A stretch of DNA of 64,000 nt from Polychytrium aggregatum (taxonomy: Eukaryota; Chytridiomycota; Chytridiomycetes; Polychytriales). A model generated the notes under the pieces. That model searched no databases, was not told the DNA's origin, and saw only the letters and a program-made list of their open reading frames with translations. Both the position numbers and the translations under genes were made by a program. Shown here piece after piece: positions 1 to 64,000 of the stretch. How positions within the stretch are numbered: the first letter of the stretch is position 1; every line of letters starts with the position of its first letter. Location of the stretch: assembly GCF_025602895.1 (NCBI RefSeq), contig NW_026516229.1, positions 372,001 through 436,000 on the forward strand, read 5' to 3'.

Positions 1-1211
1 CTTCGGCTCACCACCACACGAGTGCCGATGATTCGCAGAGCCTCAGCGACACAGCAACCTTCCAGGATCAGCCCATCGCCGCATCGGCTCTCTCGATCAC
101 CATGTCGTCGGATACACTCTATCCTCCACCGGCGCGCCGCCCGTCTTCGACTTTTTCCGGGCCGCCCTCGCCAACATCCGCGGATGTGGCCCACTCCATC
201 ATGACCCGGAAGCGCAGCCATCATGGCGTTGCCTCGGCACCCCGGCGCTCGTCCTCCAAAAGCTTCATCAAAATCAACCGGCCATCGCCCCCGCAGCGGC
301 GCTCTTCGCTCTTCAACTGGGGCAAGAGCGCTGACTCTCCGACGAGCACCGACGAGCCCTCGAGACTCAAGCCCAGCAAGAGTAATCCCCAGATTGTGTC
401 TGCTCCAATTGTGGTGCCCATACGCCGATCGTCGACACAAGAATCAGTCACCCACACCACCATTGTCCAGTCCCCTACAGAGTCGCAGCAGCTGTTGACA
501 TCCCCTTCCATCATCAAAGTCTCCAACTACCCGGACATTTTGCCTGGATACGGGCCCACGACGCTCGAGCGCGCCCTGGAGGTGATTCGGATCCCCAGCT
601 CGCCCATCCACTCGTACTCCCCGCTCATGATTCACGAGCTGCCGACCTCCTACCGGGACCCAAGCACCCACTGCGAGCGGTTGCGGATTGACTTTGAGTT
701 TCAGGTGTACCTGATTTCATTCTTCAAGCTCTTCCTGGACCCAACCCTGCCAACGGTGGACCGTCTTCTGACCCACCAGCTCGTCGTCAATATGGTGCGC
801 AACGACCCGTCGATCCGCCAGGCCATGTTGTGGAGAAAGCAAGGGCTGTCTGTGTGGCCGCACATTGTTCCGAACCTGCCCGAGGCTCTCGCACAGGATG
901 TCGTGTTTCCCAAGGCAATGGCAACCGATGCGGCTGTCGAAGCGGCCCAAGCCCCAAGTGTGGTGCCACACAGACGAAGACGGCAGCTGGCCATGGAGCG
1001 CGCCAAGATGGGCGACAAGCTCAAGGTCGTTGATGTGCGCAACCGCAAAATGAATCCGCTGAGGTCGCCGCTGTCGAGGGTGCTGGCGTCGATCCATGAC
1101 TCTGAGCAGGCGATGCTGGAAGAGACCCTGCTGATGCGGTATGCCCAGCGACGTCGCATGTCACAGATGGCGGCTGGTCTTGTGGCCAACGGCTCGTTGG
1201 CTGCTGCGTAG
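1..1211 (+). CDS. Unrecognised Ser/Pro-rich protein, 5' end outside window
   Basis: The reading frame that ends with the stop at 1209-1211 is open back to the left edge of the window, and the codons before the first in-frame ATG (102) also look protein-like (Ser, Ala, Thr, His, Asp rich). I therefore treat this as the C-terminal part of a longer gene; ATG 102 has A at -3 and is the alternative start, giving 369 residues. The first 150 residues are low-complexity Ser/Pro/Arg with several RRSS-type basophilic phosphorylation-like motifs. A more ordered part follows (about residues 150-260 from ATG 102), containing the stretches LERALEVIRIPSSPIHSYSP and DFEFQVYLISFFKLF. The C-terminus is basic and helical. 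No catalytic motif, membrane segment or known domain is visible, so I propose no function. Confidence 0.7.
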   Translation, partial: SAHHHTSADDSQSLSDTATFQDQPIAASALSITMSSDTLYPPPARRPSSTFSGPPSPTSADVAHSIMTRKRSHHGVASAPRRSSSKSFIKINRPSPPQRRSSLFNWGKSADSPTSTDEPSRLKPSKSNPQIVSAPIVVPIRRSSTQESVTHTTIVQSPTESQQLLTSPSIIKVSNYPDILPGYGPTTLERALEVIRIPSSPIHSYSPLMIHELPTSYRDPSTHCERLRIDFEFQVYLISFFKLFLDPTLPTVDRLLTHQLVVNMVRNDPSIRQAMLWRKQGLSVWPHIVPNLPEALAQDVVFPKAMATDAAVEAAQAPSVVPHRRRRQLAMERAKMGDKLKVVDVRNRKMNPLRSPLSRVLASIHDSEQAMLEETLLMRYAQRRRMSQMAAGLVANGSLAAA

Positions 1212-1911
1212 TGCCGAGGTGCGGTGTCTCGAGTCTTCCTGCTGTGGTTCACGTTTCCTCCTTTCCTTCGTTTTTTTTTTTTTTGGGCTACATTCATACT
1301 CGCTCCTGTGTTCTTGAGCGCCGCAAGGCCAGCCGCTCCCCCTGGGCGGCTGTTGCTCCGTTGGCTGTTGCTACTGTTTCCGCATGCGGCCCCTCCCAGT
1401 GCGGTGGTGGTGGGGCTGCAGATGAATGATGATGGTGCTTGGAATACACATGTTTGGAGAACTCTGGGCCTGCCTCAACCGTGGGGTGCGGGGATGCAGC
1501 GACAAATCTCTGCCCTCGATCTCAGTGCACGCTGCATCAACCGCATCAATCGCATTCGGTCGCATTGGCTTCGGGGCCCTGCAGAATCCGCCAAGATTTT
1601 GCTGCTGGTGGCGGCCAGGTTCCAGCCAGCCGCAGAACACTTTGGCGTCGGCTTTTCTCGCGCTCCTTCTCTCATCTGTTGTCGCCACTTGGCCGCCCTT
1701 TGGCTCCCCTTCCTCCCCTCCAGTCTGCGCCCAGCCGACCCGCCATCCCAATCCCGCCCTTTCCTCCGGCGAGCCCGAGCCCGTTGTCAAGCCGAACGAC
1801 TCGCCGTCCATCGCTGTGCATATCTACGGCCTCGCACCCCCCCCCTTGCACATCCGCCCATCCACCCGGCGGCCCATCCACCCAACCCGCACCAGCAACC
1901 CACCGGCCACG
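1212..1911. other. Intergenic, no gene seen
   Basis: This holds the 3' flank of the first gene, including a run of 16 T near 1270-1285, and the 5' flank of the CSC1-like channel, which is C-rich just before the ATG at 1912. The open frames here have no recognisable protein content. Confidence 0.5.
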
Positions 1912-4900
1912 ATGCTCGAGTCCTTCGGCGACGAGCCAAAGTCGCAGCACAACATGGCAATCCTGGTGCCGATGACGCTGTTCGGCTCTATCGGCGTCTT
2001 TTGCATCTTTGTCTTTTGTCTGGTCCGCACCAGCTTCGTGGACATTTACTCGCCAAGAAGCTCGCTCAAGAGGTGCGGCAGCAGCGAGGGGCAACGCTTG
2101 GGGCGGGGAAGAGATGCGATGGAATGTGATGGAATGCGATGGAATGTGATGAGCGGGGAGAGAAGTAGCACCAGGGCTTGGGCTTCTGTCGCTCGGCCTG
2201 TCCAGCAAACCGTCCTGGAATGGTGCGCTTCAGCCTGAAATGGAGCATCGTATCTATATGCTCTTCTTCGTCCTTGTGCGTCGCGCTGACACTCTTCTTC
2301 CCGCCTTCCGCCCTAACTGGATCCTCAATCGCTGACCGGCTCTCTTCAATCGACATCCTTTGACGGCCTTCATTTGTGTTGCGGACGACTCGACTCCTCC
2401 AGTGGGCGACCCCCCAAGATCCCAAAGGGTCTGCTATCGTGGATTCCTATCACGGTATCGGCCTCCCAGGACTTTATGATCTCGACAGTCGGCCTCGACG
2501 GCGTCATGGTGGGTCTGGGAAAGAGAAGGGGCAAAGCAATGCTCTGTGATACACTGCTGGGAAGTAGAGATCGTCGTCTATGGCTCTTGAAACGGGCACG
2601 CCAGCCAGCGCCATTAACCATTGAACTTTGGCTCTGCCTGTTTGCCTCTGCTCATCTTCGTTGCGGCGCTTGCAATGCCCCTGGCGCTCCAATCCCAACT
2701 TGCAAAGCTTCTCCGCTTCTTTGGTGGCAGCGCAAAGTTCTTTGGGCTGCTGACCTTGCTGGGCCTTGCGTTTGTCGCCCCATCCAACTACTTTGCCCAG
2801 CCGTTTCCCAAGAACTCGCATGCCCTTGACGAGCAACGGCTGCTCAAGGCCCTCAGCATCGACAACGTCCCAAACAACTCGCCGTTTCTGCGGGCCAATC
2901 TGCTCTTCACCTGGGTCTTCTCCATCGTCGCATACGGGTTCCTGGTTGCGTACTACCGCGGCTATGTCGGCATCCGGCTCCGCTACTACGAAAACGTCCT
3001 GAATCGGTCGCAGCTGAGCAAGATCGAGACCCGCACCATCATGGTTCACAGCATCCCGGCCGAGCTCCGCCACGAGGTCGACCTGGCGGCCTATTTTGAG
3101 GGCCTTGGCATCGGAACGGTCGAAAACGTGGTTATTTGCCGTACCTGGACCCGCTTGCGCCAGGCCGTGAGCATGCGTGCCTTCTGCCTGACCAAGCTCG
3201 AGAAGATCTACGCCGACATGTTGCGCCGGGCCCACAGTAACCACAAGGTCGACCGCTTCCGGTTCCTCTGGGCATGGCTGGGCCTCGACAACACCCCCAA
3301 CGCTGACGCCCACCATGCCGCCCGTGCTCCGCACGAGACCAGAGCCATGTACAGCCACGGCGACGACGACGACAATGCCGATCTTGAAGATCCTGCTGCC
3401 GAGTCCTCCCGCCGGCCGCTGCTGGACCGCTCCTCGCGCTCCCGCCGGTTCTCCAACGCCGATCCTGCCGACACTGCGATTTTCGAGATCATGTCCCGGG
3501 TCAACGCCATGGACCCGGCCCTCCGGCCTGTGCACAAAACGGGTCTGTTTGGGCTCTTTGGCCAGACCATCGACTCGGCCGACTACTACGCCGAGCAGTT
3601 CCGAGACTGGGACGAGAAGGTCAACCGCCTGCGCCGACACCATGACTCATCATCGACCACGGCCGTTGGCTTTGTGACCTTCCAGTCCCCCGAGAGCGCG
3701 GTAGGTGGTTGGGCCAAGCCTGTGTGAAATGATATGCTTGAGTGCGTCGAGTGCGTCGAGTGTGCCGAGTGGTGAGGATGGAATGGATCAGGTGCACCGC
3801 CCGATCAACCACTCGACGCTCGAGCCACCGCCACCTGTGCCCGGTTACATTTGTTGGCCCCATCGAGACTTGGGCTCATATCTTCCCGTGCTGTCCTGTT
3901 CTTCCAGATCGTTGCCTCTCAGGCCGTCATCCACCGTCGCCCGTTTGCATGCATGGTCAAGATGGCCCCCGAGCCGCGCGACATCTACTGGGCCAACCTT
4001 TCGTCCCGCGCCGCCTCGACCTACATCAAGCTCCTCAGAAGCATCTTTGTCTATGGAACCCTCTTTGCGATCATCTTCTTCTCCGTCACGGTCATCTCGA
4101 CCGTGATTGTTCCCCTCGTCAGCTTGGACAAGCTGCCGGAGCTGTTCCCGTGGACCAAGGAGTGGATCGAGCATCTGACCCCCATCCAGAGAGACATTGT
4201 CAACAGCGCCTTGCCCGCGATGATCCTTTCCGCCTGGCTGGGCCTGCTGCCGTCGCTGTTGATCTGTGAGTATCCCTTGTGCCGAGTGGTTATGCCGTGC
4301 CTACGACCTGGTACCATTCTAATCTGCTGTGGATTTGCCCTGCGCCTTGATCCTCCTTCCATCCTACAGTCCTGTCGCAGATCCAAGGCATCGAAGCCGA
4401 GAGCTTGATCGAATCCTCCGTGCTGTCAAGGTACACATCGTTGTCTTGTGCGCTTGTTTGGTGGTTGCGATTGCGATTGCGACTGCGGTTGCGGTTGCTG
4501 GGTGCCGACAGAATTCCGCCTCGATATACGATCTGCTTGTACCCTAACACATTGCTGCTGGACGCTGTGAACGGTCGTTGCTATGCCCACACGCGTCGTC
4601 CAGGCTCTTTTTCTACCAAACCTGGAACGTCCTCATTGCTATCTCCGGAAGTAGTTTGTTCATTTCCGCGATCAACAAGGGAACGATTTTGGAGACTCTC
4701 GGCAAGCTGTGGACTGAGGTATGCGACGGGTTTCTGTTGAAGTGGGCTGGCATTTCTCACCATGCACCTTGCCACATCCCGCTCGTCGCACTCACCACAC
4801 ACCTGCTCCTCCTGCTCCGACGCCGCCTCGCCGCTCGCGCCGATGATGGCCACAGGCATCCCCGCTCTTGATGAACTACGTTGTGCTGCAAGCCCTGGCC

Positions 4901-6499
4901 ACGTACCCGGCGCAGCTGCTTCTGGTTGCGCCCGTCGTGTTGACCTGGATCAACCGAAGGGTACCGTGGGCCCAGAACTCGCCCCGCGACTATTCCACGG
5001 CATACTATCCCTCGATTCTGAACTCGATCAATTACGGCATCGTCTACCCAGTTCCGCTCCTGATTTTTGTTGCCGGTCTGATGTACGGGCCCATGGTTCC
5101 GTTGATTCTGCCGTTCTGCACCCTGTTCTTTGCGGTCGCCTGGCTCATCTACAAGTACGTCCTCCTGTACGTGCACCTCCCGCGGTATGAAACCAACGGC
5201 ACGCATGTCACGCTGATCGTCAACCGCTGCCTTGGAGGCGTGACGTTGATGCAGCTGGCGATGATGTCGGTGCTGGTCTTCAAGCACGTCGACAACAAGG
5301 ACAACCGCACGCTGGGACAAGCTGGATCGCTGATCGACGACCCGCAGGAGACTCTGCAGCTCACTCCGAGTTTGAAGGTCATCCTGGCGATCCTGCCGCT
5401 GCTGTTCCTGAACATCTTTGTGTACTGGTGGCTGAAGAACGGCTACGAGGCCATCGTCAGTCATCCTCCGCTGGAGGTGATTGGCAAGATTGTCAAGGCC
5501 CACTCTCGCTCGGTGCAAGAGCAAGCGTCTCGTCTGCAGGCACAGCCCCAGTCCCAGCAGCAACAGCAGCCTCAGTCGCACGAAGATGATGTTGTCGATG
5601 GATCAGTCCACCCCCAGATCCGGCCCGAGGCTTCCCCGATCCTCAACCGCGCCGCACGCTCAGGAAACCACGGCCAGATGCTCGGCCATGGCCGCAACAA
5701 CCTGGCGCGCGCTCGTGGGGGGCCCAGCCACTCGATCAGCAAGGCTCATCTGCGCAACTCGATCGGCCAGGAGCTAGGCGCCACCAGCTCGCGCAGCCAT
5801 ACAGCCTTCCAGTCCGACCAGGACGACTCGGAGGCCAGTGCCAGCGTGGACGACGGCTTTGGGACTCCAAGCGAAGCCGGTAGCAGCGACGGCGCCATAC
5901 CGTCGCCATCACTTTCGGGTGCAGACGGCATGGGCATCATCCATCCGCAAAACACTCTGGACATTGCCGAGCCCACGGCCACGGAGGAACAGGGCCTGGT
6001 CAGCGACGACTTTGCCGAGGGCCGGTACAACCGCAACCGCGTGCAGCATCTCGAGCCGCCGATGATCCGTGTCCCCGGCATTCTCGATGCGCCCGTGACC
6101 TTCAACTCGGCCTTGATTCCAGAGGGCGACGAGGCCGAGCTCATGCTGGACCCCAACAGCAACGAGGATATGCAGGTCCACACGTACATCCACCCGGCCC
6201 TGATCGGCCGCCTCCCGGTGGCCTGGATCCCCGGCCCATCTCAGCCACATCGACTGGTGGAAGCCCGGCAAGACCAGGCCCGCATCCAGCGCGAAACATA
6301 TCGACGCATCGTGGCCAAGCAGCGTGCCGAGATCCAGGTGATCGACCAGCGCACGGACGACGAAGTCGAGCCCGCAGGTCGCCCGCACGCCCGCGATCGC
6401 CACAGACCCGCAACCGACGAGCCCCAGGAAGGAGTCATAGGCCGAGTCAAGAGCTTCGTGGACGGCCTCACCAGCTGGGCGCATATGCAAATGTCGTGA
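1912..6499 (+). CDS. CSC1/OSCA/TMEM63-type cation channel
   Basis: Osmosensitive or mechanosensitive calcium-permeable channel family (RSN1/DUF221). Seven exons join in phase: 1912-2072, 2403-2508, 2708-3700, 3908-4265, 4370-4430, 4604-4718 and 4856-6499, giving 1145 residues. The N-terminus has a membrane helix followed by the family landmarks VDIYSPRS, PPKIPKGLLSWIP and GLDGVM, then the helix running FFGLLTLLGLAFVAP. A cytosolic loop of about 330 residues follows, then APEPRDIYWANL, the entry to the seven-helix RSN1 core. That core continues through exons 4-7 (IFFSVTVISTVIVPLVSLDK; GIEAESLIESSVLSR; SPLLMNYVVLQAL). After the last helix (near FLNIFVYWWLKNGY) there is an unusually long tail of about 350 residues, Gln/Ser-rich and then acidic, probably cytosolic. 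An AATAAA lies 166 bp after the stop. The subcellular site (plasma membrane or an internal membrane) cannot be told from sequence. Confidence 0.93.
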
Positions 6500-7191
6500 G
6501 CGCGTGGGTCGAAGGGAAGCACTTTCAAGACGTTGGCTACCACTGTTGTCATGCCACCGCACCCCCCTGGTCGGTCGGTCCCATGCTCGTTTATTATCGT
6601 TTGTCGTGCACGGCGGTCGTGTCTGTACTGTCATTGTCTATTCTACAGTAGCCCGTTCCAATGCAATAAAGACCGGGCGAGTCTTTTATTTGCTCGTTCA
6701 TGGCCTGGATGGTGTGCTGGGATGGAAGGTCTGGGTCTCGGAGCACAGCAGGCGCTGTCAGCACTGCAGCGCCGTTTCCTCATCGTAGAAGCAGGCCAAG
6801 GAACATGTGGCCAGTCTCTGTCGCCTGCGACTCCTCGAGTATTTCAAGCAACCCCATAACCACCCAAGGGAAGATGCCAGCATATGCCCGCATCCCAGCG
6901 AGCACGGCTGGTGAACATAGTTGGTGAACATAGTTGGTGAACATAGTTGGTGAGTATTCATGGAGATTAGCCACATGTATTCAAGACGATGCATCTCTCC
7001 CAACCTGAATGTGCTGTCGACGACTGGCGGCAACAGCGGTGGTACGATGATTCAATGAGACGTCCATTGATGAACGATACTCGCTAATTACAGCTCCTTC
7101 TCTCTCCCTCTTTCTCTCTCTCGCAGATGATTGCTGGGTCCGGTTTTTGTCCCTTGTGGTTGAGACACCAGCAGCACGCGGCAGCCGGCGA
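6500..7191. other. Intergenic region between convergent genes
   Basis: This is shared 3' flank of the channel gene (+) and the methyltransferase (-). It contains three perfect copies of a 13-bp unit, ggtgaacatagtt, at 6910-6948 and a pyrimidine-rich CT run near 7095-7125. I see no gene in it. Confidence 0.6.
6665..6670 (+). terminator. Probable poly(A) signal AATAAA
   Basis: AATAAA lies 166 bp after the stop codon of the CSC1-like gene, on the same strand, with GT-rich sequence following. Confidence 0.5.
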
Positions 7192-8154
7192 TCAGTCCGA
7201 GAAGACGCGGCCGAGACGGACACTGATGGAGTGGGTCAGGGTGACGAGCTCGCCCTTGCCATTCGGACCCTTGCCTTCGGAGGCACCGGGCCAGTGCTTG
7301 ACCAGGTCGTCATAGATCAGGGTGAGGGGGTCGATCTGGTGCAGCTCCTCGTAGCGCCTGGCGCCACTCCAGGTGGTCAAGTGGCCGACGAACATGGCCA
7401 GGTCGACATGGCGCTCGCAGACAAAGTGGCCGCGGAGCACGCCGTTGCTGCCGTATCCCTCGGTGTACTTTCCCTCCAGGGGAATGTGCTCAAAGGGCCA
7501 CGGGATGGTGGCGTATTCCTGGTCGACGAGGGCGCGGGAAGCATCCCAGACAGGGCCCACGATGTTGTGGTAATAGTTCAGCAGGATCTCCTGCAGCGGC
7601 TCGCAGCCCTTGGGGAAGGTAGGCAGGATGTAGGTCCAGGCGGCAATGACAGTCCCGCCCTCGGATCGAGGCTTGGCGATCTGGGCGACCCGCTCGTAGA
7701 ATCGAGGCAGGTCGAACCAGTGCAGCGCGACGGCAATGGTGACAATGTCGACGCTGCCGGGGGTCAAGCCAAGCACCGCAACGGGGTCGTCCTCGGCACG
7801 GGCAACCTCAAAGCGGACGTTGGGGTGGAGTCGAGGAGCATTCTCGATCTGGGCAGAGGAAGGGTCCGAGGCAACGACCTGCTTGTAGTATGCAGAGAGC
7901 CCGTTGGCGGCCTGGCCAGAGCCACAGCCAACATCCCACACGAGATTATGCTCCTTGGTGAGGGACGAAAGGAACTCGTACAGCTCCGGAGGATAGGTGG
8001 GGCGGAACTTTGCATACGCCTTGGAGCTGGCCGAGAAGTAGTCCTTGAAGGCAGCGAGCGTTGACATGGCGTGGGCGGACTGCGAACGGAAGAAACGCGC
8101 AGATGGGGCGAGAGGAGCGAGGCGGCTGGTGAAGCGAGTGGGTCGCAGAAGCAT
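7192..8154 (-). CDS. SAM-dependent class I methyltransferase
   Basis: Single-exon gene of 320 codons in the Methyltransf_11-like group that includes yeast Crg1 and Tmt1 (trans-aconitate methyltransferase relatives). The SAM-binding motif I, VWDVGCGSGQ, is at residues 72-81, followed by the acidic motif II region (VVASDPSS) and a later hydrophobic strand with IAVALHWFD, which is typical of this group. The first 30 residues are Arg/Ser/Ala-rich without acids and look like a mitochondrial presequence. A second Met at residue 30 (8067) begins MSTLAAFKDYF, close to the usual family start, so mitochondrial and cytosolic forms from two starts are possible. The substrate cannot be told. The gene diverges from a bZIP gene 448 bp away and may share a promoter with it. 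Confidence 0.88.
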   Translation of the reverse strand: MLLRPTRFTSRLAPLAPSARFFRSQSAHAMSTLAAFKDYFSASSKAYAKFRPTYPPELYEFLSSLTKEHNLVWDVGCGSGQAANGLSAYYKQVVASDPSSAQIENAPRLHPNVRFEVARAEDDPVAVLGLTPGSVDIVTIAVALHWFDLPRFYERVAQIAKPRSEGGTVIAAWTYILPTFPKGCEPLQEILLNYYHNIVGPVWDASRALVDQEYATIPWPFEHIPLEGKYTEGYGSNGVLRGHFVCERHVDLAMFVGHLTTWSGARRYEELHQIDPLTLIYDDLVKHWPGASEGKGPNGKGELVTLTHSISVRLGRVFSD

Positions 8155-8602
8155 GCTGATGGAGATGGGCGAGGAATGGCGGCGGATGCGGGCTATTTAT
8201 GGGCAGATCGGACGAGAGGTGGCGTATTGTCGAGGAGGAAACAATGGGGCCGAGGACGAACCGCAAGGGCAGGGATTGGGTGGCGGGCCGGGGCTGCTGC
8301 GGTGGCTATGGCTGTGGCCGATGCTTGGCGGATGCTTGGCCGGTGCTTGGCCAATGCGACCGCCGTACTCGATATCCAACTGCCAACGGCCGTATTCTGC
8401 GTTCCGTCGCTGCCGTGGCCGCCGTCGACACCAGGTCCGCGGTGTTGTCCGTGGTCGGCTCATGGACCCAGCAACATGTATCTGTGCGCAGCGACTGCGG
8501 TCAGCCGACGCGTGTCCAAGCCACCGCGCAGCAGGCGCTCGGCTCCGCAGACCCACACCGCGCGGCCTGTGCGTTCTTGGCTTTCCATCGCATCCGCAGC
8601 CC
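8155..8602. promoter_or_regulatory. Shared upstream region of methyltransferase and bZIP genes
   Basis: The two flanking genes are transcribed away from each other from this GC-rich 448-bp stretch. No TATA box or clear operator is visible. An upstream bZIP exon in this region cannot be excluded because one frame stays open through it. Confidence 0.4.
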
Positions 8603-9403
8603 ATGGACCATCCGCGGGCTCTCCGGCCAGCACCCGCAGCCACGTCGCCAGCCGGCTCACAGGGCCCGACTGCACCAGCCCGATCGGCCTCAGCCGTCGC
8701 CGAGCGCCGAGCACAGCAGAACCGCCAGGCGCAGAAGGTCTTCCGCGAGCGCCAGAAGAAGCATATCCAGGAACTCACCCGCCAGGCAAGCCAGCTCGAC
8801 TCTATCGAATCGACTCTCCGCGAGACCGAGGATGGCGTCTTGCAGACCCATGCCCGCATTGAGCTCGGATTCAAGAGCTGCCAGCAATGGACCCAGGTCG
8901 ATCGCCCACGCCTTGCGTCTCAGTGCCGGGGGCCAGAAGCCCTTGGTCGTATCGCCGATCTTGTCCGAGCATCGGGCGAGATGGAGGCTGAGTACAGGCG
9001 CTTGGTCCGGCTGATCTCCTTTCTCGAACGATCCTGCGCCAAAGCACTCACCGAATCGCATAACCCTCCAAACGAGCCGGACCCGAGCACGCCTTTGGCC
9101 AGTGGCCTCGGCCTCAGCCCCAGCCCCAGTCCTCTCAACACCGCAATGTCTCGAATCGACAATCTGGTGGCTCGGCTCCTGGAGCAGCCTCTGCATCCGC
9201 TGATGCAGTTGCAGCTGCAGGGTGAGGGAGAGACGATGATGCAGCTCTCTGCGGCCATTCATCAAGAGGTCATCCGCATGAAGGAGCGCGAAAACGAGCG
9301 AGAAATGGAAGAGCAAAGGCTGCAAGGGACTCTGTTGTGCGCAAGTGCCGTGCCCGATATGAGCGCCGAATTGGCAAGGTTCGATGCAGACGGGCCCTGT
9401 TGA
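8603..9403 (+). CDS. AP-1/Pap1-like bZIP transcription factor
   Basis: The basic region RRAQQNRQAQKVFRERQKK (residues 35-53 from ATG 8603) has the N-x7-R spacing (N40, R48) and the AQ..FRER signature of fungal AP-1/Pap1-type bZIP proteins, which bind TTAC/TGAC half sites. A short amphipathic helix follows as the zipper (Leu at about 59, 65 and 72). The rest includes predicted helices, a Pro/Ser-rich linker (GLGLSPSPSPLN) and a charged C-terminal helix (EVIRMKERENEREMEEQRLQ). ATG 8603 was chosen because it directly precedes the basic region and has G at +4; the frame is open further upstream, so the N-terminus could be longer. The Cys-rich domains of oxidative-stress AP-1 factors are not obvious. 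The target genes are unknown. Confidence 0.8.
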   Translation: MDHPRALRPAPAATSPAGSQGPTAPARSASAVAERRAQQNRQAQKVFRERQKKHIQELTRQASQLDSIESTLRETEDGVLQTHARIELGFKSCQQWTQVDRPRLASQCRGPEALGRIADLVRASGEMEAEYRRLVRLISFLERSCAKALTESHNPPNEPDPSTPLASGLGLSPSPSPLNTAMSRIDNLVARLLEQPLHPLMQLQLQGEGETMMQLSAAIHQEVIRMKERENEREMEEQRLQGTLLCASAVPDMSAELARFDADGPC

Positions 9404-9582
9404 ACGCGCTGGGCTCTGCGATCCGGCCTGGCCGTGCCTTCAGAACGGCCCAGAGATACAGCCCGTCGCCTTGTGCTCGGCGTGGAATGTGCAAGCTTGA
9501 TCGTCCTCAGCCCGTGTGGCTTCGCAATCTTTCGGCACTCGATTCTCAGCTGCCCTGCCCGAGTCAAGTCGGATCCGGTTGC

Positions 9583-12500
9583 TTACTCAGTAGAGATTGG
9601 GGCATCCACTGCAGCGCCAGAGTCTTCGATCAGCCCGCTCATCTCCTCCACAAAGGACAGCCGGATAGCCTTCAGAAGGCTCCGGAGCTCCGTCTCAGGC
9701 AGTTTGGCATGTCTCTTGATCTGCTGAAGGCGTCGAAAGCACTGCCGGGACGCATGCGTGAGCCACATACGACTCAAAGCATTCCATCACAGCCACACAG
9801 GGCCTATGCCCCAGAGGCGAATGCTACTACCCCACCCGGCCTGATGGGCACCCTGGCTTGCCAGGTAGTGCTGTTCCCAGTACTCTCGCCCGCGCATCCA
9901 TCAGATCTACTGCCACCTGCCCGTACAAGACAGCCCAGCCACAGAACAGCATCCCGCTGGCGAACGCTTACCGCCTCTTCGAGTCGACGGATGCGGTGCT
10001 CAAGAGCCCCTGGATGCCGTTGCTGCCGAAGCTTCAGGTCCTGTTCGAGCTGCACCGAGCTGTCAGCAGCCGCCTGAGATGCCGTATGTGCCGTTGTCCG
10101 TGCTGCCGCTGCGTCTGGAACACTCGCCTGCTCTGAGATCTCGAGGCTGGATTTGATGACGTCGTGCGGAAGCCCCGCCACGGCTGCGAGCTGGATTCCG
10201 TAGTGTGGCTGATCGGCTACGCCGCTTTCGACCGAGTAGAGATACCGAATGCTGCGGCTCTGAGACCCACAGACACCCTGGTCGCCCTGCTATGCAGATC
10301 GTAAGCGCTCAGAGCCATGCGGCATGAATCGTGCGGCAGTGCATCCGATTCCCACCTTGTCGTCAACTGAAACTCGCATTCGGAGATTCACAACGTTTGG
10401 ATACAGCTTCAGGACATTCGCCAAGTCCCAGAAGTGCGTCGAAAAGAACACAAACGCCTGAAGAGGCAGGCCCAACAGAAGCACAGTCAGCGGCGCGTTG
10501 AGCCTGTTCCGCATCAAGTGCTGCATCAAATGCGCTTGGAGGCCATCATCGAAAGCTCTCGGCGCCCAAGCATGCCTGCCATCCCGACTTGCCTTGGTCG
10601 AGCGGATCAGCTCCTCACATATTGCAAACGACAGCGCCAGTCCGTCTGTCGTCGACGTCCCTGGATGTTGTTGTCGTCGAAACCCTTGTCAGAGCGACGA
10701 TCGCAGAAACGGCGCACACAATCGATCCCATTCCGAGCAATATATCTCCGAGTGTCTCGACCGGGCTCTCGCCAGCGGTTATCGGATGTGTTCGTTGTCA
10801 CAACCCCCAACTCACCTCGTCCAAGCTCATCGATAAACACCATGCTCTCGATGGTCAGATGTTCCAATATGAAGGCGCATTCGCGCATTTCCATCATGAA
10901 CGACGAGGCGTTGGCCTTGGGGGGGGGGCAGCATGCGAGCACAATCCAGATCCATGTTTGAGCTCGATCGACGGCTCAAGCACACGGCCACACAATATCA
11001 TTCAGCGAGGCAGGGTTCGTTTGACAACTCACTGTCACGCTTTGGTCGCTGCCGAGGCGAGAGAACATGCGGTCTGTCAAGCGCACAGACGCAAATGTGG
11101 CCGGGACATGCATCCCAACGTGCGCCATGATGGTGATGAGGGCAATTTGGCGCATGTACGTTGACTTTCCGGACTGGATCGAGGATGGAACGATAGGCAG
11201 CACGTATCAATTATGTTGCAGGTATCGGGCAATCTCGTGAGCCCACACGTGTCCGGCACCAGCACATAGTCAGAGCTGTCCTCAGATACAACGGCTTGCT
11301 TTCGGACTTGTGCTTTCCACAGGCTTGGCTCGACTGAGTGCAGCCTATACCATGTTGGGACCAGTAATGATCTGGACACTACAGCTCGGGCTTGCGTAAG
11401 CGTCGTTTGCCACAAACGGCCTCCGGGGCTCCATCTCTCGGACGGGATGTCGCGCGCTCTGAAGAGCAAGTGTGTCGCTGAACTCGGGGCGGCCTGTGAC
11501 GAAAGTTTGATCTCTTAGAGGCCTCCTGCTGCCTCAGTCTCAGCAACCCGTCGGCACCAAGGCACATACAGCATCGGCGTGCGGTGCGATAGTGCGCAAA
11601 CGAAAGCAGCATGTCCAGCATCGCCAGCGCCTCGGAGAGTTGATACAGCCATCCGACAGACTGCCGGGCGGCCTCCATTAGACTCTCGATGATGCTGGAT
11701 GGGAGTTGGTCGACACGGAGATGGTGAGCCGCCTGCGCCACACTCTCTCCAGCCAGGAACCCCTTGGCTGTCACAAAGCCGTTTGCAAGTAGTACCTCGC
11801 AAGGACACACCTGTCGGACATCAAATAGACCTCCGCCAAGGCTTCGCGGATGCGTTCGTTGAGACTCTTGAGGCTGAGCGTGGTGAATGTGATGGTATTG
11901 CGCTTGGTGCTTGTGCCGATGAACTCGGCCGGCCACTCGGCGCCGGCAGCCAGTTTCTTCTTGGAGATTGCCAATGCAAAGCCAAGCTTCGGGGTGAAGG
12001 TCTCGGAAATGTTCATTCGATAGGTGTCTATGGAGCCAGACTCCTTAGTTGTGCAAACCCAATGGTCGATTCCTGCCGACGATAGCAGTCCCATCAGCCA
12101 TGGGTAACCCGACGGACCCACCTCGATAGCCGTTGACAAGTGCGTACACGTCGTCAATGGCCTCCTTGTACGTCTGTCTGGCTGTGAGAGTGGCAGCCGG
12201 TGAGTCACAGCGTATCTGGCCCTGAGACCCGCCGCCGGACCTGGCCGTACCAACATCAAGCAGCCCGCTGAATCCAGGCTTGACAGCATAGCAGCGCTGT
12301 TGTTGGAGCGTCAGAGGAGATCTTTGATAGGTAACATCGTCGTCGATGGTCTGACCTAGTCGGCTTTGCATGGCCTCGAGAGCCGGATCCGCAAAGATCT
12401 GGCAGGCCGATCGGCGAGTAAGTCTCGCTGTCGATCCACGCCCTGCTTGATATGCCGCACCTCAAATAATGTGTCCAGCAACATGTTTTTGCCCCTGAGA

Positions 12501-14527
12501 GGGGGTTCAGTAGATATAGGCCCTCGAAGCCCAGAAACGATATCAAGAACATGCTTGAGTTTCAGCAGAGTGTTGATGGACTGCTCGCAGCGATGGGCTG
12601 CCGCTCGCTTGGGAATCCTGATGAGCTGAAAGCACGCTCCAACAGCGGCAGTTAGTAGAGTTTATCGACCGAATATGCTGAAGACTCCATACGCACCGAG
12701 GACACCACCGAGTCCAAGTCGACGATTTGTTTTAGATCTGAAGCGGGTTGCATTGTTACTCAGCCGCAGAAACTCGACAACGACACACCAGGACCGGCTG
12801 CATCACAATCCACCACGACTCTCTGCCGCATCTGAGCTCTTACGCTTCCTCAGGGCAACGCATCGACTCTAGTGAGCCAGACGCGATCGTGGTGGGTGAA
12901 ATAGGGGCCTTAGTATCAAGGCGCCGAGACTGCCACTGATCAAAATCGACCGGCTAACCTCGGACTGGACGAGTGCTGTCGAATGCAACGCAACAGTGAG
13001 ACCGAGTTGCGGCATCGGTTGGACATGCAGGGTAGTATTGGTGCATGGACCGGGTGCGCTCCATGCACTACAGACCTTCAACAGCATCGAGTCGCATATT
13101 CAGAGTGCTTGGATCTGATGGATGGAGTGTGAGTGGTCGCAACGAGGCCTCGAACGCAGCTACCAAGACAGAGACCTGCATTACCTTTCAAAGGCTGCAG
13201 AAGATTCAGACGCAGAAGTCGAGCTGTCGGAGCAGGGACCCAGAGTCAGCTCAGTCCAGATCGAACGACTTGGTCATGCAATCCCCCACCTCCCATCGGC
13301 GTCTGTGTCTTGTCGAGGACGCCAAGCAGCGTCATGTTGTGTCGGGGACCAAGGAGACTGCGGCACAGCTCTAGGTTTTTGGCAGTGACGTGGTCTTTTC
13401 GAGTAACCTGGGTCAGAATCAATGCTACTGATGTCGCCGATGCTGCCAAGCCCTGGCGTGCACAGTACCGATCATCATCATGCCGTCTGCGATTGCCGGG
13501 GCAGCAAACAGGAGAATGTGTCAGCGGGGACATTGTATCCGCTTGGAGTGGGATTGATGTGAGCAGCTTCAGGCTCACCAACGAGCTGGTACTGAAACTT
13601 GAGGCATCCGTTGGCAAACGAGACGGAGTGGACTGACTCGAGATAGTGGAACAGGGCGCTAACAGCGGCCAGACAAAAGTACCTATTCGACAGCGAGGGC
13701 CCAGTAAGTGAGTCAGCTGCGTGGAGACAGGGGACAGCAGACAGCAGACAGCAGACAGCAGACAGCAGACAGCAGACAGCAGACAGCAGACAGCAGACAG
13801 CAGACAGCAGACAGCAGACAGCAGACAGCAGGAAACTCACTTGGATTCCAGCCCCAGCATGATCTTGGAGAGATCGTCTTGATAAGTGTGCCGCTTGATG
13901 CAGCTGAGTCCTGTGGTTTCAAACAGTGAGTCGCCGAGCAAGCAGTGTGGGTCGCCAAGCAGGCAGCCAGCCGCACCGTTGGAATCGGAAAACTCTCTGC
14001 GACCGACAGTGACAACCGAGATGCTGGGCCAGGTTTCCGATATCTTGTCATGTAGCACGGTCTTGGTCGAGGTTGGCGAGTATGCTGCGACAACCACCTG
14101 CAAACCAAAGCGATACCAGCGGCATGCAGACGTGACTCAGTGAGCAGCACTCATGCATGCTAGCTGTGCGCATGGACACCGCGAGTGAGTGTGAACATAC
14201 CTCGCACGGGTCCATCAGATGCACCTGATGAAGCATCCGCCCGTATGACTGTGTATCTGAGAGCTAGACAGCGATGGGGTCAGAGCCTGATGCGGATTGA
14301 GGGACGGTGCCGGAGCCTTACTCGTGCTGGCAACAGGGATGGCTGCTTGCCTGCGAAAGAGTGACTGTCGATGAGAGCTGGTCAAAGAATGCCCAGCCAA
14401 CATCGGACTGGCAGCCACGGCCCTCAGCGATGGCCATGACGGCGCTGCCATCGGAGCGATGAGAGGCGAGCGTGGGCTCAGGCTCCTGCCCGCGGTCGGA
14501 ATGTCCAGAGGCCCCCTGGGAATCCAT
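9583..14527 (-). CDS. MSH4: MutS homologue MSH4 (meiotic crossover factor)
   Basis: MSH4 pairs with MSH5 as a clamp that stabilises meiotic recombination intermediates; it has no mismatch-repair N-domain. At least ten exons line up in order with MSH4. Near the start are VMAIAEGRG and then HQVHLMDPCE; next KYFCLAAVSALFHYLES, MTLLGVLDKTQTP, RQTYKEAIDDVYALVN and LNERIREALAEVYLMS. The ATPase domain follows: SGKSTYMRQIALITIMAHVG (Walker A), SSFMMEMRECAFILEHLTIE, MVFIDELGRG (Walker B), FFSTHFWDLANVLKLYPNVV and RSIRYLYSVESGVADQPHYG. The Walker A exon starts right after an acceptor, so the P-loop is split by an intron. I place the start at the ATG at 14527 and the stop at 9583-9585; not every internal junction was resolved. 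The intron after TVTLSQ appears to use a GC donor (GCAAGC). The gene diverges from the STK11IP-like gene 418 bp away. Confidence 0.92.
13733..13831. repeat. 7-bp minisatellite inside an MSH4 intron
   Basis: About 14 nearly perfect tandem copies of gacagca. They lie in the MSH4 intron that starts GTGAGT after LGLES and ends before YFCLAAV (about 13683-13841). They are removed by splicing, so length change should not affect the protein. In the unspliced minus-strand frame they would read as repeated AVCCLLS. Confidence 0.95.
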
Positions 14528-14945
14528 GTCGGCGATGATCTTTGGTGCAGCAACGGCGAGGAATGGGGGTGCAGAGCGCCTTGTTTGGCTGCTGCATCGC
14601 CACATATTGCCGCACACCGCCACGCACCGCCACGTGCTTGCAGCCCTTGCCCTCGTGCCCTGGCTGGCTTGCTTCTCGCTCCGGACCACCATCGACCGCA
14701 GGACAATCACCGGCGCTGTCGCCATCACCACCATCACCATCGTCGCCACTGGCCCTGCCCGCTGGCCCTGTCCACGGCACCATCTGCACGCCTCTCCGTC
14801 CTGCCGACGTCGCCTCGGATAGAGCGCATAGAATTAGACGCTTGTCCAGCTTCCGCACTCTTCCCGGCTTGCCGCATTCTCTTGCCCCTGCTCGGATTCT
14901 GCCTCCCCTCGCCCGTTGGTTTGGCCCGGCCCCGCTCAGCGCAGA
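14528..14945. promoter_or_regulatory. Bidirectional upstream region of MSH4 and STK11IP-like gene
   Basis: 418 bp between two divergent starts. It is rich in CAC/CAT runs (near 14720-14745) and has no TATA box. No gene is seen in it. Confidence 0.45.
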
Positions 14946-17900
14946 ATGGCATCGACACCCAAGAAAGCTGCCTCCAGCTTGATCAACGAGGACCAGTTTA
15001 TCCATAACCTGGCCTCGTACATACGCACGAACCACAAGGACTTCCTGGGCGACGAGTCTGCCTCGCCTCAGCCTGCTCCCGCATCTCCCACCAGCACCAG
15101 CACCAAGCCAGGCCTCAGCCGCCACAAGTCCAATGCCTCGGCATCATCGGCGGCTTTGATGCGCCAGAACTCACTCAAGACCCTCGGCACCTCGCTTGCG
15201 GTGACGTCGGTCAACATCCTGACTTCGTACGGCGTGCCCACCATCTTTGGCTCCAAACCGAAAGATCACAGCCATCCACCCGCAACCTCAGCCGCTCTGC
15301 CAGAGGGCTATTCTCCCGATCCCTTCCCTCCCATCGGCACCGGCATTTCCTCTGCAATTACGCCACTTGCGTTCGCCCTCGATCCGTACCATCTGTCTAC
15401 CATCGTCCGTCGCTTCGGTGCTTCCAAGCGGGTCCTTGACTACACCGCATCCAAAAGTGCCGCCGATTCTGGACCGACCGGCAGCGTCGACGCCGCCAGC
15501 AGTACCAACAACAGCAGCCAGCAGCCAGCCGACCGTGCCGAGGCTGGTGCTCTTCCAACAACCCTGATCGATGCATCCAAATCAGTCCAGGATCAGCCTT
15601 CCACAGCCCCCAAGAAGGATGGTCTGGCAGGTAGGTGCCATTCGCCGCTGCTGGAGATCGAGGCCTCTGAAGACAATCTGCGGTCGCTCCGCAGATTGTC
15701 TTGGGCTAACCGATATCGACTGTTGGGTCTTGCGCCTCTCGGGGCGAGGATTGCGTCCGTTGGACTGCAAACGTTTACCAGCACTCCGGCTTCATCGACT
15801 CTGCCCGTCGTCCGCGCCATCAGCTTGCCCTCGCATCCGGCTGCGCTGACCAGTCTGTCCGCTGTTGCTCATGTCCAGGTCCGACAATGTCCCGGTCGGC
15901 ATCCAACGGGTCACGCGAGACGTCCAGAAAGAAGACCCCTCTGACGCCCGGGCAGGTCGAGGACGATTTGCTGTTCCTGTTCTGCTTCTTTGAGAAGCTT
16001 CGGACCCTGAAGCTCGCCAACGTTGCCCAGAAGCGCATCGCCGGGGTTGACTATGGGCAGCCTCCGGCCCTGGGCCTGGGGGCTTTCTCGAACCTCACGG
16101 GAGTCGAGCTCTACAAAGTCTCGCCGGCTCTGATTGTCGAGTGGGGCTGTCTTAGACCCAAGCTGCAGCACCTTGTGTGCGAGGGCAGCATCGAGGTGAG
16201 TCCTGCAGGCAGCCGCTGCTGGCTCTTCCAGTCGCGCTGTGGTCGCTGCTCGCTCTGGCGTTGTGATGGGGCCATTCGACCATCCTGGATCGCAGCCGGC
16301 CGACTGCCAATCGCGTGGCATCGGGCAACAATAAGCAGCACTTGGAAATTGCTTTGAAGTGATTGTGATCCTCCGGGCACCGAACTTTTGGACAGCCCCG
16401 CAATGGCTTTTTGAGCGGTTCAGCACGGCTGGCTCGCTGTCGCATTGTCACTCACGCTGTCACTCACATTGCCACTCACATTGTCACTCACCACCGCCCC
16501 GACCAACTTTCCTTCGTCTCCCCAGAGCACCGATAGCCTCGTGGTCGCCTTGCAGGAAGCTGCGACGACGCTAACAGCCCCGATTCCCGACGAGTCACTC
16601 AAGACGGAGCATGTCGATCCCGCACTCTTGCCCGCCTTGACGCATCTCAGCCTTGCAAAATGCTCGCTGCCATCTTTCTCGCCCGTCCTGGCCGACCACA
16701 TCCCTGCTGCGAGCCACATCGACCTTAGCGAAAACTACCTTGAGGCTCTGCCACTTGCCTTGGCGCCGCTCACGCATCTCCAGGCGCTTTCCCTGAACTC
16801 CAACATCATCGCCTCGTTTCCCGACAGCTTCGCCTCCAAGCTCACCGCACAGGGCGCATTCAGGAACTTGCAAATCCTCCTGCTCCGATCGAACTGCCTG
16901 GAAAGGCTTTCGGGGTTGGAGGCCTTCCAGGACAACCTGCGTGTCTTGGACTTGCGAGACAATCGCATCTGGGATGTGTACGAGCTGACCCGCGTTGGCA
17001 AGATGCGAAGGCTGGTTGACCTGCGGGTCGACGGCAACCCGCTGACAAAGACGGTATGTGTAGCCCAGGATTGCTCTGCACGATTCACTGCGACGGATAG
17101 ACCCGGATCCGCAAAGTGTATCCTGTCCGGAGCCTGGCTGTGCACTGGATTATAGCCAGCAACAATGCTTGGCTGAGGCGGCCAGCAGCACTGCAGCTGC
17201 TTTAAAACCCACTGCCGCGGGAAATCGGGGTGCAGCGCCCGACCGAGTGCCTTCTGCGGCGATAGACTCTGGGCTTACCTGCTCGACCCTGCGTATCCAG
17301 GACCGGTACCGCGTGAACATCTTCACGTACTTTGACAGCCGTGCGCTCAACGTTGTGCTTGACGGAACGCTGCCCACCTCTGCCGAGCGCAAGCTGATCC
17401 AATCCAATCAAGCCGTCGTCGTTCGGGAATCTGTTGCCGTGGATGAAATCAACAGCAACCACAGCGATGCTGCGTCGGCGGCCCAGACCGCCAATACCAA
17501 TGTCACAGATGGCGAGTCCCAGCCCCAGTCCCAGCCCCGGTTCACAGATGTTGCCAGCGCTACCCTGCTTGCCAAGCGCAAACTCAAGGGCCGGCTCAAG
17601 AACAAGGCGACAGCATCTGCGACCGCATCTGCGACTGGCTCGGCTGGACATCTTGAATCGGGTGCAGTTGACGGTCCCGAGACATCTGAAAAGCCTTCGA
17701 GAGGCACGTTTTCAGATGCCTCGTCGGACGCTCCCACAGAGGGCGGAAAGACCACCGACGAGACTTCCGAGCCCCGCTCTGTCGGGAACACCGAGCCTCA
17801 CGACTTATTGGTCAGTCATCGGAAACGGGCCGCCGGCCGCAAGCCCACCCGAGCCGACTCGCTGCCGCTCCCGCGCCGCCAGAGTGTCGACAGCACTGCT

Positions 17901-20900
17901 ACCTCGCCAACCGGCCTGCTTCCGACTATCTCTTTGTTTGCTCATCCTGGGCAGTTTGAGCCACTTCCGCCTGTCATCGAGCCCTCTGTCAGCCAGGGTG
18001 CGACTCACGATGCCCTCTCGATCACCCAAGTCACGCCGGCAACTTCTCTCAGGGCAACTCCTGTTTCGAGCTTCGACGACAAGCACGTCTGGAAGCAGAC
18101 CCTCGAGAAACTGGCCCTTCCAGCCAAGGATCTGCTCGATCCGGTTCCTTCTGAAGCGTCAAACCTATCGACGTCTCCACAGAGTCATTTCGACTCGCTT
18201 GTTGGAAGCCCACAGTCCCACCATTCCTTAGTGCAAGGTGCACGTCATACCCGACAACCGAGCGCCGCCTCCCACACCAGCGACGCAGCAGCCGCCTCGG
18301 TTGACAAGTCGGCACCGGACACGGCAGTCTCGCAGTCTCCACCGCTCATTACCCCTCGAACATCGCAGGGGCTCAAGGCCGTTGGTCACTATCGTCGGCT
18401 CTACAGTTTGAATGAATCCACGGACTCTGAGCATATCGTCATTGGCCAGAACGTTGCCAATGCCGCCGGTGCCGATAACCATTCGAGATCTCCACAGCGA
18501 CAGGGGTCCGCGTTCCACCATGCAACGGCAGCGCCTGATCCAGAGGTCGAGACTGGCAAGTCGCTGAGCGAACTCAAGATCACAATCAAGCCGCCGGCCT
18601 TCAAATCCTTCACCGTCAGCCTGCGCAACCCTGTGCTCCCCAGACGCAGCGATCTGACGGCGTTGTTGTCAGCGCAGCGACAAGAGAGTCTCCCCTCCGA
18701 CACCGCTCGACCTCAGGCGGAATATCCGGCAGCAGATGCACACGAAACCCGCAGCACCTCGACACCCACAATCGTGCTGGCTCGGCCACTGAGCAATCGA
18801 CTGGTGTACACACCCTCGGGGACCGTTAAAGGCAGCAGTGCCGGCTCGCGCATGTACTCAGTCTTTGGCGACCGCGTCCGCTCGACCACGTCTGTGGCCG
18901 GCCGCCTGTCGTCGCATCTCGGGACGGTCAAGAGCGCCGACCGCAACAGCAGCGACTCTGCAGCACTGCGCTCCTCGTCGGCATCCATTTACCAGCAGAG
19001 CTGGTCGCACGCATCCACAATTCCCTTCCTCAAGATGACCAACGCCTTGCATCTGTACCTCAAGATGCACGTTTTCAGTGCGCCCGGTGAGCGCCATCTG
19101 GCCTGGATTCCGCTCTCGTACATCCCCCAGCTGCCGCCCTTCATCAGCTCGAATCCTGCGCTGCTTGGCGGTGGTGCGGGAGGCGACAGCTCGGTTGCGG
19201 GCCAGAGCAACGCCTCAGGACAGGCATCTCCCAATCTCAGTGCCGCTGCGCCCTCGGCTTCGGCCAACACCAAGCCAAGAACCGGCGGCTGGCTTTCGTT
19301 CATGACGACCTCGGGCGCTGGCGGAGCGCCCAGCAACCGCAGCGCCACCGATATCAGCCCCAAGGTAATGAATGCCCTCATGACCATCAAGCCTTCAGAA
19401 CGCCCGTGCTATCTCCTGTTGTCGGATGCGCATCTGTACATCTTTTCGCCGCTCGCCGCGTTCCCCTATCAGCCCGAGGATGCCAGCGATCCGTACGCTC
19501 AGCATCTCAAGAGGCAGAGCGAGCAGACCAATTACGACGATCCTTCCAAGTATCTCAATTTGATCTACAAGATCCCCTTTTCGTCGCTTGGCCGCCTCGA
19601 TGTCGGACCTAACCGCCAGTACATAACGGTGCACTTTCTCTACGCCGACTCCAAGGTGGGAACGGCCCTGCCTGCAAGTGGCTCGACTGCGATCAGCGCC
19701 AATCCTACAGGCGCTGTTGCCAGCACCCCGTCGACAGCCATCGCGGCAGCTGCTGCATCGACTGCAGCCATAGGCGTTGCCGGCGTTGCAGGTGTCGCAG
19801 GCGTCGCCGGTGCCACTCTTGGGCTCTCAGCGAACCTTGTGTCGACCTCAGGCCCAAGCGTTCCGCAGCCCCAGCACCATGGACAGACTCCATTCACATC
19901 GCTTGTCCTCGTCACGCGCGACAAGGCCCTCACCAGCCAGATCCTGGACAACCTCATGCCGATCCTCTATGAAAGCGAGGGCACGGTCGCGGACCGAGTC
20001 AAGGGCCCGGACGGGCGAATCCGTATCCTGAACCAGGATATCGAGTGGGCCGTCAAAGGCTACCTCGAGCGAGTGTTTTTCCGGCGAGGCGAGAAGGAGA
20101 TGGATCTCGATCGAATCGGCGCAATGCAGTATGCCGAGGACACCGAGCCTGGAGAGAGTCCTTCGAGCGGCAGCACGGGCACGCCCAACGCAAGTCTGCC
20201 CAAGCCCACCGATGACTCGCCCAGAGCCAAGACCCCGGACGGCCTGCCACGATCCAAGACTCCGAGCGAATCGCCCGCATATCAAGCTCCGGCTACCGAT
20301 ATCGCCAAGAAGCCTACGAGCTGGACACAGACCAAACTCATTCTCGACGACGAGCTCGATGCCGTTGTCAACGAAGCGGTCGAGTCCCTCAGCAAGGTCA
20401 GCTTTGATTTTGTCCGTCTCTATCAGCTTGTGGGCTATGCCGAGCTCAAGTTCCGGGATCCAGCAGTTGCATCTGCCGGAGCCAAGGCCACGACGCCTCG
20501 GCTTGAGTCGCTGTCGCTGCTGGGTACACAGGAGTACATCTACCTGGTCCGAGAGCGACTGGACGCCTGGCCTCCCCTCGTGTTCCCTCCTGAGATCACC
20601 TCGGCGCCCGGCGGAGCCGTGAATGCCGCCATCGAGGACCTCAGCCCCGAGCTCAAGCACTCCAAGGGATGGGTTGTCGACATTGTCGGACACATCCACT
20701 CGGTCTACACGGCAGCTCGGGTCAGCAACATTGTCAAGGTCGAGCGATGGAGAAGCTGGCGCTGGACCGGTCGCGAGACCGTCCAGCAAGTCGGGGCAAC
20801 GGGCAGCGACGCCGGCATGGTTCTAATGAACGGCGGCATCGGGTCGCTCGAATGGAACACGATCACCGCCAAGGCGGCCGAGACCCAAGTGAAGAGATTG

Positions 20901-21344
20901 CCTCTGGGGCGCAGCAAACTCCAGGGCACACAGAACTATCTCTTGATCGAAGGCAACGCTGCCGGCTGGGGCTGGTGGGTGCGCATTACTTTTGCGCTGC
21001 CTCTGGCGGGCTCGAACTCGGGCGGCAGCAAGCGGTTTTGGTGGGATCTGTTCTTCTCGACGCTCAATTCGGCAAACGAGTTCCTGGCGTTTGTGGCCAA
21101 CCTGCGGGGATCCAAGCCGGACTGCGAGCCCGAAACCCTGCCGGTGCTTGATGCTGAGACCACAGCCCAAGCCGCGGACGACCGCGACCACGATGATACC
21201 TCTTTCCCCGCCAACACAGATGCCGAGACCGACGGCGCTGCATCAGGAAGCCCCGAGAGCCAGCCTCGATTCGATCCGCGGCCATCGTGGGAACTAGATC
21301 TGCGCCCCGACGGCGTTGCTTTTGTTATTGGCGATGACGCCTGA
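14946..21344 (+). CDS. STK11IP (LIP1)-like leucine-rich repeat protein
   Basis: Exons 14946-15630, 15879-16195, 16526-17053 and 17301-21344 join in phase (1857 residues). Layout: a helical N-terminus (LINEDQFIHNLASYIRTNHK); a Ser-rich linker; a leucine-rich repeat domain over about residues 255-520 (LRTLKLANV, LTHLSLAKCSLPSF, HIDLSENYLEALP, LQALSLNSNIIASFP, LQILLLRSNCLERL, LRVLDLRDNRI, LVDLRVDGNPL); a disordered region of about 550 residues; then PH-like strands from about residue 1090 (LHLYLKMHVFSAPGERHLAW, CYLLLSDAHLYIFSP, IPFSSLGRLDVGPNRQYITV, LVLVTRDKALTSQILDNLMP). A last conserved part ends NEFLAFVANLRG. This order matches animal STK11IP, which binds LKB1 and acts at lysosomes/endosomes; that role here is inference. 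Extra introns inside the large last exon are possible. A low-complexity (GVAGVAGVAG) insertion sits inside the PH-like part. Confidence 0.8.
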
Positions 21345-21718
21345 GTTTTGGCAGTCGATATTGCGCGCAGTGCTGTGTCCCGGGGCTACCGCCGAGTGTC
21401 AGTTTCAGTTTCCCGTTTCCGCCACCGTTTCCGTTGCACTCTTTGTCTGTATCGCATATCCCTCTGCGCTTCCGATTCCATGTCTCTCCGCGGTCGATCG
21501 CTTTACTCAGTATCTGCTTGTTTCTTGTTTCTTTCTTCTTTCTCGCTTTGTTCTACCCGCGCGCATCACAACGTCAAGAAATGGACCGGGACACCCGGAC
21601 AGAGTTTCCACAGTGGCCTTCTTTGGATCCCGAACGCGCATGTGTGCATGTATTCAGGACGCAAACAGCGTGAACACTGGCCCGAGCCGCCAGACGCCAT
21701 CCTTTCGCTTGGTGGATG
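21345..21718. other. Short convergent intergenic region
   Basis: T/C-rich 3' flanks of the STK11IP-like gene (+) and the MINDY-4-like gene (-). No gene is seen. Confidence 0.5.
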
Positions 21719-24700
21719 CTACAAGATCGGATCGTATCCGTTCCAGGAGATGGTGCTTCCAGGCCACTTTGTTCGGATGCAGTGCTCAAGCGGCGGCACG
21801 AGATCGCCTTCCAGGGAGCGCCGCGGAGCCGTCGCCGTCGGCGGACTGTTTAGCGAGACGGTAAGCACAATCTCCTGGTCCTGGTTGGCCAAGCCGTCGT
21901 AGTAAGTCAGATCAAAGACCTTCAGCGCCGGCGGCCCACCCGTGCTTGACGGCGATGTCTTGATGAGGAGCCCGCGATCTGTTGAGAACAGCACGGTGAA
22001 GTGCGACTCGGAGGAGACTACAAAGATAGGGTAGATGGGGTGCTTGAGATACTCGCCGACCTGTGGCCGCAACGGAAATCAGGGTCAGTCGAGCTGCGCC
22101 CACATGCATTCGCCGGGCAGTCGCTTGGATCTGGACCCATGAGGGACGCACATCATGAATGCGATGCCACCGACCTTGATGGAGCCGTAGTGTTCAAACA
22201 GAGTGAGGAAGCCGAACTGGCACGGTCGCTTGATGCCCTTGAGGATCTTGTATTCGTCGAGGTTGTAGTCGCCGTCGAATACGTTCGAGGTCGCTTGTCC
22301 AAGCAGGATCAAGTTGACCATTTCCTGGTGGCAGCAGGTCATGTCAGCCAATGCCCGCACAGCCTCGCAGCCAACCAGGCAGGGCAGGGCAGAGACTCGG
22401 ACTCAGGGCAGAAGATACTCACCTGCGTGCAGTATCCGTGCTTGCCAATGAGACGGGACTCTCGCTCATCCATGTCTTCGTCTCGGATGGTCTCAACACC
22501 GCGGCTGAGAATCACAGAATAGAGGAGCTGGATGATGCCGTGCTGGCCAGGATCGTTGACTGTGAACTGGAAAGTGCCGCCATATCGGTAAGCAAGCAGA
22601 TCCATTTCCAGCCTCGAGCCCTGAGTCGCTCGAATGAGTCGCCTGAGAAGCCCTCCGCCCTGCTGGCCAGTCACACTCACGCTGCCAATGCTTTCGGTGA
22701 TGAATTCACGCAGAGTGTTGAGGTCGGAGAACTCGTGGAGCTCGAGGTTCTCGGTGATGCCGTCGGGCAGATATCGATCAGAGCCGATGGCGGTGTTGGT
22801 TGCAGCAAGCCCCAGCCGTGCGTTTGGTTTGTAGAGAGCGACAACCGCTCTCCGGTGGCGAAGACCTCCGGCCTGCCACAGGATCTCAGTGATGCCCTCG
22901 ATCAAGGCCGTCCGGCAGTTGACAAATGTGGGGCGAAGTCGCCCGGACCTGCGAATAAATAGTCAGAGAGTTGGGATTCTGGTACCTCTGCGAATGCACG
23001 TTCAGGAGGAAGGCCGCTGAATGTGACCCTGTGGGAACAGGCGTTCCAGAGGCGACAGGATGTGTCGGCATTGTACCTACCGGGTCGCCGAGCCGTGCTC
23101 CGAGAACATGAGGTGCTTGAGCACCAGTGCCTGGACTGCGGCGAGCAGCCCGCATGGACCGCCCTGAGAAGCGAGTATTAGCGACTGCCGGCCCGCTCCA
23201 GACAGGCAGACCGATATGCCGCCGACGCCCGTCGATTGGTTGGCTCCTTCTCATGGGCGACTCACCTTGGACTGAACTAATCCATACGCCAGATCCGCCA
23301 CCGACGTGTTGAAGACAAAGCCTTTGCCCTTCCACTCCTCTGTGAAGGTTGCGCGGCCTTTCTCTCCTGGAAAGACCAGGCACCGCAGAGCGAGGGCCCG
23401 CTGCGTCGTGATGAGCTTGCCGCGAGCGCCGACGCTGGTAGAGAAGCCGGCCAGGAAGCTGCCGGCGTTTCCGTCTTCTTCCGCCGTGAGATCCAGCTCG
23501 ACGAGGTCGTCCAGAACCCGCACGTCCCCTTTGCTTTGGACACCCTTCGTGCTGCGATCCGAAAACGCCCTGGGACCTTCTGACTTTGGCGTGTCGGAGG
23601 AGTCTTCGTTTGACGACAGCCTGACGTGCGAGCGGCCCTGCTTTGACGGCAGAGGCGGGGTGCCCAAGCTGCTGCCGATGGTCTGTGCTTTGGCGCTGGC
23701 GGCGACCTTGGCCCTTGGGCCGGCTTCTCGAGTATTGGACTCCTTTTTGGGGGCGACCATGCGTGGATTCTGGTTGTCGAAGGTGCCGAGCAAGTCGATG
23801 TTCTTGATAGTGCGAGAATCGATGCGGTCGCGTTCGTCGGTAGTGGTGGTGGCGGTGCCTTGGAGAGACTTTAGCAGAGTCTCACTCGCCGTGGGGGGCC
23901 TGCGACTGGCTACGCTCTGCTTCTCGATGGGCGAATTGGAGGGCTCCGATATCGTAAAGGCCACGGACGGCTTCCGCTGGGCGTACTTTTCGTCGGCCTC
24001 GGTCTCGGAGGCAAACTCGTGCTTGGAGAGGCGGGTGCGTAAATAATTGACGATGATGTCGATGAAGGATTTGAAGGGAGATTCTGAAGGAGATGCCGAT
24101 GGCGCACCACCCGAGCGGGTTTGACACGGAGCAGGCCGATGAGCCCAACGAAAGCATGGATATGCAGAAAGAGAGCGTGAGCATTATGCCATTTGATAGA
24201 CTGCCATACTACCAGCGCGAGACATCCTCTCTGGCTGCCAGGGGCCTGGGAATCGGTGGGTGCGGCTGCACTCGGCTTGCTCACCAGACTGAATGTTCTG
24301 CTTGACGAGCTTGACGATGCCGAGATTCTTCACAAGCTCAGAGCGACTGGACACGAGATGTTCCTTCTGCACAGCACCGTTCGTTCCCGCGAGCACGTCC
24401 GCAGCACCCATCGGGATCGGGAGAAGTGAGAAGGAGCGAATGATGGACGGAGCACCGAAACAAATTCACGGAACTGGATTGCTCTAATCCTCACCTGTCC
24501 TTCGTCCACGACGAGTACATCCAAAGTGCGCTTGTATCCTTTTGAAGCCAGATATTCCCGAACCAGTGCCGAGCCCAAGACCTCGGTCCATTCGTATGAG
24601 CTCAAGTCCCTCTTGGGGCCGCTTCCAGTTTGCCGTGGCGGAGCCGTTTCAGGACGGGCTAAGGTCGACGTTCGAGATGGAGCAAAAGCCGAGCTGGCGC

Positions 24701-24809
24701 TCTTGGCCCGCGACGCCGGGGGTGCGGTTGCTGGTCGATGGGCGTCGTTCGACATTGCGGAGCGGGTCTTGCGAGATTGACGTCGAGTCGAGGACGGAGA
24801 GCGCATCAT
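21719..24809 (-). CDS. MINDY-4-like deubiquitinase (FAM188 family)
   Basis: MINDY enzymes are cysteine proteases that cut polyubiquitin, with a preference for K48 chains. The first exon (24495-24809) codes a Ser/Arg-rich leader and a LisH-like helix, [20 protein letters not shown], as in animal MINDY-4. The next exon has [17 protein letters not shown]. The catalytic part starts with [19 protein letters not shown], then AYGLVQSK joined across an intron to [20 protein letters not shown]; the nucleophile is that Cys (codon at 23152-23154). Later exons give [35 protein letters not shown], and [20 protein letters not shown] with the probable catalytic His. The C-terminus ([13 protein letters not shown] ... 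[11 protein letters not shown]) is the family's ending. At least six introns are present; several junctions were read by eye only. It diverges from the dihydroxyacetone kinase gene. Confidence 0.88.
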
Positions 24810-25410
24810 TGTGCATCAAAAGAGACGGGCTCGAAGCGCCGGATCGGGTACAGATGATAGGGCAGCGTATTGTGCGGGAGGGTGGAAAGCCCAGGGATTC
24901 GCCGGCCTCGGAGCTCCCAACAAAATGGCGGTCAGTGCAGAGCCCCAAAGGAAGCGGGCCCACTCTTCGCCCTGCCGTCATATGGGCCCAGCCAACGGCA
25001 CAAGCTCTCTACAAGCGCCCCGAGGGTCTGCTTGGGATCTCGGTGATGTCATCGCCGAGGTATGTGATAGGCATCGGCAGCGAGGAGGGCAAGACAGCAA
25101 TAGATCGGGGGCATGGTGCAGCGGGATTGGCCTCGCCAGAGCATTGAAAATCCAATGGGACGCATCGTCTCTCTCAAGCAAAGCACGCCGTAGCTGGAAC
25201 CATATCATGCACTTGGCCGAATGGGTTGGATCATGTTCTCAGATATCTGGCTCACATCGTCCCATCGGCCATGTCCATCGCAACAGCGCCAGGGTCACGC
25301 GTTCAGCAAGCCAAGGGTCGCAGTGCCAGCTCCTGTTCTTCAACCCAATCCAATCCGCCCAACCTGTCCAGCCCGTTCAGCCCGTCCAGCACACCGCCCA
25401 CGCCCGTCCC
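24810..25410. promoter_or_regulatory. Upstream region between MINDY-4-like and DAK genes
   Basis: 601 bp separating two divergent starts. The part next to the DAK start carries short cagcccgt-like repeats (about 25370-25400). The open frames through it have no family content. No TATA box is evident. Confidence 0.4.
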
Positions 25411-28400
25411 ATGAGTTCTGGAAAGAAGCTGATCAATCTCCCTGCAAAGGTATGCGGCGGGCTGATCGCGGGAGAGCTGTTATTCCGGCTGGTCATGCTG
25501 CTTCCGCGCTCGCACAGGTCGTCGATGAGTCCCTGGCTGGGCTGGTCGCAGGAAACCCTGGTCTTGTTCTGGATGCAGAGAACAGAGGTATGTTGCCGTG
25601 TATGCAGCGATGCCTCTTGCGAGCACTCGGGCAGCGTCGGGCCCGTCAAATGGACATCTAACATGGCATGCGGCGTTGTCTGCACTCGCTCCGATGCAGT
25701 CGTTCGCCTCAAGAAGAAGCGGAACCAAGTGGCCCTCATCTCTGGTGGCGGGAGCGGACACGAGCCTGCTCATGCTGGATTCGTCGGCGACGGAGTGCTT
25801 TCGGCAGCCGTCTGTGGCGACGTCTTTGCCTCGCCGAGCGCCAAGCAAGTCCTGGCCGCAATCGAGGGCAGCAACAACGGCAGTGGGGCCCTTTTGATCG
25901 TGAAGAATTACACAGGTGAGGGCATGCAATCCCTGGGCACCTTAATGTGCTTTCCGCTGTCTTGCGCATGCCGCATGGGTCTATCCTAACAAGAGCTGCC
26001 TGGTCTGCACCGTCTCCATCGGCGAACGCCTTCACCCCGATATACCAGGCGACCGCCTCCAGTTTGGCAAAGCCGGCGAACGGGCCAAGCAAAGGGGTAT
26101 CGATGTCGAGCTTGTCGTTGTTGCAGACGACTGCGCGATCCCAAGAAGCATGCTTGGTGCAGGCCGGCGAGGTCTCAGCGGCACTCTCTTTGGTGAGCAA
26201 CCGATGTTTTGATAGCCGGATGCTGTGGCATGCGATTTGGGCAGGCGAGAGTGCTCGTCCTGCGACTGACTTGCCACCGTTGCCGGGCCAGTGCACAAGA
26301 TTGCTGGGGCTGCGGCCTACACCGGGTAAGCTGATGCATGCACTCAAGCGCCCCTGACGAGAGCGACAGCGCTCCCGTGCTGCATCAGATAACGGCCGAA
26401 TGAATAGCCGTTTGACTCGTTTGACTCGTTTGACTCGATATCCTCATTGACTCGTTTGATCCACCATTGGCCCCATTTGTCATCAGTCTCTCTCTCAAAG
26501 AAGTCGGGTCCGTCGCCCGAGCTGTTTCGGCCAACGTCGGCACTGTGGGCGTGGCCCTGACGCCCTGCAGCATTCCGGGCAAAAGCCCCACCTTTTCGAT
26601 CCTGCCCGACAATATGGAGCTTGGACTTGGTCAGTACACCATACAGGACATGCTACTGCATCCAAGGCAGCTGCATATCATCAGCCCTGCTTTACTGGAC
26701 CTTGAAGAGCTGGAGAGCGATTGGCTGAATGATCGTGAAGCGCTTCCCTCACACTTTCGGCCGCTCGAACATCACCAGGAATCCACGGCGAATCGGGCTT
26801 GCAGAGCGTGCCTCTGGCATCGGCCAAAGAAGTTGCCCGAGCTTGTCTTGACATGGTCCTATCCCAGGACAGCAATCGACAGTATCTCCACGTTCCCGAG
26901 CAAGGACAAGTTGCCCTGCTGGTCAACAATCTCGGAGGGACAACGAACCTGGAGGTATGCAGGAATGGAACAGGCCGAGCACAGGATCTCCGCCAGCACT
27001 GCAGACCGCTCATTCTTCCTCAAATGGCTTCAGCTTGGCATCTTGGTCAACGAGGCTCTCCAATATCTGGGTAAGCCGGAATGACAGACGATATGGAATC
27101 GCTGTGGAGCACGGATCTATCTTGTCACTGACGATGCGCGGGGCAATTCCCACAGCCTCCAAGTCCATCCGCGTTGCCAGGGTTTACAGCGGCGCTATGA
27201 TGACAAGTCTGGAGATGTGCGGTGTATCGTTTTCGATCCTCAACATCCCACCAGAGCATGTAAAAACGTGGATGGAGTACCTGGACTTGCCTGTGAGCTG
27301 TTCGGGCTGGCCACGGATCGTGTGTGATGAGCATGGTCGATTCGATCTCCAAAATCCTGTGTTGGCGAGCCATTTGGCTGTCCACGCAGCCAAGGGCGTC
27401 CCCACCAAGCCCTTCGACCCGGTTCAGAGCATCGAAGGTATGGCTTGGCATGCACTCCAGCGTCAGTTCTTGGCGCTGTGCTCCTCCGGCAAGGCATTGG
27501 CTGCCGAGTCGCCTGACTGGTTGCGAATCATTGAACAGAATCGTTCCCACACTCTTTGCCCACAGGTGTGCTCTTTGCAAAGGCCGTAGCTGCCGCATGT
27601 CATGTCCTCATCGAAGCTGAGCCCAAGCTCACGAGCTATGACCAGATCGCAGGTGACGGAGACTGCGGCCTGAGCTTCCGCAAAGGCGCCGAAGCCATAC
27701 TGGCGCAACTGCACCATTCGCAGGAGCCGCCTCAGGTTAGCTCCTCCATTCCCTTTGACCGCCCTGGTGATGCTCTGGCTCAGCTGAGCTATGTGATCGA
27801 AGACCAAATGGGTGGCAGCTCTGGCGCCCTGCTCTGGTGAGTATCGGGCAGGAATGTGCTGTCCACACGAACGCCCATCCATACAGCAGTCGATATTTCC
27901 ATCGCCATGCCAATTCCTACGTCAATTCGTACGTCAATTCGCCCACGACCGACTAACGGTTGCGTATTACTCCGTCTGCAGTATTTTCCTTGATACAGCC
28001 TCAAACTGGTTCCTCAACTCAGCGAGCGACAACGACAGCAGCCGCCTTCTCTGGCCACGCGCAGTCAAGGTAACCAGTCGCCTCAGCACACTGGATGCTC
28101 GGATCTTCCCCGGCTCCTCCGTAACTGCCCCGCTTATTCCCTCTGCCCGATTCGGCTGTACAGGAGGGTGTCGACGCAATCCGACTCTATGGAGGTGCCT
28201 CGGTTGGTGATCGCACTTTGGTCGATGCCCTCGTTCCCCTCTCGCAGAGTTTGCTTGATACAGTCGCACACGCAAGCATTCGTGAAAGCCTCGACGAGGC
28301 CGAGGCAGCAACTGTCCGCGGTGCCGATAGCACTGCCGCGATGGGGGCCCGCAAAGGCCGAAGCAGCTACATCAACACCGAGCGACTCAAGGGCACGCCC

Positions 28401-28475
28401 GATCCTGGCGCCGAAGCCATCAAGTTGATGGTCCAAGCCATCGTCCGCTCCTTGAAGGACAACCTCGACGACTGA
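25411..28475 (+). CDS. DAK1: Dihydroxyacetone kinase (DhaK-DhaL fusion)
   Basis: ATP-dependent kinase that phosphorylates dihydroxyacetone (and glyceraldehyde), detoxifying it and feeding glycolysis. Twelve exons join in phase: 25411-25449, 25518-25587, 25700-25915, 26049-26192, 26292-26325, 26487-26629, 26779-26954, 27034-27070, 27156-27437, 27566-27836, 27982-28069 and 28164-28475 (603 residues, normal length). The DhaK half shows [71 protein letters not shown] (probable covalent substrate His), [12 protein letters not shown] and [16 protein letters not shown]. The DhaL (ATP-binding) half begins [16 protein letters not shown], with the Mg/ATP motif AGDGDCG and later [30 protein letters not shown] and [15 protein letters not shown] Fanzor-bearing transposon begins 47 bp after the stop, inside the probable 3' UTR or terminator. 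Confidence 0.96.
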
Positions 28476-28522
28476 GCGGACGGCCGATCACTCAGTGGAG
28501 CTACCACAGCAGAGGACATGTA

Positions 28523-28549
28523 CACTTTATTCAGAAAAAAAACGGGACA
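28523..28549 (+). repeat. Left terminal inverted repeat of the Fanzor element
   Basis: 27 bp starting CACTTTATTCAG, followed by eight A and CGGGACA. It pairs with the right repeat at 32131-32156 read on the minus strand. The outer TA at 28521-28522 is one copy of the presumed target duplication. On the minus strand this repeat contains AATAAA. Confidence 0.85.
28526..28531 (-). terminator. AATAAA inside the left terminal repeat, sense to Fanzor
   Basis: On the minus strand AATAAA ends only 3 bp from the edge of the element, 92 bp after the Fanzor stop codon. Cleavage usually falls 10-30 bp after the signal, so Fanzor transcripts should end in host flank (below 28523). Confidence 0.55.
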
Positions 28550-28622
28550 ATATAGCCGTTTCCATGAACAGGTAGTATGTGATGTGCTTGCGTCAAGCAA
28601 AGCCATAAGTAATACAATCAAA

Positions 28623-30995
28623 TCACTTTGGCAGCCTCCGAGTGAAGACCGCCGGTCGCTCTCCGATCTCCACAATCGACCTGCATACTGTGATCATGTT
28701 GCGCGCCGCATTGACGTCGCGATTCCACACTGTCCGGCAGCTGGGATTCTTGCAGCTCCTGACAAAGTGGGAATTCGCAACACTGGGCGCATCGAGTCCT
28801 TCCAACCGAACTGGCTCCAGGCACTTGGAGCACACCTGCGAGGTGTTGAACTCGTTCGTCGAGACTACCTTGACGCTTCCATGATGGTGATTGGGACGGC
28901 GTCGGTGGTGCTCGAATTGCTCAAAGTACCGAGCAAACCGCTGCCTCCGAGGGCTGGATGCATAGCCCTTGCCTTGTCGCCATGACGCATTGCCAAAGGC
29001 GATCACCACATCGGTCCGTATCGGGGCGTGCTTCAGGACCGACTTACACATCCTGTCGACGGCCACTTGGCGCCTCTTGTGGCCCGTGAATCGATGGTGA
29101 CGGGCCTTCTTGCCAAGGTGGAAGTCGAGCTGCACTCGCAGCTCCGGTCGCAGGACATGGGTGAGATGGACCTTGAAGGCCTCCGAGGACGACACCTTGG
29201 GCGAGGGAGTGGTCGACATCCAGGTCTCGATGCTGAGTCGATACTTCATGATATTGTGCCACTTGGTGTTGGACGTATGGCCACACATGTGCTGGTAGTG
29301 GCCATTGGAGAACGAGACCACCTCGTCTTGGTGGCCCGGTGCTTGGATGACCGCCGTGAAGATGGAGCCGACTCCAGGATCGATGCCAATCCAAGTGGTA
29401 CGGTTGGGGTCTGGGTCGCCGATGTGGGCCTGGATGCGCTGCTCGGCAGTCGGAGGAGGCTCGGAGGTCTCGGTGCGATCGGTTCGACGCACAAACTTGA
29501 CGAGACCGATGGTGCATCCAATGCCATCGGTGCTGATCTCGTAGTTGAACAGCTTGTGATTGATATCCCGGTCACGGAAGAGGGAACTACGCAGCTTGAA
29601 GCAACTGCGCCAGAGACGATCCTGGTTGTTGACACCGTCATCGCCTTCTTCCTTGAGCATGTCCCTGGTGAGGCCAAGGCGCTTCTTTGGACCCAGGAGA
29701 TTCCAAAGAGTGACCGTGTCAATCTTGACATACTTGGCCCTTGCAGTACAGAGAGGGACCATCGTGCACACGGCCGGAGGAGTGTCAAGAGCGAGCTGCT
29801 TGAGGGCCCACTTGATCCTGGAAGCCAGCTTGTTGATCTTGGCCTTGGTGGTGCCGAGCTCAGACTTGGCCTTGGTGAACCTCTTGTCGTCGGAGGGAAT
29901 GCCTCTGGCAGTGAGCTCGTCCAGCTTGGCCTGGCGCTGCAGCTCGGTGACTCGGAGGGCGGGCATGTCACAGTCGATCCACTTGTGGACATTGTCGACC
30001 ATCTTGTCCCGGGCGAGGATTCCCACATGGTGTGAGAGGCGATGGAGGGCCCGGAAGCGGTCCTGGTCGTTGCTGTACCGAAACTCGTCCAGGACGTGGC
30101 CAAAGTCCGGGTAGAGGAACTCGAGATCGGCCTTGGGTGGAGTCTGCCCTGGTTTCTCGAAGAGCTCGAGACAGGCCTCGATGGCTTCGTGCTTGTGCTT
30201 GTTGGCTGGGAAGACGGCAGCGCAGAAGCGGCGAAGGAGTCGCCAGTAGGCCAGGTCGAGGTGGGTGGTGCAGTTGGTGGCATAGGCATTGACAGCCAGT
30301 GTGAGAAGCTGACTGTGAGCACCATCAGGCAGACGAGGGGCCGGAGGCAGGTCTGCGTGCCGAGTGGACTGGTAGATGCCAAAGGAAGCGACCAGATGCT
30401 CGTTGTATTTCTCATTGTCCCCGGTCGGGGAGAGGGCACCGGCCTCGACAATCGTGAAGCATTGGCGGATGAAAGCAGGGGTGGACTTGGAGATGACGGG
30501 GACGGGAAGATCCTGCTCGATGCACCGGAGGATGTGCAGGTTGAGCAGCCTGGATGCCTCGAACTGGATCTGGGTCATGGCCTCGACGGTGGTCTGGATC
30601 TTGTCGCGGAGAGCGGGATTGAGACAACAGCCATCCATCGTCTGCTTGAAGCAGCTGAACTGAGGGGCGGATGACCTTCCATCCACGAGTGGGACGACGG
30701 AGCTCTTGAGGGGCCAGTATTTGGGACATTTGCTGGTGTTGCAACGTTCGTGATCGGTGCCGTCGCACTTGGGACATCGCTTGCCGGTACTCGAGGAAAT
30801 AGATGGACCAGGCTCGGTGGGATCGACATCCATTGGATCTGCAGAAGCAGTGGTGGTGAGCGACGGAGCAACAGACGAACAAGCATGCGTGGGATCAGAA
30901 TACGAACCAGAGACAGGCTCCGACTGTGACTTGGCTTTCTTGGGCCTGGGTGGCCGAGGCTGGCCATCACCGGTACCCTTGCGCTTCGGAGGCAT
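28623..30995 (-). CDS. Fanzor RNA-guided DNA endonuclease (TnpB/IS605-OrfB relative)
   Basis: Single uninterrupted frame of 790 codons, no intron seen, unlike the surrounding host genes. The N-terminus has clustered Lys/Arg (MPPKRKG and RPPRPKKAK), a likely nuclear localisation signal, then a compact Cys/His motif (C74, C77, H82, C85, C90). The helical middle region is presumably for guide RNA and target binding. The split RuvC nuclease has all three acidic residues: D539 in TWIGIDPGVGSIFTAV, E715 in VVSTNEFNTSQVCSKC and D760 in CRTVWNRDVNAARNM. A zinc ribbon (C722, C725, C748, C753) lies between the last two, as in TnpB. Other family features are RHHRFTGHKRRQVAVDR and VVIAFGNASWRQGKG. It is probably a Fanzor1-type protein, judging by its carrier. 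It lies 271 bp downstream of the transposase, same strand, with its own TATA box. Confidence 0.95.
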   Translation of the reverse strand: MPPKRKGTGDGQPRPPRPKKAKSQSEPVSGSYSDPTHACSSVAPSLTTTASADPMDVDPTEPGPSISSSTGKRCPKCDGTDHERCNTSKCPKYWPLKSSVVPLVDGRSSAPQFSCFKQTMDGCCLNPALRDKIQTTVEAMTQIQFEASRLLNLHILRCIEQDLPVPVISKSTPAFIRQCFTIVEAGALSPTGDNEKYNEHLVASFGIYQSTRHADLPPAPRLPDGAHSQLLTLAVNAYATNCTTHLDLAYWRLLRRFCAAVFPANKHKHEAIEACLELFEKPGQTPPKADLEFLYPDFGHVLDEFRYSNDQDRFRALHRLSHHVGILARDKMVDNVHKWIDCDMPALRVTELQRQAKLDELTARGIPSDDKRFTKAKSELGTTKAKINKLASRIKWALKQLALDTPPAVCTMVPLCTARAKYVKIDTVTLWNLLGPKKRLGLTRDMLKEEGDDGVNNQDRLWRSCFKLRSSLFRDRDINHKLFNYEISTDGIGCTIGLVKFVRRTDRTETSEPPPTAEQRIQAHIGDPDPNRTTWIGIDPGVGSIFTAVIQAPGHQDEVVSFSNGHYQHMCGHTSNTKWHNIMKYRLSIETWMSTTPSPKVSSSEAFKVHLTHVLRPELRVQLDFHLGKKARHHRFTGHKRRQVAVDRMCKSVLKHAPIRTDVVIAFGNASWRQGKGYASSPRRQRFARYFEQFEHHRRRPNHHHGSVKVVSTNEFNTSQVCSKCLEPVRLEGLDAPSVANSHFVRSCKNPSCRTVWNRDVNAARNMITVCRSIVEIGERPAVFTRRLPK

Positions 30996-31123
30996 GGGGA
31001 CAGAGGATGCTGGATGCCTGCCAGTGGTACTGGTCAGAGCAGAGACTTTTTTTATCGTACAATGGCGCGAATGATCAGATCAAGGCGAGATGAGGGAAGA
31101 AAGCAGCAGGACGAAGATGTGGC

Positions 31124-31130
31124 ATTTATA
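31124..31130 (-). promoter_or_regulatory. TATA box of the Fanzor gene
   Basis: Minus-strand TATAAAT in the context GGGTATAAATGCC, 129 bp upstream of the Fanzor ATG. It lies in the 271-bp gap between the transposase and Fanzor frames. It suggests Fanzor is transcribed from its own promoter and not only by read-through from the transposase. Confidence 0.6.
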
Positions 31131-31244
31131 CCCGAGAGCAGGAGCCCGTCTTTGCGGGCTGGTTGGGGAAGTGACCCTGTTCAAAAATCGCCGAGAGGTT
31201 CAAGCCAGGGATGTGAACGTGAAAATGGCGGCGTGATTGGGGAG

Positions 31245-31299
31245 CTCAACCCCAAATTGGAGGAACTCAACCCCAAATCGGTGGGGACTCAACCCCAAA
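31245..31299. repeat. Three 21-22 bp degenerate direct repeats at the transposase 3' end
   Basis: The 12-bp core ctcaaccccaaa occurs at 31245-31256, 31266-31277 and 31288-31299, with purine-rich spacers. On the minus strand this reads TTTGGGGTTGAG, a G-rich unit. The array starts inside the last codons of the transposase and supplies its stop codon, so it marks the junction between the transposase and the Fanzor part of the element. Confidence 0.85.
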
Positions 31300-32121
31300 G
31301 AAGTTCTCGATGGGATTGAAGTCGGGTGAAGCAGGTGGGGTGAAGATCACTGACCATCCTCGGCGCTCGATGCAGTCCAAGACAGCCATTGTCTTGTGCA
31401 TGCTGACATTGTCCATCACAATCACAGAGTCGTCTGGGAAGCTCGCTCGCTCAAAGAACTCGACCATCGAGTGTGTCTTGAATGATGTGGGGATGTACAT
31501 GCGATGCAGCACACCAGAGTGGTTGATGGCAAATGCAGCCGAGACAGACTTGTGTTTCATGTGATTGCGCTGACGGAGTGGGACGCCCTTCGGTGAGTAT
31601 CCGTAGAGAGGAAAAATGGATCTCCTGATCCCTGTCTCATCGACAAAAACGAATCGTCGTGGGTCAATGGAGCGGACCTGGTCCCTGAACTGTGCCACTC
31701 GCTCATCCAGTCGCTTGGACTTGTAGAGGTGTGTTGCCCTCTTGTGTGAGAGACCTGCTCGGTGGATGGCAGTGTGGCAGAGTGAGAGTGAAACTTTCCT
31801 CTGGAGAGTGGACTCGAGCATGCATCGCAACACAGGACCAGTCTGGAACGGATCCTGTTCAATCAGGGTGCGAATGACTGGACATGCCTGCTCGAAGAAA
31901 GTGGATCTGCGAGCTGTGACCCGGGATGGGTCATCCAGCTTGCATCCTCGGTGCCATCGATGGATGGTGCTCTTGGATACACTGAATATGGAGGCAACCT
32001 TACGCAGGCTATGGATGAGATCGTAGCATCGCAATGCGGCGGTGCGAAAGTCGGATGTGTGGCGAATGGTCATGGGCAGCGCGCGATAACATTGGGTAAC
32101 AAATATTCGATGAATGGTCAA
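31267..32121 (-). CDS. Tc1/mariner (IS630-type, DDE_3) transposase, short C-terminus
   Basis: 284 codons from the first ATG; a second in-frame ATG (codon 17, 32073) starts MTIRHTSDFRTAAL and is the more likely start, because the first lies 10 bp from the terminal repeat. An N-terminal helix-turn-helix (RKVASIFSVSKSTIHRWHRG) would bind the ends. The catalytic triad is complete: D161 in FVDETGI, D237 in SVIVMDNVSMHK and E272 in PDFNPIENFF, with 34 residues between the last two (DD34E). The protein stops only 12 residues after the catalytic Glu, where G-rich repeats begin; relatives usually continue for another 40-60 residues. It may therefore be shortened and of reduced or altered activity. It is sense to the Fanzor gene and upstream of it. 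Confidence 0.9.
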   Translation of the reverse strand: MTIHRIFVTQCYRALPMTIRHTSDFRTAALRCYDLIHSLRKVASIFSVSKSTIHRWHRGCKLDDPSRVTARRSTFFEQACPVIRTLIEQDPFQTGPVLRCMLESTLQRKVSLSLCHTAIHRAGLSHKRATHLYKSKRLDERVAQFRDQVRSIDPRRFVFVDETGIRRSIFPLYGYSPKGVPLRQRNHMKHKSVSAAFAINHSGVLHRMYIPTSFKTHSMVEFFERASFPDDSVIVMDNVSMHKTMAVLDCIERRGWSVIFTPPASPDFNPIENFFGVESPPIWG

Positions 32122-32130
32122 AATCCCGGG

Positions 32131-32156
32131 TGTCCCGTTTTTTATTGGATCGCCTG
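32131..32156 (-). repeat. Right terminal inverted repeat of the Fanzor element
   Basis: Read on the minus strand it begins CAGGCGATCCAAT and ends AAAAAACGGGACA, matching the left repeat at the tip and over its inner 13 bp. The TA at 32157-32158 is the second target-site copy. Confidence 0.85.
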
Positions 32157-32383
32157 TAAACAGTCGGTTACCAGTGCGCTGTCGGCAGTGGCTTGAGTCC
32201 CAATGCCAGGTACTAGATCAGCCCCAGTACCCACCTAGTTCCTTGCCCATGTCAACTGCGACTGAACAACTGCGACGCAGAATCGCATCTACAATTCCAA
32301 AAAGCTTCATTTCATAGAAGTGCGAGGGTCGACAGGCGTGAGAGTCGCGGCACCGGCCGCGAGACGCCTCTTTGGTCGGCCGC

Positions 32384-33695
32384 CTAGAATGGCGAGGGAT
32401 CGCCAGCGGGGAACCAGCGAGTATCGCAGCTGATCCGCCAGCGGTCTGTGGTGTTGGTGGAGGTCATATGCAGCACATCCAGACCGATGATGCAGACATC
32501 GCCTGGCTGGTAGTCCGCACCCAGCCACTGGACCGTGTCCTGCGGCAGTCCAGTCTTGCCCTCGATTTCGTTTGGATCGGATGCTATCCATCCCGATGCC
32601 GTTCCATCCTTTCCGACCGAGGATGCGCCGTAGTTGGTCCTGAGCGGGTGGAACTGTGGCGACGAGTTGGAGCCGGGAACGACCATGAGTGAGCCCATCT
32701 CGATCGCGATGGCACCCAATGGGATCCAGGCGGTCAGAAGCCGCGGGGAGCGGGAGGATAGATACACTCGATCCAGATGTGGGCCGGTGAAGAGATCGGG
32801 TCCGACAGCCCGGAGCCACTTGAACGGAAGCGTTTTGATGCCCCAGCGAGGCTCGGTGGAGATATCTGCACTCGGTCCGCAAGGTGCTCGGCAACTACCG
32901 TTGTCTTCGCCATCACCGTCGGCATCGTCATCGTCGTCACGCTCTCCACCACCGTTATCATCATCATCGTCGTCACACTCCTCATCGGCATCGTCATCGC
33001 TATCGCTATCGTTGACATTGTCACTGCCTGGACTTGCGTCCCGTTGTGCTGCTCGATTGTCTTCAAAGGGCTCTTGCTCCGACACCAGGTCCAGTCGCCT
33101 CCTGAAGCGCATCCCAGTTCGTAAAAGTTAGCTCCACGATAGATCGGGCAGCCCAGAGACCAGAGACCAGCGCCAAAGCAGTGCGACTGACTCACCTCTT
33201 TGGATCGGGGTAGATCTGCTCCGGCCCTTCCCTTTCCGACCGAGCGACACTATCCCATGCCAAATACAGCCCCTGGAAGAGCCAGTAGAGCCTAGGGTCC
33301 TCAAATAAATCGAGCAGGGGCTCTTGGTGAGCAAGCTCCTGTCGCTCCAAGAGCCCCGGCCGCAGCATGTCAGAGCGATAGCGGTCCATGTCGATGGCGG
33401 CCTCGTCCTTTGGCGCTCCAGGCTTCAAGAATCCGCTCTGGTCGAGGTGGTCAGTGATCCGGGCTCTGGCTGCTGCGACCTTGGTGGGTGAGAGGAGCCC
33501 CCGTAGGAGCAGATATCCCTGGTCGCTCAGGATGTCGAAGAGCCGATGGAAGCCCGCTGACTGCTGGGCGGTGTCGCTGTGCCGATCAGGGAGCCACATG
33601 CTCGAGTCTTGCATCGGCCCGACGACGACATGGCCGGTCCCGGCTTTGATGCTGCGGGGAAACAGCCCCGGGGTGAGAGCCGGCCCAGTTGGCAT
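32384..33695 (-). CDS. Phytanoyl-CoA dioxygenase (PhyH) family protein
   Basis: Fe(II)/2-oxoglutarate-dependent oxygenase fold. Two exons, 33196-33695 and 32384-33101, join in phase (405 residues). The N-terminal part has FDILSDQGYLLLRGLLSPTK, the usual PhyH opening. The iron ligands are visible in TGPHLDRVY (HxD) and in LHMTSTNTTDRWRISCDTRW (distal His, with the later Arg that would bind 2-oxoglutarate). Between them are ITAWIPLG-type strands (LLTAWIPLGAIAIEMGSLMV). Just before the HxD motif there is an insertion of about 50 residues made almost wholly of Asp/Glu with some Ser and Gly, probably a surface loop. ATG 33695 is a best guess, as the frame is open upstream. The substrate is unknown; many members do not act on phytanoyl-CoA. 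Confidence 0.85.
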
Positions 33696-33935
33696 GGGTC
33701 GCAGAGGGGTACTGGGATCGCAGATGGGGCCAAGTGCCGGGCAGATGCCAGATGGGTTCCAGATGGGTTCCAGATGGATGCCAGACGGCCGATCGCCCAA
33801 GATTGCGGGCGCAAAAAACCGCAAATGCGGCCGCGCCCTTCTGGTTCTTTTGCGCCTCATCAACCCGCCATCGATCGGCTCCTCCCCTCGAACGGCCGCA
33901 GAGCAACTCCAAGCACAAGCACACATTGTCCGAAC

Positions 33936-34695
33936 ATGGCCGACCAGAACCCACGCCCGAACAGGCTGATCCCGGAGCGAGAGGAGATCCGCCAGGAGCT
34001 GGCCCTGGCCACCCATGTGTCCACGTTCTATGCGACCATGGCCGGTGCTGCAAGTAAGTCCATATCTGCCTCGCCCTGTGTCTGCACCACCCTGCAAAGA
34101 CATCAGTCCCTGCTGCAACGATGCCACCGTTGCCAATATCGATATCGCTGTCGCTGCCGTTGTCGCTGCATCGGGTCGTCAGAGGAGGAGGCGAGGCACA
34201 TCCGGACGGCCGGCTGCAGAGTTGTGTCTGCTGCGAGACCCTGACTTGGCTGCGAGACCCTGACTTGGTTGCTTGCTCCCACCCTCCCAGCACTGGCGCT
34301 CTGCTTCTCGGTCTACAAGGCGTATCCGCAGCTTCATCGCTTCCCGTCATGGCTCTTCGTTTCCGGTAAGCGGCCGGCATGGCTCTGTCGAGGCTCTCGC
34401 ACTGCGACCGCCAGCATGTCCGTGGCCGCCCCTTGTTGGCGCGGGGAGCCAGTCGCAAATTCTTCTCACCCGCTCCTCCCGGCATCTCGCTCCTCAAACC
34501 ATGTTCCCACAACCACCACCACCCTCCTCCTTCGCATCTGCGACTGGAACATTCTACACTCCTGGATTCGGCGGGCACTTTCCAGCACCCGCTGTTTTTG
34601 TTGCCGGACAGGTCTACGTCATCAACAACACAAAGTTGCGAGAGGAGATCATGGAACCTATTCGCTACAAAGCCCAGTTCGGATCGCGATCGTGA
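33936..34695 (+). CDS. Small two-helix membrane protein, unrecognised
   Basis: Exons 33936-34053, 34291-34365 and 34586-34695 join in phase to code 100 residues. ATG 33936 has A at -3. After a charged N-terminus (NRLIPEREEIRQELALATH) come a first hydrophobic segment (YATMAGAATLALCFSVYKAY), a short basic loop and a second segment (WLFVSAPAVFVAGQVYVI). A charged, conserved-looking tail follows (NNTKLREEIMEPIRYKAQF). Size and layout resemble small mitochondrial inner-membrane or ER membrane proteins, but I recognise no family. It diverges from the PhyH gene. Confidence 0.65.
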
Positions 34696-35349
34696 AGCGA
34701 GCCTGCCTGGCTCCCAAGCCGTGGGATCGGCGGGTGCCTCTCGGCATCAGCATCGGCGGCGGAGCTATCGACTCGGGCTGCGCTATCTCTGGCCAGAGCT
34801 GTCTTGCGTGCACACGAGCGCCTCGCGCAGGTGTTTGGCAATATACAGCCTTCCTGAATACACACCCGCCCATCACCCGTACTGACAGAGCGGCGTGCTC
34901 AGAGTGCCTGGAAGCCAAGCGACTCGAGAAGGCCGAGTATCTTGATGTCGAGAAACCATGGGGCTGTTCAAAGGGTCGAATGCATGGACCACGCTCCCAC
35001 ATCGAGACACCAACACCAGTCGATCGTCGCCACAGGAGATCAACCAAGAGTTCACGACGATTGCCAATAAAGACTGGGGTACAATCCCGTTGCCCACCAG
35101 GGCCTAAAGATGACTGAAGGATGGCCAGGGTTGCACTATCCTGTTTCGTTTTGAACAAGCTGTAGATTGCGCTGGAACGACCACGCCCCCGCGGACATTC
35201 CTGCATCCAGCCCACGTTGTTTTTTGACATCATACAGTTATTCTTGTTTGGGATGGGGGGGGGTGCAAGTGCGAGGGTGCATTGGGCCTCTGCCTCAAAC
35301 CGTCGCTGTGTCTTTGGGGCCAGCATCCGCCCCTCCCCTCAACCATCTT
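34696..35349. other. Intergenic region between convergent genes
   Basis: 3' flanks of the small membrane protein (+) and the Sec2-like gene (-). It has a G run near 35254-35262. The frames open here have no family content, and I see no gene. Confidence 0.5.
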
Positions 35350-38015
35350 CTAGTTTAGGATCTGGATCATCTTCTCCCAATCCGGGTTCGTTGCCGGGTC
35401 GACCTCAAACATGGCGCCGCTGCCGATGCGGGTGCTGGCCATGCGTCGCCGCAGATAGAGTACATGGCGATAGATTCCGAGCAACGATGCACCCTGTTTG
35501 CCCGGACCGATGGCGCCTTGCCGCAGGTGGTTGATGTAGGTGAAAAAGTCGGTGACAGCAATGACTCGCTCGCGGCAAAACCGGCACAGCGACATCCACT
35601 CGATTGTGGCTGCTGAGGAAGAAGGTCCTCCGGTCGGACTGGCCCCGACCTCGCTCGAGAACCTCATGCGGTACTCGCAGTCGCGCACCACGGTGCAGAT
35701 CGTGCATCGGGTCTTGGGGGGCGGGCCGGCTGCAAAGACGGTCGAGATGCGCCGGTCTTGGTCGAGCCTTTCGATCGGATCGGCGGCTGGCAGGCTCTCG
35801 GTGGAGGAATAGAAGGGCGTGAACAGCAGCGACCCTCGCATGGTGCCGTCGAGCAGCTTGCGCTTGAAGGCGCTGCTCATACCCGCCCCGGGCTTGAAGA
35901 AGAGCGTCAAGTTCATGCCAGCAAACTGAGGGTGCTGGTAGTTGTAGAAGAGACAGGGCTCGATGTCCTCGACCATGCATCGGCGCATAAACAGAGTACT
36001 CTGGGTGGTTGCCTGGGCCTGCGACGGAGGCAGGCTCGAGGCCAAGGCGGTCTGCTTGATGTGGTCCTGGAACTCTATAAAGATATAGCCGTCGACGGGG
36101 AGCTGTCCGTATGCCATGCGATAGATTTTGCTTCCAGAAAGCTGGTCGAGATTGGCGACGGACGTCCCTGGCGACAGCGCCGTGATGCTCGCCGAGCGAG
36201 CCTTGGCTGCTTGCAGCGCTCGCAGCGACCGCTGGAGGTCCTTGAGTTCCTCGCCGCGGGTCTCGAAGCGACGGATCCAGTCCTTGAGCTCGCACCGAAG
36301 CTCCTTGTTGGCATTCTCGAGATTGTCTCGCATGCGGGCCTCGTCGATGACCATTTTGTTGGCTTGGTCAAAGAGCTGGGCCGTGAGCTCCTCGAGTTCC
36401 TGGTCCAGGATGTCCTTGGAGAGCTGGATCCGCTCGCGCATCAGCCGCTCTTCTTCGATCTGGTTGGCAAGTGTGGTGATGTCCCGCTTGAGGTACTCGA
36501 CAGTGTCGACATAGTGCTCGTTTTGCAGCCGCAGCTCGCGGCAGTGCGGACAACCGATAGCGGTCCGCGAGGGGCTGGTGGTCGCCCGGGCCGCGTTGCT
36601 GTTCTGGCCGCTCGAGAGGTCGCTGTCGTCTTCCTCGGGAAGGACGGTGGCAGCCTTCAAGAGGAATGGATTCAGCGAAGCAGCACTTTTCGGTCGGGCC
36701 ATGCTCCGGTTGGCAGCGCCGGTGGTGGTGGTGGTGGTGGTGGTGGTGGTGGCTCGTTCTGGGATTGGCGATGGGTGCAGCGACTTTTTCCCGTCTTCGG
36801 CGTCGATCACCAGACTTCCCTTTGACGGACTGGTGCTCATGCCTGGATGCTGTGTCGTGGTGATGCTCGCAGTGTCGCTACCTTTTCCGGGCCCGGACGA
36901 CATCCCAAAGCCAGGAGTTGTAGTCGGCATCGGGGCTGGTGCATTGGTGGGGATGCTGCCGCTGATCGAGACAAGCGAGCCGGCTGCGTCTGTGGCAGCA
37001 GCGGCACTGCTTGCATTCGCTATCGGCTTTGATGGATCGGAGTTGAGAGCCTGGTAGATGTGGAAGAGAGGGACGTCGTCGCTCGGGCTGGGCGTAGCCG
37101 GTGATTTGGTTGGCGACAGGCGGGGCAGGACAACATCAGCGCCATCCTTCTGCCCCTCTCGAATCGCCATGACCGACTGCTGGGCCAGCTTGAGATAGTT
37201 CAGTGCCAGTCGCAGGGACTCGAGCCCGCGAATCTCGATTGCTCCCGCAGCAGATTGTGGTGACTTGTTTGCAGCGGCAGCCGCAGTGGTCGTGGCAGTG
37301 GAAGCTGCAGCCAGAGTCTTGTCCTTGCCAAAGAAGGCGGTGTCCAGGAGCTGCGAGATGCTGCCGGACTTGCTCTTGGACATCTCCAAGGTGTCTTGCC
37401 GAGCAGGAGCAAATCCCAACAGCCCGGCTTGGCTGCCGCTTGCGAGCCACTGATCGTACGCCTCCGCGGGCTTGGACAGAAACAGAATGGCCTCCTTGAT
37501 GGCAAACTCGTATCGGTTGAGCTGGACGCGCATGATGTCGATTTGCGAGTTTTTCTTGACAATGATCTCGGACGACTCCTTCGCGAGCTCCTCATACTTG
37601 TCGCCGATGTTCTGATATCCCCGGTTGTGTGGCAGACACGGACGTTAAGCGTGGGAAAGTATAGCGACAAGGGAGCGAAGGGGGCGGACGGGCGAGTTAG
37701 TGCTTCCGAGGTGGATGTCAAAGAGCTTGGTCTGATTAGGTGCCCATTGCTTGAGTTGGACCAGATCGAGCGAGCGTAGCCTACCTTGAGCTTGCTCTCG
37801 GCCGAGGCCGTTGTCGAGGTGAGCTGGATATTGAGAGTCTCGAGCTCCACGATCCTTGCGGACAACCGAGCGATTTGCTCTGCCGTCTCGGACGCCGTAT
37901 CGCAGGTTATGATGCTTGGTGGTCGTGCGGGGCTATCGTCTCTGCCTGCCACCGTTTCTGCAACAGGCGCGGTCGTCGGGGGGAAAGTACCCTTGGAAGG
38001 CGATTGAGTCGTCAT
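35350..38015 (-). CDS. SEC2: Sec2/Rabin-type Rab guanine nucleotide exchange factor
   Basis: Two exons, 37785-38015 and 35350-37611, code 830 residues. A short N-terminal coiled coil (ARLSARIVELETLNIQLTST) opens the protein. A Ser/Pro/Thr-rich disordered middle includes a run of about 9 Thr coded by GGT/ACC repeats near 36720-36750. The GEF coiled coil begins at CPHCRELRLQNEHYVDTVEY and carries the family signature ELEELTAQLFDQANKMV, the site that opens Sec4/Rab8. The C-terminal domain (PLPVDGYIFIEFQDHIK; RCTICTVVRDCEYRMRF; LCRFCRERVIAVTDFFTYIN; LLGIYRHVLYLRRRMASTRIG) is the one shared with fungal Sec2 and animal Rabin8/RAB3IL1. Expected role: exocytic vesicle delivery and, in flagellated cells, ciliary membrane traffic (inference). 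Confidence 0.85.
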
Positions 38016-39338
38016 TGCAGAGTAGCCGTCGCTTAAAATCTCGGCGAAGCCACAGAGCCAGCGTGAGCGGAGGAGTGGGAAGTGAGTGGCCCCCCACCGT
38101 CTTGGTGTATGCTGCAGGGAACGCTTGGGACTCTGGGCGGGATGCGACAGAGGCTCGTGCTGAAGCAAGCGGGTGCTCCTCAGCCGAGAACGCTCGCAGT
38201 GTCCTGGGTACTTGTGAATGGAAGGACTTGACACAAAATGCCGCGTGCGGTCTAAGAGTCGACAGGGTGCGGTGGATTGAGTGGCGAGTCGAGCGATGGA
38301 GCGGGAATGGAGCTCACACACGTTTGGATATTAAGGCTGACGTTGCCGGTTGCGGGACAGCAGCACGATACCAAACCTGGTGGATCCGACGGCGTGGTAT
38401 ATCGAGCTTGGGCCGGCGAGCGTGGTTGCGGCAATATCCCGCTGGCTGTCAGCGGGTTGGTCAGCGGCAGAGACGGCCCTCCCGAAACGACAAATTACGG
38501 GTGGTGATGACGAATCCCGACGACAGAGAGTAACGCTGGCGGTGGCGATCGATGGAGGAAAGGCACGAGTACCAACGCCGATGCACGAAATGGAAAGGGT
38601 GCGTGCGGGGGTTCGGTTTCAAGTCTGAGCAATGGCTGTGAGCTGGCCAGGCCGATGCAGACGGACTCGATGGAGGAGCAAGATGGATGATAGTGGCCAC
38701 ATTGGAACGGGACACCTCAACGCACAGATGGTTTGTGTGGATTGCACGACGCTGATCGGCCGCCTGGCTGAATGACGTCGATCGGCGTTCGCACTGTGAT
38801 GGCTTCTGCTGATGAGGCACAGCGATTCCGCTCTTTGCTTCCGCCTTCATCCCAGGCATGTCCTCTTGCCCTCAGTCGGGGCGACTGCATCTGCAGCGAC
38901 TCGCTCATCCTCGCCGTGCGCTGTGATCCGACTACGGCGTGTTCTGTCCGAGAGGAGTTATGTGCCCCATGGTCTTATCAACACACTGTAGGACGTTTGC
39001 ACGTATATATTAACGATATGGGATGAATGCAAATGGGGGGGTCGGATTCTTGGGCGTGGGAACGGGGGCATATTCAGTTGCCCCGAGGGCTGGGATGAGG
39101 GTCGTGATCGCCAGGGTGCTGGGCTGTTGCCCAAAATCCACCCCCCCTGTGAGATGATATGCTCGGCTCATTGAGCACGGGCGAACGAGCCGGCGCAAGC
39201 TGGCAGTGGCGGGCGGGGTGGACGAGAACATGGTGAGAGAAGTGGCAGATGGCCAAAACGGTTCGATGGTTTGTGCTGAGTTGATGTCGTTGGCAAAGGC
39301 AATGGTCCCACGGCGATTCCATGGCATGGTCACGGCGT
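38016..39338. other. Long intergenic region, no gene found
   Basis: 1.3 kb upstream of the Sec2-like gene and downstream of the next minus-strand gene. Small open frames on both strands (up to about 200 codons) show no domain, and splicing them gave nothing recognisable. A short G run lies near 39034. Confidence 0.5.
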
Positions 39339-40181
39339 CTACTGAGACCCGCTTGGTCCCAGCGAATCATAGGACGGAGGAAGGGACTTTGGCGTGCCCG
39401 GAGTTGATGGCTCTCTGGGCTCGGCTGTTGTTGGCTGGCGGCCCAGGGACGATCGTCCTGTCGGGGACCGCTGGGCCAAGCTCGGGAAGAGCGATCTGAC
39501 AGAGGGCTGCCTCATGACGTTGCCCATGGGGGGTGAGTATGCTGGCAGCGGCTCTTCTAGGGTCGAAATGTTGTCCAGGCCGTCCTCCGATACCCGCTCG
39601 GCAGTGCCGAGGGAGAGCGACGACGTCGATCCCCACATGAATCGGTAGAGCGGGTGATGGCGATCGACGACCACGGACCGAACGACAAACACCGTCGTGG
39701 TCACAACGACCGCGAATCCAGCAACACCAAGGACCATGACCATCAGGACGCGGAAGGGGTTCCACAAGTCATTCGGGCCCGAGCCTGATGAGTCCTGGTT
39801 GATGACCTTGGGCTTGACGATGGCCGGCGGGGCGGTCTCGACTGTCGCCGGCGTGGCGCTTGTGGGAGGCGGGCTGGGCGACGGGCTTGAGGCATGGCGG
39901 CCGGATATGGCAGCCGACGGTGACGGCGATGGTTGTGCCGATGATGCCTGTGATGGTGCTGCTGATGGCGATGACGATGCAACAAAGGACTCGGTAGCCA
40001 GGATCTCGGGGGAGACGTCTGTTGGCAGCACAGAGTCGTCAAAGTTGGTCTGGGCTCGCCTGTGCTTGGGCCGGGCGGAGGCGAATGCACGGGCGGCCGG
40101 CATGCCCTCGAGGGGGATGCTCCAGGCCAGGACCAGCAACAGCAGCAGCCAGAGCCGACGGTGGTGGCGGGGCAGTGACAT
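39339..40181 (-). CDS. Single-pass membrane protein with Ser/Pro-rich ectodomain
   Basis: 280 codons, no intron needed. The N-terminus is a signal peptide (basic start, then LWLLLLLVLAWSIPL, a probable cleavage site near residue 25-31). A Ser/Pro/Ala/Thr-rich stretch of about 100 residues follows and is probably O-glycosylated. A single membrane helix comes next (VLMVMVLGVAGFAVVVTTTV, about residues 146-170), then a cytoplasmic tail of about 110 residues. The tail has two Pro-Tyr type motifs, LPAYSPP and LPPSYDS, which could bind WW domains of Rsp5/Nedd4 ligases. The layout is that of a fungal cell-wall sensor or adhesion-type receptor, but there is no WSC domain or other known ectodomain, so the role is unknown. 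Confidence 0.7.
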   Translation of the reverse strand: MSLPRHHRRLWLLLLLVLAWSIPLEGMPAARAFASARPKHRRAQTNFDDSVLPTDVSPEILATESFVASSSPSAAPSQASSAQPSPSPSAAISGRHASSPSPSPPPTSATPATVETAPPAIVKPKVINQDSSGSGPNDLWNPFRVLMVMVLGVAGFAVVVTTTVFVVRSVVVDRHHPLYRFMWGSTSSLSLGTAERVSEDGLDNISTLEEPLPAYSPPMGNVMRQPSVRSLFPSLAQRSPTGRSSLGRQPTTAEPREPSTPGTPKSLPPSYDSLGPSGSQ

Positions 40182-41631
40182 GAAGCGGCAGCAGTGCGTG
40201 GGAGATGTGTGGTGGTCCTCGAAGGACGCAGACGCCGAAGGAGCCTCGACGAAGAGTCAGATCCCGGAGAGGGGGGAATGGGTTTTTGGAAAAGGAATAT
40301 GAACGAAAGCTGCGACGACGAGGCCGGGGGCCGTGGCCAGGTGGAGAACACCCAGTGCAGTGGTGCCCCCAGCGGAGGATGAGCCGCAGACGGACACTGT
40401 CTGGACGGCGCTGGGCTTGTCCCGCCTTCTCCGCCCAAGGCGCTCAGGCGCTGGTGCAAGCGGATCGGCGCCGGAGGCCTTGGTAGAGCACATCGCCAGC
40501 ACAAATGCCATGCTCGGCGAGCATTCAGCCGAGGGACCACGATCAGGTTCGGGACAAACAAACCAGGGACAGGAGGGACTGGCGTGGCATCTGCTGGTCG
40601 GGGGGGGGAGGAAGTGTCTGTTCGGCCGTGGGCAGATCTGCGTTTGCGAGATACATTGCGGGCTGGAATGGAATCAAAGGGAATGGCATGCCGCGGCAAA
40701 CCAAAGCGCCGGGCAAACATGGCAGCGGCCCGATGGCAGCTTGGGCGCGGGCTCGGAAGCGACGGCCTGCCTGCCCGACTGCCTGGCTGTGTTGGATGTT
40801 GTTCGATATCTGCTGTTGAATGTCTGCCACTGAATGTCTGCCATTCCGATGTTGAATCTCGGACTGCCCGGCACCGCAAGACCGGTCGGTCAATCGGTGA
40901 GTCACCCGCTCGATCGTTCGTTCATCGATCGTCCCTGTCCTGCCAGGACCACATCCATCGGTCGTCATCCACCGGGGGGGGGTTCGCCGATACCGTCGCG
41001 CATGACTCATGTTCGCTCGCCATGTCTGTTGGTCCGTCCTGTCTGTAGAGGCGATTGGCGCTGGGAACATTCATTGGGCAATCAGCTGGCTCAGGGATTT
41101 CCTCCCAACCATCGATCCGACGGGTCCAACAACCCAGCCCCAACGGGCGATGAGCCACCATCCATCCAAACCAAGTCGGCGATCTCGCCGGCGCTGCTCC
41201 TCGGTTCGGCTAAAGTTGCTGTCCCAAAGTCCGCCACGCGGCATCGACCAAGCTCGGACCCCAATATGCCGTGGATGGTCTCCCGTGTGAGAGGAGCTGC
41301 TGCCGCTCGGGTCAGAGCGCTGGTCGGCACTCTTACTGCAGCTTCTTCAGGCCCACTGCGTGAGAAGCAACAAAAACGCATCAGTCAGCAGAGATCCCTC
41401 CGAGGCGAGACGCATTGCAGGGGCCCTTTTGTTCGGCCGACCATGCACCGCTCGTCGCTGCTCCTTCCGAGCACAACAAACCCCGCTGCATTCATTCGGA
41501 GCCGCGCTTCTCGCATGCCGGCTTCCGGCCTGCCATCAACCCCCTCACGCATATCCAGCGGTGAGATCATGCACAATCATCCCAATACGCCATCGTCGGC
41601 GTCGGCGTCGGCATCTGACTCCGAAATAACG
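40182..41631. other. Long intergenic region, no supported gene
   Basis: 1.45 kb between two minus-strand genes. Long frames exist on both strands because the DNA is GC-rich (for example a 505-codon plus-strand frame that runs into the thiamin gene), but they have biased composition and no family content. Homopolymer G runs occur near 40599 and 40976. A small spliced minus-strand gene at about 41090-41580 cannot be excluded. Confidence 0.5.
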
Positions 41632-44242
41632 CTACCGCACAACACCGCCCCCACGCTGTACATGGCCTTCGCCGTAGCGGGTGGCCATGTTCGTTCGCCT
41701 CCACACCGCTTGGATCCTCAGCAGCCACTTACTCTCCCAAAAGTTTGCCTCGAGGATGGTGGCTTGCTTGTAGTTCTCGCAGAGCTGAATAAGGCGGTTG
41801 GTGTTGTGGGACGGAACCATTTCGTAGGCCAGGCGCTCGAGTTTTTCTGCAAGGCAGCCGCATGTCAACGGGGGGGGGACCATCGCACCGCACAGACGGG
41901 TCATGGAATCAGTATCCTCGGAGTAAAGATTGGCTTGCATGGCGTCGGTGCGGGTGACAACGGAATGCAGCGCAATACAACGAAACACAATGCGCCGAAA
42001 TACAGTGCAGCGCGATGCAGTACCTTTCATGTCGACAGCGATCTTTTGGAACTCGGGGCAGCCGTAGTTGACGATCCACTTCCAGTAGGGGTTACCCTCT
42101 GCACACCAGGAAACCATTTGCATACACCAGTGAGTCAGCCCGCTTCGCACAACCAATTGAGTCAACGACGACATCCAGCAGGCGGCTGCATCCACGCCGT
42201 GCGAGAAACACACCATTCCCGCTCGGCGAACCAGCCACTCACCTTGCTTGGTCTTGGGGTCAGTCATAAGACGATAGCCTATCTCGGCATAGCCCAGGCA
42301 GCACGGCGCAACGGCCACAAGCAGATCGAGGCGGTCGCCACTAGTGCCTAAGTGATCACGAAACGTCCGGAAGGGTCCAGGTCAGACCGTGGCAAATCCA
42401 TAGTCCACCATGGCGTATCCAGTGTTGGCCAGCCGACGCTGTCTGTTCGTGCAGCTGATCATGTCTGGACCCAGTCCGCTCGTGCAGCATCGCTGCACTC
42501 ACCCTTGTCGAGCACATAGCGGGTATAGGCAAGATTGGCAGAAGCCTCCTTCGTCTTGATAAGCTGATCGCGAGTAATGCCGTACTGCTCTCCATACTGA
42601 ACATTGAAGCATCAAGTCGATCAGTGACACTGGCCAGTCGCTGCTCTGTTGGCCGCCAGCTGCAGCCCCTCTGCGTCATCTGCACAAGCATTACCTCGAT
42701 ATGGAGCTTCTTGGTCTCGTGTCCGATGCCAATGACAAACTCGGCAGCCTCCATGATCGAATCCATGTCGTTCTCCTTGAATGCCGCCAGTGCGTTCACA
42801 CGCGCATAGTGGAGCAAGAAGATATAGTCCTGGCAGATGTAGTGGGTGAAGGAGTCCATGGGCAGGGTACCGTCGCCCATCTGCTGCACAAACGGGTGGT
42901 TGACGTAGAGATCCCATTCCGGAGCGCAGTAGTTCATGAGCTTGTGCACGAAGCCGCCGATTCTGCAATGAAACCATAAAAAAAGGTCGATCCGCGACTG
43001 TGGTTAGACCAACTGAAGCACTTGGCGAGGACTGGTGCGGACTCGAGAATCTGTTGGGGGGGGGGACCGTCGGACTTACTTGGCTGGCGATGGCAGCGCA
43101 TGGACATGGTTGAGTGGACCATGGCCCTTGCCGACCGAGATGGAGCAGACCAACGCGCCCTGGACGTACCGGAGGGCATCCTGCACGGCCTGCTTCACTG
43201 TGCGGCGGGAGGGAGGAAGTTAACGAAGCAAAATGAGCCCATGCAGAGGCGATCGATCGGGGGTGAGGTGTTGCATCGAGTGGGTGCATCGAGTGTGTGT
43301 ATCGAGTGGGTGCATCGAGTGTGTGCATCGGGCTATATAGTCGAGAATGCCCTCCCCCGCTTCTGGAGAGCCCATACCCACCATCTTGCCCGATTGCCAG
43401 GCCGGCGGTGATCGCAGCAGAGAGGGTGCAGCCAGTGCCGTGGGTGTTCTTGGTATTGACAAAGGGATGCTTGAAATACTCAAAGCTGCTACCGTCGTAG
43501 AGGAGATCGAGGACCATGGCCGAGTCGAGCGACTGGGCGGTTTTGTACTGTCCGTCGAGAGGCAGGTGGCCACCCTTGACGAGGACGTGCTTGGCGCCGA
43601 GCTGGTGGATCTTGACGGCAGCGGTCTTCATGTCCTCGAGGCTGGTGATGGAGATGCCTGCCAGGATCTCTGCCTCGGGAACGTTCGGGGTGACGACAAA
43701 GGCGAGCGGGAGAAGCACCGACTGGATCGATTCGATGGCATCCTCGGCGAGCAGGCGGTCGCCGCTGGTGGCGACCATGACGGGGTCGACGACGACCTTG
43801 GTGAGGCCGTACTCTGAAACCAGCTTGGCGACGCACTTGACGACAGAGGAGTCAAAGAGCATACCTGAAAGAACACGAGGTCCATCGGGGTCAGGAGAGA
43901 GAAGCCACGCGAGAGACGGTTTGGTCTGCGGCGGCGATATCCCAGCGATGGAGAGCAGATCCACCACCGTCGTCGGTGCGGTAACTTGCCGGTTTTGAGG
44001 GCATCGGCGCCAATGTCATCGAGGACAGCGCGGGCTTGCTTCTCGACAAAGTCGGGCTGGATCGGATGAATGCCCGAGACACCGAGGGTGTTTTGGGCAG
44101 TCAGGGCGGTGAGGACCGAGGTGCCGTAGACCTTGAAGGCCGTGAAGGTCTTGAGATCGGCCTGGATGCCGGCGCCGCCGCCCGAATCGGATCCAGCGAT
44201 GGTCAGAGCGCGGCCGAGGAGCTTATCGTTGAGGAGACTCAT
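41632..44242 (-). CDS. THI20: Thi20-like HMP/HMP-P kinase - TenA fusion (thiamin biosynthesis)
   Basis: The N-terminal half is ThiD kinase, which phosphorylates hydroxymethylpyrimidine and its phosphate. It has [65 protein letters not shown] and the catalytic [13 protein letters not shown]. The C-terminal half is TenA/thiaminase II, which salvages the pyrimidine from degraded thiamin. It has [79 protein letters not shown] and [16 protein letters not shown]. Exons read on the minus strand: 44242-43990, 43864-43382, 43197-43080, 42962-42695, 42597-42503, 42340-42243, 42098-42024 and a last one from near 41850. Intron 1 uses a GC donor (GCAAGT). The end after EANFWE is uncertain: a GTAAGT donor there could splice to a short last exon, or the frame may read on to the stop at 41632. 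Yeast thiamin genes are repressed by thiamin; no site is visible here. Confidence 0.92.
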
Positions 44243-46085
44243 GGAGGGTGGCGGGAAGGGGACGGTCACTGTGGGGCGGGAGACAGCAGACTGTCGATCG
44301 GGCGGATCTGATCTTGTCGGGGGCGATCAAAGACAGAGGGGAAGCGGGTCCGGGCGGAGCGCGGACTTTTTTGAGGCAAGAGCGCCATGATGCTGGGGCT
44401 GGGATGATTGTGGATGTGGGCGCGGATGGGCCGAAGGACGACGGAGAGCACCCCTCTGGCCCCGGAGCGCTTGGCTCTGCATCTGCGGCCTGCGCTGGGC
44501 AAGGCTGGACCTGGTGCTCATGCCGCTGGTGTTGTCATGGTGCACATGCCGGAGTCGACTGGGCTGGACGAGCCACCGGAAGCTGGGTCGGTGCGCAGCC
44601 CGATCGTCTTTCCCTTCGCCTCTCTTTCCCCGCGATCGTCTTTCTGCCCGCGCTCCTTTCCCCTCGTGCGACCGGGACCCTGCGCGGTTCCGGCGGTGGT
44701 GCAGCTGCGCGTGGGGTCTCCGGAAATACCCGACGCCGCCACGTGCTGGCGCGCAGCACGCCTTGCTGGTTCCGCCGCCTGTGTCTCAGCCGAGCGCCAC
44801 GCGTCAGGGCAGCGCGGAACCCGGAGGACGGTCCTTGGCAGGGCGGCCTTGTGAGATGCCCTTGCTGCGTCCACTGTGTCTGCTGTGTCTGACGCTTGCT
44901 GACGCTGCTGTTGCCGCAGCGCCTTGTCCGCCGAGCCTGCACAAGCTTGTGCATCGCTCTGTTCCGGCAGGTGTTTTTGCCTGCGATGGCCGCATCGGAA
45001 CGGAAGCGGTCGCAGAGCGAGTCCAGCACCGCTCCGGGGACCTACAGCCACCAGAGCCCGCTCGTCCGCCATCGTGCTGTTGGCCGAGGGAGACCGGGCA
45101 TGTCTGTCCCTCCCCCCCCCGCCGGCAGCGATTGCGTCGCTGGCCACGCAGAGATGGGGGGGAAAGCATCGTGCCTCGGCGCGAGGACGGACAACGACCG
45201 GAACGGTCACGGGCCGCCTGCTTATCGGGTGCGTTATCTGCCAATCCGAGCGCGGCGCCGGGCTCACACGGCCTCAGCGATCCGACGAGGATATCTCTCG
45301 CGGCTCCCATTGGATGCACAAACGCGCTGTGTGCGAGCGGATTTGCGCAGCGCGTTGCGGACTTGGCCGAGTGCTGCCGCCCCGCAGTCCGTGTCGACTG
45401 TGAGTGCGTGTCTTGCTCTCCAGGCCAATCGGCGACGAGACGCTGCCCCCGCTCTCGCTCGCCATGCTCTCGCCGCCGTCTCGCTGCCGCCTCGCCTGGT
45501 GTCACCCGGCCCTTCGCTGTTTCTCGCGCCGTGCTTGCTCGGTTGTACATTTCGCCCGGCAATTTGCTATCGCTGTCGCCGCCTCCATAAAATCTTCTGT
45601 CGCCCCTCGGACCCGCAAGTCTGTCTGCAGACCAAGCTCGCAGACGCTCTCCCTGGCTGGCCCTGACTCGCTGGACGCACCTCGCCGGTCTCGATCGAGT
45701 GAGTCTCCGATGCCTCCTCGCTGTGTGCCCTGCGCCTGCTCTCCCGCCGCTTGTTTGGATGTCTTGTCGACAGCGCCGGGACCGGACCAAGCAGCGCCAT
45801 TGCGGTTCCAGCGGCGCCCACTCGGTCCCCAGGACTTGTCTTTTCTCTCCGGCCTGGGTTGTGTGGTGTCCTGCGAGTTGCCGCCCAACCTTTTCCTCTG
45901 GTCACCGCCTCCAGCGGGGCCGAGTCCCAGCCCTGTCCGACCCCTCGGGTTTCCCGCAATCGCCCTTTCCCTCGGCTTCTCACGCCTATCTCTGCCGTTC
46001 TCCCCCACCACATTTAACTCCATCAGAAGTGGCCCGATCCGCTCGTGCTCTTCCTGCATCCGCATCCTTCCCTTCGTCCTCTGCA
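44243..46085. other. Long intergenic region, no supported gene
   Basis: 1.84 kb between the divergent thiamin gene and the kinase gene. It is very GC-rich, so open frames over 300 codons exist on both strands (44514-45590 and 44804-45790), but they are Arg/Ala/Pro-rich, overlap each other antiparallel and show no domain. It probably holds promoters and 5' leaders. A C run lies at about 45111-45120. Confidence 0.5.
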
Positions 46086-47684
46086 ATGATGCTCCACGTC
46101 AAGTCGCCCTCGTCAAGTCTGTCGCTCTCTGCCCACCACTCGTGTCTCTATCCTTCCGTCGGCTCCTCGGCTTCGTCGGCCTCCTCCTCTGCTGGCGCCT
46201 CTAGTACGGCCATGTACTTTGCGGGCTCCCAGGACCTCCGTGAGGCCTCAAAACCATCGGCCCATTTTGCCTCGGCCGACAGTGCCGCCACGCTGGTCTG
46301 CACATCCGACTCGAGCCGATACACCCTGCTGCCTGGCTCCTCCAGGATCGAGGTAAGCCCCCAGCAGGATCTGAATCTGAATGCGGATTTGAATCTGGAT
46401 CTGGATCAACTTTGTCTGCTGGCACTGTGCTCCATTTGGCACTGGCCTTCTCGGTCCTCTCGGCCGCACCGTCAACCCTGCCTGTTCACTGTCGACCGAC
46501 AGCCATCCAGCCGGCTGACTCCAGCCCGCATGATCGATCACTGGACTGGACTCCCGCTGTCTCGGATGATTGTGTCTGGGTGCACTCTGGGTGCACTCCC
46601 GCTAATCCGGCGTCTTGGCTCTCACCGTTTGTCCCTCACTCCAACCACGCCACCTCTCTCCACCGTCCACGCCCCCTCCAGACCGCCCTGTCGTCGATCG
46701 AGTTCGCCATCGACAGCACCACCTCGCAACACGTGGTTCTGAAACGCTCCCTCGATGATCTGGCCTCCATGGACCACGAGCTCGAGATGCTCCGGCTGAT
46801 CAAGGACCATGGCGTCCCCAACGTCACGACCGTCATCGACACCTTCGTGGACGGCGACTCGTGCTCCGTCGTCGTCTTTCCCAAGCTGAAAAAGCTCGAC
46901 TGCCCTTCGTCCGTCTCGCTCCTGCTGGTCAGAAACGTGCTCAAATCACTGCTCCAGGTACGCTGAGCTCCCTGCCCACCAATCTTCCCGGTCGGCCCAT
47001 GCTACACCGACACCGCTATGGAACCGACTGGACCCATACAGACAGACCTGCTGACACACCTCCATCGTTGCTGCCGACCCACAGACGCTCCTGGCGCTTC
47101 ACGCCCTCGACGTTGCCCACCTGGACCTGTGTCTTGCCAACGTAATGCAGGACCCCATCACCAACCAGCCGGTACTCATTGACTTTGGCCTGTCCAGACG
47201 CTCAAGTCCCACCGATCCGCATCCCCGTGGCTGCGGCACCCCTGGCTACATCGCCCCTGAGGTCCAGCACGGCACCTCCTTCGGCACCGAGTGCGACATC
47301 TTCTCGCTTGGCGTCATCTTTGGCCAGTGGCTCCACGTGTATCTCCCGCGTTTCCCGGACTCGGCGCTCCGCTGCCTCGGATCGGGCCTCCTGTTCCCCG
47401 GCCAGATTGCCTCGCTCGTGCCCGTCATCCAGCAGTACATCCGCGACGAGCGCTCCCATCTTGACGCCATCCTCATCTCGGCTGCCGAGCTCTTGGCCCT
47501 GATGCTGAAAGAAGACCCCCGGGATCGCATCACGGCCTCCAAGTGCCTGTCGCATCTCTTCTTGGTGGCCAGCGACCGCGCTTTCTCCGAGTTCTCGCTG
47601 GCCAAGGCCAAGACCAAGGCCCAGAACCTGTTCTACTACCCTCCGAGTCCCAGACGCTCTGAACAGGTCGTTTACTGGCGCTGA
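46086..47684 (+). CDS. Divergent protein kinase, Cdc7-like features
   Basis: Three exons, 46086-46352, 46682-46957 and 47085-47684, join in phase (380 residues). The first 85 residues are Ser-rich. No glycine-rich loop is visible where expected (LLPGSSRIETALSSIEFAI). The rest of the core is present: VAIK-type Lys K110 in QHVVLKRS, helix C Glu in MDHELEMLRLI, and a catalytic loop written HLDLCLAN (D195, N200) in place of HRDxKxxN. DFG is D214-G216 in VLIDFGLS, with GTPGYIAPEV activation-end and DIFSLGVIFGQ helix F. The spacing VLKR-x-ELEML and the GTPGYIAPE end recall Cdc7, the replication-origin kinase, though the usual Cdc7 inserts are absent or short. The lost loop and missing catalytic-loop Lys raise the chance of weak or no activity. 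Function not assigned. Confidence 0.85.
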
Positions 47685-48906
47685 GCGGCATTCTTGTCCA
47701 CTTGTGGCCCCGCCTGCATTCTCAAGTCTCCTCGATGCCAGGGCCCTTCCCGACAGCCAAGAACGGTCCTATCCAACTATCCCAACCGCAAGCACGAAAT
47801 CTGCATCGTTTCCATACAGCGAGCAAAGAGCCTTCGCAAGGGATCCCCCCCACTCCACTGCACAGGAACGGTCACCTCTCGTTCGAAGCAGTGCATTCGT
47901 TTTGGGTGAATTCTGGCTGGTTATTGAATCGGTTTGTCACAGATGATTCATGCAATTGTCTCCCCTCCGTTCCCCTCCCCCCCCTTTTTTTTGCCGCTGT
48001 GTCGCGCCCTTACATCTATCCGACCCTGCTGTTGAACGGGTCAACGGGTCAAGCACACTTGCTTGGTGGGTCACCCCCATCCTTGCCATGTGTTGTGCCC
48101 TCTTCTTTTTGGATTCATTCTATATTTTTTTTTCCCCGTTCCCAAACACTCTCCTCCGCCTCCTGGGGCTCGCTCTCCCTCATCCCATGATTTGGATATC
48201 TTCGCGCCCTTTCTCGTTTCTCCTTTTCATCGGGACATGGCTCCTGTCGCTGTCTCAACCGTCGAACTCTGTCGAAGCTTTTCATCTCCACTTCTGCAGA
48301 GACGCCACGGCAGCAGCAATCTTTTGTTTTCCGGCTCAGTTTGGAGCCAACTCTCTTGATACTAATATTCCCAGCGCGACCCTCCCTCCACTTGCACGAA
48401 CCGCCACCCATGCTGCTCGTATTGTTGCTGCTCGTATTGTTGCTGCTCGTATTGTTGCTGCTCATTTTGCTGCTCATTTTGCTGCTCAGGCAACTCCCAT
48501 CTCTTTTTGGATTATCGATTTTTTTTTCTTGTTTTTCGATTTTTTACGTTATTTGTCAACGATTCACCACCCCCTCCGGCGGCTCAGCCCTCCCGAGCGA
48601 CGCTCTCGACTCGCCTCAAGTTACCAATACAACTGCCTGAGCACATTGAGCACAAATCCGCATTGGTTTACAGTGGCGCTTTTGTGTCGGAAGAGCGACC
48701 GAAGCAGAAATGAAAGAAGCAGAGGGCGGCGGATGTGGCTGGTGCGATGCAGCATTCGCACGAGTTGGTCTGCTGTGCATGTCCGAGTGCAAATCCCCTG
48801 CATGCTTTGATCAGGAAACAAAAATCCAGAGCCTGTGCTGCTGCATTCCCGGCACCCCGATCACCATTCCCGGCCACTTGCACGGCTCCATGGCACGGCA
48901 AAATGC
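47685..48906. other. Intergenic region between convergent genes
   Basis: Pyrimidine-rich on the plus strand with several T runs (near 47989, 48125 and 48520). It includes a minisatellite at 48411-48489. An open plus-strand frame through it (47950-48810) is Ser/Leu/Pro-rich and low-complexity, with no family content. I see no gene. Confidence 0.5.
48411..48489. repeat. 15-bp/12-bp minisatellite
   Basis: Three copies of tgctgctcgtattgt are followed by two copies of a 12-bp variant, tgctgctcattt, and a partial one. It is intergenic. Confidence 0.9.
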
Positions 48907-50737
48907 CTACAGGCGACGGTCTCGATGGGGCCGATCGTCGTCCCGCCGGCCGTCGCGGTCCTGGGGACCGTCTCGCTTCCAGGATCGGCGGTCGCGGTCG
49001 TCATGGGCGGAGGGTGCCGAGTCGCTCGCACGGCGGCCGTCGCTGCGATCGGGCCGTCGTCCAAGACCTCCCCGGTCTTCTCGATCCAGATCCCGTTCGC
49101 GGTTCCGTTCTCGATCTCTGTCTCGGCCCTGGTTTCGTTCGCGGTTGCCTTCACGATCACGGTCTCGATCACGGTCGCCGTTACGATCTTGGTCGCCGAT
49201 ACGGTTGCCGTCGCGGCTGGGCCAGTCGCCGCGCTGTCGCTCTCGATCCCACGGCCGCTCGGGTCTCCCGCCAGCCCGGCTCAGCCGAGGCTCGTTGTGC
49301 GGGACCAGATCGAGGGCCGATCGAAGCGATCGTGCCTTTTCGTTGTCGGTCTCGCGGGGTCCCTTGGCAAGCGAATAGGGCACATAGCGACGGTCACGGA
49401 AGCCTCGGTTGCTGCCTGCGATCCCGCCGTTGAGACTGTCGTCGCCTGCTGCTGCTGCTGCGGCTCGGCCCGTAATCCGGAACGAGCCAAGCGCTCCGGC
49501 CGCCCCAGCCGCTCCAAACGGGGCCGTGGTGGGGGCGGGCGCACATGCCACATCGATAAAGTCGCCAACGACGAAGCGGAGGTCGTCCAGGGTCTTGCCG
49601 TGGTCGTCGCGGTGGAAGCCCGGCCGACTCGAGTTCAGAACCACGCCGGCGTCCTTGAAGGTGTATCGGCCGTCGCGCACCAGGTTGGGATAGACGACCT
49701 TGAAGGAGATCCGGTGGTTCGAGGCCAGGCAGTCGGGGTGCTTCTCGGATATGAGCGACGTCAGTTCGCGCAGGGTGGCGTCCTTCCTGTTGAGAGAGAG
49801 AGATGAGGTGTGCCGTGCAAACCAGAAACGGCATAGAAGCCATGCCGTTAGATCGCAGTGCCAAGCAGAAAGGCATTAAAACGTCGCTGCCATCCACCGA
49901 TCCAAGAGCGGCAAACGAAGGAACACGCACCAGGTCCAGATGTGCATCTCCGCCTCCTTGAGTAGATCGAGCCTGTCATAGTCGTCCGGCCGGCGATGTC
50001 TCAAGCCGAAAAAGACCCGGATCAGGAACGGCGCCGTCTGGACAAGCCGCCGCCGACGTCGAGGAGGAGGAAGACGACAGAGGGAAGCGCCATCAGTTTC
50101 ATGGATCAGTGCTCTTGCGCTCCGAGCCAAGACAGGCCTGCCTGTGGCGAATCTTACGGGCTCGGCGAGGAAGGACCGGCAATCTCGCATCGATCGAGCC
50201 ACATACCTTTTCCCGATCAACCACTACGGCTCTCGATCGGGCCGCGCCTGCACCCGGTGGTCGGCCTTTGGGGCGGGTGCCATCGGCAGACGACTGCTGG
50301 TGCTGGTTCTGGTGCTGGTGCTGGGGGTGATCGCCAGAAGCTTGGGCGTCTCTCGATCGGTGCTTTGCATCCACATCTGGGTTGCTGTACTCGGACATGT
50401 TGTCGTCCAAGGCCAGATCGTGCCCGCCATCGACATTGGCATCGACACCCTTGCTGTCCATGTGGGTGTCGGGATCGCCGAGTTTCCCGGCATCATCAGT
50501 GCCCTCAGGGTTGCCTGGCGCAGCAATGGAGGTGGAGGTCGAAGGCTGATCTAGATCCATGTTCTCGACAGAGGAAACGGGCTGGTCGGCTTCCCCTTGG
50601 CGATCAGCCATTGGCTTGTCGCCCGTCTCATCGATGTTCTCCGGGCCTCCGGTGAGAGATTCAGCAGCAGGATCGATCTTTGTCGGCTGAGCAACAGCCG
50701 ATTCGATCGACTCTTGCTCGGTAGCGGATGCCATCAT
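48907..50737 (-). CDS. SAP18 (Sin3/ASAP-associated) protein with RD/RE-rich tail
   Basis: Three exons, 50207-50737, 49931-50037 and 48907-49786, join in phase to give 505 residues; animal SAP18 is only about 150. The N-terminal 177 residues are acidic and disordered. The SAP18 ubiquitin-like fold starts at exon 2: TAPFLIRVFFGLRHRRPDDY, EMHIWTWKDATLRELTSLIS, ISFKVVYPNLVRDGRYTFKD and LDDLRFVVGDFIDVAC. The remainder is a tail of about 200 residues dominated by Arg-Asp and Arg-Glu dipeptides (for example DRERNRERDLDREDR), as seen in splicing-related proteins such as the U1-70K tail. SAP18 works in the Sin3 histone deacetylase complex and in ASAP/PSAP with RNPS1 and Acinus or Pinin on spliced mRNA. 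The tail favours an RNA-processing role here (inference). Confidence 0.88.
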
Positions 50738-52082
50738 TTGCAAGATCCTGTTTTGATCGGGGTTTCCTGCTTGATTCCGTGTGGATTGTCTTGAGCGAAA
50801 TACGGGGGGGAAGAGTCTTGGCGAGTGCTTGGCGATCCCTGTGAGGAGATCGATCTGGGTGACCCGGGCCTGGGGGGGGGGCCTTGGGGCAAGTGATTCG
50901 AAGGGTGGGCGGCAGGCAGCAGGCGCCGAGATCGAGGATCGAGGATGGCTCGCAGGGCAGGAGACAGCGGGAGGACGAAAGGGCGCGCGGCCGAAGCGAG
51001 GAGCGGACCTTGTGGGTGCTCTGGATCCACTTGGTCGCCTGGGTGGTGTCTTTCGCTTGCGGGGAGCCGTCTGGCGAGAAAGCGTCCTTGATTCAGATCC
51101 AGAGTTCCATCGCTGAATGGTCATGGCCATCGCGATGGTCTTGGACGATAACATTCGCCAATGCTCAAAATCCAGGGTGCCCTGCATGTGTTGGATCGAC
51201 TCTCCCATAGTCCAACAGTCCAACAGTCCAACAGTCCAACACAACAATGCCGCACACGTGATGCGCCGATGGCCCGCCCGGCGTCGTCGCACCACGCACC
51301 GGCGCGCCCGCGTCGCAGCGACGTCACACAGGCTGCTTACGCAAGCGCTTCGCCACACGCGCCACACACGTGTCTTTTTTCTTCTGCCTCCCCAAGCAAA
51401 TGTGTTCTTGTTTCTCGGCACCAGCTCTTTCCCTCTCTCTTCTCTCTCCCATCACACAATTGTCCCAATTATAAGGTAACGATTGGACGGCTGCCTGAGC
51501 CGACGGTGGAGCCTGGAGTGGAGCCCTGGACGGTCGCATCGCTGGACAGATCGGGAGGACACCCGGTGGAATCAACGAGCCCTCGCCGCCGCGCGAGACC
51601 GGTCCGTTCGACGACCACCCGCCCAGAATCCTCGACCAAGCGCGCGGCTCCTCGGTGTGGTTGATCGAGCGACGAGGAACGTCAAGCAACTCGGAGAGCC
51701 GGAACGACACTCAAGGCGGCAGTTGGACCGGCAAGAGCGACGCACCAGCGACAGACCGACATCTTGGACGTCCGACGTTCCTCGGCTGTATCCGTTGCGG
51801 ATCCGACGACCGAGGCGGCTTTTCACAGACCGGATCCCAAAGCGCTGCGCTGCGACTGGTCTCTGGGTGCGAGTCTGTCGTTCAACTATCTGCAGGCCCC
51901 GATGTGTCTGCAAAGACACGACGGGTCTGCGGCGACATGGACCGACAGAAATCTGTTCTCGATCCCTCCTCGGCCAGAACGGGGCTCGTCCCAGCCGCGG
52001 GCGTGGTGCGGCTGGCTCACCACCAAGGTTGCTTGTGCGGCATACTCATCGCTCCGTCGCCTGTCTCTTCTCGGTTCCAGCC
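50738..52082. promoter_or_regulatory. Upstream region between SAP18 and uL2 genes
   Basis: 1.34 kb separating divergent starts. It carries four copies of an 8-bp unit (tccaacag) at 51211-51242 and a pyrimidine tract near 51425-51470. G runs lie near 50804 and 50872. Open plus-strand frames just before the uL2 start (51483-52080) may be leader sequence; they have no domain. No TATA box stands out. Confidence 0.45.
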
Positions 52083-52962
52083 ATGGGTCGTGTCATTCGT
52101 GCTCAGCGTAAGGGTGCTGGAGGCATCTTCAAGGCCGTCACCAAGCGCCGTCAGGGTGCCGCCAAGCACCGCTCGCTCGACTTTGCCGAGCGCCACGGCT
52201 ACGTCCGTGGTCTCGTCAAGGAGATCGTCCACGACCCCGGACGTGGTGCTCCTCTCGCCAAGGTCGTCTTCCGTGACCCCTACCGCTACAAGCAGCACAC
52301 CGAGACCTTCATTGCCACTGAGGGTGTCTTCACCGGCCAGTTCCTCTACGCCGGCAAGAAGGGTGAGTACGACTGCGGCTCTGCTTTTCTCGCTGACGGG
52401 GCTGTGTGTACAGCGTTCAAATTCTGTGTCCCTGGATATCGAGACTAATCAAATCCCCCCCGATCGTGCTTGTGCAGCTGCTCTCAACATCGGCAACATC
52501 CTGCCCGTCGGCTCCATGCCCGAAGGTACCGTCATCTCCAACGTCGAGGAGCGCATCGGTGACCGTGGTGCCATTGCCCGCGCCTCTGGCAACTACGCCA
52601 TCATCATCGGCCACGATGCCGAGACCGGCAAGACCCGCATCAAGCTGCCCTCCGGCACCAAGAAGCTCGTCGAGTCCACCTGCCGTGCCTCTGTCGGCAT
52701 TGTCGCTGGTGGTGGCCGTATTGACAAGCCCCTCCTGAAGGCCGGTCGTGCCCACCACAAGTACCGCGTCAAGCGCAACTGCTGGCCCAAGACCCGTGGT
52801 GTTGCCATGAACCCCGTTGATCACCCCCACGGTGGTGGTAACCACCAGCACATTGGTCACGCCTCCACCGTCTCTCGCTTTGCCCCCCCTGGCCAGAAGG
52901 TCGGTCTCATTGCTGCCCGCCGCACTGGTCTCCTCCGTGGTGCCAAGCAGGTCAAGGAGTAA
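52083..52962 (+). CDS. RPL2: 60S ribosomal protein uL2 (L8/L2)
   Basis: Two exons, 52083-52362 and 52478-52962, code 254 residues, the normal length for eukaryotic uL2. It begins [19 protein letters not shown] and contains [40 protein letters not shown], the universally conserved loop [19 protein letters not shown] near the peptidyl-transferase centre, and the C-terminal [13 protein letters not shown]. uL2 helps join the subunits and supports peptidyl transfer. The single intron follows the first third, at LYAGKK. Codon use is strongly biased to C-ending codons, as expected for a highly expressed gene. Confidence 0.98.
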
Positions 52963-53269
52963 GCGGATCGTGCTCCGGCATGTTCAGTTGGGAAGCCCAT
53001 GGCCATGGTTTTGTGTGCATAAAAATACAGTATATTTCAAAAACCCGCGGTGCGATTCTCTACACTGGCTCAGCGGCGTCCTCTCGGCAGCGGTATCTCT
53101 GGGTGCCTGTTCTCTGCGGGGCTGTCGGCATTCCTGGCTTCGTTGTCGCACTTGCACACATCGGGCTGCTCAGCACGTGCGTCTGTCCGCTCTTGCTTGC
53201 TTGCCTTCTGGCCGCTGTCCTCGCTTGCTTGGTCTTGCATCTGCCCGCACATCTGCCCGCCCATCCAAC
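52963..53269. other. Short intergenic stretch
   Basis: 3' flank of uL2, including an A/T-rich cataaaaatacag that may act in 3' end formation, and the leader of the next gene. No gene is seen. Confidence 0.5.
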
Positions 53270-55379
53270 ATGGACAATGTGGCTGCTGCCGAGCAGCTCC
53301 TCTCGCCCCTGGAGCTGCTTGCCCCGCTTCCTCTGCCGTCGTTTGTGATGTTCACCGTGCTGGCGACGGCTCCGGTGACGCTGGCGCATGTCCTGCTCCC
53401 TTCGGCCCTGTGGCTCTACCTCGCCATGGTGGGCACGACCGCCGTTTTCCTGCGCAAATACTCCCGCAAGTCGGTCTCTCGTGTGGGCTGGTGGCTCTTC
53501 GTCTCGATTGTCTTTATCGCTGCTTTCTGGGCCCAGCGTATGTATTCGAGTCCGCGGCCCCCCCCCTCTGTATGCGGCTGCCTCGACGATGCTTCTCCCT
53601 ATCTCTCTCTCGCTGACATCCGTCTCATCCTTCCCTCATACGAACGGTTCCCAGCCAACCTCAAGGTCAAGCTCTATTCTCGTCAAACCCCCGGGCAGTT
53701 CCGGGTCAGTCCTCGAATCCCAACCAACTGTCAGGCTCCGGTCTTGCGCATCGAAACCCATCCCGACGTCAACATCACGGCGCTGCTCAATCTCCCCTCG
53801 ACAGCCTTCGCCGATGACGCTCTCCCAACCCCTGCGCTGAGCAGCAGTCTCGACGACGACGCCCAGTCCATCGACCCCCACGAGGTCCCCATCAGCTTGT
53901 CAGCCATCCCAGCGACTGGCTCGAGAGCGTCTCCCCCGGAGCCGATGCACAAGTTCATCTTGACCAAGGGCGAGCGCATCCAGCGCCATTTTCTGCATGA
54001 ATTTGAGTTCTTGCCTCTGAACTCAAGTCTCGAGCGCATCGATATTCGCTTCTCGCTCGAATGCAAGCGCATTCCGGTCAACATCAAGACCCCGTGGTTT
54101 TCGGTCCGGAATGAGGGCCAAGGTAAGACCGGGGCTGCCACTGTATCGAATCGATGACCGACACTGTTTGGAGGAGAGCGATCCTGCGTCGGTGTCGGCG
54201 TTGTCCAGCGATAGTGCCATGCGGCCGTTCGTCTTTGTGTAGTCCGCTCATCGATCCGTTTGCTGTCTGCACCAGCCCTCGGTATCCAGCGTTCCAGGAC
54301 CACCGGCAACGTGTATGCACCATTGACCATCTCAAGCCTCAAGCGACGGGTCCAGAAGCTCGGGATGCTTGGTATGTGCCCAGCGCCGGTGCTGAGCGGC
54401 TACATCGGCGTATCTTGAGGGCATCGGCGCCGGATGGCATCCAGCCTGTGGCCGTGCTGGTGCCTAGCACTCCTTTCGAAGTACTGCATCTGGGGCTCCG
54501 ATATCTCGCGCCGATGTGCTCCATTCTCGCAATTGCTTGTCATAGATCGTCTCCAACGTCCATTGACTTGTCCTGTCTGCTCCTTCGCTTTCAGTGCACC
54601 TCGCCCTGTTCTGGCCCCTGTGCACCTTCACCATCTCCGTCGGGCTCGTTTCGCTCAAAAAGAAGTACGGCACAACCCCCATGCAGGCCCTCCCGCTGAT
54701 GCTGACGATCTGGAACCCGTCTCAGGAGTCGCTGGAGCACCAGAAGCACCTCGAGTCCATGGAACTGGCTGCCGAGGAGGAGGAGCGCCTCTACAAACGG
54801 CTTGAGTTCCAGCAATGGAAGCTCAACCAACAGGCTTGGCAAAACCGGCAACTGGAGCGGCGCCTACTTGACCTTGAGAAGGAGCTGGACGAATTACAGG
54901 CCCACTCCAAGACTGGTTACGAAGAGGACAACGAAGCCGAGGACAGCGAGCGGCACCGGCCCCTCTCTGGCGTGGGCGTCTCTGCGGCGGCCAAGAAGCA
55001 GCGCCGCATCTCTTCTCGACCAACAAGCATCTCAACCGACTTTTCGGCGGCTGGAGTGGGCTCAACGGCGTATTCGATTATCCCGGGTCTCGACCGCCTG
55101 AGCATCCAGTGGCCGCGCGGCTATCCCTCGTTCTTGAAGATGCCACGCCGGTGGGGCGGAAGCCGCCGGAGGGCCAAGAGTCCAATCCAAACCGAAATCG
55201 AGATCGACGAGTTTTACCGCCGACATGTCGGGCCGTCGTCCGAGGACCAGCCGCCCGTGGACCGATCCGAGTCGCGAGCCTCTATATTCTCTGACCAAGA
55301 CGGGCCCCTGCGGCGTGAGTTCAGTTTTGACGAAGGAGACGATGCCCGCGGGCGACTGCGATTCCGTGGCGAACGTTAG
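53270..55379 (+). CDS. Multi-helix membrane protein with cytosolic coiled coil, unrecognised
   Basis: Exons 53270-53537, 53655-54122, 54276-54371 and 54595-55379 join in phase (538 residues). The N-terminus has two or three hydrophobic segments (FVMFTVLATAPVTLAHVLLP, ALWLYLAMVGTTAVFL, GWWLFVSIVFIAAFWA). A domain of about 200 residues with beta-like strands follows (NLKVKLYSRQTPGQF; FLPLNSSLERIDIRFSLECK; NVYAPLTISSLKRRVQKLG), and then another helix (HLALFWPLCTFTISVGLVSL). The tail of about 240 residues starts with a strongly charged coiled coil (LEHQKHLESMELAAEEEERL; QNRQLERRLLDLEKELDELQ) and ends disordered and acidic. The arrangement, a lumenal domain between helices plus a cytosolic coil, recalls seipin or TMEM231-like proteins, but I could not match either, so no function is assigned. 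Confidence 0.75.
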
Positions 55380-55863
55380 ACGCCGAGTCTTTGGTTGCTT
55401 GTCATGCAGCCGAGCGATTTCTCGGCACTTGCCCGTGCTTCTGCCAACCCTCACCTTCCATGTGTCCCGCCGTACTTTCCTGCTTGCCATCGTTTGCTGT
55501 ATTTCCTTTGGAAGATTGCTCTGTCTCTGCTGCATGTCTTTCTCTGAACCTCTGGCCTTCGTATCTGTGTTATTCTCCCCTTGTCGCCGCTGTCAGCGCT
55601 CACAATGAAACGGGGGGCGCCATAAATACATTCATGACCCTTCGTCAGCATATCGGTGCCTTGAGTCGACTGTCGGAGACATTGTGCACTCCAAACGTCT
55701 CCAGGTCGATGGCGACTACCAGCAATGCAATCGATATCGCGCTGTCTTATTTTCAGCGAACTGTATTGTTCCTTTGGGTCAAGTACGGTGCAAAAATCCC
55801 GCTCCGTCCACAACGAAAGCCATCGGTGGATGTGACTTGGCACGGCGTGCTGTCCCCAGCAGT
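55380..55863. other. Intergenic region between convergent genes
   Basis: T-rich 3' flank of the membrane protein gene and 3' flank of RSPH3. No gene is seen. Confidence 0.5.
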
Positions 55864-57533
55864 CTATTTTGCACCTCGCTGAGCTTTGATGCTCGAGTAA
55901 ATGATATCTGAGCAGCCCAAGCACACCAGAATCGATGTCAGCATGCGATCGAATAGGCTCAAGCCGCCGTGCACGAGCCGCGCCGTGCTTACCGTCCAGC
56001 AGTATTCTGGCCGTCCTCTGGCTCTCGATGGACTTTTCAACCTCGCCCGTGAGCCAGGGCAGGAACAGGCTTTCGACCTCCTTCTCGACAACGTCGTAAA
56101 AGTATCCGTTCGTCGCCAGCGAATCAAACACGGACGGCACCAGGTTCTGCAGGTACGACTGGGCAAATGCTCGAGCTGCGATTTTCTCGGCGGCCTCCTG
56201 CTTCTCCTTCAGGATACGCAGCTGCTCGACCATGCGTCGTTCCTTCTCCTCCGTGCGGCGACGCTCGGCATCCTCCAGCCGCTGTACTTCTGCATTCTCG
56301 GCATTTCGTCGCTCCTCAAACTCGAGCTGAGGGCGAGTGAGTTGAAGAGGGAAGTTGGAGCGGCGTAAATGCGGTCAGTGCTGCCTTGGCTGATCGCTGA
56401 TTCCAATGCTGCTGCTGGTACACTTTCCCTTTGGGGGCTATCTCACGCAGACACAAGCTCCGGAGTGCCCCCGCCCCTTCCTTTCCAGATCTGAGCCTCG
56501 GATTGTGTGAAGATGCGCTCCCAGCGAGCCACAGCGCCTCCTTCTCATCTCCTTCTCATCTCCTTCTCGCCGACGACTTACTTGGTGCTTTCGGAGGATA
56601 GCAAGCTCGTTTTCTTCCATGACCTCCATCATGGACTGCTCGAGGATTTTGCCAACGAGCACCTCCAGGATCGGCTGCACCTCATAGTCAAAGTCAAACA
56701 GCTCGCCGTCATAGACCTGCGTCGCGACATCGACGCCTGATTTTTGTGGGATGTAAAGCGGCGAGGGCGCACGGTCGAGAAAGGCATCGGTCTGGGTGGC
56801 GGCATAGGCCTCGGGAACCTTGTCGGTCAGCTCCTCGAGATAGAGGTCGGTTTGGACATCGATGTGCTTGCGGCCCTCGACGGGCTCGGGTGTTCGCAGA
56901 CGTCGCTGGGCCTCTGCGCGTCGCTTTGCTCGGAGCCGACGCTTGAGATCGGCAGCTCGTTGCAGTTCGACAGGATCCGGCTGGGCATTCTGGTGCGTTG
57001 AATTGCGTGGATGGCAGCGTTAGTCGTCGGTGTCGTGTCGGCTGATTCTTGCGAACATGGTACCGGCCCAGGGCGTGCTCGTCAGGCAGATATAGGCACT
57101 TACGGCTGGGAGAATTGGCGATGCATAAGTGTTTCCGCGGTGGATGCGGCGGTCATACATGATGTTGACGGGTCTAAATCGAGGGATCAACGATTTAGCG
57201 CCGGTATTCAGTGCCAGTATTCAGCGCCAGTATTCAGTGCCAGTATTCAGTGCCAGTATTCAGTGCCAGTATTCAGCACTAGACACCTCGCAGCAGCCCT
57301 CAAAACGGAATGCGTTCTGCTCCGTGGCTCTCAAGCGACGAGTCCTACATGCGCTTCTGCGTGTCGGTTGGATCCCGGTACTTCTTCCGGGGCACTTGGA
57401 TGGGCTTCGGCTCGCTCGCAAAGCTGTAGGTCTCGGGGCCCTGTTGTTTTGTCGAGTGCGGGTCGTACTCGCCCTCGAGCATCGTTTGGGCTCCGTGTCG
57501 GGGGAGCGGCGGATTTGTGGCCATGGTCGCCAT
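55864..57533 (-). CDS. RSPH3: Radial spoke head/stalk protein 3 (RSPH3/RSP3)
   Basis: Flagellar axoneme protein that anchors radial spokes to the doublets and binds PKA/AKAP partners. Exons 57349-57533, 57104-57173, 56582-56989, 55993-56326 and 55864-55907 join in phase (346 residues). Family blocks appear in order: YSFASEPKPIQVPRKKYRD; VNIMYDRRIHRGNTYASPIL; DPVELQRAADLKRRLRAKRR; EGRKHIDVQTDLYLEELTDK; GVDVATQ with an acidic run; VQPILEVLVGKILEQSMMEV; and FEERRNAENAEVQRLEDAER. After these come EKIAARAFAQSYLQNLVPSV and GYFYDVVEKEVESLFLPWL. The last exon is tiny (13 codons) and completes LLDDIIYSSI. The gene shows that the organism makes motile 9+2 flagella. Confidence 0.96.
57202..57279. repeat. 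13-bp minisatellite in RSPH3 intron 1
   Basis: Six tandem copies of cagtattcagtgc with single-base variants, wholly inside the first RSPH3 intron (57174-57348). Confidence 0.95.
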
Positions 57534-58508
57534 GATGCTCGCTGCGTTTGGACAGGCAAAGGCGAAAGACGGATTGCGCGCAAAAGATTATTTGCAAAGG
57601 CAGTGCCGAGTCGGCTCAAGGAGGCGTGATACCGAATGGTGCGAGGCCCGGCGACGTTCTGGGCAGAGTGCTGCAATCGCTCGGAAAGCCTAGTTGGATG
57701 AGCGAGTAGATAGATGAGGAGAGCGTGAGACGCGAGGGAATGGTGGGGGGCGGTTTGATTGAGCCGGCAGCGGACGCTGGCTTCCGAGTCGATGCAAGAG
57801 AGGTGGCTGTCGTCGGCCGTTTTGCAATCGAATTTCAGCTCGGTAGGTTGAGGCGCTCAGAAAATGAGCCTTGCGATGAGCAACGCTCGATTGTCGATCC
57901 TCTGAAACAAAGCCGGCCAGCGCCAACAATACCCTCCCCTCCCTCCCTTCTCCGACACTCCCCAACGAGCACCTTGGACTCAATAAACGAGTCAGAGTTG
58001 ATATTGTTGCGACGAGAGCAATCCGACGTCAGCCCAATCACAGCAACCCGCTGCCGAGTCGGGATGGGAATGCACCTGGGCGAATAGGGCCGCGTGATTG
58101 ACCGGGAGATGCTCCTCGAGCGACTGTGTATTCAGGGAAAACGGGACACATCATTGTTGTCGAACATGTAGCTTCGAAAGTCTGCATTCATGGAGGTCGT
58201 TTGCAGTAAACTTGATCACCTTCCCAGTCAAGACCAACAGATCCTTGTTCCCACGCTGGTGCCCATTGGCCAGCACGAGTCTGGACAACAAGGGCACTTG
58301 ACAGACAACTGCAAGACCGAGCAAGGGCTGGCGAGAGACAACTGCAAGCCGGATTCGGTGGAGCATGGACTGGCTGATACAGCACTGCGCTGCTGGGCAG
58401 CAGCTGGAGGCAGAGGACCATCCCGGCGCTGGCCGTTTCCTCTTCGCAAACGTTTTTGCCTGAGCCCCTGCTCTTCTTTCCACGCAGCAGATTCAGCAAC
58501 CGATCTGG
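57534..58508. promoter_or_regulatory. Upstream region between RSPH3 and homeodomain gene
   Basis: 975 bp between divergent starts. One plus-strand frame (58190-58597) and its antisense shadows have no family content. No TATA box or known flagellar-gene operator (such as an RFX X-box) was recognised by eye. Confidence 0.4.
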
Positions 58509-59577
58509 ATGGGCAACTGCGAAAGGTCCGAGCAACGTCAAGTGCATCCTGTCGGCCCGATGTTCTCCGGAAGCGACCCGGCCCTCCAAGAGGCTGAGGA
58601 TGGCTCCTGGTTCGACTTCGATTCATTGTATTCCAGGGCCCTCCAGCTCCGCTCCAAGCTCCTGGGGGCCGTCGCTCACGAGGAGGTTGTGACGGTAGTT
58701 CAGGAACTCAACCGGCTCTTGGAGTCACTGCAGGCTGCTTCGGGTCCGAAATGCGATCCCAAACACAGCTCTACAACCTTCTATCAGATCTATCAGGCGC
58801 TCAGCGATGTGGCTGATCTACTGGCGGCCGAGGCAGCCTTCGAGCAGCGCTGTAGCCAGCCTTCGCAGAGTCCAGGAAGAGCACCCCGGCACCAGCCAGC
58901 GGCCATTGAGGTTCTCATGGCCTGGCTGCAGGAACACAGAGCCAATATCTATCCCTCAGCTGAGGATAAGCGAATGCTGCAGGAGCAGACAAACCTATCT
59001 ACTCTCCAGTTGGACCAGTAAGATCATGTGGCAACACACTGCGTTCCTGCCCGCAATCGACAATGACAGAGCCTGTTGTTCGCCGTGAGTGCGTAAGGAA
59101 AGGTTAGTATTGTGCCTGTACCACACTCCTGGCTTGCTGACGCAACCTGTCCTTTTGAATCCAGATGGTTCATCAATGCGCGACGGCGGTACTATGATCC
59201 CAGTGCCAGAGGCGAAGGAGAGATCAGCAAGGAGAGCATTCAAATCCTTTCGGCCTGGCTTGCCAACAACACCAAACGACCCTACCCCAGCGAGCTTCAG
59301 TGCAATGCCCTCGCCCACCAGGCCGACATGAGCACCAGTCTGGTCAAAAAGTATGCATTCTGTATTCATTTGCCAGAGAGCGGAGTTGCAGTGCTTGCCT
59401 TCATCCGCTAAGAGCCGTTTCCGAGACTGTGTTGCTCACTCGATGGTGATTGCATTCGGCATTGTGGCTGAATTCCTCCCGCTCAGATGGCTCAAGGTTC
59501 TGCGAAGATTTAAATGGGTCGCTGAGGATCCCGTGGCCGGAGCTGCAGAGGCGAGCACCGACCAATGCTTGTCGTGA
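58509..59577 (+). CDS. Homeodomain protein with TALE-like HD and a second, degenerate HD
   Basis: Exons 58509-59017, 59165-59350 and 59487-59577 join in phase (261 residues). Residues 1-130 are helical and unassigned. The first homeodomain (about 133-180) is TALE-like: VLMAWLQEHRANIYPSAEDK, then LSTLQLDQWFINARRRYYD with the DNA-contacting Asn at N174; the splice falls in the Q codon just before WFINARRR. A second homeodomain-like unit follows at once (about 190-242): ESIQILSAWLANNTKRPYPS, LAHQADMSTSLVKK and the recognition helix WLKVLRRFKW, where the usual Asn is Val236 and Phe is Leu. ATG 58509 is chosen as the first Met in the frame near the acidic N-terminus. It could be a developmental or mating-type regulator, which is inference. 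Confidence 0.75.
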
Positions 59578-59906
59578 CCGGAAAGCAGTCCAATGCCTTC
59601 ACTCGGAGATTGCCGAGGTGATCAGTTTTATGGTAAATGGCCATGTCGGAGGCAGGCCATCGCGGACTATGCTCATGAATGAAGCTGGAAGAGTGCCCGA
59701 ATATAGTAGAATCCCGTGGAATGCGACCCAAGTACGGTTATTGGATCCACATGATGTATTCAAATCATTTCGGCAGAGAAATGCCAGTTGGATCGAATTG
59801 TCTAGCTCCGCTCCGCGGCACTGGAGCGAGAAAGGAATGCGCCTGTACAGATTCCGACCGATTTCCACAAAGTCCAGTAGCCAAACGATCCGCAACCATG
59901 CGTGCA
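59578..59906. other. Short intergenic region between convergent genes
   Basis: 3' flanks of the homeodomain gene and the DDHD phospholipase. It is lower in GC than its surroundings. No gene is seen. Confidence 0.5.
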
Positions 59907-62820
59907 TCAGAGGCGGCTGCGCAGACTGGGACTGGGCAAGCGATCCTCAGAGGGAAACGAATGACCAAGCATTTCTCGGATTATATGGAACATAATATCT
60001 CTGTTGCTCCTACGAGATGGACCGAGGATTAGCACTTGCACGGCCCGCCAGGCCCAGTTGCAGCTCAACATGCATTAGAAACAACAAGGAGCGGCCGCAT
60101 CAATGGGAGGGCGCCGTGCGGCCAGAGACTCACCAGTATGAAAAATGTGCCTTGAGCCCCAGAAAGTACTGATGGATGACGTTGTCGATGATTGTCTCCT
60201 GCACGAAGTAATCGATCCGCTCCTCGATGTGCGGCTGAGTCGGTGCGTTGTCGTCATCTGGGTAACCTTCACTTGTGGATGACGATGTTTCGGTGTTAGT
60301 CTCGCTTGCTGCCCAAACACGGCTGCGAGATGGATGCTGGGAAAGTCGAGGCTGCGTAAGTTTGTTGGCAGCACGTTCCATTTCTTCGGCGGCTGCATCG
60401 AGCTCGGCGCTGTAGGCTGCCATAGCAGCCTCGGCGGCCTTCTCGGCCCGCTGTTGCTGATCAGGGATGTTTGTGGACTTGGCCCGCTTGCGTTTGCCGG
60501 CTTTCGGTCGGTCCGTGGACTCTGGGCCCTGGCTCGATTCGGATTTGAAGATGTTATTGCTTTCACCAGTCGTTGCATCGTCCGAGTCCGGGGCAGCGCT
60601 GGCTTCGTCTGTAAGGGGGCTGTAGAGTCTTGAGAGAAAATTGGTTTGAAGCATACCAGCGAGCGTATCCACAAGGCTCGCCGAAGTTGACGGGTCGTCC
60701 AAGCCTGCGGTATCGTTCCCTGGTAAACTCAGTCCGGGAAGATCGGCCGCTGGAGGGATACCGTCGCCTTTAGCAGATAGACTGGGCGTTGGATCTGTCG
60801 AGAGTGCCTGGTCCTGTGCGAGCCGTCGCAGCTTTCGAGGCGGAGGGGCTTCCGGACCCACCGAACGCTGAAAGCAGCATCAAAAATCAATCAGCAAGCG
60901 GACTATCACCGTAGACGGATGAGCACATAGAGCCATCGTAATGTGATCGCTGGCGCTGGAAAGTCACCGACTTGTGGGCTCATGATTTCGCCGGATGCCA
61001 AGAGAAGCGGAACGCTGCCTTCGGAACAATCAACTGGGCAGGAGCGGACACGTACCATAAAGCCTGGTGTCTTCTCGTGAGCACCTGAAGAGCCATGCGC
61101 TGGATGACTGACGTTGATCTCACTTTCAAATTCCAAAGAATCACCATGGGGCTGGTCGCCATCGGCAATGCGGCGCCTCTTGCCATTGGTGTTGGCGTTG
61201 GTGTTGTCCGAGATTCCAGGAGCGCCAAAAAACATTTTCTTGAACTCTGCAAATGTAGCGAAAGGGAGTACCTGTGGGAACATCTGCGAGAACTGAGGCA
61301 GGTCCGACAGATTCGGGATTGGCGGAAACGGCGGCAGCTGGGCCAGATTCGGCATGGTGGGCATGGCGGGCATGGCGGGCATGGTGGGCATGGTGGGCAT
61401 GGTGGGCATGGTGGGCATGTTGAATAGCCCTGTGAAATACGTGCTCAGTAACTCGCGATAGTACTGCAGATAGTAGCTGCGTTGGTTCTGAGCAGAGGCG
61501 GATGGGCGACGGAGGAGCACCGGCGAGATCGATGCATACGAGGGCGAAACTAACGGCTCGATTCTGTAAGCCTGCGATGAAGGAGGAGTACATGACGGAT
61601 ATCAAGTCAGAGCTGGCAAGAGGACCAGGCGCCCCTCGGCTACAAAACCGAGACAGACGGGGCATATTGCATATTGCATACTGCGGATGCGGATGCGATG
61701 CGGCCTACAAGCGGATCGTAGAGATTGAAGATGTTCTGGTACTGGCACCACTTGGGCGGGCGATAATCGTGGAAACTCTGGCCCCGCATGATCAACACAG
61801 CCGCTACAGGCGAGCCGATTGCAAACAGGAAGTTGGGGCGGAAGCGCAAGCGGGGGTACTTGATGTCGTAGTGAGTCTTGGACAGCCTCCGTGATGAGGC
61901 AGTGGGCTGCTGGCCCGAGAGGGGCGACCCAGAGCCGGGCGATCGAGAACCCTGGCTGGCCGATGGCTGCAAGGGCAAAGACTCGTCCTCGTACTGGTGC
62001 TGGTTCGAAATGATGTCGTAAGCGATGACACCGCCGAGAGAGTGCGCAAAGATACCAACTCTGCCGGAAAACCCGGGCGTCCTCTGAAGAAAGGCATCGT
62101 ATTCCTTGTTGAGCAGATCGGTGACGATGGCCAAGATGGTCTCGCCGTGGAAGCAGGTGAAGTAGTAAAGCACATCGGCAAGGATGTCGTTGCAGACGCC
62201 GCGCAGGACCGAGCAGGTCGGCAGTGTCACGGATTGGATGCGACTGTCAACGACGATACCGGTTAGGACTCGATCAAGCATGGCGAAAACACCGGCGGTT
62301 TGAGCTCGGCAGATCAGACAGTCTCACCGATCGACAGACTCGAGTTGATGGAGCTTGGAGTGCCACTCTGGAGCAAAGATGGGGTGGGATAGAATCAGCG
62401 TACCGCTCCAGTGCAGCCGACGGACCCGCAACCATTATGCAACCGCCGAGCTGATCAGAGCCATGGTGCTAGTGGTGGATGTTCGATCGCAGCGCATATG
62501 GAGTACGCAGCGCTCTGATGCAAGCCTTCTGAGATGAACGGCGACGAGAACTCACCGATGGGCACAAACTCGACATCCTCGCTGGTCGAAAACTCCTCGG
62601 TCAAGACCTCTTGGCAGGACTTTCGGAGATCGCCCACTGGCGATGGAGATGATGATATGTGAGCGCTTGGGCCCGCGAGGGTGGCGAGCAAACGCAGGCT
62701 ATTATGAACCAAGCGCACGCAAGACTGCGGCCGGAAGCACATACGATTCTGCTCAAACTTTCCATATCCCTCGAGCTGGTGCCCCATTCCGTGAATGACA
62801 AAGATGACATGCGATACCAT
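59907..62820 (-). CDS. DDHD-domain phospholipase A1 (PA-PLA1-like)
   Basis: Intracellular phospholipase/lipase family of DDHD1/DDHD2 and yeast YOR022C. Seven exons join in phase: 62745-62820, 62556-62636, 62328-62367, 61709-62243, 61056-61571, 60134-60867 and 59907-60009 (694 residues). It opens with VSHVIFVIHGMGHQLEGYGK, then EWHSKLHQLES and VTLPTCSVLRGVCNDILADV. The lipase nucleophile motif is FAHSLGGVIAYDII (Ser; the first Gly of GxSxG is Ala). The DDHD domain follows: FLFAIGSPVAAVLIMRG, NIFNLYDPLAYRIEPLVSPS, then a long insertion, then RIDYFVQE, LKAHFSYWSNRDIMFHIIRE. The insertion holds a Met-Pro-Thr/Ala repeat and a nuclear-signal-like AGKRKRAK. The last exon was found because the frame otherwise stops at a perfect GTGAGT donor. 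The N-terminus is short compared with animal DDHD proteins. Confidence 0.9.
61351..61422. repeat. Coding 9-bp repeat (Met-Pro-Thr/Ala) in the DDHD phospholipase
   Basis: Eight tandem 9-bp units, plus-strand consensus ggcatggtg, in frame in exon 5. They code Met-Pro-Thr or Met-Pro-Ala triplets right after TYFTGLFN. Units differ by one base, so the array looks recent and able to slip. Confidence 0.95.
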
Positions 62821-63171
62821 GGCGGCAGTTGAGAGCAGCGATGGCGTGAGGGAGCTGGGCTTGCGATGCGAATTTCAGCGCGAGGAAGGAGGGGCGGAGA
62901 GCGGGAATCGGGAGGGTGGATGCCGGTGACTGCGAAAGTGGACGAGATCGGAAAATGCCAATGCAGACAGATGGTGACGATGCCGAGTCTCAACGGACCC
63001 AAACCGGTTTGTTCCGCCCTGCAAGAGGAGCCCCGGTGGGGAAGACGCAAGGCCGGCGCTTGGCCAAGGCACAGCGAAGAGCTTCTCGGAGCCTGGGCAG
63101 CAGACAAGGCTGCGGGCCTTTCACATGCGGCTGGGGCAGTCGGGCATGAAAGCAGGAACATGCTGTGCAAC

Positions 63172-63248
63172 GGTCGATGGTCGATGGTCGATGGTCGATG
63201 GTCGATGGTCGATGGTCGATGGTCGATGGTCGATGGTCGATGGTCGAT
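63172..63248. repeat. 7-bp minisatellite, 11 copies of ggtcgat
   Basis: A perfect tandem array in the intergenic region upstream of the Snf1-like kinase gene. With no spacers between units it is a simple minisatellite, not a CRISPR. Confidence 0.97.
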
Positions 63249-63347
63249 AAGCCAGGGTCATTCCTGCATTTCTAGGTCGATTGGCAAGACCCAAGCAACC
63301 TCCACCCGTCCATCTGCCAACCGATCCCAGAGAACTTCATTCCGCCG

Positions 63348-63412
63348 CGTTCGAGCTTGCCGTTCGAGCTTGCCGTTCGAGTTTGCCATTCGAGCTTGCC
63401 GCTCGAGTTTGC
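63348..63412. repeat. 13-bp minisatellite, five copies
   Basis: Tandem units of cgttcgagcttgc with one or two substitutions in the last three copies; intergenic. Confidence 0.93.
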
Positions 63413-63641
63413 GTATGAGGTGCGTCTGCGATGGCACTGCGGCTTTTCGCCTATTCGCAGGCAGCAATGTTCCAGCTCGCCGCCCCGGCAATCAATCAAT
63501 CACGGCCTCCCATTTTGCTCGAACGCCCAGATGCCCCAGCGGAAACCCCCAAGGCATCAATGTGCTGGTCTGAACCCAAAGCGAGCTCGCCGCTCCCCCT
63601 GGCCAGCGCACCCTGCCTCCTGCAAAGAATCCCGACGACAC

Positions 63642-64000
63642 ATGGAGGATTTCTTCACACAGGCTCATGCGGACGGCGAAGCTTCGCCGCGATCGCACGA
63701 GACCATCACGGCGATATCGTCCATCAATGCAGAGAGCGGCATCGTCGGCGCAAAAACCGAAAAGCCTGTCGAGATCAAGCCGAGATACATCGGTAACTAC
63801 AACATCCTGAAGACGCTCGGCGAGGGGTCCTTCGCCAAGGTCAAGCTCGCCGTCCATCGGCTAACAAACCAGCAGGTACGGCCGCCAGCGTCACTGCCCA
63901 CACGGCATTCAATCTCTCGATCTTTGCCGATTTTCGCTTGTCATGCCGCCCCCGCCGACCTACTCGTCTCGGAATAGCTCATGCGAACACTGCTGGCTGC
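63642..64000 (+). CDS. Snf1/CAMKL-type Ser/Thr kinase, first exon only
   Basis: Exon 1 (63642-63875) codes 78 residues and ends in phase at a GTACGG donor; the rest lies beyond the window. After a charged leader (HADGEASPRSHETITAISSI) the kinase domain begins: IGNYNILKTLGEGSFAKVKL, with a complete glycine loop (GEGSFAKV), then AVHRLTNQQ. Snf1/AMPK catalytic subunits begin the domain in this way, as do MARK/Kin1-type kinases (GSFAKVKLA), so the exact subfamily needs the missing part. The ATG at 63642 has A at -3. Confidence 0.8.

Follow-up and report, generated by a model that had tools for sequence, protein, structure and literature searches.

The window analyzed here is the whole 64,000-nucleotide stretch of Polychytrium aggregatum DNA (contig NW_026516229.1, positions 372,001 to 436,000). 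It contains an element coded on the minus strand; its left end (LE) is therefore position 32156, and position 28523 marks its right end (RE). The features of the locus are as follows.

28523..32156, minus strand: whole Tc1/mariner element, 3,634 bp, with ends common to 26 other near-full-length copies fetched
32157..32159, minus strand: TTA next to LE, made up of the TA from the target duplication and the T upstream of it; predicted Fanzor TAM
32131..32156, minus strand: LE inverted repeat CAGGCGATCCAATAAAAAACGGGACA, 396 genome-wide matches (reversed control, 0)
31267..32073, minus strand: short-form transposase frame of 268 aa counted from ATG, or 284 aa when counted from a TTG upstream
31241..31304, no strand assigned: three tandem repeats of 21 bp around CTCAACCCCAAA, located where the long form encodes its transposase C-terminus
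28623..30995, minus strand: Fanzor1 nuclease (assignment supported by sequence), 790 aa, with RuvC residues D539, E715 and D760 and zinc ribbon C722/C725/C748/C753
28523..28690, minus strand: 168-bp right-end segment, predicted omega-RNA scaffold, comprising the final 68 nt of the Fanzor coding frame and 100 bp downstream
28523..28549, plus strand: RE inverted repeat CACTTTATTCAGAAAAAAAACGGGACA, 362 genome-wide matches (reversed control, 0)
28501..28520, minus strand: RE-adjoining flank, predicted guide part of the omega-RNA, starting CATGTCCTCTGC after TA

The window element belongs to a high-copy Tc1/mariner (IS630-like, DD34E) family encoding a transposase and Fanzor1, with the terminal inverted repeats (TIRs) and TA target duplication of Tc1/mariner (IS630) elements. 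Both ends contain AAAAAACGGGACA (arms 28537-28549 and 32131-32143) and differ in their outer sequences, and a TA stands at each outer edge. The counts of ends in the 64.7 Mb assembly used TA plus a family form of the LE repeat (up to 3 mismatches) and TA plus the outer 19 bases of the RE repeat (up to 2 mismatches). The family has at least dozens of copies in the assembly, and copies and ends together number dozens to hundreds. The boundaries, first proposed in a sequence-only reading, hold elsewhere: the left TA was found in 36/36 and the right TA in 35/36 unique insertion sites, and the same-ended copies that the reading proposed to look for were recovered. Of these, 27 near-full-length ones were fetched, the nearest in rank to the window copy (itself included; the others 95-97% identical). 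The same reading had called the element young. This was rejected for the sampled copies, which are about 4% apart: identity reaches 97.0% in the closest pair from different sites, is no higher in any other such pair, and averages 95.9% over all pairs (27 copies). The sampled copies contain no recent pair, and any present activity of the family is putative.

The DD34E transposase frame carries the expected residues D145, D221 and E256 (numbered from ATG) and matches Pfam DDE_3 (E 4.6e-21), with a weak HTH_23 match at the N-terminus (E 0.0024, below its cut-off). An intact transposase was nevertheless rejected for the window copy. The frame ends in NPIENFFGVESPPIWG followed by the stop, with eight residues replacing the last 50 of the long form, which in L031 (310 aa) goes on through NPIENFFG with 50 other residues and scores 119 bits against a cut-off of 100 with the IS630 profile. 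A genome search with this profile gave 359 candidates, 107 of which were scored: 71 reached profile position 277 or beyond, and 36, the window's among them, stopped at 269-270. The 21-bp tandem repeats are probably the scar of the C-terminal deletion, and the window transposase is presumably inactive, judging by what it lacks. The C101 long-form copy combines a 310-aa transposase with an uninterrupted Fanzor frame. The ends and the full-length Fanzor frame are confirmed, but the description of the element as apparently intact is not, its transposase being the short form (268 aa versus 310 aa). Since the C-terminal 50 residues found in the long form are missing and the copies are about 4% apart, a young working unit for insertion and guided cutting is not supported for the window copy, although the idea is retained for the family in view of the C101 copy.

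The sequence supports the identification of the 790-aa protein as Fanzor1, and all the RuvC acids and the four zinc cysteines claimed for it are present; its N-terminus is Cys/His-rich around residues 73-93. The Fanzor1 signature, described as D-X(125,275)-[TS][TS]XX-C4 zinc finger-X(5,50)-RD (PMC3627910), is found at D539, T718 S719, C722/C725/C748/C753 and R759 D760. Further features described for Fanzor1 are a conserved G and E (G500 and E536 of SPu-1-1p) and a DPG motif; G668, E715 and D539-P540-G541 are invariant across three aligned relatives, and we read G668 and E715 as the probable counterparts of G500 and E536. With a profile built from the window protein and two relatives, the best solved-structure match was SpuFz1 (8gkh, E 5.3e-9), across the RuvC domain and zinc ribbon, with the D539-E715-D760 triad aligned to the SpuFz1 catalytic residues; the next match was the TnpB-like L79 (E 1.2e-6), and Guillardia Fanzor1 was matched at only E 0.2. 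A single-sequence search of solved structures yielded no significant match (best LaTranC, E 0.4), and protein-database searches with the whole Fanzor or the three-sequence alignment yielded no match. Residues 530-790 as query recovered four relatives in the protein database, including P0001 and P0002, which are named as Polychytrium aggregatum. The listed matches of P0001 in the assembly fall short of 100% identity, the highest being 98% (65 residues) and 96% (267 residues).

The two genes differed in their upkeep. There were nine indel events in the transposase versus none in the three-times-longer Fanzor frame (p 4e-6), all of them private to single copies; these and the codon counts were made on 25 of the 27 copies, L015 and L022 being left out. 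A premature Fanzor stop was present in 6/25 unique copies and in 13/57 matches of a wider Fanzor-frame set, and 2/57 had small in-frame deletions (2,367 and 2,364 nt matched vs 2,370). Singleton changes in Fanzor were partly relaxed (omega about 0.55), shared changes had an omega of 0.36-0.39, and stop-creating changes were at most about 0.4 times as frequent as expected.

An omega-RNA is predicted to arise from the right end. The 168-bp segment was kept in 12/12 fetched gene-less derivatives, and across the 27 copies divergence from consensus was 1.4% in the right 100 bp, 3.1% in the intergenic region and 4.8% at Fanzor third positions. Secondary structure with covariation was rejected as support for this RNA: the RE fold was weak, with a z of -1.8 over 170 nt and of 0.25 over 122 nt, and two-sided compensatory change was found in 0/48 RE pairs. 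Left and right ends were paired on contigs up to C113 (100 of the 362 right ends), with 72 of the 100 listed left ends at TTA (206 in total) and 4 of the 10 at VTA. Among these 76 left ends, 59 were paired and 17 unpaired, and the paired elements comprised 47 of a length that could hold both genes and 12 short ones; all 12 were fetched, and a complete transposase frame was absent from each.

The flanks of the family are one-sided. In coding orientation, LE was preceded by T-TA in 206/216 left ends and by VTA in 10, the C101 copy with both genes uninterrupted being one of these exceptions (ATA). At 36 unique sites, T was present at -3 in 35/36, versus A at +3 in 3/36 (Fisher 1.3e-15), and the RE side is TA plus any base. 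This set left out L014, L015, L022, L034 and L039, each with a 12-base flank identical to another copy's, and L029, which has lost its left end, was left out of all flank counts. Only the left flank of L014 is identical to that of L007, so L014 may be an independent site; it is also at TTA. The empty paralogous sites of L011, read base by base, had TTA with a single TA in 7/7 fetched, and the T at -3 was therefore already there before insertion at this one site. No empty site for the window copy or for sites other than L011 was found among the 40 of 251 candidates scored (36 insertions), which mostly represent the L011 repeat, so that this absence says little. As a control for TTA, no sister Tc1 family without Fanzor was recognized among the 107 of 359 IS630-profile candidates scored, whose scores and frame lengths fit the window family. 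Searches with a related TIR gave nine matches, with T in five, A in two and G in two at the -3 place, too few to use, and the two with G are the window family's own right ends. The gene-less derivatives were also located at TTA, in 9/10 unique derivative sites; TTA beside derivatives without either gene fits action in trans and does not separate Fanzor from transposase models. We predict that TTA is the Fanzor TAM because of the SpuFz1 precedent, in which the left-flank letters are those of the TAM: SpuFz1 loci and their ghost loci are described as having a conserved CA ahead of the left IR, and the TAM, CATA, corresponds to CA+TA (PMC10432273).

With moderate confidence, we favor a reading in which a transposase acting in trans is combined with a TTA-TAM Fanzor that, with a right-end guide, cuts empty sites to which the element is then copied back. 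As the window copy's own transposase is truncated, that of long-form copies would help in trans, cutting and pasting window-type elements into TA. Fanzor, the role of which in the window element we infer, would bind an omega-RNA transcribed from the right end, with the flank adjoining RE as guide and the TTA left flank as TAM. TTA plus the flank at 28501..28520 would constitute the original target; since an empty site consists exactly of TTA and the right flank, Fanzor is expected to cut such a site on a sister or homolog, where the element would be restored, or newly copied in, when the break is repaired from the filled copy. This cut-and-copy step, if true, would maintain and multiply elements that would be lost with only a cut-and-paste transposase. 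A bolder extension, about which we are doubtful, is that the persistence of each copy depends on Fanzor rather than on the transposase: an RNA-guided homing cycle would be laid over a fungal cut-and-paste transposon, which would settle only at TTA, where the empty site can be cut again, and the guides of ghost-adjoining copies would direct the family to ghost ends.

The one-sided TTA might instead reflect a target preference of the transposase, acting on unlike ends, with Fanzor having adopted the same letters as its TAM or ignoring them, and with a benefit other than homing. The target choice of Tc1/mariner elements is known to be TA alone, which argues against this, but the unlike outer sequences of LE and RE permit oriented integration, an integration requirement is a simpler explanation than later selection for a T at -3 that is near-fixed, and derivatives lacking a complete copy of either gene are also at TTA. 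However, the left-flank letters of SpuFz1 are linked to a tested TAM, and a transposase preference leaves the indel-free Fanzor frames of 25 copies unexplained; we regard this alternative as possible, but a good deal less probable than the reading with Fanzor cutting at TTA. Alternatively, Fanzor may serve competition among transposon families: its guides would come from many copies and ghosts, and its cuts would fall mainly on other elements and not on its own empty sites. In some copies a related ghost ends directly alongside, which would make that family's end their predicted guide, but by our reading a ghost neighbor lies on the right side in only about 5/36 unique sites (L009, L010, L023, L030, L038) and the adjacency may be transposase-driven, making this explanation very improbable. 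That Fanzor is an idle passenger, its intact frames merely reflecting a recent burst from few masters, is very improbable, since its partly relaxed singletons and premature stops have to be set against the age of the sampled copies, the absence of indels from Fanzor in the same 25 copies in which the transposase acquired them, the omega of shared changes and the shortage of stop-creating changes.

The benefit of Fanzor to its carriers was described as unknown in its 2023 characterization (PMC10432273). The proposal that the window element is a good model for this role is upheld at the level of the family: a single genome offers a whole two-gene copy, many copies with truncated transposases, gene-less derivatives, the empty sites of L011 and a near-fixed TTA left flank. 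A single protein, a single RNA and a single transposase thereby suffice for direct tests of the TAM prediction and of homing versus passenger.

The window element is a further Fanzor1-carrying Mariner-type element, and such elements are already known. Like the Mariner elements PGv-1 and PUl-1, as described in PMC3627910, it has a Mariner-like transposase and Fanzor1 in one element and a TA duplication. However, PGv-1 is described there as single-copy, whereas the window family has many copies and ends, together with derivatives, and therefore allows target-site and selection statistics. SPu-1 of Spizellomyces punctatus is described as about 2.1 kb long, and no transposase was detected inside its IRs (PMC3627910, PMC10432273). 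The window element resembles SPu-1/SpuFz1 in being a chytrid Fanzor1 element with a TA duplication, TIRs and conserved letters before LE (CA+TA there, T+TA here), in having ghost copies that retain the right end, and in its aligned catalytic residues. It differs from SPu-1 in also having a DD34E transposase gene, and from SpuFz1 in the length of its Fanzor (790 versus 633 aa) and its predicted TAM (TTA versus CATA). In its proposed logic, with a nuclease guided by a right-end RNA, a left-flank TAM and cutting of empty sites, it would be similar to the TnpB systems of IS200/IS605 and IS607, but those are prokaryotic and have HUH or serine transposases, whereas the window element has a DDE cut-and-paste transposase.

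The element is 3,634 bp long, is bounded by TA at 28523-32156, and belongs to the Tc1/mariner (IS630) family; with its left and right ends (LE and RE) named in coding orientation, its features in the window are as follows.

28523, right end (RE), and 32156, left end (LE); both genes on the minus strand
30717-30779, minus strand, Cys/His-rich stretch CPKC..DH..C..KCP in the Fanzor N-terminus
31241-31304, three 21-bp repeats at the place where the transposase is truncated

Both inverted ends of this copy share AAAAAACGGGACA. Across the assembly (64.7 Mb, 418 contigs), the LE pattern yielded 396 matches at three or fewer mismatches and the RE pattern 362 at two or fewer, with no match for either reversed control. 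Scoring of the best 40 of 1,232 first-look candidates revealed at least 27 near-full-length copies, including that of the window, the others being 95–97% identical. Among 1,274 Fanzor candidates, at least 57 scored frames extended from residue 1 or 2 to residue 790, and 44 of these 57 were stop-free, in a ranking that favours good copies; at least 137 transposase matches were scored among 550 candidates. TA was present at the left of all 36 unique insertion sites and at the right of 35. Copy L011 is inserted within a dispersed repeat, and the seven empty paralogues fetched all run straight through the site with one TA and with the upstream T already there. The edges of the element are therefore those proposed in the sequence-only reading, and this T is part of the target, not of the element. 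Two pairs of copies, L010/L015 (98.3% identical) and L020/L022 (99.6%), have equal 12-base flanks on both sides and probably reflect duplication after insertion.

The base before the TA of LE, in coding orientation, was T at 206 left ends and another base at 10, both classes being counted with the same degenerate pattern. At the 36 unique sites, T preceded the left TA in 35, and A occupied the mirror position of the right end in three (Fisher 1.3e-15). Position −4 was weakly A/T-rich (p 0.008) and position +4 weakly A-rich (p 0.002), both uncorrected for the 34 positions tested; apart from these, the TAs and the T, none of the 34 flank positions reached p <0.05, also uncorrected. The 10 exceptions (4.6%), two of which are one duplicated site (L033/L034) and one the long-form copy on contig C101, lie close to the number expected from subsequent mutation at the observed 2–4% divergence from the consensus. 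In Spizellomyces punctatus, CA before the left IR is described as conserved in Fanzor loci and in ghost loci (gene-less derivatives), and the tested TAM was CATA (PMC10432273). Because of this precedent from its Fanzor1, SpuFz1, the TAM of the window Fanzor should be TTA, which we predict for the element family by analogy. The one-sided T could come either from the transposase or from Fanzor-dependent retention.

In the part of the genome in which ends were paired, 59 of 76 left ends were matched with a listed right end, giving nine elements of ~280–380 bp, three of ~1.1 kb, 24 of ~3.4–3.66 kb and 23 of ~3.7–3.8 kb. All 12 short elements were fetched. The right-end sequence retained in each is 168 bp or longer (100 bp plus 68 nt from the Fanzor frame) and the left-end sequence 96–662 bp, so neither gene has a complete frame in any of them. 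Only a few types of deletion are represented, and the number of independent deletion events is therefore small. These elements are comparable to the ghost loci found in S. punctatus. No transposase-only element was found among the 59 paired elements, 17 of the 76 left ends being unpaired.

Among 25 unique copies, nine indel events, each in a single copy, were found in the 807 bp of the transposase and none in the 2,373 bp of Fanzor (p 4e-6); outside this sample, two of the 57 scored Fanzor frames span 2,367 and 2,364 nt, corresponding to small in-frame deletions. Nonsynonymous/synonymous changes relative to the neutral expectation were 0.55 for singletons and 0.36–0.39 for shared changes in Fanzor, and 0.80 and 0.25–0.30, respectively, in the transposase. 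Premature stops in Fanzor occur in six of the 25 copies; its frame is protected, though not perfect. Across 27 copies, divergence from the consensus was 1.4% for the last 100 bp and 2.4% for the first 60 bp of the left end, compared with 3.1% between the two genes and 4.8% at third codon positions of Fanzor. The fold of the right end was unremarkable (z −1.8 for 170 nt, z 0.25 for 122 nt), and none of its 48 pairs showed a two-sided compensatory change. The omega-RNA, the guide RNA predicted from the right end, is thus proposed from position and conservation, not structure.

The window element had been read as apparently intact, but its transposase proved not to be so. This transposase retains D145-D221-E256, but its frame has 268 aa, versus 310 aa from the same ATG in the long form (copy L031, from contig C101), which passes the NCBI IS630 model (119 bits versus a cut-off of 100). 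Only 12 residues follow the catalytic glutamate, versus 54 in the long form, and, beyond NPIENFFG, eight residues replace the last 50 of the latter. Of 107 scored matches to the IS630 profile, 71 extend at least as far as position 277; the other 36, including that of the window, end at 269–270. The short form, present in all 27 fetched copies (frame stretch 778–808 bp), has spread too, and we infer that these copies were moved by transposase from long-form copies.

The 790-aa Fanzor protein carries the published signature: D539 (IDPG), G668, E715, T718-S719, four cysteines and R759-D760. As a single sequence it had no significant match among solved structures. A profile built with its database relatives P0003 (32% identical) and P0004 (30%) gave SpuFz1 as the best solved structure (E 5.3e-9), followed by the TnpB-like protein L79, and aligned E715 and D760 with EYKTSSVC and WNRD of SpuFz1, and D539 with its IDP; the SpuFz1 metal ligands given by Saito et al. 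are E541, D383, N385 and D606 (PMC10432273). The N-terminal Cys/His-rich stretch, with a similar one in P0003, is possibly an extra zinc-binding module. A Fanzor C-terminus also opens the gene model of P0001, a male-sterility-named protein of Polychytrium aggregatum, whose related gene family has at least 19 matches in the assembly at 92–96% identity over residues 540–806, with others at 59–70%.

Several copies directly adjoin the terminus of another, related element: L009, L010, L023, L030 and L038 lie exactly beside TIR-like ends that carry GGGACA, or a sequence close to it, at or near the same register. RE followed by GGGACA in the left-TIR register gave 17 matches at one mismatch or fewer (eight exact; reversed control, 1), some of them identical in sequence to one another and several of those with one mismatch not being TIR-like in appearance. 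The neighbour in the 3' flank of L030 looks like a complete small ghost: it has a piece of Fanzor C-terminus, and its right-end block, GCTTGACGCATGCCATCACATACTAC, is similar to that of the family itself. If copies beside such ends make omega-RNA, the guide would be the neighbour's end. In L023, the first letters of LE, CAGTAGATC, depart from the family consensus and are identical to the tip of its 3' neighbour, as if exchanged by recombination or conversion.

A right-end-guided Fanzor would cut the empty TTA site, and this cutting would bring retention or copying; a DDE transposon family gaining in this way is, by analogy, the most likely reading. The mechanism is drawn from TnpB and SpuFz1, and the sequence facts agree with it without proving it. 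A search of titles and abstract openings on Fanzor and P. aggregatum, mostly outside subscription journals, returned no paper on this family. Fanzor1 within a transposase-bearing Mariner element is already described for PGv-1 and PUl-1 (PMC3627910), which, like the window element, combine both genes in one unit. The family belongs to this known kind of Fanzor1-Mariner element, with unusually good statistics.
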